A stretch of DNA of 48,029 bases from assembly GCA_027485815.1 (NCBI GenBank), contig JAIXQE010000027.1, positions 1 to 48,029 on the forward strand, written 5' to 3'. Source of the stretch: Opitutaceae bacterium (GTDB lineage: Bacteria; Verrucomicrobiota; Verrucomicrobiia; Opitutales; Opitutaceae). The notes under the pieces are model-generated. The model was not told where the DNA came from. It saw only the letters and a list, made by a program, of their open reading frames with translations, and made no database searches. Both the position numbers and the translations under genes were made by a program. Shown in pieces: positions 1 to 48,029 of the stretch. Position 1 is the first letter of the stretch; each line of letters opens with the position of its first letter.

Positions 1-336
1 ATCGCCGCGCGCGGCATCGATGTCGCGGGCGTGACCCACGTGATCAATTACGATGTGCCGGCCAACCCGGAGGACTACGTGCACCGCATCGGCCGGACCG
101 GTCGGGCGCAGGCGGTGGGCGATGCCTTCACGCTGGTGACTCCCGAGAACGCCGGCGACGTGCGGGCGATCGAGCGGTTCATCGGCCAGAAGATCCCCGA
201 GCAGCGGCTGGAGGGCTTCGAATATCGTCCGCTGGTGGCACGGCCCGCCGCGACGGTGCCGGCGCGCGCGCAGGGCAGTCCCGCGGGCACGCTCAGGCCG
301 CAGCGGGGTTTCCGGCGCTTTGGCCGGGGGCGCTGA
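1..336 (+). CDS. DEAD-box ATP-dependent RNA helicase, C-terminal fragment
   Basis: This is the 3' end of a DEAD-box RNA helicase whose start lies left of the window. The reading frame is open from base 1 and begins with the helicase motif V region (ARGIDV). It continues through a conserved YDVP stretch and motif VI (HRIGRTGRA), the arginine-finger region that contacts ATP across the RecA-like domain interface. After the second RecA domain there is a short, basic, Gly/Arg-rich tail ending FRRFGRGR, typical of RhlE/CsdA-like proteins that use such tails for RNA binding. Known of the family: ATP-dependent RNA duplex unwinding in ribosome assembly and RNA decay. The subfamily cannot be fixed from this fragment. 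Its last 44 bases overlap the 3' end of the convergent minus-strand gene. Confidence 0.93.
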
Positions 337-1225
337 CGCTTTCGAGCAGCCGGGTGCAGACCGCGAGCAGGCGCGCGCGGAGTGGTTCCCCCTGGGCGCA
401 GAACGCCCGCTGGTGCGCCTCGTACTCCGCCCGCCCGGCCGCGGTTTCGATCGTGATGGGCGCATAACCCAGCGCGCGGAAATCATACGGGCTGGCGCGC
501 ATGTCCACCTCGCGGATCTCGCGCGCGAGGGCGAAGCAGTCCGCGGTGAGCTCCGCCGGCGTGAAGGGCGACAGTTTGAAGCTCCACTTGTAGAGATCCA
601 TATTGGCGTGGAGGCAGCCGCGCTGCTCGAGGGCGGGGGTGCTTTCCCGCGTCGGTTGCAGGCGGTTCAGCGGGCGGGCGGGTGGGGTGAAGAACCGGAA
701 GGCGTCGAAGTGCGAGCAGGTCACGCCGTTCGCCTCCACCAGCCGGGCGATCTCCGGGGCCGGCAGTCGCAGCGGCCACGCTTGGTGGCGCACCTCGGCG
801 GAATCCTGCCGGTAGACCATCGCCCATTCGTGGAGCCCGTGGCAGCCGAAGAACGCCGGCCGTGCCTGCATCCCGCGCAGGAGCGTCTCCAACCAGGCCA
901 CGAACGCGCGCCGCTCCGGAGGGAGCGCGGCGGGATCCACGGCCACGGCGGTCGCCCCTCCTGGCCCCGCGATTTCCCGGTAACCTTGGTGCCGCAGAAA
1001 TTCCCGGGCCGAGGGACCCAGGAGCCCGATGTCCGGACCCGGATGCCAGCGGCGCAGCCACGCCGGGCGGTGCGCGTAATAGGTGAACAGGAAGTCGTGG
1101 ACCGGATGGCGTTCGCCCCGCGCCGCCCGCGCCTGGTGCGGATCCGTCCAAGCGCGCACCCGCGACTCGTGCGCCGCCGCCCGCGCCCGCCAGTCCGCCT
1201 CGGCGTGGAACGTCCGCGGTGTCAC
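293..1225 (-). CDS. '3-methyladenine DNA glycosylase'-like conserved protein
   Basis: A protein of about 310 residues resembling a family annotated in actinobacteria and verrucomicrobia as '3-methyladenine DNA glycosylase'. As far as I know that activity is unproven, and no helix-hairpin-helix glycosylase motif is visible. Recognisable blocks are [12 protein letters not shown] near the N-terminus, [22 protein letters not shown], and [10 protein letters not shown] in the C-terminal half. I chose the GTG at 1225 because it forms a GTGA overlap with the stop of the upstream gene (translational coupling) and because the residues encoded before it are low-complexity Arg/Pro/Ala. It is the last gene of a minus-strand operon behind an amidohydrolase-like gene, a sugar kinase and a SIS protein. 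No signal peptide is seen, so it is probably cytoplasmic. The family match is from memory; the function is open. Confidence 0.75.
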
Positions 1226-2136
1226 CGGGCCGGGGCGAAGCCGTAGTGCTCCCGGAGGAATTCCAGGAGCACCGGCGCGGTGATCCGGCCGAAGCGCGCG
1301 CGGTTCTCCGGGGTGTCGCGCACGCCGGGGCGGGGGCATTCGATCTGCAGGCCGTCGACCTTCCGCGTCTCCGCGGCGGCGGCGTGACGCTGGACGATGT
1401 AGCCGCCCGCGAAGAACGGCTGGTCGCCCGGTTGCGGGTCGGGGCCGCTCGGCGTGGCGGGCAGGCCACCCGCGGCGAGGAGGCTCCCCAGGCTGCGGGG
1501 CCCCCGGATCAGGTCGGCGGCGCTGCCGCCGCGGCGGGCGTGCAGGTCCGCGAGCGTGGACAGACCGATCACGCCCGAGGCGTCGAATGCGGCGTCACTC
1601 CGGTTGAGTTGCGGTCCGGCGAGGGCGTAGCCGAGTTCCAGTCGCGCGACCGGGTGGGCGTGGCCGTGGAGATCGACCAGGAAGGCGAAGCCGTGCCGCG
1701 CCACCGCCGCCGCGAGGGCGCCCTCGATCGCCGCGTGGAACTCCCGCCACACCTGCTCCGCCCCCGGGTGACCGTTGGCGGCCTCGACGATCTCGCGGTT
1801 CGGATCCAGCCGGGAGCGATGCAGGTGGCTGAAGATGACGTGGACCCGTCCGCCGGAGAGCCGCTCCAGCTCCGCCACGAGGTCGCGCGCGAGCTCCTGC
1901 GTGTTGGCGTCCATCACCGTTACGCCTTTCTGGCGCGGCGGCAGGTCGGCCGGTTGGGCGCGGCCGCCGTGCGGGACCGTGATCACGAGCGGCAGGTCCC
2001 CGGCGAGGTACTCCACGTGGCGGGCGGTTCCGAAGTACGACTGGCCCGGGACCTTCGGTGCGGGGGCGGCGGCGGGGGCCGGAGAGGCGACCGCAAGGAG
2101 AATCAGAACCAGCAGCAGGCGAGGCGGAGGCATCAA
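1222..2136 (-). CDS. Secreted N-formylglutamate amidohydrolase-like protein
   Basis: A 304-residue protein with a clear Sec signal peptide (residues 1-23, hydrophobic LLLVLILLAVA core ending AAA). The mature part carries the hallmarks of the N-formylglutamate amidohydrolase (HutG-type) superfamily, a zinc-peptidase-like fold. These are VPHGG (54-58), DANTQELA, HRSRLDPNRE (106-115), DLHGH (155-159, likely metal ligands) and a late EC-PRPGVRDT block. Family members hydrolyse N-formyl or N-acyl amino acids, but a secreted form is not the classical histidine-degradation enzyme, so the substrate here is uncertain. Two adjacent Met codons (2136 and 2133) could both start. It sits 16 bp behind the sugar kinase and overlaps the downstream gene by 4 bases, so it belongs to the same operon. 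A role in peptidoglycan or amino-sugar scavenging is inference. Confidence 0.8.
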   Translation of the reverse strand: MMPPPRLLLVLILLAVASPAPAAAPAPKVPGQSYFGTARHVEYLAGDLPLVITVPHGGRAQPADLPPRQKGVTVMDANTQELARDLVAELERLSGGRVHVIFSHLHRSRLDPNREIVEAANGHPGAEQVWREFHAAIEGALAAAVARHGFAFLVDLHGHAHPVARLELGYALAGPQLNRSDAAFDASGVIGLSTLADLHARRGGSAADLIRGPRSLGSLLAAGGLPATPSGPDPQPGDQPFFAGGYIVQRHAAAAETRKVDGLQIECPRPGVRDTPENRARFGRITAPVLLEFLREHYGFAPAR

Positions 2137-2152
2137 GGAAGGTAAAGATTGC

Positions 2153-3058
2153 TCAAGCGGCGCGGAGTAGCAGGCGCCTTACGCCCTCGATGGGCGATCC
2201 CTCGACGGGGTGGAGCTGGAATGGGGCGCGGGCGCGCAGGGCGGCGTGGACCGCGGGGTGATGGAGGATCGGGCCGCTCAGGCCCACGCGCAGGCCGGCC
2301 GGGGGTGGGCCGGGAAACAGCCGGGCCGCCACCCCGAGGGCGATGTCGAGCAAGTCTCCGGCCGAAGCCGCGACCAGCCCGGCGGCGACCGGTTCGCCCG
2401 CGCCAGCGAGGGCGAGCAAGGCGGGGGCGAGCGCGGCGACCTGCCGATTCGGCTCGGCGTGCTGGTAGTACCAACGGGTGACCGCCCCGGCGTCACCCGT
2501 CGCGCCGAGGCCGGTGTGGTCCCGCACCGCGGCGCCCACCGCGGAGGCGGGTTGCCAGCCCTGTAATTCGAGCAAACCCCGGCCGATGGCGCGCCGCCCC
2601 AGGTCATAGCCGCTGCCCGGGTCCCCGAAGCGCCAGCCGATCCCGCCGGCATAGTGGATGGAGCCATCGGGCGCGCGGGCGGCGACGAACGAGCCCGTGC
2701 CGCCGTGCAGGACCAGGCCGGGGGCGCCGTCCGTGGCCAGTTCCAGCACCGGATGCGAGTCGTCGGCCGTGAACACCTGGGCGCCGCCGCCGAGCCCGGC
2801 CATCGTCTCCCGCCAATAGGACCGGTTGCCGGCCGCGTAAAGGTGCAGGTGCGTGATCGTGGCCGCGGGCGAACGGGCCGCGGCGTGCGCCCGGAGCGCG
2901 GCGATCACCCCCGCGACCACCGCCCGCGCCCCGTCGGGTCCAGCAACATTAGGATTGCATCCGCCGGCGAGCTCGCGCGCGGCGACGGCCCCCGTGGCAT
3001 CCACCAGAATGCCCTCCGTCTTGGTGGCGCCCCCGTCGATGCCGAGGCGGAAGTTCAT
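2153..3058 (-). CDS. BadF/BadG-family ATPase, probable N-acetylglucosamine-type kinase
   Basis: A 301-residue ASKHA-fold kinase of the BadF/BadG/BcrA/BcrD family (N-acetylglucosamine kinase-like). The N-terminal GIDGGATKTEG (6-16) is the phosphate-1 loop, HGGTGSFVAA is the phosphate-2/adenosine region, and GWRFGDPGSGYDLGRRAIG is the characteristic sugar-kinase block seen in GlcNAc kinases. The ATG at 3058 is preferred because the ASKHA domain begins at once; the open frame upstream encodes only an Arg/Ala/Pro-rich stretch overlapping the SIS gene. It lies 17 bp downstream of the SIS-domain gene and 16 bp upstream of the secreted amidohydrolase-like gene. The kinase-SIS pairing suggests phosphorylation and then isomerisation or etherase-type processing of an amino sugar. 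The sugar substrate is inference. Confidence 0.85.
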   Translation of the reverse strand: MNFRLGIDGGATKTEGILVDATGAVAARELAGGCNPNVAGPDGARAVVAGVIAALRAHAAARSPAATITHLHLYAAGNRSYWRETMAGLGGGAQVFTADDSHPVLELATDGAPGLVLHGGTGSFVAARAPDGSIHYAGGIGWRFGDPGSGYDLGRRAIGRGLLELQGWQPASAVGAAVRDHTGLGATGDAGAVTRWYYQHAEPNRQVAALAPALLALAGAGEPVAAGLVAASAGDLLDIALGVAARLFPGPPPAGLRVGLSGPILHHPAVHAALRARAPFQLHPVEGSPIEGVRRLLLRAA

Positions 3059-3075
3059 CGTCGCCTCCGCCGTCC

Positions 3076-3804
3076 TCAGGCCAGCTGCTTGGAGAGCCGG
3101 TGCCGGTAGCGGCCGCCGACGGACCGGTTGTGCTCGATGGCGCCGGGCAGGTTCTGGCTCCGCAGCACCGGCAGCTCGTGCCCGTGGTCGCGCAACCATT
3201 CCATCACCGAGACCATCAACCAGTTAAGCAGCGAACAACCGATGAAGGTGCTCGTGGGGCCGGTCGTGATCGCGTCGGTCACCGGCAAAATCGCGTCCCC
3301 GGGCAATCCGCCGTTGTCGAGGACGTGGTCGGCGATCGCGTGCAGGTTGCGGCCGCCGGGGTGGACGGTGCGGGCGGTGGCGGACATCGCGACCGAGCAG
3401 AGCCCTACGACAAGGCATCCCTTGCTCTTGGCGTGGAGGGCGACCTCAATCGGGGCGGAGTTCTTGCCGGAATTGGAGATGACGATGACCACCTCGCCAG
3501 GGCGCAGCTCGTACTGGCGGTCGTAGCGTTGGACGAGGGCGGTGCCGTAGCCAACGAGGTTCTCGATGAAGCCGGCGGTGGGGTCGGGGATGCCGGTGAT
3601 GCTGACGAGTCCGCCGGCGCGGCCGACGATCTCGCGGGAGATGATCTCGCTGTGGCCGGAGCCGAAGGTGTGCACCATCCCGCCGGCGGCGATGCATTGG
3701 CCGAGGAGGGGGGTGAGTTGGGCGATGACGGGGGCGTTGCGGGCGCGGGCTTCCGCCAGCATCGCGAGGGATTTTTCGTAGTAGGCGTTGGCGAGGGGTG
3801 ACAT
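3076..3804 (-). CDS. SIS-domain sugar-phosphate isomerase-like protein
   Basis: A 242-residue cytoplasmic protein with one SIS (sugar isomerase) domain. FGSGHSE (47-53) forms the first phosphosugar-binding loop and SNSGKNSAPIE (110-120) is the classical Ser/Thr-rich SIS loop. The length and the end of the protein resemble the UPF0309 or 'sugar isomerase domain-containing' group. I start at the ATG at 3804; the 13 residues encoded upstream in frame look non-conserved. It is the first gene of the minus-strand amino-sugar operon, with a BadF-type kinase directly after it. It may isomerise or de-ether a phosphorylated amino sugar. MurQ-like activity is possible, but I see nothing that proves it. 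A palindromic operator candidate lies about 40 bp upstream of the start. Confidence 0.85.
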   Translation of the reverse strand: MSPLANAYYEKSLAMLAEARARNAPVIAQLTPLLGQCIAAGGMVHTFGSGHSEIISREIVGRAGGLVSITGIPDPTAGFIENLVGYGTALVQRYDRQYELRPGEVVIVISNSGKNSAPIEVALHAKSKGCLVVGLCSVAMSATARTVHPGGRNLHAIADHVLDNGGLPGDAILPVTDAITTGPTSTFIGCSLLNWLMVSVMEWLRDHGHELPVLRSQNLPGAIEHNRSVGGRYRHRLSKQLA

Positions 3805-3840
3805 CGGGCGGTGCGGAGCAGAGAGGGGAACGGCGGCGCG

Positions 3841-3858
3841 CAAGGCAACGTTGCGTTG
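3841..3858. promoter_or_regulatory. Operator-like palindrome between divergent genes
   Basis: An 18-bp imperfect palindrome (16 of 18 positions symmetric) centred on CG, with the perfect 10-bp core GCAACGTTGC at 3845-3854. It lies in the 107-bp gap between the SIS gene start (3804, minus) and the VOC gene start (3912, plus). CG-centred palindromes of this size are typical LacI/GalR-family operators, which often control sugar operons. The assignment is inference; no regulator gene of that family is in the window. Confidence 0.35.
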
Positions 3859-3911
3859 GCGCCGCGGCGAAAAAGCTGGGGCGGCCCGCCAACCTCGCCC
3901 ACGCTCCGGGG

Positions 3912-4397
3912 ATGATCCTGGGCGTGGACCACTTTAACATCGTCGTCGCCGACCTCGCGCGCTCCGTGCGCTTCTACACCGAGGTCCTGGGGTTCCGCCG
4001 GACGGCGGATGTCACGATGGAGGGCGAGTGGATCGAGGCGATCGTGGGGCTGCGGGGGGTGCGGGGGTTGGTGACCTTCGTGGAGCCGCCGGGCGGGGGC
4101 CCGCGGCTCGAGCTGCTGCAGTACGTGACGCCGGCGGGCGAGGCCCTGCCGGCCAATTCGCGGGCGAACACCCTGGGCCTGCGTCACCTGGCCTTCCGGG
4201 TGCGGGACATCGGGGCGATGGCCGCCCGGCTGCGCGCCGCGGGGGTGACGTTGTTCAGCGATCCGGTGCGGGTGCCGCCGGGCGTGGTGCGGTTTGCGGC
4301 CGGCGAGAAGACCCTCGTGTACTTCCTCGATCCCGACGGCGTGATCCTGGAGTTGGCGGAGTATGGTCCGGGCGAGCCGGCGCCCGCCGCGGGTTAG
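3912..4397 (+). CDS. VOC-family (glyoxalase/bleomycin-resistance/dioxygenase) protein
   Basis: A 161-residue single VOC-fold protein. It has the two expected beta-alpha-beta-beta-beta halves: GVDHFNIVVADLARSVRFY at the N-terminus, with a His in the usual metal position, and LRHLAFRVRDIGAMA followed by DPDGVILELAEY in the second half, with a Glu in the usual metal position. The ATG at 3912 starts right before the first beta strand; upstream in-frame codons give a basic low-complexity stretch. Members include lactoylglutathione lyase, methylmalonyl-CoA epimerase and dioxygenases; this sequence does not decide between them. It is divergent from the SIS operon and overlaps the convergent DUF2007 gene by 4 bases at its 3' end. 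Confidence 0.85.
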   Translation: MILGVDHFNIVVADLARSVRFYTEVLGFRRTADVTMEGEWIEAIVGLRGVRGLVTFVEPPGGGPRLELLQYVTPAGEALPANSRANTLGLRHLAFRVRDIGAMAARLRAAGVTLFSDPVRVPPGVVRFAAGEKTLVYFLDPDGVILELAEYGPGEPAPAAG

Positions 4398-4609
4398 GCC
4401 TCGGGGGCGGATTGGGCTTCGTCGCCGAGGGCCTTTTCCGCCTCCTCGATGATCCGCTTGGCTTCCGCGGCCTGATCCGAGGCGACCTGCAGGCGGATGG
4501 CGCCGCCGAAGGAGTCATCGAGCACGAAGGCGTCGATCCCGTTTTCCTCGAGGAGGGAGCGGAGCAGTTCGGCCTCGGCGGGATTGGAGCAGAAGGCGGC
4601 GGTGACCAT
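4394..4609 (-). CDS. DUF2007-type putative signal-transducing protein
   Basis: A 71-residue protein matching the small DUF2007 family. It starts MVTAAFCSNPAEAELL, continues with LLEENGIDAFVLDD, and has the strand/helix IRLQVASDQAAEAKRII. The fold is a compact ferredoxin-like domain resembling PII/ACT modules. The family is annotated as putative prokaryotic signal-transducing protein, but no mechanism is established. I prefer the ATG at 4609. The open frame continues upstream to 4951, but that part is Arg/Pro-rich and lies in the upstream region of the neighbouring NHL gene. Its stop overlaps the VOC gene stop by 4 bases (tail-to-tail). Confidence 0.75.
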   Translation of the reverse strand: MVTAAFCSNPAEAELLRSLLEENGIDAFVLDDSFGGAIRLQVASDQAAEAKRIIEEAEKALGDEAQSAPEA

Positions 4610-4980
4610 AAGGGGGCGAGGGGAGCGGACACTGGTGGCGTCGCGGCGCCGGACGCAAACGGATCCGGTCGCGCGCGGCGGGGTTTGGGGGATTTTTGGC
4701 CCCGGAACGGGCTCGACCGGGGAAAATTCCCCGCCGGGCCTCGCCTGCCGACGGTGGCGGGGAAGGGTTGCCACCGAGGGGGATCGGGGGGTCGCGGCGG
4801 GGTTGGCACGGTTTTCGCAAGGAAGGTGCGGTGGCGGGGCAGCGGCTCCCGCGCCCGCCCCGCGATGTTGAGGCCCAACCATTTTCCCGAACAAGCGTCT
4901 TGCGATAGGACCGGCCGGGTCGCTAAGTCCTTCACGTGGCGATTCCGGCACGGCGTCGCCGCCTCTTCTTTTTTCTAATC
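4610..4980. other. Intergenic region upstream of the NHL protein
   Basis: A 371-bp gene-free stretch between the divergent DUF2007 and NHL genes. It holds a small inverted repeat GGGGAA-AA-TTCCCC (4719-4732), a 14-bp word AAGGGTTGCCACCG (4763-4776) that recurs at 34604-34617 upstream of another secreted-protein gene, and a sigma-54-like promoter (4804-4819). I see no convincing small ORF or structured RNA here. Confidence 0.6.
4804..4819 (+). promoter_or_regulatory. Sigma-54 (-24/-12) promoter candidate
   Basis: TGGCACG-GTTT-TCGCA matches the sigma-54 consensus TGGCACG-N4-TTGCA at all but one position. The invariant GG (4805-4806) and GC (4817-4818) have exactly the required 10-base spacing. 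It points toward the NHL gene and would give a leader of about 150 nt. No enhancer-binding activator gene is in the window, so the call rests on sequence match alone. Confidence 0.5.
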
Positions 4981-7900
4981 ATGGACAACATCATCAACCC
5001 CGCCGGTCAGGTCAGGTCGGTCAGTCATCGTGGGTCGCGTTGGGCGCGGCTCTGGGTCGCGGTCGTGGCCGCTGGCGTCGCCGCGGGTGCGGTGCGCGCG
5101 CAGACTTCGTACAGCATCAGCACGCTGGCGGGCCAGCCCAACTCCCCCGGCGCGGTGGACGCGGTCGGCGCGGCGGCGCGGTTCCGGGATCCCGCCTCGG
5201 TCGTCGCGGATTCCGCGGGCAACCTCTACATCGCCGACACCACCAACCACGCGGTCCGCAAGGTGGTCATCAGCACCGGCGCGGTGACGACGGTCGCCGG
5301 CCTGCTCGGGACCTCGGGCGCGGCGGACGGCGCGGGCACGGTGGCCCGGTTCAACCTGCCGCAGGGCCTCGCCCTCGACGCCGGCGCGAACAAGCTCTAC
5401 GTGGCCGACACCTTCAACCACACCATCCGGGTCATCGATCTGGCGCCGGCGACTCCGGTGGTTTCGACGTTGGCGGGCGGAGCGGGCACCACGGGCAGCA
5501 CCAACGCCACCGGCACGGCGGCGCGGTTCAACTACCCTTACGGTCTCGCGCTGTCCGGGGGGAACCTCTACGTCGCCGACTCGAGCAACCAGTCGATCCG
5601 CAAGATCGTGGTCGCCACGGGCGTCGTCACCACCCTTGCCGGCCCGGATGGTTCCGGGAGCAACGTGCCGGGCACGCAGGGCTTCGTCGATTCCGCGACC
5701 CCCGCCTCCGCCCGGTTCTTCAACCCGATCGGCCTGGCTGCGGACAACGCGAACCTCTACGTGGCCGACAAGAGCAACAACCGCATCCGCAAGGTGGTGC
5801 TCGCGACCGGTGAGGTCTCGACGCTGGCCGGCGCCGCCACGGCGGGCGCGGCGGACGGCACCGGGGTGGCGGCGACCTTCAATGGGCCAGAGGGCCTGGC
5901 GATCGACAGCAACGGCAGCTCCCCCGGCACGACGCTGCTGGTCGCGGACACCCTCAACCACACGCTCCGCCGCGTGGTGATCGCGACGGGCGCGGTCACG
6001 ACCCTCGCGTGCACCGCGGGCTCCGGCAGCTTCGCCGACGGCCTCGGCACCGCCGCGCGCTTCACCCGCCCCACCGGCATCGCCCTCGACAGCGCCTCGA
6101 ACCTCTACGTGGCCGACAACGCCAACCAGCTGATCCGCCGCGGCACCGTGGCCACCGCTCCGGCGATCACGAGCGCGAACAACGCGACCTTCGCCCTCGG
6201 CGGCCTGGGCTCCTTCACCTTCACCGCCACCGGTTCCCCGACGCCCACGTACTCGGTATCCGCCGGTACCCTGCCGCCGGGCCTTTCGCTCTCCTCGGCC
6301 GGCGTCCTCTCCGGCGTCCCGTCCACCGCGGTCGGCTCGCCCTTCTCGTTCACCGTGCAGGCGAGCAACGGGGTCACCCCCGTCGCGACGCAGGTCTTCA
6401 CGCTGACCGTGAACCAGCCGCCGGTCTTCACCAGCGCGGCCACCACCACGCTTGTCGTCGGCAATGCGGCGACCTTCCAGGTGACGGCGACCGGTTCGCC
6501 CGCTCCCACCTTCAGCATCACCGCTGGCTCCCTTCCGGCCACGGTCGCCTCGATGAACCTCGCCGGCCTGATCACGGCCGCGCCGCCGTCGACCACCGCC
6601 GGCTCGCCCTTCACGTTCACCATCACGGCGACGAACACCGCGGGCAGCACGACGCAGACCTTCACCCTCAACGTCAGCTCCGGCCCCACGATCTCCACCC
6701 AGCCCGCCGCCACCACGGTCGCGGCCGGGATTGGCGCCCAGTTCTCGGTGGTCGCCGCGGCGAACGGCGGCGGGACCCTCACCTACCAGTGGCAGCGCCA
6801 GGCTTCCGGCTCGGGTGCATTCGTGCCGCTGGTCGAGGGCGGCAAGTACACCGGCACCACCACCGCCACCCTGACCGTCTCGCCGACGGCCTTGGCTGAC
6901 TCCGGCGACAAGTTCCAGGTCGTGGTCGGCAGCAGCGTCGGCTCCCCCGCGACTTCCGCGGAGGCCCTCCTGACCGTCACCACGGCCCCCGTCATCACCA
7001 GCCTGCCCACGGCGGCCTTCGTCGAGAACCAGGTCGGCTCCTTCACGCTGCAGGCCACGGGTTCGCCCGCGACGATGACCTACGCGATCACCACCGGCAC
7101 GCTCCCCTCCGGCCTTGTGCTCAACGCCGGCAGCGGCGTGATCTCCGGCACGCCCGCCGTCGGCTCCAGCGCCTCCTCGCCGTACGTGCTGGTCGTCACC
7201 GCCAGCAACGGCGTGAGCCCCGACGCGGTCCAGCCCTTCACCCTCACGGTCTCGCCGGTCGCCCTCGCCCCGGTGATCACCACCCAGCCGGCCAACGTCG
7301 CGCTCACGCCCGGCCAGATCGCCACCTTCACCGTGGCCGCCACCGGCAACCCGACGCCCACCATCCAGTGGCAGCGCCTCCCCGCCGGGGCCTCCGCGTA
7401 CTACGACCTCGCCAACGACACCACCTACAGCGGCGTCACCACCGGCACGCTCACCGTCCTCAACCCGACCTCCGCGATGACCGGCGACGCCTTCCGGGCG
7501 GTAGTGACCAACACCTCCGGTTCGGCGCAGAGCCTCTCGGCCTCCCTGTCCATCGTGGTCGGCACCGCCGTCTCGACCTACGTCGGCAAGACCGGCACGG
7601 CCGGCACGCTCGACGGCACCGGCGACGCGGCCCGCTTCAACGGCCCCGCTGGCACGGTCATTGACGCCTTGGGCAACCTCTACGTCGCCGACACCAGCAA
7701 CCACGTGATCCGCAAGGTCGCCCCCGGCGGCGTCGTCACCACCCTCGCCGGCCAGCCCGGTGTGAGCGGCAGTGCCGACGGCGTGGGCTCGGCGGCGCGT
7801 TTCAATTCCCCGTCCGGCGTTGCGGTCTCCACCGTGGGCACGGTCTACGTGGCGGACACCTATAACCACACTGTCCGCGCGATCGCGCCGGACGGCACGG

Positions 7901-10900
7901 TCACGACGGTTGCCGGTCTCGCTGGCAACACCGGCAGCACCGATGGTACCGGCAGCGCCGCGCGCTTCCTCTATCCGTACGGCGTGGCGGTGGACACCAC
8001 CGGTACGATCTACGTGGCGGACACCTTCAACCACACCATCCGCCGCATCCAGTCCGGCGCGATCGTGACCACCTACGCCGGCGTGGCTTTGCAGCGCGGC
8101 ACGGCGGACGGCCTGGGCGCCAACGCCCGGTTCGCCTTCCCGTTCGCGGTGGTGGCTGACGCGGCCGGGTCGCTGTTCGTGGCGGACTCGTTCAACCACG
8201 CCATCCGCAAGATCGACTTCTCCTCGAACGTCTCGACCCTCGCCGGCACCGCCGGAACCTCGGGTGTCGCGGACGGCACGGGCGCCGTGGCCCGCTTCAA
8301 CCAGCCCTCCGCGCTCGCGGTGGACTCGGGCGGCAATGTCTACGTCGCCGACACCAACAGCCACACCCTGCGCCGCATCACCTCCACCGGCACCGTCTCC
8401 ACCTTGGCCGGCACGGCCGGCACCGCCGGTTCGGCGGACGGCCTGGGCAGCGGGGCCCGCTTCAACCAGCCGTTCGGCGTGGCCGTGGATGCGCAGGGGA
8501 CGATCTACATCACCGATACCCGCAACCACGTCATCAAGCGCACCGGCAACGTCGGCGCGCCCACCATCGTGACCCAGCCGGTCGCGGCGGTGACGCCGGT
8601 CGGTGGCTCCGCGACCTTCACCGTGGCCGCGACCGGCACGCCGGTGCCCTCGGTGTTCACCTGGTATCGCCTGCCGGTCGGCAGCACCGGCTTCGTGCCG
8701 CTGCTCACCGATGACGCGACCTACTCCGGCGTCCGCACCGCGACGCTGCGCATCACCAACGCCGCCGCCACGATGACGGGCGACCAGTTCCAGGTGGTCG
8801 TCAGCAACCTGATCAGCCCGAACGCCACCTCCAACCCGGTCACCCTCACGGTCGGCACCGCCCCCACCATCACCAGCGCCGCGGCGGCCACCTTCCGCGC
8901 CGGGACGGCGGGGTCGTTCACCTTCACCGCCACCGGCGACCCGGTGCCGACCTTCGCCATCGCCGGCCTGCCGGCGTGGGCCTCGCTCAACGCCACGACC
9001 GGCGTCCTCTCGGGCACGCCCCCGGACACGACCGGTTCGCCGCTGACCCTGACCGTCACGGCCATCAACCCGGCGGTCGCGACCCAGACCTTCACCCTCA
9101 CGATCCAGCCGGCGGTCACGGCCCCGGCGATCGCCACCCAGCCGCAGGCGGCGGTGGTGGACCTCGGTGGCACGCTCGCCCTGAGCGTGGCCGCCACCGG
9201 CACCGAGCCGCTGGCCTACCAGTGGAGCCGCAACGGCGCGACCCTCAACGGCGCGGTCGGCGCGACCCTCACCCTGAGCGGCGTCCAGGCTTCGGCCGCC
9301 GGCAGCTACACGGTGCAGGTGACCAACTCGGTCGGCACCGTCACCTCCTCCCCGGCCAACGTGGTCGTCACGACCGTGCCGGTGCTGACGGAGCAGCCGC
9401 GGCCGCAGGTCGCGTTTGTCGGCGCCTCGGCGACGTTCTCCGTTTCCGCGTCGGGTGGGGCTTCCTTCAACTACCAGTGGCGCCGCAATGGCCTGAACAT
9501 TGGTGGCGCCACCGCCGCCACGCTCACCCTGAGCAACGTTTCCGCGGGGGATGCCGGCTTCTACGATGTGCTGGTGGCCAACGGCCGCGGGACGACGACG
9601 AGCTCCGTCGCGACCCTCGCGGTCGTCAGCGCCCCGCAGGCCCCGGTGATCTCGGCCCAGCCTGCCCCGCAGGTGGTGCCCGCGGGCGGGTCCGCCGCCC
9701 TCACCGTGGGGGTGTCCGCCGCGCCGAGCCCCACCTTCCAGTGGCGGCGCAACGGCACGGCGATCGCCGGTGCGACCACCGCCGCCTACGTGGCGGGTGA
9801 ATCCGGCTCCTACGACGTCGTGATCACCAATAGCGCGGGTTCCGTCACGTCGCGGGCGGCCGCGGTCCGGGTGCTGACCCGCAGCTATGCGGGCACCTAC
9901 TTCGGCGCCTTCGGTGGCGGCGTGGGCAGCTTCGCCCTCCTGGTGCGGCCCGACAACACCGCGGTCTTCCTCGGTTACCCGGGCACCGCCCCGCTGATGA
10001 ACCTGAACTTCAACGTCACCGACTCCGGCGCGTTTGCCTTCAACCAGAACTCCTTCGGCCTGCTGCAGGCCGTGGTCGCGGTTTCGGGCACGATCGGCAC
10101 CGACGGTGCGGTGACCGGCGCGGCTTCGGGCGGCTTTACCGCCACGTTCGCCGGCACCCGCGCGACGGATGTCGGCGCCACCCAGGGGGTGGCCGGCTAC
10201 TACCAGTCCGGCGCCACGGCCGGCGCGGCGGTCGCCCATGTCATCGCGGGTCCCGCCGGCCAGGCCTTCGCGCTCGTCCAATCCGGGTCCGCCAGCGATG
10301 GCGGCGCCGGCACGGTCACGGCCGTGGGCCAGGTCAGCGTCCTCACGACCCGCTCGGTCCTCTCCGCCACGATCAATGCCGCGACGGGCCTCGTCACGGG
10401 CACCTCGACCGGCGTGATCAGCGCGTCCTACGTGGGTGGCCGCGAGGCCGCGGTGGCGGCGCAGCGGTTGGTGAACATCTCGTCCCGCGCGCGGGTTTCC
10501 TCCGGGGAGGGCGTGGCCATCGCCGGCTTCGTCATCTCGGGTGACTCCGCCAAGCCGGTGCTGATCCGCGCCGTGGGTCCGACGCTGGGCTCCGTCTTCG
10601 GTCTGCCGGGCTCCCTCGCCTCCCCGCGCCTGGAACTGGTGCGCAGCTCCGATCAGGCCTCGCTCGGCGTCAACGCCGGGATCGCGGCCGACCGGGCGGC
10701 GATTGACGCGGCGGGTGCGCGGGCCGGTGCCTTCGCGTTGGGAGCCTCCGGGGCCGATGCGGCCCTCCTGACCACCCTCGCGCCGGGCGCCTACACGGCC
10801 GTGGTGAGCGGAACCAACAACGCCGCCGGCATCGCCCTGATCGAGGTGTACGACCTCTCCGGGGCCAGCCCCGGCCAGAAGCTGTTGAACATCGCCACGC

Positions 10901-11268
10901 GCGCCTCCGCCGGTTCCGGGGACAACACCCTCATCGCCGGCTTCGTGGTGCCGCCGGGTGCGGCCAAGCGGGTCCTCGTCCGCGGCGTCGGCCCGGGCCT
11001 GGCCCAGTTCGGCGTGGCCGGCGTCCTCGCCCAGCCCACGCTGCAGCTCCTGAGCGGGTCCACCACCGTGGCCCAGAACACCAACTGGACGACCTCCGTT
11101 GACCGCGATGCCATCGCGACGTCCTCGGCTTCGGTGGGTGCGTTTGGCCTGGCGGCCAATGATTCCGCCGTGATCCTGACCCTGGCGCCGGGCAACTACA
11201 CCGCCCAGGTTACTGGTCCGGGCGCGGCGACGGGCATCGCCCTGGTCGAGGTTTACGAGCTGCCGTAA
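4981..11268 (+). CDS. Giant secreted protein with two NHL propellers and Ig-like domains
   Basis: A 2095-residue exported protein of unknown function. The ATG at 4981 gives a signal peptide with an Arg-rich n-region (HRGSRWARLW), a hydrophobic core and a cut after VRA; a GTG at 4936 is possible but less likely. Residues 44-391 form six NHL blades of about 55 residues, each ending like LYVADTFNHTIR. Two putative-Ig (He_PIG) modules and Ig-like modules follow. Residues 863-1189 form a second set of six NHL blades. Next come more Ig-like/He_PIG modules (the SYTVQVTNSVGTV type) and an uncharacterised beta-rich region. Two tandem C-terminal modules of about 130 residues (from 1829 to the end) share N-I-(S/A)-(S/T)-R-A, IAGFV and RAVGP/RGVGP. 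I recall such C-terminal modules as common in Opitutaceae surface proteins. No LPXTG or PEP-CTERM signal is visible. Transcription is monocistronic, from a sigma-54-like site to an intrinsic terminator. Confidence 0.85.
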   Translation: MDNIINPAGQVRSVSHRGSRWARLWVAVVAAGVAAGAVRAQTSYSISTLAGQPNSPGAVDAVGAAARFRDPASVVADSAGNLYIADTTNHAVRKVVISTGAVTTVAGLLGTSGAADGAGTVARFNLPQGLALDAGANKLYVADTFNHTIRVIDLAPATPVVSTLAGGAGTTGSTNATGTAARFNYPYGLALSGGNLYVADSSNQSIRKIVVATGVVTTLAGPDGSGSNVPGTQGFVDSATPASARFFNPIGLAADNANLYVADKSNNRIRKVVLATGEVSTLAGAATAGAADGTGVAATFNGPEGLAIDSNGSSPGTTLLVADTLNHTLRRVVIATGAVTTLACTAGSGSFADGLGTAARFTRPTGIALDSASNLYVADNANQLIRRGTVATAPAITSANNATFALGGLGSFTFTATGSPTPTYSVSAGTLPPGLSLSSAGVLSGVPSTAVGSPFSFTVQASNGVTPVATQVFTLTVNQPPVFTSAATTTLVVGNAATFQVTATGSPAPTFSITAGSLPATVASMNLAGLITAAPPSTTAGSPFTFTITATNTAGSTTQTFTLNVSSGPTISTQPAATTVAAGIGAQFSVVAAANGGGTLTYQWQRQASGSGAFVPLVEGGKYTGTTTATLTVSPTALADSGDKFQVVVGSSVGSPATSAEALLTVTTAPVITSLPTAAFVENQVGSFTLQATGSPATMTYAITTGTLPSGLVLNAGSGVISGTPAVGSSASSPYVLVVTASNGVSPDAVQPFTLTVSPVALAPVITTQPANVALTPGQIATFTVAATGNPTPTIQWQRLPAGASAYYDLANDTTYSGVTTGTLTVLNPTSAMTGDAFRAVVTNTSGSAQSLSASLSIVVGTAVSTYVGKTGTAGTLDGTGDAARFNGPAGTVIDALGNLYVADTSNHVIRKVAPGGVVTTLAGQPGVSGSADGVGSAARFNSPSGVAVSTVGTVYVADTYNHTVRAIAPDGTVTTVAGLAGNTGSTDGTGSAARFLYPYGVAVDTTGTIYVADTFNHTIRRIQSGAIVTTYAGVALQRGTADGLGANARFAFPFAVVADAAGSLFVADSFNHAIRKIDFSSNVSTLAGTAGTSGVADGTGAVARFNQPSALAVDSGGNVYVADTNSHTLRRITSTGTVSTLAGTAGTAGSADGLGSGARFNQPFGVAVDAQGTIYITDTRNHVIKRTGNVGAPTIVTQPVAAVTPVGGSATFTVAATGTPVPSVFTWYRLPVGSTGFVPLLTDDATYSGVRTATLRITNAAATMTGDQFQVVVSNLISPNATSNPVTLTVGTAPTITSAAAATFRAGTAGSFTFTATGDPVPTFAIAGLPAWASLNATTGVLSGTPPDTTGSPLTLTVTAINPAVATQTFTLTIQPAVTAPAIATQPQAAVVDLGGTLALSVAATGTEPLAYQWSRNGATLNGAVGATLTLSGVQASAAGSYTVQVTNSVGTVTSSPANVVVTTVPVLTEQPRPQVAFVGASATFSVSASGGASFNYQWRRNGLNIGGATAATLTLSNVSAGDAGFYDVLVANGRGTTTSSVATLAVVSAPQAPVISAQPAPQVVPAGGSAALTVGVSAAPSPTFQWRRNGTAIAGATTAAYVAGESGSYDVVITNSAGSVTSRAAAVRVLTRSYAGTYFGAFGGGVGSFALLVRPDNTAVFLGYPGTAPLMNLNFNVTDSGAFAFNQNSFGLLQAVVAVSGTIGTDGAVTGAASGGFTATFAGTRATDVGATQGVAGYYQSGATAGAAVAHVIAGPAGQAFALVQSGSASDGGAGTVTAVGQVSVLTTRSVLSATINAATGLVTGTSTGVISASYVGGREAAVAAQRLVNISSRARVSSGEGVAIAGFVISGDSAKPVLIRAVGPTLGSVFGLPGSLASPRLELVRSSDQASLGVNAGIAADRAAIDAAGARAGAFALGASGADAALLTTLAPGAYTAVVSGTNNAAGIALIEVYDLSGASPGQKLLNIATRASAGSGDNTLIAGFVVPPGAAKRVLVRGVGPGLAQFGVAGVLAQPTLQLLSGSTTVAQNTNWTTSVDRDAIATSSASVGAFGLAANDSAVILTLAPGNYTAQVTGPGAATGIALVEVYELP

Positions 11269-11298
11269 GGCGGTTGACCGGAAGGGATGGTTTTCACG

Positions 11299-11330
11299 GG
11301 CCCGGGACGCGCGTCCCGGGCCTTTTTGTT
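11299..11330 (+). terminator. Intrinsic terminator of the NHL gene
   Basis: Perfect stem GGCCCGGGAC / GTCCCGGGCC (11299-11308 with 11313-11322), loop GCGC, followed at once by TTTTTGTT. It starts 31 bp after the NHL protein stop codon. This is a textbook rho-independent terminator on the plus strand. Confidence 0.9.
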
Positions 11331-11349
11331 GTGTGGGGTGACCTGAAGT

Positions 11350-11446
11350 CCGGGGATTTCCATCCCCGGCTACACCGAGCCGAGGCCCTTCGTGCCGCCG
11401 CCCGGCCCGTTTCCACGGCAAGCACCCTAGTCAGTGCTTGCGCCGT
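11350..11446. other. Two further intergenic hairpins
   Basis: The gap between the NHL gene and the TonB receptor holds two more inverted repeats. One is CCGGGGAT-TTCC-ATCCCCGG (11350-11369), a perfect 8-bp stem. The other is GCAAGCAC / GTGCTTGC (11418-11425 with 11434-11441), an 8-bp stem with an 8-nt loop. The second can extend through a bulge to ACGG/CCGT. Neither has a T-tract on either strand. They may end transcription weakly or belong to the adjacent repeat patch. Confidence 0.45.
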
Positions 11447-11560
11447 GAACGCCGTCGAAAGGGCCTGCCGTGAGCTCCGTCAAAGGGCCTGCCCTGAGCG
11501 AAGTCGAAGGGGCCCGCCGTGAGCGAAGTCGAACGGGCCGGCCCTGAGCCTGTCGAAGGG
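11442..11560. repeat. Degenerate tandem repeat, about 24-bp unit, five copies
   Basis: Five imperfect units ending AAAGGG, CAAAGGG, GAAGGG, GAACGGG and GAAGGG lie at about 11442-11463, 11464-11487, 11488-11511, 11512-11536 and 11537-11560. The most regular core is CCCTGAGCGAAGTCGAAGGG (11492-11511). Each unit has outer arms CCCT/AGGG. The last unit ends on the base before the TonB receptor stop codon. I recall words of the form CCCTGAGC(C/G)...GTCGAAGGG as a widespread intergenic repeat in bacterial assemblies; that memory was not checked. Units are contiguous, without unique spacers, so this is not a CRISPR array. Confidence 0.75.
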
Positions 11561-14500
11561 TCAGAACGAACCCTTGATGCCGGCCGTCCAGAGCGACCCG
11601 CCGTAGTCGTCCCGCTGGCGGAAGCGGGCGTGGAGCGGCGTGTTCGGGCCGTAGATCTTGGTGTCCTCGGTCGCGCCGCCGATGTTCCGCATCGCGAAAA
11701 AGAAGGCGGTCCCGCGGCGGAAATAGTATTCGCCGGTCACATCGATGTAGAGCCGCTTCGGCCGGTAGTTGTAAGTCCCCGGCTCGATGCTGTTGGTGGC
11801 CGTGCTGGCGACCAGGGCGCGGCGTTGGATGCCCCGGTAGTTCTCGTTGATCCGGAGGTTGAATTTCGGCCGCGTGAAGCTGAGGCCCCAGTTCGCGGTG
11901 AACGGGTTCATGTCCTGCAGGTTATCCGTGTTCTTCGCGCGCTGGGAGCTGATGTTGGCGAAGAACTGGAGGCCGCGGGCCCAGGGCGGCAGGAAGGTCA
12001 GCGACTGCTTGTAATCGATCTCGAAGCCGTGCTGCCGGATGCGCTGTTCCTCGTTGAACTGCGTCACCGTCAGGATGCTGCCGTATTCCTCCGGATCGAG
12101 CCCGTAGGTCTGCAGGAACGAATCGCTCACGTATTCGGTGACGTTCCGGAAGAAGTTGTCGTAGTCGCGGATGAAGGCGCCGACCGAGAAGCTGCCGACG
12201 TTGCCGAAGTAATACTCGATCCGCGCCATGTAGGTCTCGGCCTGCCACGCCTTGATGGAGGCGTTGTTGACCGTGATGCGGGAGTTCGGGTTGAGGTTCT
12301 CGAGGTCGGGGAGGGTCACGCCCCCGGCGTACTGGTTGAAGTCGGGCCGGCCGACCGACTGCGAGTAGGCGAGGCGGCCGATGAGGGACTCGGTGAGGTT
12401 GTAGCTGGCGTTGAGGCTGGGGAAGAAGCGCAGGTACTCCTTGCGGGCGCGGGTGCCGCGCTCGACGCGGACGAGTTGCGAGTACGGGAGGCCGGCGTTG
12501 GTCGGCACCTGGAGGAGCGGGGCGCCGTTGGGGCCGCGGAGGATGTTGCCGGCGCCGTCGCGCTGGAACGCGCGCGTCGGGTCGAGCAGGGGCCCCTCGG
12601 CGTCGATGTTGGTCTGTTCGGCACGGACGCCGCCGGTGAGGCGGAGGCGGTTGCCGAGGAGGCCGAGGTCGGCGCGGCCGAAGAGGGAAGAGATGACCTC
12701 CTTGGCGCGGCGCGAGAAGCTGGAGACGGCGATGAAGTCGTTGTTGGCGTTGCGCGTCCAGTGGGTCGGGTTGCGCAGCCAGTCCTGCCAGAGCTTGCCG
12801 TTGTCGACGTGCTGCTGCTTGGGCAGGCCGAAGTCGGGGATGCGCTCGGAATAGACCTCGTCGAGGAAGCGCGCGGGGCTGTCGTCGTTGGCGAGGCCGG
12901 TCTGGGTGAACGGGGTGGTGCTGGCGCGGCCGTCGGCGCCGACGTAGGTGTAGGTCTCGAGGTTGCCGCCGGGGCCGCGGAGGTCGCGGATCTTGCTGCG
13001 CACGTCGGCGCCGAGCTTGAGGGTGAGGAGGGCGCCGCGGACGTCGAAGTCGCGCCGGACGTTGGCGTAGGCCTGGCGGGTGGTGTCGTAGGTGCGCTGG
13101 CGGTTGCTGTTGGCGGAGACCAGCGAGTAGTTATCCAGGTTTGTGGGGTCGACGGGGCGGCCGTTCGGGTCGAGCACCGTGATGCGGCCGGGGCGAAGGT
13201 AGAAGATGTCATCGAACAGGATCTGCACGTTGTTCCGCTGGACGGTCATCCCCTGGAAGAACCCCTTGTCGATGTCCTGGTAGTCGATGCGCGAGTTGCC
13301 GTAGGCGAGGCCGGCGTCGGATTTCCACACGGGACCTTCGTGGAGCCAGCGCAGCGAGGGGGTGACGGTGCGGCCGGGGCGGATGCGGCCGCCGTTGCCG
13401 ATGGTCATCTGGCCGGCGTTCACGGCGGTGCCGGTGGTTGGGAAGAGGCTCACCTGGCCCCAGCTGTGCGTGGGGCTCCAATTGCCGGGCAGGATGCGGT
13501 TGATGGTGAACGTCTGCGTGCGCGTGGCGAAGTGCTCGCGCAGCATTCCGTAGGAGAAACCAAAGGTCAGGCGGTCGTACGCGGCCGGCTTCCAGTCGAT
13601 CGTGGTGGCGAAGTTCTCGCGGGAGGTGTTCTTGCCGCTGTCACGCCAGGAAAAGATGCCCAGGTACGGGTTGTCGGGCGTGGTGGCGGGCAGGCCGGTG
13701 GTGGCGGTGGCGGCGACGTTGGTGGCCACGTGGGCGCCGCGCCACTGCATCGCGACGTTGGACTGCGGGGTGTACTGGAGAGAGTAGCCGGCGGAGACGG
13801 TGTAGCCGAAGGTCTTCGAGACCGGTACGATCGCAGAGACGTCGACGCCGGGGTGGATCTTGTAGGACATCTGGCCCCAGCCCGGGCCGGGCGTGCGGCG
13901 GCCGAAGGCGCGCTCGGCGTCCTTCATCAGCCAGGAGACGCTGTAGCTGTAGGCGGGCTTGTTGCGCTCGAAGGCGCTGCGCGGCACGAAGTTCACCGCC
14001 CCCGCGAGAGCCGAGCCGGGGGTGTCCGGCGTCGGGGAGCGGTTGATCTCGATGCGCGAGATGTTGTTGATCGAGACCTGATCGAGCTCCACCGCGCGGC
14101 GCGTTCCGGCCCCGGCGGCGCTGGCGAGGTCGAAGCCGCCGAGCGAGATCGGGACGTTGTCCGCGGGGACGCCGTTGATCGAGAACCGGCGGGCGTCGCC
14201 CCCGGTGTAGTCGCTGGTGATGCCCGGCAGGAACTTCATGAATTCGCCGATGCTGCCGTCCGCGATCGTGCCGAACTCATCGGCGGACACGACGTTGACG
14301 ATGTTGCGGGCGAAACGCTGCTCGTTGATCGCGATCGCCGCGCCTTCCATCTCCTTCGAGGAGGCGACCACGAACTGGTCGAGGCGCACCACGTCGCCCG
14401 CGGCTCCGCGCGCGCCGGCGGCGGGGAAGGTGAGGTCGAGCGGGGTGGTCTGCCCCGCGGTGACCGTGGCGGTGGCCGTCTGCAGGGGCCGGCCGGTGAA

Positions 14501-14776
14501 GAAGGCCTTCACCCGCACCGTGCCCGCGGGGACATTGGCGAGCCGGTACTGGCCGGTTTCGCCGGAGAGGACTTCCAGCCGGGTGCCCTCGACGGAAATC
14601 AGCGCCTTTTCGAGGTATTCCCCGCGGCCGGCGTCGAACACCCGTCCCTCGATCGCCCCCGTGCCGGCGCCTTGGGCCGGGAGCAGGGCGGGGAGCAGGG
14701 TCCAGAGGGCCAGCAGGGCGAGCGGGCGACGGACGGACGCGCGGAGCGGCAGGCGGTGCAGGGCAGTAGGCAGCAT
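11561..14776 (-). CDS. TonB-dependent outer-membrane receptor
   Basis: A 1071-residue outer-membrane receptor. The ATG at 14776 gives a signal peptide (RRPLALLALWTLLPALLPAQG). An N-terminal carboxypeptidase-regulatory-like domain follows (GAIEGRVFDAGRGEYLEKALISV to about residue 110). After a linker containing VRLDQFVVASSKE comes the plug domain (VVSADEFGTIADGSIGEFMKFLPG, then RRFSINGVPADNVPI). The remaining roughly 800 residues are a beta-barrel rich in alternating aromatic strands and end in a C-terminal Phe (IKGSF), as the BAM complex requires. The protein is larger than iron-siderophore receptors and fits the Bacteroidota/Verrucomicrobiota carbohydrate- or metabolite-uptake type. No SusD-like partner is visible, so the substrate is unknown. 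It is divergent from recA, with a LexA-type palindrome about 120 bp upstream of its start. Confidence 0.92.
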   Translation of the reverse strand: MLPTALHRLPLRASVRRPLALLALWTLLPALLPAQGAGTGAIEGRVFDAGRGEYLEKALISVEGTRLEVLSGETGQYRLANVPAGTVRVKAFFTGRPLQTATATVTAGQTTPLDLTFPAAGARGAAGDVVRLDQFVVASSKEMEGAAIAINEQRFARNIVNVVSADEFGTIADGSIGEFMKFLPGITSDYTGGDARRFSINGVPADNVPISLGGFDLASAAGAGTRRAVELDQVSINNISRIEINRSPTPDTPGSALAGAVNFVPRSAFERNKPAYSYSVSWLMKDAERAFGRRTPGPGWGQMSYKIHPGVDVSAIVPVSKTFGYTVSAGYSLQYTPQSNVAMQWRGAHVATNVAATATTGLPATTPDNPYLGIFSWRDSGKNTSRENFATTIDWKPAAYDRLTFGFSYGMLREHFATRTQTFTINRILPGNWSPTHSWGQVSLFPTTGTAVNAGQMTIGNGGRIRPGRTVTPSLRWLHEGPVWKSDAGLAYGNSRIDYQDIDKGFFQGMTVQRNNVQILFDDIFYLRPGRITVLDPNGRPVDPTNLDNYSLVSANSNRQRTYDTTRQAYANVRRDFDVRGALLTLKLGADVRSKIRDLRGPGGNLETYTYVGADGRASTTPFTQTGLANDDSPARFLDEVYSERIPDFGLPKQQHVDNGKLWQDWLRNPTHWTRNANNDFIAVSSFSRRAKEVISSLFGRADLGLLGNRLRLTGGVRAEQTNIDAEGPLLDPTRAFQRDGAGNILRGPNGAPLLQVPTNAGLPYSQLVRVERGTRARKEYLRFFPSLNASYNLTESLIGRLAYSQSVGRPDFNQYAGGVTLPDLENLNPNSRITVNNASIKAWQAETYMARIEYYFGNVGSFSVGAFIRDYDNFFRNVTEYVSDSFLQTYGLDPEEYGSILTVTQFNEEQRIRQHGFEIDYKQSLTFLPPWARGLQFFANISSQRAKNTDNLQDMNPFTANWGLSFTRPKFNLRINENYRGIQRRALVASTATNSIEPGTYNYRPKRLYIDVTGEYYFRRGTAFFFAMRNIGGATEDTKIYGPNTPLHARFRQRDDYGGSLWTAGIKGSF

Positions 14777-14895
14777 GGTGCGGCAGGGGTTAGGGCCGGA
14801 GGCTGCGGGTCCGCCGGGTGCGAGGCAATCCCGCGCGCGGTGGCGGTGCGGGATTTGGGCTGGTCCTGGCGGGCGCGGGCTCGCTTCCGGGCTTG

Positions 14896-14915
14896 ACGTG
14901 TTCAAATGAACACGT
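14896..14915. promoter_or_regulatory. LexA (SOS) box upstream of recA
   Basis: A perfect 20-bp palindrome, ACGTGTTCA-AA-TGAACACGT, containing TGTTC-N4-GAACA (14899-14912). This is the LexA-binding motif reported for Verrucomicrobia. It overlaps a TTGACG -35-like hexamer (14893-14898), so LexA binding would block the recA promoter. It is 123 bp upstream of the recA start and about 120 bp upstream of the divergent TonB receptor start. I found no second copy in the window. Confidence 0.85.
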
Positions 14916-15038
14916 GCAGTGTCCGCCGCGTCCGCGGTGCTCCGTCCACCCCGGTTTCCGGGTGAAGGCGGGCTTGAACCGCCGCGGGCAACCGCTCACC
15001 TCTTCGCCGCCCAACCGCTTCTCCTCCCTCTTTTTCCC

Positions 15039-16127
<1,089 letters not shown>

Positions 16128-16173
16128 AGCGGGCCGGGCGGTTTCAGCCCGCGGCTTCCGGTTCCGCGCTTGG

Positions 16174-16198
16174 CACCCTGGCCCGCGCGGGCAGGGTG
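16174..16198 (+). other. Long hairpin just before the sulfatase start
   Basis: CACCCTG / CAGGGTG (16174-16180 with 16192-16198) flank the self-complementary CCCGCGCGGG (16182-16191), with one bulged G at 16181. This makes a stem of about 12 bp. It ends 5 nt before the sulfatase GTG and lies 47 bp after the recA stop. A weaker GCGGGC/GCCCGC stem (16129-16152) precedes it. There is no T-tract. It could act as a recA terminator or occlude sulfatase initiation. Confidence 0.5.
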
Positions 16199-16203
16199 GT
16201 GGG

Positions 16204-17586
16204 GTGAAGCTGTTACCCTACCCCCTTCGCGCGCGGTTGGCCTCCCTTGGGCTAGGGTTCGCCCTCGCCGCGTTGGCCGGCGCCGCCGAGCGCCCGGTCC
16301 CGCCCAGCTTCCTGCTCATCCTCTCCGACGACCAGAGCTGGGTCGGCACCTCCCTCCCGATGATCCCGGGCCGGCCGGACACCGCCAGCGACCACTTCCG
16401 TACCCCCAACCTGGAGCGCCTCGCCGCCCAGGGGATGCGCTTCACCGACGGCTACAGCCCGGCCCCCTACTGCTGCCCCACCCGCCGCAGCCTGCAGGTC
16501 GGCCAATCCCCCGCCCGCCACGAGTACCAGCGCGACCGGGAGGGCTGGCCCGCCGTCTACCGCCGCCAGCTGAACGTGCCCCGCCTCCTCAAGGCCGCCG
16601 ACGCCCGTTACCGCACCGCCCACCTCGGCAAGTGGGACCACCGCTACGACGGGATCAGCCCCGCCGACCAGGGCTTTGACGTCAGCGATGGGGTCACCAG
16701 CAACGCGACCGGCGGCGGCCGCGACGCCGGGGGCGAGCCCGCGCGCGACGACCCGAAGCTCATCCGCTCGTTGACCGACCGCGCCACCGCCTTCCTCGCC
16801 GAACAGGCCCGGGAAGGCCGCCCGTTCTTCCTCCAAGTGTCCCATTACGCGGTCCACCTGGAGATCCAGTACTCCCCGGAATCCTTCGCCCAGGCGCAGT
16901 CGTGGCCCGTGGGCCAGAAGCACCGGCTGCCCTCCTTCGCCGCGATGACCCACGACCTCGACGCCGGGGTCGGCCGCCTCCTCGACGAGCTCAGCCGGCT
17001 CGGGCTGCGCGAGCGGACCTACGTGATCTTCATGTCCGACAACGGCGGCCGCCCGACCCTGCCCGGCGTGAGCAACGACGGCCCGGGCCTCAATCATCCC
17101 CTGCGTGCCGGCAAGGGCACCCTCTACGAGGGCGGCATCCGCGTGCCCTTCTTGGTCGCCGGGCCGGGCGTGCAGCCCGGGAGCGTGAGCCGGGTGCCGG
17201 TCACCGGCCTCGACCTGCTCCCGACCTTCGCCGACTTTGCCGGCTACCGGGAGCCGCTCCCGCCGGAGCTCGATGGCGGCAGCCTGCGCGCGGTGTGGCT
17301 GGGAGGCGGGGTGGGGGAGGTCCGCCGCCGCCGGCCCTACCTGATCTTCCACCAAGCGGTCGACCGCCGCGCCCAGACGGCGCTCCGGCAGGGCGACCTC
17401 AAGCTCGTCAAGAACTGGACCACCGGCCAGGTCGAGCTCTTCGACCTCGCCCAGGACCTCGGCGAGACGCGGGACCTGGCCGCCGAGCGCCCGGCCGAGA
17501 AAGCCGCCCTGCTTCGCCTGGCCGAGGCCTACGTCGCGGAGGTGGGTGCCGAGACGCGGCAGCTGGGTAAGGCCAAGGACGACTAG
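16204..17586 (+). CDS. Secreted formylglycine-type sulfatase
   Basis: A 460-residue exported arylsulfatase-family enzyme that hydrolyses sulfate esters, most likely on polysaccharides in this type of organism. The GTG at 16204 is chosen because it gives a signal peptide (LASLGLGFALAALAGAAE); G-rich sequence just upstream could pair with 16S rRNA. The N-terminal LSDDQ (41-44) supplies metal-binding aspartates. C90-C91-P92-T93-R94 is the C-x-P-x-R signature in which the first Cys is converted to formylglycine, so a sulfatase-maturating enzyme must exist elsewhere in the genome. HLGKWDH and the later SDNGG complete the active site. The C-terminal subdomain ends with LKLVKNWTTGQVELFDLAQDLGETRDLA, typical of the family. 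It is followed after 58 bp by a secreted PQQ-like protein on the same strand. Confidence 0.93.
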   Translation: MKLLPYPLRARLASLGLGFALAALAGAAERPVPPSFLLILSDDQSWVGTSLPMIPGRPDTASDHFRTPNLERLAAQGMRFTDGYSPAPYCCPTRRSLQVGQSPARHEYQRDREGWPAVYRRQLNVPRLLKAADARYRTAHLGKWDHRYDGISPADQGFDVSDGVTSNATGGGRDAGGEPARDDPKLIRSLTDRATAFLAEQAREGRPFFLQVSHYAVHLEIQYSPESFAQAQSWPVGQKHRLPSFAAMTHDLDAGVGRLLDELSRLGLRERTYVIFMSDNGGRPTLPGVSNDGPGLNHPLRAGKGTLYEGGIRVPFLVAGPGVQPGSVSRVPVTGLDLLPTFADFAGYREPLPPELDGGSLRAVWLGGGVGEVRRRRPYLIFHQAVDRRAQTALRQGDLKLVKNWTTGQVELFDLAQDLGETRDLAAERPAEKAALLRLAEAYVAEVGAETRQLGKAKDD

Positions 17587-17644
17587 TCGCGCGGCCCGCT
17601 TGACCGGCGGGAGCTTCCGGATTCCGAGTAAGCGAAATCCCCCT

Positions 17645-19000
17645 ATGCCCTCGTCGCCCCGTCGTCTACCCCTGCTCGCCCTCCTCGCCCTCGTCACCCC
17701 CGTCTCGGTCCTCGCGAACTGGGACAATTGGCGCGGCCCCGCCCACAACGGCTCCAGCCCCGAGACCAACCTGCCCGCCACCTTCTCGCGCACCGAGAAC
17801 GTGAAGTGGGCCGTTACCCTCCCCGGCCCCTCCGCCGCGACCCCGGTCATCTGGGGCGACCGCGTGTTCCTCCCCGCCGCGGACGCGGCCTCGGGCCAGC
17901 AGGCGGCCCTCTGCCTCGACCGCCGCACGGGAGCCGTGCTCTGGCGCGCCGACATCTCCGCGTTCTCGACCGATGGCCAGTACAGCAACTCCTGCTCGCC
18001 CTCCCCGGTCACGGACGGCCGCACGGTGGTCTTTTTCTTCGGCACCGGGGAACTCGTCGCCTTCACCGTCGAGGGCCGGAAGCTCTGGGAGCGCAACCTC
18101 GGGCCCTTCGCCTTCCAGTGGACCTTCGCCACCAGCCCGCTCCTGCACGATGGGCGCCTGGTGATTCAGGTGCTCCAGCGCGACGTCGCCGTGCGCAGCA
18201 AGGGCAAGCCCACCGGCAACGAGTCCTACCTGCTCGCCCTCGAGCCCGCGACCGGCCGCGAGCTCTGGCGGGTCCTCCGGCCCTCCGACGCGGTGGCCGA
18301 GTCCCGTGAGGCCTTCAGCACGCCCCTGCCGTTCGAGCACCAGGGCCGGCACGAGCTGGTCGTCATCGGCGGCGATCGCCTCACGGGCCACGACCCGGCG
18401 ACGGGCCGCGAGCTGTGGAGCTGGGGCACCTGGAACACCACGCGCATCGGCCACTGGCGCCTCGTGCCCTCGCCCACGGCCGGCGGCGGGGTCCTCCTGG
18501 CCTGCGCCCCGAAGAACGCCCCGGTCTACGCGGTAAAGGCGGGCGGCTCCGGCACGCTCTCCTTCCGCGATCTGGCGTGGCAGAGCCACGTGCAGCAGAC
18601 GGAGGTCGCGGCCGAAGTCGCCCCGTCCCGCAATGAGCGTGACCTCACCTCGGACGTGCCCTCGCCGCTGTATTACGGTGGCCGCTTCTACATCCTCAAT
18701 GGCGTGAAGCGGAAACTCTACTGCGTGAATCCGGCCGACGGCGCGGTGATCTGGAGCGGAGACCTCGGCGGGCGCTCCGTCCTGCAGGCCTCACCGACGG
18801 CCGCGGACGGCCGGATCTACGTGATGAACTTCGATGCCGACGTGTTCGTGATCCAGGCGGGGGGCGATGCCTTCCGGCTGCTGCACACGGCGAACTTCCG
18901 CGACGAGGGGGACGACACCCGCCACCGCTCCAGCGTGGCGATCGCCCACGGGAACCTGTTCGTGCGCACCGGCACCAAGCTCTACGCCCTCGGCCGCTGA
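17645..19000 (+). CDS. Secreted PQQ-like beta-propeller protein
   Basis: A 451-residue exported protein with a Sec signal peptide (LLALLALVTPVSVLA) and a mature N-terminus NWDNWRGPAHNGSSPE, the usual start of PVC-group PQQ_2 propeller proteins. Repeated blades carry W-R and LW motifs such as DRRTGAVLWRADI, EGRKLWERNL, PATGRELWRVL and PADGAVIWSGDL. The PQQ-type W-docking repeats are present, but I see no dehydrogenase active-site Asp/Glu set and no heme motif, so enzyme activity is unlikely. It may be a binding or scaffold protein in the periplasm. It lies 58 bp after the sulfatase on the same strand and is probably co-transcribed with it. It faces the NHLM transporter genes tail-to-tail. Confidence 0.85.
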   Translation: MPSSPRRLPLLALLALVTPVSVLANWDNWRGPAHNGSSPETNLPATFSRTENVKWAVTLPGPSAATPVIWGDRVFLPAADAASGQQAALCLDRRTGAVLWRADISAFSTDGQYSNSCSPSPVTDGRTVVFFFGTGELVAFTVEGRKLWERNLGPFAFQWTFATSPLLHDGRLVIQVLQRDVAVRSKGKPTGNESYLLALEPATGRELWRVLRPSDAVAESREAFSTPLPFEHQGRHELVVIGGDRLTGHDPATGRELWSWGTWNTTRIGHWRLVPSPTAGGGVLLACAPKNAPVYAVKAGGSGTLSFRDLAWQSHVQQTEVAAEVAPSRNERDLTSDVPSPLYYGGRFYILNGVKRKLYCVNPADGAVIWSGDLGGRSVLQASPTAADGRIYVMNFDADVFVIQAGGDAFRLLHTANFRDEGDDTRHRSSVAIAHGNLFVRTGTKLYALGR

Positions 19001-19007
19001 GCGGCCG
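18991..19007. terminator. Possible bidirectional hairpin at convergent gene ends
   Basis: CGGCCGC-TGA-GCGGCCG is a perfect 7-bp stem whose loop is the stop codon of the PQQ-like gene. It lies within the 63-bp gap before the end of the convergent ABC transporter gene. No T-tract follows on either strand, so the terminator role is weakly supported. Confidence 0.3.
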
Positions 19008-19063
19008 GCCAGGGTGGCCGCGGATTGGGGTGTCCGTGCTGCAGATGTGGCCGCGACCCGGGT

Positions 19064-21967
19064 TCAGGCTACCTGGCGCCGCACCAGCTCGCGGAAGAGG
19101 CCTTCCTGCGCCGCCAGTTCCTCGTAGGTGCCCGTCTGGACGATCCGGCCCTCCGCCAGCACGTGAATGCGGTCGGCGTTCACCACCGTGCTGAGCCGGT
19201 GCGCGATCACGAGGCGGGTGCACTGGAGCTGCTCGAGGCTCCGGCTGACGACCGCCTGGGTGCGGTTGTCGAGCGCGCTGGTGGCCTCGTCGAGGAACAG
19301 GATCCGCGGCTGCCGGGCCAACGCCCGGGCGATGAGGAGCCGTTGCCGCTGGCCGCCGGACAGGGTGCTGGAACCCTCGCCGATCACCGTGTGCATCCCC
19401 ATCGGCAGCGCGCGGATGTCGTCCTCGAGGCCGGCGTGCCGGGCGGCCGCCCACGCCTCATCGAGCGTGAGGAGCCCGCCGCCGCGGATGTTCTCCAGCA
19501 GGCTGCCGGGCATCAGCCGGCCCGCCTGCAGGACCACGCCGAGCTGGCGGCGGACCGCGGTGACATCCAGCGCGGCGAGGTTGCGGCCGTCGTAATGCAC
19601 GGCGCCCCGCTCCGGCCGCTCAAATCCGAGCAGCAGGCGCAGCAGGGTGGATTTGCCGGAGCCGGACGGGCCCACGAACGCCACGAACTCCCCCGGCGCG
19701 ATCCGCAGGGAAACGTCCTGCAGCACCGGCTGGGCCTGGCCCTCGTAGCGGAAGGAGACGTGCGCGAGCTCGATCGCGCCGGAGAGTTCGCCGGGATCGC
19801 CCGCCTCGCCCGCGACCTCCGGCGGGGCCTGGAGGATGACCTCGAGCCGCTCCGCCAGCGGCGCCGCGGCCGTGAGCAGCAGCGCCGACTCGCCGAGGGC
19901 GATCGCCGCCGCGAGGCCCTGGGTCAGCGCGGCCACGAGCGTGAGGAACACCGCCGGGGAAGGCTCGGGTCCGCCCAAGGCACCGAGGCCCGCGATGAGC
20001 GCCGCGAGCGCCGCCATCGGCAGCGCGGCCAGCAGCGTCGCCAGGCGGCCGTGGGCCTCGCGCGCGGCCAACGCGTGGCGGCGCAGCCCCGCGAACCCCG
20101 CGGCCCACCGCGTGAAGGCCCCGCGTTCCGCCGCCGCCACCCGCAGTTTGGCGAGCCCCCCGAGTAGCTCCAGCAGCAGACCCGCGAGCTCCCCCTGTCG
20201 CCGCGCCTGCCCCCGCACGTCCCGGAGCTGCCGGTAGGCCGTCAGCAGCGCCGCGCCCACGGGGATCACCATCAACGCGAGGGCGCCCGGCGCCACCCGC
20301 GGATCCACCAGGGCGATCAGCCCTACCGCGGAGACCGCGGTCACGGCCGGGATCAGGGTGCCGGCGATCACGCCCCCGAGCAGTTGGCGCAGGGTCGAGA
20401 CCGCCAGCGCGCGCTGCCCGAGGTCGCCGGCCGAGAAGCCGCGGAAGAACCCCGCCGGAAGCCGCAGCAGCCGGTCCATCACCGCGGCCCCCAGCGCCGC
20501 GTCGGCCCGCCCCTCGAGCCGCAGCAGCGCCAGACCCTGGACGACCTGCAGGCACGCCGCGGCGAACAATCCCGCCGCCAATCCGGCCAGCGCCAACGCC
20601 AGATCGCCGCGGTCGCCCCGCGGGATGACGGAGCCCAGGACCCAACCGGAAAGGGCGGGTGCAAGCCAGCTGACCAACCCGGCGCCCACCAGGAACAACG
20701 CGAGGTGGGCCGCGTCCGGACCACCGTGCCGCAGGCCGAAGGCCAGCGTCGCGCGCAGCCGCAGGGCGGTCGCCGGCAGGCTCCGGTAAAACATCACGGC
20801 AGTCGGACCCACGTCCGCCGCGCCGGCCGCGTCCGCACGCCGGCGTTCGCCCGTCGCGGGATCCCAGATGTCGTAGCCGCCGCCGGGTCGCGGCAGCAGC
20901 GCGAGGGGTTCCCCGGTGTTGCGGCGCCAGCCGAGGAATGGGCCGGCTTCCTCCCGCCCCCAATCCGCCGGCAGGGTGATCCGCCGGCTGCGCACGCCGT
21001 TGCCCACGAGGATTTCGCCCAACGGGTCGCGGGGCGGCGGTGCGTCCGGCCGCCGCGGGGGCGCGGTGAGCGTCAGGCCCGCCGCGGCTCCGACCGCGGC
21101 GCAGGCGGCGAACAGCGGGTCGGTGCCCTCGGCCGACGCGGGGGCGTCGCGGCGTTCACCCGTCAGCGCGGCCAGCTCCTCCAGCGCGCGCGAGAGCTGG
21201 CGGGCCTGGCGTGTCTCTCGCGCGCGCCGCCGGTTCAGCTCGTCGACGTCGCCCAGCCGCGCGTTGAGGGCCGCCGCCTCGAGGAAGAGTCCGTGCCAGG
21301 CCGCGAGTGCCCCCTCAGCCTGCCCGGACGCCAGTAGGGCCGGTGTGTCCGCCACCCGCACGGGGCCGGGAGTGAGCACCTCCACCCAGCAGCGGTGATC
21401 GACCGGCACCCACGGGCGGCCGACGTCGGGGCCGATCTCCTCGGTGCCGACATACAGCCCGGTGCCCTGCCCCAACCGGAGCCAGAGCAGGCCCCGCTGG
21501 GCGCGGCAGCGGCGGCCGGCCGCGATTTCCTGATCGCCTTCCGTCCCCAGCAGCACGTCCGCCGGCGGCACACCGGGCAGCGCTTCCGCCAACGCCTGCG
21601 TGAGGCTGGTCGTCCAGCGGTCCAGCCGCGCCGCGATCCACGCGAGCGGCGCATCCTCCTCCACGGCCGCCCAGAGCGCCGCGACGGGCACCGGTTGCAG
21701 CCGCGTGCCCTCGAGGCCGCTCGCGAGCACGGCCAGCCGGTGGTCCCCCGCGGCGAAGCCGAACGCGAGTTCCCCTGGCCGGAGCGTCACGCACGGCCGG
21801 CGGCCGCCCGCCTCCTCGTCGGCGGGCACGAGGAACAGGTTCACCTCACCGGCGGTCACGAGCCACGCGAGCGCGGGATCATCGAGCCGGAACGGGGTGC
21901 GGCCGGAGAGTTCGCGGGGCGGCCCCGGCGGCAGCCAGGCGGGCGGGAGGGCGGGGGCGGCGTCCAT
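19064..21967 (-). CDS. NHLM/NHLP-type peptide-export ABC transporter (permease/ATPase, no peptidase)
   Basis: A 967-residue ABC exporter of the NHLM 'permease/ATP-binding' type (the TIGR03797-like partner). The first roughly 380 residues are a soluble region. It is not a C39 peptidase but the long N-terminal extension of this subfamily, and it includes a second region rich in [18 protein letters not shown] (coiled-coil-like). A membrane domain follows (helices around residues 430-680), then the nucleotide-binding domain: Walker A GPSGSGKS (766-773), signature LSGGQ (869-873), Walker B ILFLDE (889-894), and the H-loop His in AHRLS (923). All catalytic residues are intact. It starts 3 bp after the stop of the peptidase-containing transporter and is the last gene of the unit. 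Together the two are expected to export leader-peptide-bearing RiPP-type peptides. Confidence 0.88.
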
Positions 21968-21970
21968 CGG

Positions 21971-24124
21971 TCAGTGGGCGATGAGCCGGGCATAGGGGCC
22001 CGGTTGCGCCTTGAGTTCCTCGTGCGTGCCGCGCTGCACGACCTCGCCCTTCTCCAACACCAGAATCTCGTCGCAGTCCCGGATGGTGCTCAGCCGGTGG
22101 GCGACGATCAGGCAGGTGCACCCGCGGCGACGCAGCTGCGCGTCGACCTGCCGCTCCACCTCGGCGTCGAGCGCACTGGTCGCCTCGTCGAGGATCAGCA
22201 CCGCCGGGGAGCTGACGAGCGCGCGGGCGATCTCGAGGCGCTGGCGCTGGCCGCCGCTGAAGTTGCGCCCGCCCTCCTCGACGGGGCCCTCGTAGGCGCC
22301 GGGCCGGGCCGCGATCGCGTCGTGGATGCAGGCGTCCTTGGCGGCCCGCACCATCGCGGCGTCGGCGACGGTGCCGTCCCAGAGCGTGAGGTTGTCGCGC
22401 ACCGAACCCGCGAAGAGGAACACGTCCTGGTCGACGAGGCCGACCGAAGCTGCGAGCAGTTCCCGGGGGTGCGCGGCGCGGGGGCGGCCGTCGAGGAGGA
22501 TCTCGCCGGACCAGGGTTGGGCGAGGCCGGCGAGCAGGCGGGAGACGGTGGATTTGCCGCTGCCGGTCGCGCCGACGAGTGCCACGCGCTGGCCCGGGCG
22601 GAGGACGAGGGAAAAGTCGCGGATGAGGGGCGGCTCCAGGCGGCTGTAGCCGAAGGCGACGCCGCGGAACTCGACGTGGCCCGCGAGGCGTACCGGGGAG
22701 CGGCCGGCGGGGGCCGGGGCGGGGGTGGCCTCCGGGGCGAAGTGCAGCACGTCGTCGAGCCGCGTGAGGTCGCCCTGCAGGTCCTGGATCATCCGGCTGA
22801 GGCCGACCAGTTCGCCGAGGGGGCGGAGGAAGCTGGCGGTGAGCATCTGGATGGCGAGGAGGCCGCCGACGGTGAGCGTGCCGGCGAGGACCGCGTGGCT
22901 GCCGGCGGCGAGGACCGCAGCGGCGGCGGCGGCGGCGAGGAAGGGCGGCGCGGCGCCGAGCCAGAGCGAGGGCAGGCCGAGGGCCTGTTCGCCGCGGGCG
23001 ACCTTGGCCTGGAAGCCGGACCAGCGGGTGAAGAAGTCCCCTTCCGTCCCACCGGCCTTCAGCGACTCGATCATCTGGATGCCGTGCATCGTGGTGCCGA
23101 CCAGCCGTCCGCGGTCGGTCTGCAGCTTGCGGTTGAGGTCGATCCGCCGGCGCGCGACGAGCTGCAGCGCGCCGACGTTGAGGGCCGCGACGGCCAGGGC
23201 GAGGGCGGCCCAGCCGGCTCCGTGTCCCCAGAGGGCCGCGAGGTAGACGAGCGCGGTGAGGAGCCCGATCGCCGCCGCGGCCAGCCGCCCCGAAAGGACC
23301 ATCGCGACGCGGTCGTGCGCGAGCACGCGGGCGCCGAGGTCGCCGGCGGAGCGTTGGACGAAGAACTCCATCGGGAGGCGCAGCAGGTGCCAGAGGAAGC
23401 GGCCCGCGCCGGCGACGGAGAGGCGGGTCTCCAGCCGGCGGAGGGCGCCCTCCTGCAACCAGGTGAGCGCGGCCGTCAGCGCGGCGGCCAGCAGCAGGGC
23501 GGCGGCCCAGGGTCCGGCCTCGGTCCGGCCGCCGGCGAGCAACTCCTCATCGACGAAACCCTGCAGGAGCGCCGGCAGCACGACCCCGGGCACCGCGAGG
23601 AGCAGGCCGGCGAGGATGGCGAACGCGAGGGCGGGTCCGCTGCCGGCAAGCCGCGGCCGGAGTCCGGCCCAGGAGGAGGGGCCGCGGCCGCCGGGCTGGA
23701 AGCCCTCCCCGCGGCGGAAGGTCAGCGCGATGCCGGTGTACTGCCGGCTGAATTCCGCGAGGTCGACCTCGCGGCGGCCGCCGGCGGGATCGTTGAGGCG
23801 CGCGCCGCGGGCGGTGAAGCCCTCGAGGACCACGAAGTGGTTGAAGCCCCAGAAGAGGATGCAGGGCGGCGCCTGCTCGCGGAGTTTCTCCACCGTGAGC
23901 CGCCAGCCCTGCCCCTGCAGCCCGTAACGCTCCGCCGCGCGTAGCAGGTTGCTCGCCTTGCTCCCGTCGCGGGAAACCCCGCACGCGACGCGCAGCTCCT
24001 CCAGCGGCACGTGGCGCCCGTGGTGGCCGAGCACCATCCCGAGGCACGCGGCGCCGCATTCGACGACCTCCATCTGGAGGAGCGTCGGCGTGCGGACCGG
24101 GCGGGGAAGCGGGGGCGCGGCCAC
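21971..24124 (-). CDS. NHLM/NHLP-type peptidase-containing ABC transporter (C39)
   Basis: A 717-residue bifunctional exporter that cleaves a leader peptide and transports the product. The N-terminal C39 peptidase domain has QMEVVECGAACL with catalytic Cys23, His96 in GFNHFVVLEG and Asp112 in LNDPAGG, so it looks active. A transmembrane domain of six helices (about 160-450) follows. The ATPase has Walker A GATGSGKS (518-525), signature FSGGQ (622-626), Walker B VLILDE (642-647) and His676. The start is a GTG at 24124, directly after the adaptor gene's stop. The arrangement adaptor, C39-ABC, second ABC is the NHLM (TIGR03794/03796/03797-type) bacteriocin export cassette. Substrates of this family are cut after a double-Gly-type site. 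No such precursor is encoded in the neighbourhood. Confidence 0.92.
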   Translation of the reverse strand: MAAPPLPRPVRTPTLLQMEVVECGAACLGMVLGHHGRHVPLEELRVACGVSRDGSKASNLLRAAERYGLQGQGWRLTVEKLREQAPPCILFWGFNHFVVLEGFTARGARLNDPAGGRREVDLAEFSRQYTGIALTFRRGEGFQPGGRGPSSWAGLRPRLAGSGPALAFAILAGLLLAVPGVVLPALLQGFVDEELLAGGRTEAGPWAAALLLAAALTAALTWLQEGALRRLETRLSVAGAGRFLWHLLRLPMEFFVQRSAGDLGARVLAHDRVAMVLSGRLAAAAIGLLTALVYLAALWGHGAGWAALALAVAALNVGALQLVARRRIDLNRKLQTDRGRLVGTTMHGIQMIESLKAGGTEGDFFTRWSGFQAKVARGEQALGLPSLWLGAAPPFLAAAAAAAVLAAGSHAVLAGTLTVGGLLAIQMLTASFLRPLGELVGLSRMIQDLQGDLTRLDDVLHFAPEATPAPAPAGRSPVRLAGHVEFRGVAFGYSRLEPPLIRDFSLVLRPGQRVALVGATGSGKSTVSRLLAGLAQPWSGEILLDGRPRAAHPRELLAASVGLVDQDVFLFAGSVRDNLTLWDGTVADAAMVRAAKDACIHDAIAARPGAYEGPVEEGGRNFSGGQRQRLEIARALVSSPAVLILDEATSALDAEVERQVDAQLRRRGCTCLIVAHRLSTIRDCDEILVLEKGEVVQRGTHEELKAQPGPYARLIAH

Positions 24125-24125
24125 G

Positions 24126-24734
24126 TCAGCGGGCGGGGCGGGGCAAGATCAGGTTCAGAGGGCGCTCCGAGCGGATCAGGATCCGGGCGGCGCAGAGCCG
24201 GCCGGGCGCGAGCGGGGTCTCAAGGGCGCGCGGGAGGGTCCGGCGCGGCGTGCCGTCGGGTCCGGGCAGGAGCCGCACGCGCACCTCGTAGGTCAGCCCC
24301 GGGGCGCCCAAGTGGCGGGCCAGCGCCTCATTGCCGAGGCGCGCCGTCCGGGCCGCGTCGGTCGCGGGCAGCGGGTCGAGCGACTCGACCTGACCCTCGA
24401 GGTAGCCGTGTTCCGTGACCGCGAGGCCGATCGGGCTGAGGCGCACCGCCTGTCCGGGCCGCACGAGGGCGAGCTCCGCCGGGGGCACGTAGAGCACCGC
24501 GGTGAGGGCGCCGGGGGTCGCGTCCGCCACGAGGGCGCCCGCGGCCTCGACCTGGGTCTCGATGCGGCCGAGGACGGCCCAGAGCAGGCCCGCGGCGATC
24601 ACCGCGCCGGCGGCGGCGAGGGCGAGCCAGCGCCGCGGGTTGGTGACGACCAGCGCCTGGTCCAGCTGGTCGGGCGAGTTGAGTTCCGCGAGCGCGGCCT
24701 CGCGGAAGAGGTTGCCGGGGGAAGGGGCGGCCAT
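24126..24734 (-). CDS. NHLM-type secretion adaptor (short HlyD-like protein)
   Basis: A 202-residue membrane-fusion-like protein. Residues 1-34 (FREAALAELNSPDQLDQALVV) match the typical cytoplasmic start of NHLM secretion proteins, followed by one transmembrane helix (about 35-56). The periplasmic part has a lipoyl/barrel-sandwich pattern (VEAAGALVADATPGALTAVLYVPPAELALVRPGQAVRLSP) and a C-terminal beta domain ending in RILIRSERPLN. The long alpha-helical hairpin of classical HlyD is missing, which is usual for this subfamily but leaves open how the outer membrane is bridged. The ATG is at 24734. It lies 1 bp before the C39 transporter start and 49 bp after the DUF486 gene. Confidence 0.82.
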   Translation of the reverse strand: MAAPSPGNLFREAALAELNSPDQLDQALVVTNPRRWLALAAAGAVIAAGLLWAVLGRIETQVEAAGALVADATPGALTAVLYVPPAELALVRPGQAVRLSPIGLAVTEHGYLEGQVESLDPLPATDAARTARLGNEALARHLGAPGLTYEVRVRLLPGPDGTPRRTLPRALETPLAPGRLCAARILIRSERPLNLILPRPAR

Positions 24735-24783
24735 CGGGAAAAGGGGTGGGGCAGGGAAGGGGCCGCGGGGGGCGCGGCGGGAT

Positions 24784-25137
24784 TCAGGGGGCGGCGGGTT
24801 TCACCCCAACGGCGAAGTAAACCGCGCCGAGGATCAGGAGGAAGCTCACCGCGTAGTTCCAGGTGAGTTTCTCCCCCAGCACCAGCCAGGCGAAGGCGAC
24901 GAACACGCCGAGGGTGATCACCTCCTGCATCACCTTCAGCTGGTAGCCCGTCATCCCGTTGGCGTAGCCGATGCGGTTGGCGGGCACCATCAGCAGGTAT
25001 TCGAAGAAGGCGATGCCCCAGGAGACGAGGATCACGAACCCGAGCGAGCGGCCCTCGAAGAACTTGAGCTTCAGCTGGCCGTACCAGGCGAAGGTCATGA
25101 AGAGGTTCGAGGCCAGCAGCAGCAGGAAGGTCTTCAC
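24784..25137 (-). CDS. DUF486 (DMT-like) small membrane protein
   Basis: A 117-residue integral membrane protein with four predicted helices (around 3-20, 30-50, 70-90, 96-112). It matches the DUF486 family, related to small multidrug-resistance/DMT transporters: GQLKLKF, SWGIAFFEYLLMVPANRIGY, QLKVMQEVITLGVF, LGEKLTWNY. The start codon is a GTG at 25137. It sits between the epimerase gene (9 bp upstream) and the NHLM adaptor gene, all on the minus strand. Transport substrate unknown. DUF486 genes occur widely and singly, so a link to peptide export is only positional. Confidence 0.85.
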   Translation of the reverse strand: MKTFLLLLASNLFMTFAWYGQLKLKFFEGRSLGFVILVSWGIAFFEYLLMVPANRIGYANGMTGYQLKVMQEVITLGVFVAFAWLVLGEKLTWNYAVSFLLILGAVYFAVGVKPAAP

Positions 25138-25146
25138 GAGGGTCGG

Positions 25147-26130
25147 TCAGCCGGCGTCCGGCGGGTAGTAGGACTGAAACCAATCGACGAAGCGGCGCAG
25201 GCCCTCCTCGAGCGGCACCCGCGGCGTGAAGCCCACCTCCGCCTGGATGCGCGTGAGGTCGGCGCCGGTCTCGAGCATTTCGCCCGGCTGCGGCGGGAGC
25301 AGTTCGACCTCCGCCTTCCGTCCCAGCAGTTCCTCCAGCATCTGGACGAACAGCAGCGTCTCGACCGGCCGATTGTGGCCGAGGTTGTAGATGCGGTACG
25401 ACGGCCGCGGCGGGACCGCGGGCGGGTACAGCAGAACCTTCACCACGCCGTCGACGATGTCGTCCACGTAGGTGAAGTCCCGCCGGTTGCGCCCGGCGTT
25501 GTAGAGCGGGAGCGGGCGGCCCGCGCGGATCGCGCTGGCGAAGAGCGTGGGCGCCATATCCGGCCGGCCCCAGGGCCCGTAGACCGAGAAGAAGCGTAGC
25601 CCGGTGATGTTCAGGCCGTGATTCAGCGCGTAGCTGTGGGCCATCAGCTCGTTGGCCTTCTTGGTGGCGCCGTAGTACGAGACCGGCTGGTCCGTCACGG
25701 CGTCCTCGCGGAACGGCGCCACCGTGCCCGCGCCGTAGACGCTGCTGCTGGAGGCGAACACCAGGTGGCGCGGCGGCGTGCGGCGGCAGGCCTCGAGCAC
25801 CGTGGCGAACCCCTCGAGGTTGCTCCGCGTGTAGGCCGGCGCGTGCGTCATGCTGTGCCGCACCCCGGGTTGCGCGGCGAGGTGCACCACGTAGTCGGGC
25901 CGCCAATGCGCCACCAGCGCGGGAAATTTCTCCGCATCCGCGCAGTCGGCCTGCACGAACCGGCAGCCCTCCACGCCGGCGAGGCGCTCCACCCGCGCCC
26001 GCTTCAGCGCCGGATCGTAGTAGGCGTCGAGCGAGTCGACGCCCAGGACCTCGCACCGGCCGGTCTCCGCCAGGCGGCGGGCGACGTGGTGGCCGATGAA
26101 TCCGGCGGCGCCGGTGACGAGGACCTTCAT
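25147..26130 (-). CDS. UDP-glucuronate 4-epimerase-like NAD-dependent epimerase
   Basis: A 327-residue short-chain dehydrogenase/reductase-fold nucleotide-sugar epimerase. GAAGFIG (7-13) binds NAD. The catalytic Ser lies in FASSSSVYG (126-133), and Y153-G-A-T-K157 is the YxxxK pair. LRFFSVYGPWGRPDMAP is the stretch typical of UDP-glucuronate 4-epimerases (LpsL/GAE type), including the R-P-D-M signature. It converts UDP-glucuronate to UDP-galacturonate for capsule, LPS or exopolysaccharide in the cytoplasm. It is the first gene of the minus-strand unit that runs into DUF486 and the NHLM exporter. It is divergent from the glutaredoxin gene across 159 bp. Confidence 0.88.
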   Translation of the reverse strand: MKVLVTGAAGFIGHHVARRLAETGRCEVLGVDSLDAYYDPALKRARVERLAGVEGCRFVQADCADAEKFPALVAHWRPDYVVHLAAQPGVRHSMTHAPAYTRSNLEGFATVLEACRRTPPRHLVFASSSSVYGAGTVAPFREDAVTDQPVSYYGATKKANELMAHSYALNHGLNITGLRFFSVYGPWGRPDMAPTLFASAIRAGRPLPLYNAGRNRRDFTYVDDIVDGVVKVLLYPPAVPPRPSYRIYNLGHNRPVETLLFVQMLEELLGRKAEVELLPPQPGEMLETGADLTRIQAEVGFTPRVPLEEGLRRFVDWFQSYYPPDAG

Positions 26131-26211
26131 CGCGCGGGTGATAGGCTCCGGCGCGCAAAACGCCAGCCGGGTTTTGGGCGTCCGCGCGGCCGCCGCGGGA
26201 TTTTGGGAAAG

Positions 26212-26255
26212 TTTTCGAAAAGGGCGCTTGATCGCCGGAAGCGCGGCCGTTTACT
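26212..26255 (+). promoter_or_regulatory. Promoter candidate for the glutaredoxin-glt unit, with a palindrome
   Basis: In the 159-bp gap between the divergent epimerase and glutaredoxin genes, TTGATC (26228-26233), a 16-bp spacer and TTTACT (26250-26255) resemble a sigma-70 -35/-10 pair, 34 bp before the glutaredoxin ATG. A perfect 10-bp palindrome TTTTCGAAAA (26212-26221) lies just upstream and stands out in this GC-rich sequence. The promoter match is moderate (4 of 6 bases in each hexamer). Confidence 0.35.
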
Positions 26256-26289
26256 GCGGGGCGATTTTGTTTTCCCACCCGTTCACCGC

Positions 26290-26625
26290 ATGACGATCAA
26301 AGCCTACCTGAAGCCTCACTGCGGCTGGTCCAACGGTGTCCGCGCCATCCTGCGGAAACACAGCCTGCCCTTCGAGGACATCGACATCATTAACCACCGC
26401 GAGAACTACGCGGAAATGGTGCAGAAGTCCGGCCAGCCGCTCTCCCCCTGCGTGGAGATCGACGGCGTGATGCTCGCCGACGTCTCCGGCGAAGAGGTGG
26501 AGAATTACCTGCTCAGCAACGATCTCGTGAAACCGACGGACGTCCCCACGGACGTCCCGACGAACGCGGGTTGCTCCGACGCGGAGCACGCCAAAATGGC
26601 CACCAAAACGATCCGCTTCTTCTAA
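26290..26625 (+). CDS. Glutaredoxin-fold protein with a CGWS active site
   Basis: A 111-residue cytoplasmic glutaredoxin-family protein. The active site is C11-G-W-S14, a monothiol-type C-x-x-S motif close to the CGFS of iron-sulfur-cluster-carrying glutaredoxins and unlike the dithiol CPYC. The fold pattern is complete: beta1 IKAYLKPH, the helix NGVRAILRKH, FEDIDI, a cis-Pro in SPCVEIDG, and the late glycine region ADVSGEEVENYLL. The C-terminal extension has a DVPT repeat and another Cys (GCSDAEHAKM). It is directly upstream of gltB, whose product and its GltD partner contain Fe-S clusters. A role in cluster delivery or redox control is inference. The ATG at 26290 is the natural start; the reading frame extends far upstream only as an antisense shadow. 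Confidence 0.88.
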   Translation: MTIKAYLKPHCGWSNGVRAILRKHSLPFEDIDIINHRENYAEMVQKSGQPLSPCVEIDGVMLADVSGEEVENYLLSNDLVKPTDVPTDVPTNAGCSDAEHAKMATKTIRFF

Positions 26626-26662
26626 TTCTTCTGCGAGAGCTCTGCGCAATTAATACTTCCCC

Positions 26663-26700
26663 GGGCCGCTCTCGCCTCCGCCGAGACCGGCCCTTTTTTT
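26663..26700 (+). terminator. Intrinsic terminator/attenuator in the gltB leader
   Basis: GGGCCGCTCTCG (26663-26674) pairs with CGAGACCGGCCC (26682-26693) in 11 of 12 positions around a 7-nt loop, followed by seven T (26694-26700). It is 37 bp after the glutaredoxin stop and 46 bp before the gltB ATG, leaving little room for a separate gltB promoter. An upstream segment GCGAGAGC (26633-26640) is perfectly complementary to GCTCTCGC (26668-26675) in the left arm and first loop base. It could therefore form an alternative antiterminator, so attenuation of gltBD is plausible. Confidence 0.75.
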
Positions 26701-26746
26701 GCTTCAGACGCCTCCAGCTTCCGCCTCCACCTCCTTTTCCGCCGCA

Positions 26747-29700
26747 ATGAATCCCGCTCCCGCCACGCCTCCGCCCGCCCCCGCCAGCGCCGCCCCGCGC
26801 CCCGCTCCCGGCCTCCCGGCGAAACAGGGCCTCTACGACCCGGCCTTCGAGCACGACGCCTGCGGCGTGGGCTTCATCGCCGACCTCCACGGCCGCAAGT
26901 CCCACCAGATGGTGGCCAACGGCCTCCAGATCCTCCGTAACCTCGACCACCGCGGCGCCAGCGGCGCCGAAATCAACACCGGCGACGGCGCGGGCATCCT
27001 CATCCAGATGCCGCACCGCTTCCTCGTCGAGGCCTGCGAGGCCGCGCGCATCACGCTCCCGGCCCCCGGCCACTACGGCACCGGACTCTTCTTCCTCCCC
27101 CGCAACCCCGCGATGCGCCGCAAGATCGAGGAACGCTTCGAGCAGGTCGTCCGCGCCGAAGGCCTCGAATTCCTCGGCTGGCGCACGGTCAAGACCGACA
27201 ACTCGATGCTCGGCGACACCGCGAAGTCCGTCGAACCCTTCATGCGGCAGGCCTTCATCGGCCGCGGCCCCGACGTCCGCGACGAGGCTCACTTTGAGCG
27301 CAAGCTTTACGTTGTTCGCAAGCGGGGCTACGCCGAGATCCGCACCTCCACCCTCCCCGGCGCCGAGTACTGGTACGTTGCCAGCCTCTCCCACAAGACG
27401 CTCGTCTACAAGGGGATGCTGACGACCGACCAGGTGGATCAATACTTCCCCGAGCTGAAGGACCCGCGGATGGAGTCCGCCCTCGCGCTCGTCCATTCCC
27501 GCTTCTCCACCAACACGTTCCCCAGCTGGGAGCGCGCGCACCCGTACCGGTACCTCGCCCACAACGGCGAAATCAATACCTTGCGCGGCAACATGAACTG
27601 GATGCACGCCCGCCAGGCGCTCTTCGCCAGCGAGCTGTTCGGCGAGGACATCCGGAAGATCCTGCCCATCATCAACCCCAACGGGTCCGACTCGGCGATG
27701 TTCGACAACACGCTCGAGCTGCTGGTCCTCGCCGGCCGCCCCCTCGCGCACGCGATGATGATGATGATCCCCGAGCCGTGGTCCTACCACGAGTCGATGG
27801 ACGACGAGCGCCGCGCCTTCTACCAGTTCCACTCCTGCCTGATGGAGCCGTGGGACGGCCCCGCCTCGGTCGCCTTCACCGACGGCCGCCAGATCGGCGC
27901 CGTCCTCGACCGCAACGGCCTCCGCCCCTCCCGGTTCTACGTCACCAAGGACGGCCGCGTCATCATGGCCTCCGAGGCCGGCGTGCTCGACATCCCGCCC
28001 GAACAGGTGGTCCGCAAGGGCCGCCTCCAGCCCGGCCGGATGTTCCTCGTCGATACCGCCGAGGGGCGCATCATCGAGGACGAGGAGATCAAGCGGGAGA
28101 TCTGCCGCGCCCACCCGTACCGCGAGTGGCTCAACCAGCATCTGGTCCACCTCAGCGACCTGCCCGCCGCCCCCAAGGTCGAGCCGCCCGACCACGACAC
28201 GCTGCTCCAGCGTCAGATCGCCTTCGGCTACACCTTTGAGGACGAGCGCATCCTCCTCCTGCCGATGGCCAAGGACGGGGTGGAGGCGATCGGCTCGATG
28301 GGCAACGACGCCGCTCTGGCGGTGCTCTCCAACAAGCCGCGGCTGCTCTACGATTATTTCAAGCAGCTGTTCGCCCAGGTCACCAACCCGCCGATCGACT
28401 CCATCCGCGAGGAGATCGTCACCTCCGCCGAGACCCGCCTCGGTTCCGAGGGCAACCTGCTCCAGCCCGAGGCGAGCGCCTGCCGCCGCGTCGAACTGAA
28501 GTGGCCCGTGCTCACCAACGAGGAGTTCGGCAAGATCCGCCGCACCCACCTCCCGGGCCTCAAGACCGGCGTGCTGCCGATCCTCTTCCGCGTCACCCGC
28601 GGGGAAAAGGGCCTCGCCAAGTCGATGGAGGAGCTTTCCATCATGGCCCGCCGGATGATCGAGGAGGAGGAGGTCAACGTCCTCATCCTCAGCGACCGCG
28701 GGGTGACGAAGGACTTCGCGCCCATCCCCGCGCTGCTCGCGGTGGCCGGGCTCCATCATTACCTGATCCGCGAGGGCCTGCGCACGCGCGTGTCGCTGGT
28801 CCTCGAGACCGGCGAGGCCCGCGAGGTGCACCACTTCGCCCTGCTCATCGGCTACGGCTGCAGCGCGGTGAACCCGTACGTCGCCTTCGAGACGATCGAC
28901 GACATGATCCGCGAGGGCCACCTCTCCGGCATCGACCACGCCAAGGCCTGCGCGAACTTCGTCAAGGCCGCCTCCAAGGGCGTGGTGAAGGTGATGTCCA
29001 AGATGGGCATCTCCGCGATCCAGAGCTACCGCGGCGCCCAGGTGTTCGAGGCCCTCGGCCTCCGCCAGGACGTCATCGACCACTACTTCACCTGGACCCC
29101 GTCCCGCGTCGGCGGGATCGGGCTCGACGTGATCGCCCAGGAGGTGCTCCTGCGCCATCGCGCCGCCTACCCGGAGCGGGCGGTCGATGTCCGCGCCCTT
29201 GCCACCGGCGGACTTTACCAGTGGCGCGCCACCGGCGAGGCCCACCTGTTCACGCCCGAGTCGGTGCACGCCCTGCAGAAGGCGGTGCGTTCCAACAGCC
29301 TGCCGGCCTACCAGGCCTACGCGCGGCTGATCAACGACCAGGGCCGGGCCCATTGCACGCTCCGCAGCCTGCTCGAGTTCAAGGATGCGCCCAACGCGAT
29401 CCCGCTCGAGGAGGTGGAGTCCGCCGAGCGCATCATGCGCCGCTTCAAGACCGGCGCGATGTCCTACGGCTCGATCTCGCAGGAGGCCCACGAGACGCTC
29501 GCGATCGCGATGAACCGCATCGGCGGCAAATCCAACACCGGTGAGGGCGGCGAGGATCCGGCTCGCTTCACCTGGACCAACGAGCAGGGCGATTCGAAGA
29601 ACTCCGCCATCAAGCAGGTCGCCTCCGGCCGCTTCGGCGTCTCCATCGAGTACCTCGTCAACGCCCGCGAGATTCAGATCAAGATGGCCCAGGGTGCGAA

Positions 29701-31402
29701 GCCCGGCGAGGGCGGCCAGTTGCCCGGCACCAAGGTCTACCCCTGGGTCGCCAAGACCCGTGGCACGACCGCCGGCGTCGGCCTCATCTCGCCGCCGCCC
29801 CACCACGACATCTACTCCATCGAGGACCTTGCCGAGCTGATCCACGACCTCAAGAACGCCAACAAGGAGGCCCGCATCAGCGTGAAGCTGGTCTCCGAGA
29901 TCGGCGTCGGCACGGTCGCCGCCGGCGTCGCCAAGGCCCACGCCGACGTCGTCCTTATCTCGGGCTACGACGGCGGCACGGGCGCCTCGCCCCAGACCTC
30001 GCTCCAGCACGCCGGCCTGCCGTGGGAACTCGGCCTCGCCGAGGCCCACCAGACCCTCGTGCTGAACAACCTGCGCTCCCGCATCGCGGTCGAGACCGAC
30101 GGCCAGCTCAAGACGGGCCGCGACGTCGCCATCGCCGCCCTGCTCGGCGCCGAGGAGTTTGGCTTCGCCACCGCCCCCCTCGTCGCCACGGGGTGCATCA
30201 TGATGCGCGTCTGCCACCTCAACACCTGCCCGGCCGGCGTCGCCACCCAGGATCCGCAGCTCCGCGCCCGCTTCACCGGCAAGCCGGAGCACGTGGTGAA
30301 CTTCATGCGCTTCATCGCCGACGACCTCCGCGCCATCATGGCCCGTCTCGGCTTCCGCTCGATCGAGGAGATGGTCGGCCGCACCGACCGCCTCGAGGCC
30401 CGCCGCGCCGTCGACCACTGGAAGGCCCGCGGTCTCGATTTCTCGAACATCCTCTACCAGCCGGATGCCGGCCCGGAGGTGGGCCGCTTCTGCCAGCAGA
30501 AGCAGGACCACGGCATCGACCGTTCGCTCGACATGACTCGACTCCTCGAGCTCTGCCGCCCCGCCATCGATCGCGGCGAAAAGGTCATCGCCGAACTCCC
30601 CATCCGCAACGTCAACCGCGTCGTCGGCACCATCACCAGCGGCGAGATCACCCGCCGCCACGGCGCCGCCGGCCTCCCGGAGGACACGATCCGCCTGAAG
30701 TTCACCGGCTCCGCCGGCCAGAGCTTCGGCGCCTTCGTCACCCGCGGGATGACCCTCGCCATCGAGGGCGACGCGAACGACTACTTCGGCAAGGGCCTCT
30801 CCGGCGGGAAGCTCATCATCTACCCGCCCGCCCAGGCTCCCTTCCGCGCCGAGGAGAACATGATCATCGGCAACGTCGCCTTCTACGGCGCCAGCGCCGG
30901 TGAGGCCTACATCCGCGGCCTCGCGGGCGAGCGCTTCGCGGTCCGCAACTCCGGCGTCACCGTCGTGGTCGAGGGCGTCGGCGACAACGGCTGCGAGTAC
31001 ATGACCGGCGGCAACGTCGTCGTCCTCGGCCGGGCCGGCCGCAACTTCGGCGCCGGCATGTCCGGCGGCATCGGCTACGTCCTCGACGAGGCCGGTGACT
31101 TCCCGAAGCGCGTGAACCCCCAGATGGTCGGCATCGAGCGCCTGGAGGATCCCCGCGAGATCGCCGCCCTCCGCGCGATGATCCAGAAGCACCTCGATTA
31201 CACGCGCTCCGAGCGCGCCCGGACGGTGCTTGCCGACTGGGCGGCGTACGTCCCGCGCTTCGTCAAGGTGATGCCCAAGGACTACAAGCGGATGCTGGCC
31301 TGCCTGGACCGCGCCCGCGCCCAGGGCCTCACCGGCGACGAGGCCGTGATGGCCGCCTTCGAGGAAAACGCCCGCGACCTCTCCCGCGTCGGCGGCAACT
31401 GA
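26747..31402 (+). CDS. gltB: Glutamate synthase (NADPH) large subunit
   Basis: A 1551-residue GOGAT alpha subunit. It makes glutamate from glutamine and 2-oxoglutarate, completing ammonium assimilation. The class II glutamine amidotransferase domain begins at Cys39 (HDACGVGF), the N-terminal nucleophile, after a 38-residue Pro/Ala-rich propeptide that must be removed. A central domain follows, then the FMN-binding synthase domain ([42 protein letters not shown]). Cys1150, Cys1156 and Cys1161 (C-x5-C-x4-C) hold the 3Fe-4S cluster. The C-terminal GXGXG beta-helix domain ([10 protein letters not shown]-like, [21 protein letters not shown]) completes the protein at normal family length. The ATG at 26747 is preferred to an in-frame TTG at 26699 inside the terminator T-tract. 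It is followed by gltD after 31 bp. Confidence 0.97.
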
Positions 31403-31433
31403 ACGCTCCCTCCACCCCGATCCCTCTCCTCCC

Positions 31434-32918
31434 ATGGGCAAGCCCACCGGATTCATCGAATACCTCCGCGAACTCCCCGTCGACCGCGCTCCCACCGAGC
31501 GCGTGAAGGACTGGAACGAGTTCCACCTCCACCTCGACGACAAGAAGCTGCGTCAGCAGGGCGCGCGCTGCATGGACTGCGGCATCCCGTTCTGCCACTC
31601 CGGCAAGCTGATCAGCGGGATGGCCAGCGGCTGCCCGATCAACAACCTCATCCCCGAGTGGAATGACCTGATCTACCGGGGCCTGTGGCGGGAGGCGCTC
31701 GATCGCCTCCACAAGACGAACAACTTCCCCGAGTTCACCGGCCGCGTTTGCCCCGCGCCCTGCGAGGGCTCCTGCACGCTCGGGATCAACGCCCCGCCGG
31801 TCACGATCAAGAACATCGAGGTGTCGGTCATCGACAAGGGCTGGGACGAGGGCTGGGTCCTGCCGCAGGCCCCCCGCACCCGCACCGGCAAGAAGGTCGC
31901 CGTCATCGGCTCGGGTCCCGCCGGCCTCTCTGCCGCCGCCCAGCTCAACCAGGCCGGCCACACGGTCACCGTCTTCGAGCGCGCCGACCGTCCCGGCGGG
32001 CTCCTGATGTACGGGATCCCCAACATGAAGCTCGACAAGCGCGAGGTGGTGGAGCGCCGCATCCGCCTGATGGAGCAGGAAGGGATCAAGTTCATCTGCA
32101 ACGCGAACGTCGGCGACAACGTCGAGCCGCAGATCTTCCTGAAGGAGTACGACGCCACCGTGATCTGCACCGGCGCCACCCAGCCGCGTGACCTGCCCAT
32201 CGAGGGCCGCCAGCTCCTGGGCGTCCACTTCGCGATGGAGTTCCTCACCGCCAACACCAAGGCGCTCCTCAACGGCGGCACGGACCATTCGCCCATCCAC
32301 GCCCGCGGCAAGGATGTCGTGGTCATCGGCGGCGGCGACACCGGCACGGACTGCGTCGGCACTTCCCTCCGCCACGGCTGCCGCAGCATCACGCAAATCG
32401 AGATCCTCCCGCGGCCGCCGCTCGAGCGGCAGCCCGACAATCCCTGGCCGGAGTGGCCCAAGACCCTCAAGGTCGACTATGGCCAGGAGGAGGCCGCCGC
32501 CCGTTTCGGCGCCGACCCGCGCACTTACCTCACCACGGTGAAGAAGTTCGTCGGGGACGCCCAGGGCCGCCTCAAGGAGCTGGTCACCGTCGAGGTGAAG
32601 TGGGCGAAGAACGACAAGGGCCAGTTCGTCCCCCAGGAGGTTCCGGGCACCGAGCAGACGCGCCCCGCCCAGTTGGTGCTGCTCGCGATGGGCTTCCTCG
32701 GGCCCGAGCAGGCGATCCTCAAGGAGCTCGGCCTCGAGACCGACGCCCGTTCCAACCTCAAGGCGGAGCACGAGAAGTACACGACCAACCTCAAGGGCGT
32801 GTTTGCCGCCGGCGACTGCCGCCGTGGGCAGAGCCTCGTGGTGTGGGCCATCAACGAGGGTCGCGGCGCCGCGCGCGAGTGCGACCGTTACCTGATGGGC
32901 CAGACCGACCTGCCCTGA
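31434..32918 (+). CDS. gltD: Glutamate synthase small subunit
   Basis: A 494-residue GOGAT beta subunit that takes electrons from NADPH through FAD and two 4Fe-4S clusters to the large subunit. The cysteine sets are C46-M-D-C49 with GIPFCHSG and GCPINN, and further on [12 protein letters not shown]. The FAD site [10 protein letters not shown] begins near residue 159, and the NAD(P)H site [10 protein letters not shown] near residue 297. The C-terminal [22 protein letters not shown] block is the usual FAD-contacting end. Length and domain order are those of the family. It lies 31 bp after gltB and is surely in the same operon. The start at 31434 ([15 protein letters not shown]) matches the standard GltD N-terminus. 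Confidence 0.97.
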
Positions 32919-32923
32919 TGCGC

Positions 32924-32948
32924 CGCCCGGGCCCCCGTGGCCCGGGCG
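32924..32948. other. Perfect 10-bp GC hairpin after gltD
   Basis: CGCCCGGGCC-CCCGT-GGCCCGGGCG, stem 32924-32933 with 32939-32948. It begins 5 nt after the gltD stop and ends 13 nt before the DUF5069 start. There is no T-tract, but the stem is very stable. It could be a Rho-independent-like pause or an mRNA 3'-end stabiliser, or it could limit translation of the next gene. Confidence 0.55.
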
Positions 32949-32961
32949 CGCCCCGCCGCCG

Positions 32962-33423
32962 ATGCCGTCGCAACCGATCCCTGGCTCCAGCGGCGAGATC
33001 CTCCGCGAGCTGCCTTCGCCCTACCTGCCGCACCCCGGCACCGGGTTGCTCCACCTCCCGCGTTTCCTCGCCAAGTGCGGGATCGTGAAGCGGGACGGCC
33101 GCCTGCCCGCCAGCTACGCCAAGAATTACAAGCGCGGCTGCGACCGCTTCCTTTGCCAGCACCTCGGGCTCGACCCGGCCGACATCGAACAGGCCGTTTT
33201 CGCCGCGACCAGCGACGCCGACCTTGAGGAACGTCTCCGCCGGATCTTGCCCGCCGACGTCCGCGCCCCCGCGTGGAACCGCCGCTACGTGCAGATGGGG
33301 ATGACCGAGGCGGGGCGCGACTTCTTGCGCGAGGCGCTCACCGCGATGGGTTGCCCCGACCGCGCCGCCGACATCCGCAGCGTCCCCGACCTGATGGATT
33401 TCGACGAGCGCCGCATCGAGTAA
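32962..33423 (+). CDS. DUF5069-family protein
   Basis: A 153-residue cytoplasmic protein resembling the DUF5069 family common in Verrucomicrobiota and Planctomycetota. The start of the domain is the G-LLHLPRFLAKCG stretch, followed by GRLPASYAKNYKRGCDRFLCQHLGLD and a helical part FAATSDADLEERLRRIL. No catalytic motif is apparent and no function is known. The C-terminal part (DFLREALTAMGCPDRAADI, then a run containing DFDERR) is highly charged. The ATG at 32962 lies 43 bp after gltD, with a strong hairpin between them. It ends 13 bp before the 3' end of the convergent gene. Possible co-transcription with gltBD is only positional. Confidence 0.75.
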   Translation: MPSQPIPGSSGEILRELPSPYLPHPGTGLLHLPRFLAKCGIVKRDGRLPASYAKNYKRGCDRFLCQHLGLDPADIEQAVFAATSDADLEERLRRILPADVRAPAWNRRYVQMGMTEAGRDFLREALTAMGCPDRAADIRSVPDLMDFDERRIE

Positions 33424-33436
33424 GGCGGCCGCCCCG

Positions 33437-34519
33437 CTAATCGGGCAGCAATTCCAGCACTGGCGGCCGGCCGATGGTGCGCCGGATCGACTCCAGGTTC
33501 TCCCGGATCAGCGCCCCCATCGACTCGCACCGCAGGTACTCGCCGCGCTGGTAATGCTCCGCCAACGCGGTCCGCAGCCGCTGCACCTGGTCGGGCGGCG
33601 AGATCGGATCCTCTGCCATCGCTTGAAGCAGCCGGCCCAGACGCTCCGAGGCGAGCGCCGCCCGCTGCAGCATCAGGGTATGCTCCTCGCGCCGGTACTG
33701 GCTCGCCGTCTCCGGCCGCAGGTGCCGCGTGCAGAACTGCACCAGCTGCAGGTTGTCCTTGAAGAACTGCGGCAGGTAAAAGTTCTTCCGTCCGTCGTAG
33801 CTCTGCTGGTCGAAGTCCATGGCCCGGATCCGCAGCTGCGCTTCCTCGAAGTCCGGCGTCACCACGAACACGAAGTTGTACGAACGCATGTCTCCGAGCA
33901 GGCGGACGAAGCAGCGCTCGTTGAACTTCACCAGCTCCTTGGCCACCCGGATCGGCTTCAGCTCCTTCCGCCGCCCGAGCCAGTCGCGGATGTAAATGTC
34001 CCCGGGGACGCCCGCCACGTGTTCCTCCACCAGCGTGTCCCCGTGGGTCAGGAAACTCAGCCGGTTCGGTGACAGCAGGTGCTCCAGCTCGAGGCCGTAG
34101 ACCCGTGAGGCGTCCGCCCGCTTCACGTAAAAGTAGTCTTGGTTGTCGTTGTAGGCGTTGACGATCCGGATGCGGAACGGCGTCGAATTCCCGAAGGTGC
34201 AGAAGTCCACCCGGTCGACGTAGAGGTGGCGCACGACGGACAGGTCGCCGTCCACCTTGAGGGCGGCGTAGACCTCCTTGAGGCCCTCGTTGAGGGCGGC
34301 CATCTCGCCGGGGTCGTAGATGACGGTGTCCCAGAGGGTCGGCTGGCCCTGCTCGTCGACGAGGGGGATCACCTCGTGAAAGGCGCGGAGCCGGTCGTAG
34401 GTGACGGGCAGCGCGCGCTCGCGGCGGTAGCGGCCGAGGTAGTCGCGGAGCTCCTCCCGGATGGGGAAGCTGGGCTTCCTCCGGGTGGGCTGGGGGGCGA
34501 CGGGCGAGGCCTCGGTCAT
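33437..34519 (-). CDS. Conserved protein of unknown function, possibly kinase-like fold
   Basis: A 360-residue cytoplasmic protein that I do not recognise by name. The ATG at 34519 starts MTEASPVAPQPTRRKPSFPIREEL; the open frame upstream encodes only Gly/Arg/Ala-rich sequence. Several blocks recall an atypical kinase or phosphotransferase C-lobe: EHVAGVPGDIYI, then FNERCFVRLLGDMRSYNFVFVV, then LRIRAMDFDQQSYDGRKNF. The last two resemble a catalytic-loop region followed by a D-F-D-type metal site, but the HxD and glycine-loop motifs are absent. The C-terminal third is helical (LQLVQFCTRHLRPETA, ALAEHYQRGEYLRCESMGAL). It stands alone, convergent with DUF5069 and divergent from the cytochrome/DUF1549 gene. 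Function unknown. Confidence 0.75.
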   Translation of the reverse strand: MTEASPVAPQPTRRKPSFPIREELRDYLGRYRRERALPVTYDRLRAFHEVIPLVDEQGQPTLWDTVIYDPGEMAALNEGLKEVYAALKVDGDLSVVRHLYVDRVDFCTFGNSTPFRIRIVNAYNDNQDYFYVKRADASRVYGLELEHLLSPNRLSFLTHGDTLVEEHVAGVPGDIYIRDWLGRRKELKPIRVAKELVKFNERCFVRLLGDMRSYNFVFVVTPDFEEAQLRIRAMDFDQQSYDGRKNFYLPQFFKDNLQLVQFCTRHLRPETASQYRREEHTLMLQRAALASERLGRLLQAMAEDPISPPDQVQRLRTALAEHYQRGEYLRCESMGALIRENLESIRRTIGRPPVLELLPD

Positions 34520-34653
34520 CCCGGAAGCGTGGGGCGCCGCGCCCGCGGACGCACGCCGGAACCGCCTGCCGCCGAAGAGCGCGCCTCCCCCGCCCGCGCG
34601 GGAAAGGGTTGCCACCGCGTTGGGCCCGCGGGCACGGTTCCGGCGCTTCGTCC

Positions 34654-37653
34654 GTGCCGCCCCGTCCCGTTACCGCTCCCCGTTTTTTGCCGCGCGGTCC
34701 GCGCTGGCTGGGCGCTGCGCTGCTCGGCGTCGCCGCCGCGGTCGCCGCCCCGGATTTCGAGCGGGAGGTTCAGCCCGTGCTCGCCGCGCATTGCCTGAAG
34801 TGCCACGGGCCGGAGAAGCAGAAGGGCGGCTACCGCGTCGACGTGAAGGCTGTCGCGCTCACTGGCGGCGAGGGCTCCGCGCCGAACCTGCTCCCGGGCA
34901 ACGCCGCCGGCAGCCCGCTCTTCCGCTATGTCAGCGGCGCCGATCCCGAATTGCGGATGCCGCCCGCCGGCGAACCCCCGCTCGCCCCCGCCGAGATCGC
35001 CGTCCTGCGCGCGTGGATCGACGCCGGTGCGCCCTGGCCCGACCACGCCAGCGCCGCCGTCGCCGACCCGCTCGCGTGGTGGTCGCTCCAGCCCGTCGCC
35101 CGCGTCACCCCGCCGCCCGGCGCCCCGCACCCCATCGATGCGTTCATCCGGACCCGCCTCGCGGCCGCCGGGCTGCAGCCCGCGGCCCCGGCCGATCCGC
35201 GCACGCTCATCCGCCGGCTCTCCTTCGACCTCACTGGCCTCCCGCCGTCGCCCGAGGAAATTGCCGCCTTCGTGGCTGATCCCGCCCCGGACGCCTATGC
35301 GCGCCTGGTGGAGCGGTTGCTCGCGTCGCCGCGCCACGGCGAGCGCTGGGCACGCCATTGGCTCGATGTGGTGCACTACGGCGACACCCACGGCTACGAT
35401 AAGGATAAGCCCCGCCCCCACGCCTGGCCCTACCGCGATTACGTCATCCGCGCCTTCAACTCCGACAAACCCTACGCGCGGTTCGTGCAGGAACAGGTCG
35501 CGGGCGACGTGCTTTTTCCGGAGTCGCCCGAGGCCGTGGAGGCGCTCGGGTTCATCGCCGCCGGCCCGTGGGATTTCATCGGCCACGCCGAGGTCCCCGA
35601 GACCAAGACCGACGGCAAGCTGGCCCGCCACCTCGACCGCGACAACATGGTCGCCAACGCGCTCGGCACCTTTGCGAGCGCCACCGTGCACTGCGCCCAG
35701 TGCCACCACCACAAGTTCGACCCGATCCCGCAGGAGGACTACTACCGCCTGCAGGCCGTGTTCGCCGCCCTCGACCGCACCGATCGCCCCTACCACCGCG
35801 ATCCCGCGGTCCACGCCCGGGCCCGCCGGCTGCAGACTGACCAGGCGGCGAACCGTGCGGCCCTGGCTGCCCTCGAGGCTCCCTGGCGCGCCGCCGCCGG
35901 CCCCGCCCTCGCGGAACTGGACCTCGCCCTGGCCGCCTCCGCCGCACGCGGCCCGAACGTCCGCCGCGGCTACCACAGCGCCACCGCCGCCACGGCCGAC
36001 ACCGTGAAATGGGTGCAGGTTGACCTTGGCGCGTCGGTCGAGATCGACCGCATCTGGCTCCTGCCCGCCAGCGACCCCTTCAACGGTATCGGGGACGGCT
36101 TCGGCTTCCCGGTGCGCTTCAAGGTCGAGGTCAGCGATGACCCGGAGTTCCGCACGGGGGTGCAGCTCGCGTGGATCCGCTACGACGTCACGTTCATGGC
36201 CGACTTCCCGAACCCCGGCCTCACGCCCTTCTCGACCGGCGGGAGCAAGGACGACGGCCTCGCCGGGCGCCACGTGCGCGTGACCGCCACCCGCCTCGCG
36301 CCGCGCAAGGATGACTTCATTTTCGCCCTGGCGGAGCTGAAGGTGACTGACCGGGCGGGCAACAACGTCGCGCTCGGCAAACCCGTGACCTCCCTCGACG
36401 CGATCGAATCGGGGGAACGCTGGGCGCGGGCGAACCTCACGGACGGGCTGGCGCCGTCCGGACCCTCGGTGGAGCAGCAGGCCGCCTTGGCGGCGCGGCG
36501 CGAGGAGGTGCTGCGCGCCGCGGCCGGCGCAGAGGGTTGGGAGCGGCGCGCCGCGCTCCGGCGGGAGGCCGAGCGGTTGGCCGCCGAGGCGGCCGCGCTG
36601 CCCAAGCCCGACCTCGTTTATGCCGGAGGCATCCACCACGGTACCGGCACCTTTACCGGCACGGGCGCGTCCGGCGGCCGCCCGCGGCCGATCCATCTCC
36701 TCGCCCGCGGGCAGGTCACGCATCCGGGACGGCTCGTCGCCCCCGGAGCGCTCTCGGCGGTCACCTTTGCGCCGGCCACCTTCGAGCTCCCGGAGGACGC
36801 GCCGGAGGGCGAACGCCGCGCGGCCCTCGCGCGCTGGCTGACGGATCCGCGCCATCCCCTCACCTGGCGCAGCATCGTGAACCGGGTCTGGCAGTACCAC
36901 TTCGGGCGCGGGCTGGTGGAGACGCCGGACGACTTCGGACGCAACGGGGGCCAACCCTCGCACCCGGAGTTGCTGGACTGGCTCGCCGCCGAGTTCCGCG
37001 ACGGCGGCGGTTCGCTCAAGGCGCTGCACCGCCTGATCGTCACCAGTGAGACCTATCGCCAGTCCTCGGCCGTGAACCCGGCGGCTTCCGCGACCGACGC
37101 TGGCAACACGCTCCTCTGGCGGCAGAACCGGCGCCGCCTGGAGGCCGAGGCCGTCCGCGACGCGGTGCTCGCGGCGAGCGGCCGATTGGACCTGGCGATG
37201 GGCGGGCCGGGCTGGCGGGACTTCGTGGTGGAGCGCCCCGAACACTCGCCGCACTACGTCTACGCGAAGGCCGACCCGGAGGACCCCGCGACCTTCCGGC
37301 GTTCGATCTACCGGTTCATCGTCCGCTCGCAGACGCAGCCCTGGATGACCGTCCTCGATTGCGCGGATCCCTCGATGCGGGTCGATCGCCGGAGCGAGAG
37401 CCTCTCGCCGTTGCAGGCGTTGGCGTTGCTGAACAACGGCTTCATCCTCACGCAGGCGCGGCACTTCGCGGCCCGGGTGACGGCGGAAGCGCCGGAGCTG
37501 GCGGGCCAAGTCGCGCGGGCGCACGCCCTCGCGGTCGGCCGCGCGCCCTCGCCCGTGGAGGCGGCGCGCCTCGAGGAATTCGCGCGTACCCACGGCCTGC
37601 CCGCGTTGTGCCGGTTGCTGCTGAACCTGAACGAATTCCTCTTCATCGACTGA
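34654..37653 (+). CDS. PVC-type cytochrome-c DUF1549/DUF1553 protein with discoidin-like insertion
   Basis: A 999-residue exported protein. The GTG at 34654 gives a signal peptide (WLGAALLGVAAAVAA). Domains in order are a planctomycete-type cytochrome c domain with C47-L-K-C50-H51-G (heme c), then DUF1549 (RRLSFDLTGLPPSPEE, RWARHWLDVVHYGDTHGY), including a second Cys pair in HCAQCHHHKFDPI (probably a second heme site). Next is an inserted F5/8-type C (discoidin) beta-sandwich (VQVDLGASVEIDRIWLLPAS to LGKPVTSLD), then DUF1553 (LTWRSIVNRVWQYHFGRGLVETPDDFGRNG to the C-terminus). The family is abundant in Planctomycetota and Verrucomicrobiota; a periplasmic redox role is assumed but not shown. 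It is followed after 10 bp by a DUF1501 gene, its standard partner. Confidence 0.9.
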   Translation: MPPRPVTAPRFLPRGPRWLGAALLGVAAAVAAPDFEREVQPVLAAHCLKCHGPEKQKGGYRVDVKAVALTGGEGSAPNLLPGNAAGSPLFRYVSGADPELRMPPAGEPPLAPAEIAVLRAWIDAGAPWPDHASAAVADPLAWWSLQPVARVTPPPGAPHPIDAFIRTRLAAAGLQPAAPADPRTLIRRLSFDLTGLPPSPEEIAAFVADPAPDAYARLVERLLASPRHGERWARHWLDVVHYGDTHGYDKDKPRPHAWPYRDYVIRAFNSDKPYARFVQEQVAGDVLFPESPEAVEALGFIAAGPWDFIGHAEVPETKTDGKLARHLDRDNMVANALGTFASATVHCAQCHHHKFDPIPQEDYYRLQAVFAALDRTDRPYHRDPAVHARARRLQTDQAANRAALAALEAPWRAAAGPALAELDLALAASAARGPNVRRGYHSATAATADTVKWVQVDLGASVEIDRIWLLPASDPFNGIGDGFGFPVRFKVEVSDDPEFRTGVQLAWIRYDVTFMADFPNPGLTPFSTGGSKDDGLAGRHVRVTATRLAPRKDDFIFALAELKVTDRAGNNVALGKPVTSLDAIESGERWARANLTDGLAPSGPSVEQQAALAARREEVLRAAAGAEGWERRAALRREAERLAAEAAALPKPDLVYAGGIHHGTGTFTGTGASGGRPRPIHLLARGQVTHPGRLVAPGALSAVTFAPATFELPEDAPEGERRAALARWLTDPRHPLTWRSIVNRVWQYHFGRGLVETPDDFGRNGGQPSHPELLDWLAAEFRDGGGSLKALHRLIVTSETYRQSSAVNPAASATDAGNTLLWRQNRRRLEAEAVRDAVLAASGRLDLAMGGPGWRDFVVERPEHSPHYVYAKADPEDPATFRRSIYRFIVRSQTQPWMTVLDCADPSMRVDRRSESLSPLQALALLNNGFILTQARHFAARVTAEAPELAGQVARAHALAVGRAPSPVEAARLEEFARTHGLPALCRLLLNLNEFLFID

Positions 37654-37663
37654 GGCCGCCACG

Positions 37664-39148
37664 ATGACCAACGACTCTCCCTACCACCGGCAGTCGCCCC
37701 TGCGGCCGACGACGCGCCGGGATTTCCTCTGGAGCTCCGGTGGAGGCCTCGGCGGGCTCGCGCTGGCGGCGATGCTCGGCCGCGACCGGGCCCTCGCCGC
37801 GCCGTCCGTCGGCGCTCCCGCCCCGCGGGCGAAGCGCGTGGTGCAATTCTTCATGGCGGGCGCCGCCAGCCACCTCGACCTTTTCGACTACAAGCCGGAG
37901 CTGGTGAAGCGCCACGGCCAGCCGAGCGATTTCGGCGAGCCGGTCGAGGCCTTCCAGAACGGCCTCGGGCCGTGGCTCCGCCCACTCTGGGACTTCCAGC
38001 CTTACGGGGGCTGCGGCAAGCTGCTCAGCGAGGTCGTCGCGCCACTCGGGGACGTCGTCGATGAGCTGGCGTTCGTCCACAACATGACCGGCAAGTCCGG
38101 CGTCCACAGCGCGGCCACGCTCCTGCAGGCGACGGGTTTCCAGCTGCCCGGTTTCCCGGGCGCGGGCTCCTGGGTCAGCTACGGGCTGGGTTCGCTCAAC
38201 GACAACCTGCCCACCTTCGTCGTGCTCCCGGACCACCGCGGCTTCCCCTCGAACGGGGTGAAGAACTGGGACGCCGCCTTTTTGCCCGCGCAGCACAGCG
38301 GGACGCTCGTCTATCCCGACGCGGAGGCGCCGATCGCCGACCTGCACCCGCACCGCGCCGGCGCTTACGTGACGCCCGCGGGGGAAGCGGACGCGCACCG
38401 CTTGCTGGCAGAGTTGAACCGCGGCCACGCCGCCACTCGCGAGGGGGACCAGCGCCTCGACGCCCGCATCCGCAGCTACGAGCTGGCGGCGCGGATGCAG
38501 CTGGCGGCCCCGGAGGCGCTCGATCTCAAGGCGGAGCCGGAACACGTCCTGCGGTTGTACGGCCTGGAGCGGGGTCCGCAGACCTGGCCCAAGGAGATCA
38601 ACGCCGAGGAAGAGACGTGGCACTTCAGCCGCAAGTGCCTCGCCGCGCGCCGGCTGCTCGAGCGCGGCGTGCGTTTTGTCCAGGTCTGGAGCGGCAACGA
38701 CAACAGCTTCCCCCGCCGCAACTGGGACTCCCACGAGGACGTGCGGCGTGACCACGGCCCGCTGGCGCTCGGGATGGCGCGCGGCGCCGCGGCGTTCATC
38801 CAGGACCTGCGCCAGCGCGGCCTGCTCGAGGACACGCTCATCCTGTGGACGACGGAGTTCGGGCGGATGCCCTCGACCCAGGGTGGCAAGGGGCGCGACC
38901 ACAACCCGTTCGTGTTTACCAACTGGCTCTGCGGCGGCGGCATCCGCGGCGGGATCACGCGCGGCGAGAGCGACGCCTTCGGCTACAAGCCGCTCGACCG
39001 GGCCAAGCCGACGACGGTGTACGACATCCACGCGACGCTGCTGCACCAGCTCGGCCTCGACCACACGCGGCTGACCTTCCGCCACAACGGCATCGACCGC
39101 CGCCTCACCGACGTCCACGGCCGCGTCCTGCGCGAGTTGCTCGCGTGA
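37664..39148 (+). CDS. DUF1501 Tat-exported protein
   Basis: A 494-residue protein with a twin-arginine signal (R18-R19-D-F, then SSGGGLGGLALAAMLG), so it is exported folded. The mature part matches DUF1501, a sulfatase/alkaline-phosphatase-superfamily relative: KRVVQFFMAGAASHLDLFDYKPEL, GKSGVHSAATLLQATG, the central IHxH-like ADLHPHRAG, LIWTTEFGRMP-type LILWTTEFGRMPSTQG and GRDHNPF. The FGly Cys of sulfatases is absent. DUF1501 genes almost always follow DUF1549/DUF1553 cytochrome genes, as here with a 10-bp gap, which suggests a periplasmic complex or pathway. The activity is not known. It converges on the esterase gene across 30 bp. Confidence 0.92.
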   Translation: MTNDSPYHRQSPLRPTTRRDFLWSSGGGLGGLALAAMLGRDRALAAPSVGAPAPRAKRVVQFFMAGAASHLDLFDYKPELVKRHGQPSDFGEPVEAFQNGLGPWLRPLWDFQPYGGCGKLLSEVVAPLGDVVDELAFVHNMTGKSGVHSAATLLQATGFQLPGFPGAGSWVSYGLGSLNDNLPTFVVLPDHRGFPSNGVKNWDAAFLPAQHSGTLVYPDAEAPIADLHPHRAGAYVTPAGEADAHRLLAELNRGHAATREGDQRLDARIRSYELAARMQLAAPEALDLKAEPEHVLRLYGLERGPQTWPKEINAEEETWHFSRKCLAARRLLERGVRFVQVWSGNDNSFPRRNWDSHEDVRRDHGPLALGMARGAAAFIQDLRQRGLLEDTLILWTTEFGRMPSTQGGKGRDHNPFVFTNWLCGGGIRGGITRGESDAFGYKPLDRAKPTTVYDIHATLLHQLGLDHTRLTFRHNGIDRRLTDVHGRVLRELLA

Positions 39149-39178
39149 GCGCGGGGAGGGACGCGTGCCCACCCAGCC

Positions 39179-40135
39179 TCAGGGTGCCTTGAGGGTGGCG
39201 ATTAGGTATGCGGTCGGGTCCGCGTGCTTCACGCCGGGGGCGCCCGGGTAGGCCAGTTCGCACGGCACGCCGGCGGCGGCGCAGCGCTCCTGCAGCTTCA
39301 CCCCGAAGTTGGCCGTGTGCGTCGGATCCTTCTGCTCCTGGCCCAGCGCGGGTGGCGTACTGTACGACAGGTACACCGGTGGGTCCCCGGCGCTCACCAG
39401 CGCGTAGGGGGAGAATTCGGCGATCCACGGCAGCAACCGCGCGCGCGCCGCGAGGAAATCCGGGAATGAGCCGACCCCGAAGGCGTGGCCGCCGTAGCGG
39501 CTGTTCGGCGTCCATTCCTGCATCTGCCGCGGATCGAGCGTCGTCTGCGCGCCGAGGACCGCCGCGCAGAACAGGCGGGTGGACTCGCGCGCCACGGGGT
39601 CACCGCTGCGGGGATCCGCGAGGTCGTTGCTGAAGGCGAGCCAGAGGCTGGAACAGGCGCCGGCCGAGCCGCCTGCCGCGCCGATGCGGACGCGGTCGAG
39701 GTTCCACGCGGCCGCCTGGCTGCGCACGAATTGCAGCGCGCGGGCGGCGTCCTGCAGCGGCGCGCGGACGGGCGGCACCACGTTCTCGGCCTCGGCGTGG
39801 CGGATGAGCCGGTAGTTGATCGCGACGACCGAGATGCCGGCCTTCAGCAGGGCGGCGACGTCGACGAACCGGTCGACCCGCTCCTTTTCCCCGCCCTGCC
39901 AGCCCCCGCCGTGGATGACGAACACCAGCGGGGTGGGCGTGGGGGAAGGCGCGCGCCAGAAGTCGAGCATCTGGCGTTCGTGGGTCCCGTAGCGCACCTC
40001 GGCGAGCGTGGGCTTGGGCACCGCCGCGGCGTACGCGGGTCCGGCGTCCGTAGCCTTGGCCTTGGGCGCGGCCGCGGGGGCGACGGCGGGTAAAAGGGCG
40101 AGCAGGGCGAACGCAGGAAACCTCCGGAGCAGCAT
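39179..40135 (-). CDS. Secreted alpha/beta-hydrolase (esterase, HGGGW type)
   Basis: A 318-residue exported alpha/beta-hydrolase. The ATG at 40135 gives a signal peptide (FALLALLPAVAPAAA). H75-G-G-G-W79 is the oxyanion-hole motif of the hormone-sensitive-lipase/BD-FAE-like carboxylesterases. G155-G-S157-A-G159 holds the nucleophile Ser157, and the C-terminal VKHADP supplies the catalytic His. The YGTHERQMLDFW start and INYRL strand are typical of secreted carbohydrate esterases (acetyl- or feruloyl-xylan esterase-like) in Verrucomicrobiota. The true substrate is not decided. It lies 82 bp downstream of purC on the same strand and converges with DUF1501. Confidence 0.87.
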   Translation of the reverse strand: MLLRRFPAFALLALLPAVAPAAAPKAKATDAGPAYAAAVPKPTLAEVRYGTHERQMLDFWRAPSPTPTPLVFVIHGGGWQGGEKERVDRFVDVAALLKAGISVVAINYRLIRHAEAENVVPPVRAPLQDAARALQFVRSQAAAWNLDRVRIGAAGGSAGACSSLWLAFSNDLADPRSGDPVARESTRLFCAAVLGAQTTLDPRQMQEWTPNSRYGGHAFGVGSFPDFLAARARLLPWIAEFSPYALVSAGDPPVYLSYSTPPALGQEQKDPTHTANFGVKLQERCAAAGVPCELAYPGAPGVKHADPTAYLIATLKAP

Positions 40136-40217
40136 CCGATGATCGAGCGGTTTTCGCGGGCGGCACGCAAGCCCCCGCCGGGCGGGGTGTGTCACCCAGC
40201 CGGATACGGCGTCCGGC

Positions 40218-41135
40218 TCAGGCCGGTCCGAGCAGATTGCGCAGGGCAGCGAGGTACTTCTCACGCGTGCGAGCAATGACTTCGGGCGGGAGGCGCGGCC
40301 CCGGGGGCTTCTGGTCCCAGGCGATGGCCAGCAGGTGGTCGCGGACAAACTGCTTGTCGTAGCTCGGCGGCGAACCGCCGGGCGCGTAGGCGTCGGCCGG
40401 CCAATAACGGGAGGAGTCGGGCGTGAGCACCTCGTCGATGAGGAACAGGTTGCCGGCGGCGTCGGTGCCGAACTCGAACTTCGTGTCGGCGAGGATCATG
40501 CCCGACTGGCGGGCGCGGTCGTGGCCGAACTGGTACAGCGCGAGGCTGAGGGCCTTCACCTGCGCGTAGAGGGCGGGGCCGACGATCGCCGCGCCCTGGG
40601 CGTCGTCGATCGGCTCGTCGTGCTGGCCCTTGGGGGCCTTGGTCGTGGGCGTGAAGAGCGGTGCGGGGAGCCGGTCGGCCTGGCGGAGTCCGGCCGGCAG
40701 GCGGTGGCCGCAAACGGACCCGGTGGCGCGGTAGGCGCTCCAGCCGGAACCGATGAGGTAGCCGCGGGCGACGCACTCGATGGCGAGGGGGCGGAGCTTG
40801 CGGACGATCATGCTGCGGAGGCGGAGGTCCGGGTCGTGCAGGCCGCGGCGCGTGAACTCGCCCTCCTGATCGGGCAGCAGGTGGTTGGGGACCAGGTGGC
40901 CGGTCTGGGCGAACCACCAGTGGCTCATCTGCGTGAGGATGGCGCCCTTGCCGGGGATGCCGTCGGGCAGGACGACGTCGAAGGCGGAGAGCCGGTCGGT
41001 GGCGACGAGGAGGAGGGCGTCGCCGAGGTCGAAGATCTCGCGGACCTTGCCGGAGGCGAGGCGGGGGAAGGGGAGGCCCTCGATCGTGGTGACGGCGATC
41101 GTGGGGAGCTGGGCGGCGAGGGCGGCGAAGGTCAT
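40218..41135 (-). CDS. purC: Phosphoribosylaminoimidazole-succinocarboxamide synthase
   Basis: A 305-residue SAICAR synthetase (step 8 of purine synthesis). It condenses CAIR with aspartate using ATP. Characteristic blocks are RLASGKVREIFDLGD near the N-terminus (ATP-grasp-like lysine), ATDRLSAFDVVLPDGIPGKGAILTQMSHWWF, IVRKLRPLAIECVARGYLIGSGW, FTPTTKAPKGQHDEPI, LADTKFEFG and DEVLTPDSSRYW. The length corresponds to the longer (about 300-residue) type rather than the 240-residue E. coli type. The ATG at 41135 fits. It stands apart from other pur genes here, divergent from tRNA-Glu. A 7-bp hairpin AGCCGGA/TCCGGCT (40198-40218) overlaps its 3' end without a T-tract. Confidence 0.96.
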   Translation of the reverse strand: MTFAALAAQLPTIAVTTIEGLPFPRLASGKVREIFDLGDALLLVATDRLSAFDVVLPDGIPGKGAILTQMSHWWFAQTGHLVPNHLLPDQEGEFTRRGLHDPDLRLRSMIVRKLRPLAIECVARGYLIGSGWSAYRATGSVCGHRLPAGLRQADRLPAPLFTPTTKAPKGQHDEPIDDAQGAAIVGPALYAQVKALSLALYQFGHDRARQSGMILADTKFEFGTDAAGNLFLIDEVLTPDSSRYWPADAYAPGGSPPSYDKQFVRDHLLAIAWDQKPPGPRLPPEVIARTREKYLAALRNLLGPA

Positions 41136-41262
41136 GGCGGACGGCGCGGAGTTGTGCGGGGGAAGGCCGCGGGGCGGCGAGCAAAACCGCGCGGCGGGGT
41201 AAGCGTGCAGAATTGGGTTGCGGGGCGGGGGGGGCGACTTACCGTCCGCGCGTCATTGGTTG

Positions 41263-41340
41263 GTCCCCATCGTCTAGCCTGGCCTAGGACACCACCCTTT
41301 CACGGTGAGAACCGGGGTTCGAATCCCCGTGGGGACGCCA
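41263..41340 (+). tRNA. tRNA-Glu (anticodon TTC), CCA encoded
   Basis: The acceptor stem GTCCCCA (41263-41269) pairs with TGGGGAC (41330-41336). The D-arm region is GTCTAGCCTGGCCTAGGAC. The anticodon loop CTTTCAC (41297-41303) has TTC at 41299-41301. The T-arm GGGGTTCGAATCCCC is perfect, and GCCA ends the gene. The sequence closely resembles bacterial tRNA-Glu; the outermost anticodon-stem pair looks mismatched (C-A). The acceptor 3' half is duplicated downstream at 41563. Confidence 0.96.
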
Positions 41341-41377
41341 GCCTTCGCCAAGGCTTCGGCTGGCAGGCCAGCCAAGG
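41330..41377 (+). repeat. Direct repeat copy 1, covering the tRNA-Glu 3' end
   Basis: This 48-bp segment begins with the tRNA 3' acceptor strand TGGGGACGCCA and continues into GCCTTCGCCAAGGCTTCGGC. It is repeated at 41563-41610 with 46 of 48 bases identical. The non-tRNA part contains the inverted repeat GCCTT-CGCC-AAGGC. Confidence 0.85.
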
Positions 41378-41726
41378 AGAGTGGAGTCGAGGACGGCGGG
41401 GATGAGAATCGCCGCCCACGGCGACAGGGGCGGAGCCCCTGCCCGTGGGTTCGACGGAGGGAGCCGACCGGCGACCGGAGAGGGGCCCGCCGCAGGCGTG
41501 GGCGCAGCCCGAGCGAAGCGAGCCAATCCCCGCCTGTCCGCCGTAGCCCCGGCGAAGGCGGATGGGGACGCCAGCCTTCGCCAAGGCTTCGGCGGGCAGG
41601 TCAGCCAAGGGAGGACGTAAGCGCCGAAAGGGCGATTTTGCACACACTTTTGTCCCCTGGGCGCATCTTTTGAGCCGGGCGCGGCCGGATTCTCGGATGG
41701 CCAACGCCCAAGCCCATCCCCGGGGC
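41341..41726. other. Gene-free repeat patch downstream of tRNA-Glu
   Basis: A 386-bp stretch without a credible gene. It holds the two 48-bp direct repeats at its borders, a hairpin AGGGGC-GGA-GCCCCT (about 41425-41439), and an inverted pair TCCGCC / GGCGGA around 41537-41562. The composition is Gly/Arg/Pro-coding noise in all frames. No integrase or transposase remnant is visible. Confidence 0.7.
41563..41610 (+). repeat. Direct repeat copy 2 (tRNA 3'-end duplicate)
   Basis: Second copy of the 48-bp repeat, 233 bp downstream of copy 1, starting TGGGGACGCCA exactly as the tRNA-Glu acceptor end does. It differs from copy 1 at two positions (41594 and 41601). There is no tRNA body upstream of it. 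It may be a scar of integration at the tRNA or of repeat spread. Confidence 0.85.
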
Positions 41727-43043
41727 CTAGGCGAGGAGCTGCGGGACCAGGCCGGTGCTGTCGCCGTGGCGCTCGACCGCGACGCCCGAGCCCCGGAGCA
41801 ACGTGAGCCACGCGTTGCAGAGCGGGGTGTCCTTCGCGACGACGAGGTTTTGCCCCAGCCTGAGCCCCGCGCCCCGGCCCGCGAGGAGCGTCGGGCAGCT
41901 GTCCAGGGTGTGCCCGGTCCGGATGTTGCTGCCGTACACGACCGTGGTGTGGTCAAACAGGGAGCTGCCATCGGGCTCCCGGGCCGCCTTCAGCTGGTCC
42001 AGCAGGCCGGAGAGCAGCTCGCTCTGCGCCCGGTCGCGCTTCTCGGACGCCTCGAGATATTCCGGACCCTTGCCGAGGTAGTGGCTCATCGTGTGCGCGT
42101 CGATGCGCACGTCCAGGCTCGTGAGCAACGTCGACACCGGCTGCCGGTAACTCAGCACGCGGGTGCTGTCTGTGCGCAGCGCGGCGACCATCAGGTCATA
42201 CATCAGCCGGATCTCCTCGTAACCGGCGAGGCCGGGCTTCGGCTCCGGGAGGCCCGGGGCAGGCCGGGGCGCGCCCAGCCAACGCTCGTCACGGCCCAGC
42301 CGGGTCTCGATGTCCCGGATGCTCTGAAAGTACTCATCCAGCTTGGCGTTGTCCGTCTTGCCGAGGCGACGCTGCAGCTCACGCGCGCTCTCGAGGGCGT
42401 TGTCGAGCACGCTCCGGCGCTGCCGGAGCATCGCCTTCTGCACCTCGATCGGCGTGGTGTCTTGGGCGAAGAGGCGGTGGAAGGCCTCGACCGGATTCTT
42501 CGGTCCGGACATCGGCTTCCCGCGGGCGTCCCAGGAAAGCGAAAGGCCCTGGCCGTGCCCCGAGGCGTTGGCCGCCGCGCCACAGTCCAAAATGAGGGAG
42601 TCGAAGCGGGTCTCCTTACCGAGCCCATCGGCGGCGACCTGATCGGCCGAGATGGTGTTGTGGAAACTCTGTCCCGGCGCGCCGAACTCGTTGGCGCCGG
42701 TGAGCCAGAAGGTGCTCCCGCTGTGGCCGCCGGTGACGTCCTTGTTCACGAGTCCCTGCACGATCGTGAAGTCGGACTTGTGCCGCGCGAGCGGTGCCAG
42801 CCCGGAGGGCAGGGTGTAGTCGGGACCCTTCTGGGCGACGTCGGGAAACCACGACTGCTCCGTCACCCCCCAGCCGAAACCAAGGAAAATCATCCGCTTC
42901 GGGCGGGCGACCGCGGCCGGCGCCGGAGCCGCCGAGGCGAAGCGGCGGAAGCCGAGCGACTCGAGCATCGGCAGCGCGATGAGGGCGGTGCCGGTGCGCA
43001 GGAAGCCGCGGCGAGGCTGGGGTGCGTTCATGGGGTAGCTCAT
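41727..43043 (-). CDS. DUF1552 Tat-exported protein
   Basis: A 438-residue protein with a twin-arginine-type signal (R11-R12-G-F-L, then TGTALIALPMLESLG), exported folded. The mature region matches DUF1552, a distant relative of DUF1501/sulfatases: KRMIFLGFGWGVTEQSWFP, KDVTGGHSGSTFWLTGA, SADQVAADGLG, LDEYFQSIRDIETRLG, VLSYRQPVSTLL, DAHTMSHYLGKG, TTVVYGSNIRTGHTLDSCPTLLAG. It overlaps the preceding DUF1592-type cytochrome gene by ATGA (start 43043, stop of the other 43040), so translation is coupled. A second Met at 43031 is possible. Known of the family: the partner of DUF1587/1592/1588/1585 proteins in PVC bacteria and myxobacteria; no proven activity. Confidence 0.92.
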   Translation of the reverse strand: MSYPMNAPQPRRGFLRTGTALIALPMLESLGFRRFASAAPAPAAVARPKRMIFLGFGWGVTEQSWFPDVAQKGPDYTLPSGLAPLARHKSDFTIVQGLVNKDVTGGHSGSTFWLTGANEFGAPGQSFHNTISADQVAADGLGKETRFDSLILDCGAAANASGHGQGLSLSWDARGKPMSGPKNPVEAFHRLFAQDTTPIEVQKAMLRQRRSVLDNALESARELQRRLGKTDNAKLDEYFQSIRDIETRLGRDERWLGAPRPAPGLPEPKPGLAGYEEIRLMYDLMVAALRTDSTRVLSYRQPVSTLLTSLDVRIDAHTMSHYLGKGPEYLEASEKRDRAQSELLSGLLDQLKAAREPDGSSLFDHTTVVYGSNIRTGHTLDSCPTLLAGRGAGLRLGQNLVVAKDTPLCNAWLTLLRGSGVAVERHGDSTGLVPQLLA

Positions 43044-45778
43044 TTGGATAGGAATTCCGGGCTACGGATCAAGGCGTGGACGAATTCACGGGTCGCGAAC
43101 GACCTGGCGCCGGCCTGCGCGACGATGCTGGCGATCAGCGGCTCGTCGCTGAAGCCGCACGGTCGGCCGAGGGCGTATTCGATCAGCGCGGAGGCGAAGC
43201 CGCGGGCGAAGCTCTCCTGCTGGCCGGCGATGATCGCGCGCAGCTCGAAGTAATCCCGGAAGGGAGGGCCCCGGTGCAGCGTGCCGCCGGCGTCGATGAT
43301 CCAGGTCTTCCGCGCGTTCGGGAGCGGTTTGCCGTGCTCGTCCCGGGCCTCGTAGGTGTCGGTGGTCCGCCACTGGCCGACGGCGTCGAAGTTCTCGAGG
43401 CCGAAGCCGATCGGGTCGATCTTGCGGTGGCAGTTGGCGCACTGCGGTTCCTCCTGGTGCTTCCGGAGCCGTTCGCGCGCCGTCAGCAACTGGCCGCCGA
43501 GGCGGGCGAGCTCCGGGACGTTGGCGGGGGCCGGGGGCGGAGGCTCGTGGAGCAGCTTGCGCAGCACCCACGCGCCGCGCTCCACCGGATTCGTGTGCTG
43601 GCCGTTGCTGCCCATCGCCATGATGGCCGCCATGCCGAGCAGTCCCCCGCGCGGGGAGCCGGCGGGGAGCGGCACCTTGCGGAACGCGTCCCCCGTCACG
43701 CCGGGAATCCCGTAGTAGTCGGCGAGCAGCGCGTTGATCACCACGTGGTCCGCGCTGAGCAACTCCCCGAGGCGGCCGTTGTCCCGCAGCAGGGCGCCGA
43801 AGGTCTCGTAAACTTCCTGCCGCGCGGCCCCCTTCACCGCGTCGTCGAACCGCGGGTGGAGGGTCTGGCTGAATTGGAAGAGATCCAGGCGGTCCAGCGT
43901 CAGCCATTGGGAAAGGAACGGGCGCACGAAGTGCGCGGAGCGCGGGTCGTCCAGCAGGCGGTCGGTCTGGGCCTTAAGGATCTCGGGCCGCTGGAGCTGG
44001 CCCAACGAGGCGAGGTCGCGCAGGGCGCGGTCCGGCGGGGCGCCCCAGAGGAAGTACGAGAGCCGGGTCGCGAGCTCCCCGCCGTCGAGCGGGCGGCGGG
44101 CGGCGTCGGGCTCCGGTTCGGCGCGGTAGAGGAAGCGCGGGGACGACAGCACAGCGGCCAGGGCCTGCTTGAGCGCGTCCCGGGGCGTGCCACCCATCGC
44201 GTGGCGCGATGTGTGGAGCCGCAGCAGCCGATCCACCAGGCCGTCGGGTGCCGGAACGCCGCGGTAGGCCTCCTGCGCGAACCGCGCGAGGGCGGCGCGG
44301 AGTCTTTCCGCGGGCACGTTTGCCAACTGGTTGTCGAGCGGCAGGTCGAGCGCGCGGAGGCCGGGGGGCAGGGTCCCGGGCGAGACGGGCTGGCGCTCGA
44401 TCTCCATCCAGTCGATCCAGATTGCCACCTCGGGCCCGTGCCCGTTGCGCTGCACGGCCTCGCGGAACAGCTGCTGCGACCGCGCGAGGTTCATGAAGCC
44501 GCGTTCGCGCACGAACAGCTGGCGGTGATTCTGTTCCACGTTCGCCCGGGTGAGCGTGAACGGGATCTCGATCACCTCCGGCGCCTCGAGCGTGCCGGTG
44601 ACATGATGGGTGCTGCGCGCGGGCGTGCCGGGGCCGGCCACGTAGGCGCCCTTCAGGCCGAAATCCAGGAAGCGGCGCTCCGCGGGGGCGCCGGGCGCGG
44701 CCGCGGCGCGGATGCGGACCACATAGTCCCCCGGAGGGAAATCCCGCGGGATGGGCAGCCGCGGCTCGGTGGCGAGTCCGGTGCCGCCGAAGCCGAAGGG
44801 CTGGCTATTGGAGCGCACGGGCAGGTAGGCGCCCCGGTCGAGGGCGGGCAGCCGCAGGTAGTAGTCGTCGTAGCGGATGAAATCCACGTACTCCCGGTGT
44901 CGGTAGATGATCCGCGGGTTGACCTCGGTCTCCTTGCTGAAGCCGAACTCCATCGGGCTCGGGGCGCCAGGAATCTTGTGCCAGTGGAAACGCAGGTCGT
45001 CGGCGGTCGGCGCGTCCTGCCGCAACTTCGCCACCAGCGCGGCGTTCTCGGGGAGCGCCGCGGCGTCGTCCACCGCCTTCATCCAGCGCTTCATCCGCTC
45101 GATGGCCTCCAGCGACTCCCGGTTTCGCTTCAGGAACGCCGGATGGCCCGTTTCCAGCTCCAACCGGAATCGCCGCGGCGTGGAGTCGACGGCCGCTGCC
45201 CGGAGGGCCTCCTCGAGCGCCTCGAGCGCCAGCGTCTCATAGAGCTCGAACTGGTTGCCGTTCACAAACAGGCCGGCGCCCACGGTGTCGAAGTGGGGAC
45301 CGCCCGTGTCGGCCGGCAGCGGGCTCACGTCGACGTGGACGCCGAGGAGAGCGTGCAGCGTGTTCGCGTACTCGCGGCGGTTGAGCCGGCGGAGCGTGAT
45401 CACGCCGTTCTGATCCGCGAGCCTCCGGCGCGCGGCGACCAGCGTGTTCGACAGGTCGTCGAGGAAATTGGCCTTCGCGTCGGGCGCGGGCTGCGGCTCG
45501 TCCTCGGGCGGCATCTCGCCCGCGTTCAGCGCGTTGAGGATCTTCTGCCAGCGCTCCGCGGTGGGCAGATCCGCCAGTGCCAGCGGCAGGTCGTCCACCC
45601 GGAACCGCCCCTTCTGCTTTTCCGCTCCGTGGCACCCTTGGCAATTCTTGGCGAGAAAGTCCCGGTGCCGTTCCGGCATCGTGCCCGCGGCCGTGTCCGC
45701 CGCGCGCGCGGTTGCCCCGCCGGCCGCAAGGAGCAGCAGTCCAACGCGGACGAGGTGCGGGATCAGGCGTGGGAGCAT
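43040..45778 (-). CDS. PVC-type cytochrome-c DUF1587/DUF1592/DUF1588/DUF1585 protein
   Basis: A 912-residue exported protein with a signal peptide (VGLLLLAAGGATARA). A cytochrome-c domain with C46-Q-G-C49-H50-G binds heme. Then come DUF1587 (VITLRRLNRREYANTLHALLG), a central beta-rich region probably carrying a carbohydrate-binding-like module (PPGDYVVRIRAAAA, RFLDFGLKGAYVAG), DUF1595 (LARFAQEAYRGVPAPDG), DUF1592 (ATRLSYFLWGAPPDRALRDL), DUF1588 (PRGGLLGMAAIMAMGSNGQHTNPVERGAWVL, with CANCHRKIDPIGF as a second CxxCH) and DUF1585 (TREFVHALIRSPEFLSK). Two CxxCH motifs indicate a di-heme periplasmic protein. It is coupled to the DUF1552 gene downstream and lies 16 bp after the lectin-fold gene. 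Confidence 0.92.
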   Translation of the reverse strand: MLPRLIPHLVRVGLLLLAAGGATARAADTAAGTMPERHRDFLAKNCQGCHGAEKQKGRFRVDDLPLALADLPTAERWQKILNALNAGEMPPEDEPQPAPDAKANFLDDLSNTLVAARRRLADQNGVITLRRLNRREYANTLHALLGVHVDVSPLPADTGGPHFDTVGAGLFVNGNQFELYETLALEALEEALRAAAVDSTPRRFRLELETGHPAFLKRNRESLEAIERMKRWMKAVDDAAALPENAALVAKLRQDAPTADDLRFHWHKIPGAPSPMEFGFSKETEVNPRIIYRHREYVDFIRYDDYYLRLPALDRGAYLPVRSNSQPFGFGGTGLATEPRLPIPRDFPPGDYVVRIRAAAAPGAPAERRFLDFGLKGAYVAGPGTPARSTHHVTGTLEAPEVIEIPFTLTRANVEQNHRQLFVRERGFMNLARSQQLFREAVQRNGHGPEVAIWIDWMEIERQPVSPGTLPPGLRALDLPLDNQLANVPAERLRAALARFAQEAYRGVPAPDGLVDRLLRLHTSRHAMGGTPRDALKQALAAVLSSPRFLYRAEPEPDAARRPLDGGELATRLSYFLWGAPPDRALRDLASLGQLQRPEILKAQTDRLLDDPRSAHFVRPFLSQWLTLDRLDLFQFSQTLHPRFDDAVKGAARQEVYETFGALLRDNGRLGELLSADHVVINALLADYYGIPGVTGDAFRKVPLPAGSPRGGLLGMAAIMAMGSNGQHTNPVERGAWVLRKLLHEPPPPAPANVPELARLGGQLLTARERLRKHQEEPQCANCHRKIDPIGFGLENFDAVGQWRTTDTYEARDEHGKPLPNARKTWIIDAGGTLHRGPPFRDYFELRAIIAGQQESFARGFASALIEYALGRPCGFSDEPLIASIVAQAGARSFATREFVHALIRSPEFLSK

Positions 45779-45794
45779 GGGGTTCGCCGGCGGG

Positions 45795-46580
45795 TCACTT
45801 CACCTTCCAGAGCTTCACGTCGTCAATCCAGACGGTGTTTGGAACGAGGAAGCTGAACCAACGCTTCATCGGGTGCGCGAAGCCGGCGGAGCGGTGGCGG
45901 GCGACGACCTTTCCGTCGAGGCTGAGGCGCATCTCGTCGCCCTCGGTTACGAGGACGAGCTCGTGCCACTCGGTGTCCGCCTTCCAGGGTACGGTGACCT
46001 GCTTGGTTTGGAGCAGGGCGTCGAGATCGGCCGGCAGCTTCTCCTTGCGGTCGAGGTAGGGATGCCGGCGCTGGCGGATCTCGAGGTCCATCACGCCGGT
46101 CTTCCAATCCATGAGGGTCACGCCGGACGCGGTGAGATTGGCGTAGCACAGGTGCCCGGCGTGGATGCCCTTGGTCTCGCGGTCGACGAAACCGACCTGG
46201 AGCGACTCACCCTTGCTCAAGCCGGGGAACCGGAAGCGCACCACGGCGCCGCCATCGGTGAAGCCGGCCTCGTGGTGGATGTGGGCGGCGTGGCCGGCCT
46301 CCTTCGAGGCGCTGGCGATCTTGAGGATACCGCCGTCGAGATCGGCCATCTTGATCTGCGGTACGCGGTCGGCGGTGGCGCTGTTCCAGCCGTTGCCGAT
46401 GGCCTTGGCGAGATTGCCGGCCTCCTCGCGCTCGAAGGCATCGTGGAAGATCAGGGCGCCCCGGGTGCGCAGCCAGGTCGCATCATCGCCCGGCGGGGTG
46501 GAGGAGCCGGGAGTCGCGGCGCGCAGCGCGGCCAGTGAGGCGAACAACAGGACGAGGCGGATGAGGGGAAGGGAATTCAT
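45795..46580 (-). CDS. Secreted lectin/glucanase-fold (DUF1080-like) protein
   Basis: A 261-residue exported protein with a signal peptide (LIRLVLLFASLAALRAA). The mature part looks like a concanavalin-A-like beta-sandwich: LIFHDAFEREEAGN start, AVVRFRFPG, LQVGFVDRET, WHELVLVTEGDEMRLSLDGKVVARH, ending VWIDDVKLWKV. This pattern occurs in DUF1080 (3-keto-disaccharide hydrolase-like) and LamG-type domains of Verrucomicrobiota and Planctomycetota. No catalytic residues can be assigned. It sits directly upstream of the DUF1592/DUF1552 pair and 66 bp after dgoK on the same strand. Carbohydrate binding is a reasonable but unproven role. Confidence 0.78.
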   Translation of the reverse strand: MNSLPLIRLVLLFASLAALRAATPGSSTPPGDDATWLRTRGALIFHDAFEREEAGNLAKAIGNGWNSATADRVPQIKMADLDGGILKIASASKEAGHAAHIHHEAGFTDGGAVVRFRFPGLSKGESLQVGFVDRETKGIHAGHLCYANLTASGVTLMDWKTGVMDLEIRQRRHPYLDRKEKLPADLDALLQTKQVTVPWKADTEWHELVLVTEGDEMRLSLDGKVVARHRSAGFAHPMKRWFSFLVPNTVWIDDVKLWKVK

Positions 46581-46646
46581 CGAGGGGAAGAAGGGAAAAT
46601 CCGGGCGGCGCGGCGATCCGGCGGCAAGGGTTGGAGGATCATGGGT

Positions 46647-47651
46647 TCAAAGGAGTCCGCGGTGCCGGGCCACCCGCAGTTGACCCGCGATGAGGCAATC
46701 GTCGGCGTCCAGCACCGACTGCAGCGCCCCGGGCGCCAGCACCTCGAACGCCCTCCGGTAGGCGGCCAGCAGCGGACCGGAGCCGACGAGCGTGACCGGA
46801 ACATCCGTCGCCGCCAGCTCGCGCACTTCCGCCCCGATCAGCACGCCGCTGAGGTAATGGTAATTGGCGGTCGCCGGGCAGGCCTCCAGCAGCGCCCGCG
46901 TGCGGGTGTGGAAGATCGCGTTGAGCAGGTTCCCGGTTGCCCCCCCTCGTACGCCCGCGGCGAAGCTGGCGAGCTGTTCCGCTTCGGCCGGCGCGGCTCC
47001 GGGCGTCACGGAGTTGGCCAGCACGCTCCGCGTCGCCAGCAGCTCGAAACACTCGCCCGTCATGTAGGTGCGGAAGGCGACCGCGTGGGTGCCGCGGACT
47101 TCGATGTGCTTCGAGTGCGTGCCGGGGAAAACCAGCACGCGGGGCACCGCGGGCGCGGTCCGTGCCTCGGCGCCGAGGGCGATGGCGCCGATGAGCTGGG
47201 TTTCCTCGCCGCGCATTACGTCGTCCTGGCTCCGGACCCCGGAGATGAGCAGTACCGGGTGGGCCAGCCCCTCCTCCGGGCCCAGGCGCGCCGTGGTCAG
47301 GCCGCTGCCGTCCAGGGCCAGCGGGAGCGCGGCATACGGCAGCTCGCACAGGCCCAGCGTCGACGAGGCCATGCCGGAGATGACCAGCGGCAGGCCTGCC
47401 AGCGCGGAGCCGGCCTGGTCGCCGATCCGGGCGAGATGCTCCGCGAGGATGCGCGAAAAAAAGCTCCCCCGATCTTCGGGCCGGGCGCCGGCGGCCTGCC
47501 AGGCGCCGAAGGTGGCGGCGATCCCCTGGTCGCCCCGGCTGACGGCGAGGACCCGGCGCGTCGGGCCATCGACGAGGCGCAGGCGCAACACGGAGGTGCC
47601 CCAGTCGCAGCTGAGGAAGCACGGGGCGGATGCTGCGGCCGGTGCCGTCAT
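46647..47651 (-). CDS. dgoK: 2-dehydro-3-deoxygalactonokinase
   Basis: A 334-residue kinase matching the DgoK family. It phosphorylates 2-keto-3-deoxy-D-galactonate (KDGal) in the De Ley-Doudoroff galactonate pathway. Landmarks are D16-W-G-T-S (phosphate/ATP loop), GMASSTLGLCELPYAALPL, SGVRSQDDVMRGEETQLIGA (a highly conserved DgoK block), FPGTHSKHIEV, and TGECFELLATRSVL. The ATG at 47651 makes an ATGA overlap with the stop of the upstream enolase-superfamily gene, showing translational coupling. That partner would supply the KDGal substrate. A KDPGal aldolase is not in the window and should lie further away. Confidence 0.92.
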   Translation of the reverse strand: MTAPAAASAPCFLSCDWGTSVLRLRLVDGPTRRVLAVSRGDQGIAATFGAWQAAGARPEDRGSFFSRILAEHLARIGDQAGSALAGLPLVISGMASSTLGLCELPYAALPLALDGSGLTTARLGPEEGLAHPVLLISGVRSQDDVMRGEETQLIGAIALGAEARTAPAVPRVLVFPGTHSKHIEVRGTHAVAFRTYMTGECFELLATRSVLANSVTPGAAPAEAEQLASFAAGVRGGATGNLLNAIFHTRTRALLEACPATANYHYLSGVLIGAEVRELAATDVPVTLVGSGPLLAAYRRAFEVLAPGALQSVLDADDCLIAGQLRVARHRGLL

Positions 47652-48029
47652 GCGAACTGCTCGGCGAAGCGCGCGTTCCACTCGATGCCGAGACCGGGCG
47701 CCGCGGAGACGTGATACTCGCCGCCCTCCCGGACGAGGGGGCTCCGCAGGAAGCCGTTCGCGGCGTCGAACACGTGCGGGTTGAATTCGCAGAGCGGGCA
47801 GTTCGGGGTGGCCGCGGCGAAATGAAGCGCGGCGGCGATTTGCGGGCCCATCGCGATGCTGAGGTGAGGGACGATGTCCCCGGGGAATGCGGCGGCGATG
47901 CGCAGCGACCCCGTGATCCCGCAGCGGCCCAGATCGGGCTGCAGGACGCCGACGCTGGGGAGGAACGGCTGCAGCTCGCGGAGGCTGCGGTAGCTCTCGC
48001 CGAGCGCGAGCGGCGTGCGGATCGCGGCG
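47648..48029 (-). CDS. Mandelate racemase/enolase-superfamily sugar-acid dehydratase, C-terminal fragment
   Basis: The 3' end of a gene that starts beyond the right edge of the window; the frame is open to base 48029. The last 126 or so residues include LQPDLGRCGITGSLRIAA and VPHLSIAMGPQIAAALH. This is the C-terminal barrel strand region of the mandelate racemase/muconate-lactonising family, with the His of PHLS in the position of the general acid/base or its neighbour. Members include galactonate, gluconate and other sugar-acid dehydratases. Translational coupling to dgoK (ATGA) makes a D-galactonate dehydratase (DgoD-type) the best guess, but the substrate-defining N-terminal part is missing. 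Confidence 0.8.
   Translation of the reverse strand, partial: AAIRTPLALGESYRSLRELQPFLPSVGVLQPDLGRCGITGSLRIAAAFPGDIVPHLSIAMGPQIAAALHFAAATPNCPLCEFNPHVFDAANGFLRSPLVREGGEYHVSAAPGLGIEWNARFAEQFA

Follow-up and report, generated by a model that had tools for sequence, protein, structure and literature searches.

A probable transcription attenuator between the glutaredoxin and glutamate synthase genes of Opitutaceae

The grx-gltB-gltD locus

The window, i.e. the whole 48,029-nucleotide stretch of DNA from an Opitutaceae bacterium that was analysed, contains a glutaredoxin gene (grx) followed on the same strand by gltB and gltD, the genes for the two subunits of glutamate synthase (Table 1). The Pfam matches agree with the identity given to these genes in a preliminary description of the locus, and the N-terminus of GltB has a single match in the genome of the window. 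Between grx and gltB lies a terminator hairpin (-20.3 kcal/mol and z -2.53 for the hairpin region in the window). Its left arm (GGGCCGCTCTCG, 26663-26674) and its right arm, separated by a loop at 26675-26681, pair at 11 of 12 positions with a single C-C mismatch and are followed by a T7 tract that ends 46 nt before the gltB ATG. The preliminary description had placed such a terminator, tolerant of a mismatch, 3' of grx, and the coordinates agree to the base. It should be noted that a simple terminator scan disallows internal mismatches, so that this terminator is missing from its output.

Downstream of the grx stop codon, the segment GCGAGAGC (el2) had been described as perfectly complementary to part of the hairpin; it is indeed the exact complement of GCTCTCGC at 26668-26675. 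The duplex between the post-stop segment and the left arm in the window (L001) scores -19.9, compared with a mean of -8.6 for shuffled sequences, none of 300 reaching it. The 4.08 Mb genome contains a single match to the pattern GGGCCG-N4..30-CGGCCCTTTTT, at the grx-gltB leader; a control pattern read backwards also has one match.

Upstream of grx, a CTTGAT-type block followed by a TATACC/TTTACC-type block can be recognized by eye at a near-equal distance in most of 40 relatives, and the corresponding blocks of the window are the probable promoter of the unit (Table 1). A consensus scan of 25500-27500 found no sigma-70-type site on either side of the terminator, these blocks included. We infer that grx, gltB and gltD form one unit, with its transcription start before grx and the switch inside it. 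Elsewhere in the window, an antisense open frame of 1676 aa (26513-31543, minus strand) runs over gltB; it is an effect of high G+C content and not a gene.

Table 1. Features of the grx-gltB-gltD locus (positions in the window)
Feature	Position	Strand	Basis
Probable promoter of the grx-gltBD unit: TTGATC (26228-26233), 16 nt, TTTACT (26250-26255)	26228-26255	+	Blocks recur by eye in most of 40 relatives
grx, glutaredoxin gene, first in the unit (111 aa)	26290-26625	+	Pfam PF00462, E 4.2e-12
Putative antiterminator 5' segment (el2), GCGAGAGC; pairing may reach about 26645	26633-26640	+	Complementarity, comparative pairing tests
Variable loop of the putative antiterminator	26649-26662	+	Majority identity 0.50 at 26649-26660; no sign of pairing to the left arm
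Shared strand: terminator left arm (26663-26674) and putative antiterminator 3' strand (26668-26675)	26663-26675	+	Pairing to either partner better matched than in permutations
Terminator right arm, CGAGACCGGCCC	26682-26693	+	Fold; majority identity 0.83
Terminator U-tract (T7/U7)	26694-26700	+	Read from the sequence
gltB, glutamate synthase large subunit, putative regulated gene	26747-31402	+	Pfam GATase_2, Glu_syn_central, Glu_synthase, GXGXG
gltD, glutamate synthase small subunit	31434-32918	+	Pfam Fer4_20 and Pyr_redox_2; GltD-type flavin reductase

Survey of grx-gltB loci and distribution of the leader

The glutaredoxin of the window was found in 80 of 95 relatives, and in 232 of the 252 genomes of the family at E<=1e-30; the named records of the public collection with a glutaredoxin match are mostly labelled Opitutaceae or Opitutae. 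Loci identical around the stop codon were merged, and L031 and L082 were dropped as repeats of the window. This gave 164 distinct grx loci, in 141 of which gltB is next on the same strand, although its absence at a locus can reflect a contig end (L120). A grx-gltB terminator was found, by the finder or by inspection, in 132 of the 141 loci, being GGCCG-type in 111 and of another type in 21. The other nine (L044, L053, L061, L063, L066, L069, L177, L208 and L210) have none by the finder; L177 has a GGCCG hairpin but a poor T-tract, and thus falls outside the finder's calls. Three loci (L042, L157 and L212) were entered by hand, and ten GGCCG loci with an extra base were assigned to that group by their terminator sequence.

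Five loci with GGCCG-type terminators (L054, L057, L058, L062 and L100) show no el2 pairing against shuffles (p 0.40 to 0.91); L054 lies outside the family by its 'order' label, and the other four are family members. They were set aside in the permutation, upper-arm swap, dinucleotide-shuffle, ordinary-terminator and spacing tests and in the scan for a segment 1, leaving 106 GGCCG-type loci as the switch set. The leader of the closest relatives consists, in order, of CGCTGAGAGC..C.CCGCA, a spacer that varies, GGGCCGCTCTCGC, a loop, CGAGACCGGCCC and T7.

The GltB proteins encoded behind this leader are not uniform. At L016, L035, L041, L043, L126, L136, L155, L160-L162, L176-L181 and L185, GltB is about 41-46% identical to the N-terminus of the window's protein, while at most other loci the identity is 63-100%; to judge from these values, a different type of GltB seems to stand behind the same grx and switch in the former loci. 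One assembly (G012) contains two grx-leader-gltB loci (L002 and L032), which may reflect either a duplicated locus or mixing of genomes in the bin.

A model of the leader matched 130 of the 252 family genomes at E<=0.01, a threshold that admits some chance matches. Twelve places fetched from its list comprised two strong and ten weak matches, and each genome has one strong site among the matches listed. In a sample of 288 genomes of the phylum, 12 genomes matched at E<=0.001, all in the window's own family; the model used was built from canonical members, and distant forms could be missed. A weak second site in the window's genome was rejected as a copy of the switch, as it is an ordinary terminator, with the el2 pairs broken, behind a gene that by eye resembles rpmA. 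At L224 (positions 820-886) and the corresponding sites of L226-L229, the end of an rpmA-like gene carries a GGCCGGTTCCGCC...GGAACCGGCC terminator and TTTTTCTTGCC. This terminator is near-constant in five relatives and has no complementary upstream segment, which makes it a natural control: exact conservation of a terminator within a genus is therefore not special by itself.

No Rfam family matches the grx-gltB leader. Up to E 5, the only match in 26400-26800 was Guanidine-III, inside grx and attributable to chance (12.4 bits, the cut-off being 36); the sole match in the window at the gathering threshold is a tRNA (41263-41337, plus strand). A search of the openly accessible literature, which included passages of PMC2965389 and PMC8632094, found no such element. 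In kind, the leader would be a classical terminator/antiterminator attenuator; that search turned up no instance in an intergenic position behind a whole glutaredoxin gene.

Conservation of the alternative pairing

The terminator left arm is the strand for which el2 and the right arm would compete. In an alignment of 30 sequences chosen for the canonical type, this shared strand (26663-26674) has the highest majority identity (0.96), followed by el2 (0.88), the right arm (0.83), the spacer (0.50) and the loop (0.48), and the RNAalifold consensus fold is the antiterminator. Among 83 distinct representatives, the el2-left arm and left arm-right arm pairings each beat permutation (0 of 5000 in both cases), and in 74 of them the terminator hairpin is more stable than the antiterminator. 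Two helices competing for one strand are, as far as comparison of sequences can tell, both maintained.

Evidence that el2 follows the left arm was obtained by swapping partners between loci. When 30 distinct left arms were represented by one locus each, a set that includes the five non-pairing GGCCG loci, matched pairs gave -14.29 kcal/mol vs -11.76 kcal/mol for mismatched ones (0 of 20000 permutations). For the 24 arms without CTCTCG the values were -13.77 and -11.47 kcal/mol (again 0 of 20000), and the 21 other-terminator loci gave no signal (-8.50 vs -8.63; 11981 of 20000). Swaps restricted to the short upper arm gave significant results even when el2 or the arm was reversed (2 and 0 of 20000), so the upper-arm signal partly reflects matching composition. 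Shuffles preserving dinucleotides settle that base order, beyond composition, matters for el2 pairing: against the whole left arm, in 21 arms without CTCTCG, el2 scored -15.91 kcal/mol vs -11.33 for the shuffles (0 of 500), reversed el2 -10.23 kcal/mol, and neither the spacer nor the other-terminator controls were significant. None of these pairing tests models the tree.

Taken singly, 54 of the 106 switch loci pair el2 with the left arm beyond chance (p<0.05) and 52 fall below that threshold; by the same criterion, such pairing is seen in 3 of 62 ordinary terminators (taken from 80 named loci and the window), in none of the 21 other grx-gltB terminators and in none of 12 grx loci without gltB. 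Individual cases of arm and el2 changing together are GCTCG with CGAGC (L052), TCGCGA with TCGCGA (L204), GTCTTCGC with GCGAGAC (L180), GTTCTCGC with GCGAGCAAC (L178) and GCTCTCA with TGAGAGT (L193). The exclusive antiterminator put forward in the preliminary description is thus supported: its pairing is conserved and tracks the changes of the left arm, and neither ordinary terminators nor grx loci lacking gltB show it. The loss of the alternative pairing in relatives, named there as the adverse outcome, was not the general result; the pairing is kept.

Formal counts of covarying pairs give a weaker signal than the shuffles and swaps. The alignment of close relatives has no two-sided change, because the left arm hardly varies; a wider alignment, which is structure-fitted and contains three spurious rows, has three pairs with two-sided changes and eight cells (0 of 500 shuffles for cells). 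El2 was misplaced in distant members when 62 loci were aligned with MAFFT, and that alignment was excluded from the counts.

When the window's RNA was folded stepwise by minimum energy, the antiterminator was present at every length listed between 48 and 66 of 68 nt, and the full-length RNA adopted the terminator. Across loci, the fraction of antiterminator-dominant steps was 0.83 in the switch set vs 0.65 and 0.57 in two controls, in which any upstream pairing counts; stepwise folding was therefore dropped as a general discriminator.

Other partners were also considered, but none was accepted. A fold, and GCTCTAAGC in some relatives, hinted that el2 might pair with sequence beyond the terminator, but 1220 of 5000 permutations reached that pairing; pairing of el2 with the 3' end of grx was weak over the last 60 nt (19 of 5000) and concentrated in no coherent interval. 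Neither the right arm with the region after it nor the end of grx with the left arm gave any signal in permutations. A scan of the 3' end of grx for a segment 1 gave lowest z values of -3.1, in an interval overlapping el2, and -2.5 (-48 to -24).

Promoters and read-through

Only one of the 106 switch loci has a -10-like site (5 of 6 positions of TATAAT) after the terminator, compared with 6.5 (sd 2.3) expected from shuffles. This depletion fits the earlier remark that there is little room for a promoter between terminator and gltB, and it suggests that gltBD is probably reached by read-through in these loci. A promoter between el2 and the terminator was also considered and discarded, as relatives have not retained the A/T-rich TTAATAC found in the window.

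Sites of the -10-like type were found in 5 of the 15 family loci that lack the switch, with 2.7 expected, and CTAATA was seen by eye in 7. The loci with CTAATA shortly after an ordinary terminator are L100, L105, L114, L119, L123, L150 and L159, where it is a candidate -10 or operator of an independent gltB promoter. From this pattern, gltB seems to have its own promoter in the genera lacking the switch.

Proposed mechanism and alternative explanations

On the comparative evidence described above, the grx-gltB leader is probably a cis-acting transcription attenuator inside the grx-gltB-gltD unit. After the grx stop codon the RNA would hold el2, the left arm and the right arm, with el2 and the right arm competing for the left arm. 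When el2 is paired with the left arm, no terminator could form and RNA polymerase would continue into gltBD; when el2 is unavailable, the two arms would pair and transcription would stop at 26694-26700. We infer that termination and read-through both occur, and that gltBD depends on the latter.

As for the trigger, it is quite conceivable, if somewhat short of likely, that the fold is chosen by the ribosome finishing grx. A ribosome at the grx stop codon would cover the start of el2 and favour the terminator, and slow or uncoupled translation of grx, as under amino-acid or nitrogen shortage, would leave el2 free and raise gltBD. The complete grx gene would then act as the equivalent of a leader peptide. 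That the glutaredoxin gene is the leader ORF of the attenuator, with the terminating ribosome picking the fold and glutamate synthase transcription reporting on grx translation, is a tentative proposal. The ribosome trigger is favoured by the fact that el2 begins to pair 0-9 nt after the stop codon in all 83 representatives (leaders of 23-45 nt), at least half of the el2 core lying within 10 nt of it in 64 of them; the footprint of a ribosome extends about 10 nt past the stop codon. Three observations count against it. Masking the first 10 nt after the stop has a partial effect, lowering the antiterminator-dominant steps from 0.83 to 0.55 on average and from 0.94 to 0.88 in the window, where the el2 core starts 7 nt after the stop and a ribosome would cover only part of it. 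The spacing to the stop codon is no tighter than leader length explains (correlations with leader length of 0.62 and 0.75), and no segment 1 was found.

The absence of a segment 1, together with that of any conserved loop, aptamer or control-codon run (spacer identity 0.50, no Rfam match), could also be read as pointing to a fixed read-through device, in which every transcript would initially fold into the antiterminator, giving a constant grx:gltBD ratio with no sensing; the stepwise folds need no external factor. A weaker terminator, however, would suffice for that purpose, and exclusive helices kept matched through change, with el2 by the stop codon in every representative, suggest something more, so that a fixed ratio appears rather unlikely.

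Nitrogen genes are often under controls of the RNA-binding or effector type, and the conservation of el2 and its CCGC tail among the closest relatives goes further than pairing alone would require, as might be expected if an RNA-binding protein, a small molecule or a trans-acting RNA stabilized one of the folds, in the manner of BglG-type antiterminators or short riboswitches. Nevertheless, the stop codon and the terminator lie about 37 nt apart in the window and as little as 23 nt apart in relatives, so that an aptamer would have little space, and el2 changes in sequence with its partner across genera. No regulon was seen either, given the one strong site per genome among the matches listed and the broken weak second site. 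Control by such an effector is therefore judged unlikely.

It is very unlikely that the hairpin is simply the terminator of grx, with a gltB promoter overlapping or following it and the complementarity incidental. The same terminator does occur behind grx where gltB is not next (e.g. L048, L049, L051 and L186-L190), and the -10-like and CTAATA sites of the 15 loci without the switch would suit such an arrangement; but the pairing is strong at the switch loci and absent from ordinary terminators, -10-like sites are depleted, and the window offers only the 46 nt between U-tract and ATG. Finally, a small RNA derived from the grx 3' UTR, with the conserved CTCTCGC as its seed, would explain why that motif persists in the left arm at loci whose right arm pairs with it incompletely (e.g. 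L022 and L026), but appears most improbable, as el2 tracks the left arm in cis, and a trans-acting seed predicts none of that.

Comparison with known systems

RNA-based gene control in Verrucomicrobia is little known, and a conserved switch before gltBD would be a control point for the main nitrogen-assimilation route in these bacteria. A cis-regulatory RNA candidate for the same enzyme has been described elsewhere: according to PMC8632094, the gltD (SRC-18-1) motif is a riboswitch candidate of Selenomonadales and Veillonellales that follows a promoter, immediately precedes gltD and is proposed to act by hiding the ribosome-binding site, whereas the grx-gltB device is found in Opitutaceae, follows grx and is terminator-based. 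The glutamine riboswitches (glnA and Downstream-peptide motifs) also serve nitrogen-assimilation genes, but the grx-gltB leader has no Rfam match and shows no conserved aptamer domain, and its spacer is variable. The RAT antiterminator of BglG/LicT systems is, like the one proposed here, a stem overlapping the 5' half of a terminator; in the grx-gltB leader, however, el2 varies with the left arm across genera.

In the frdD-ampC attenuator of Escherichia coli, the terminator of the upstream gene also controls the next gene, as it would at grx-gltB. Reportedly, ampC has its own promoter overlapping frdD, and its leader includes a ribosome-binding step. At grx-gltB, in contrast, there is a separate, conserved antiterminator strand, and no promoter was seen downstream.

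The closest resemblance in logic is to the ribosome-mediated attenuators of the trp and his operons, where one strand is likewise common to terminator and antiterminator, and where a ribosome at the stop codon by segment 2 favours the terminator, as proposed here for grx. The grx stop codon lies within reach of a terminating ribosome from the corresponding segment, if the footprint given above is taken. The grx-gltB device differs in being intercistronic and in having no short leader peptide, no control codons and no segment 1 that could be found. Should the ribosome trigger prove correct, the place of the leader peptide can be taken by an ordinary upstream gene, and attenuators may also lie between the genes of an operon, beyond 5' ends. 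Glutaredoxin is possibly an iron-sulphur carrier, and trp-like logic without a leader peptide would then couple it to the iron-sulphur enzyme glutamate synthase across a bacterial family.
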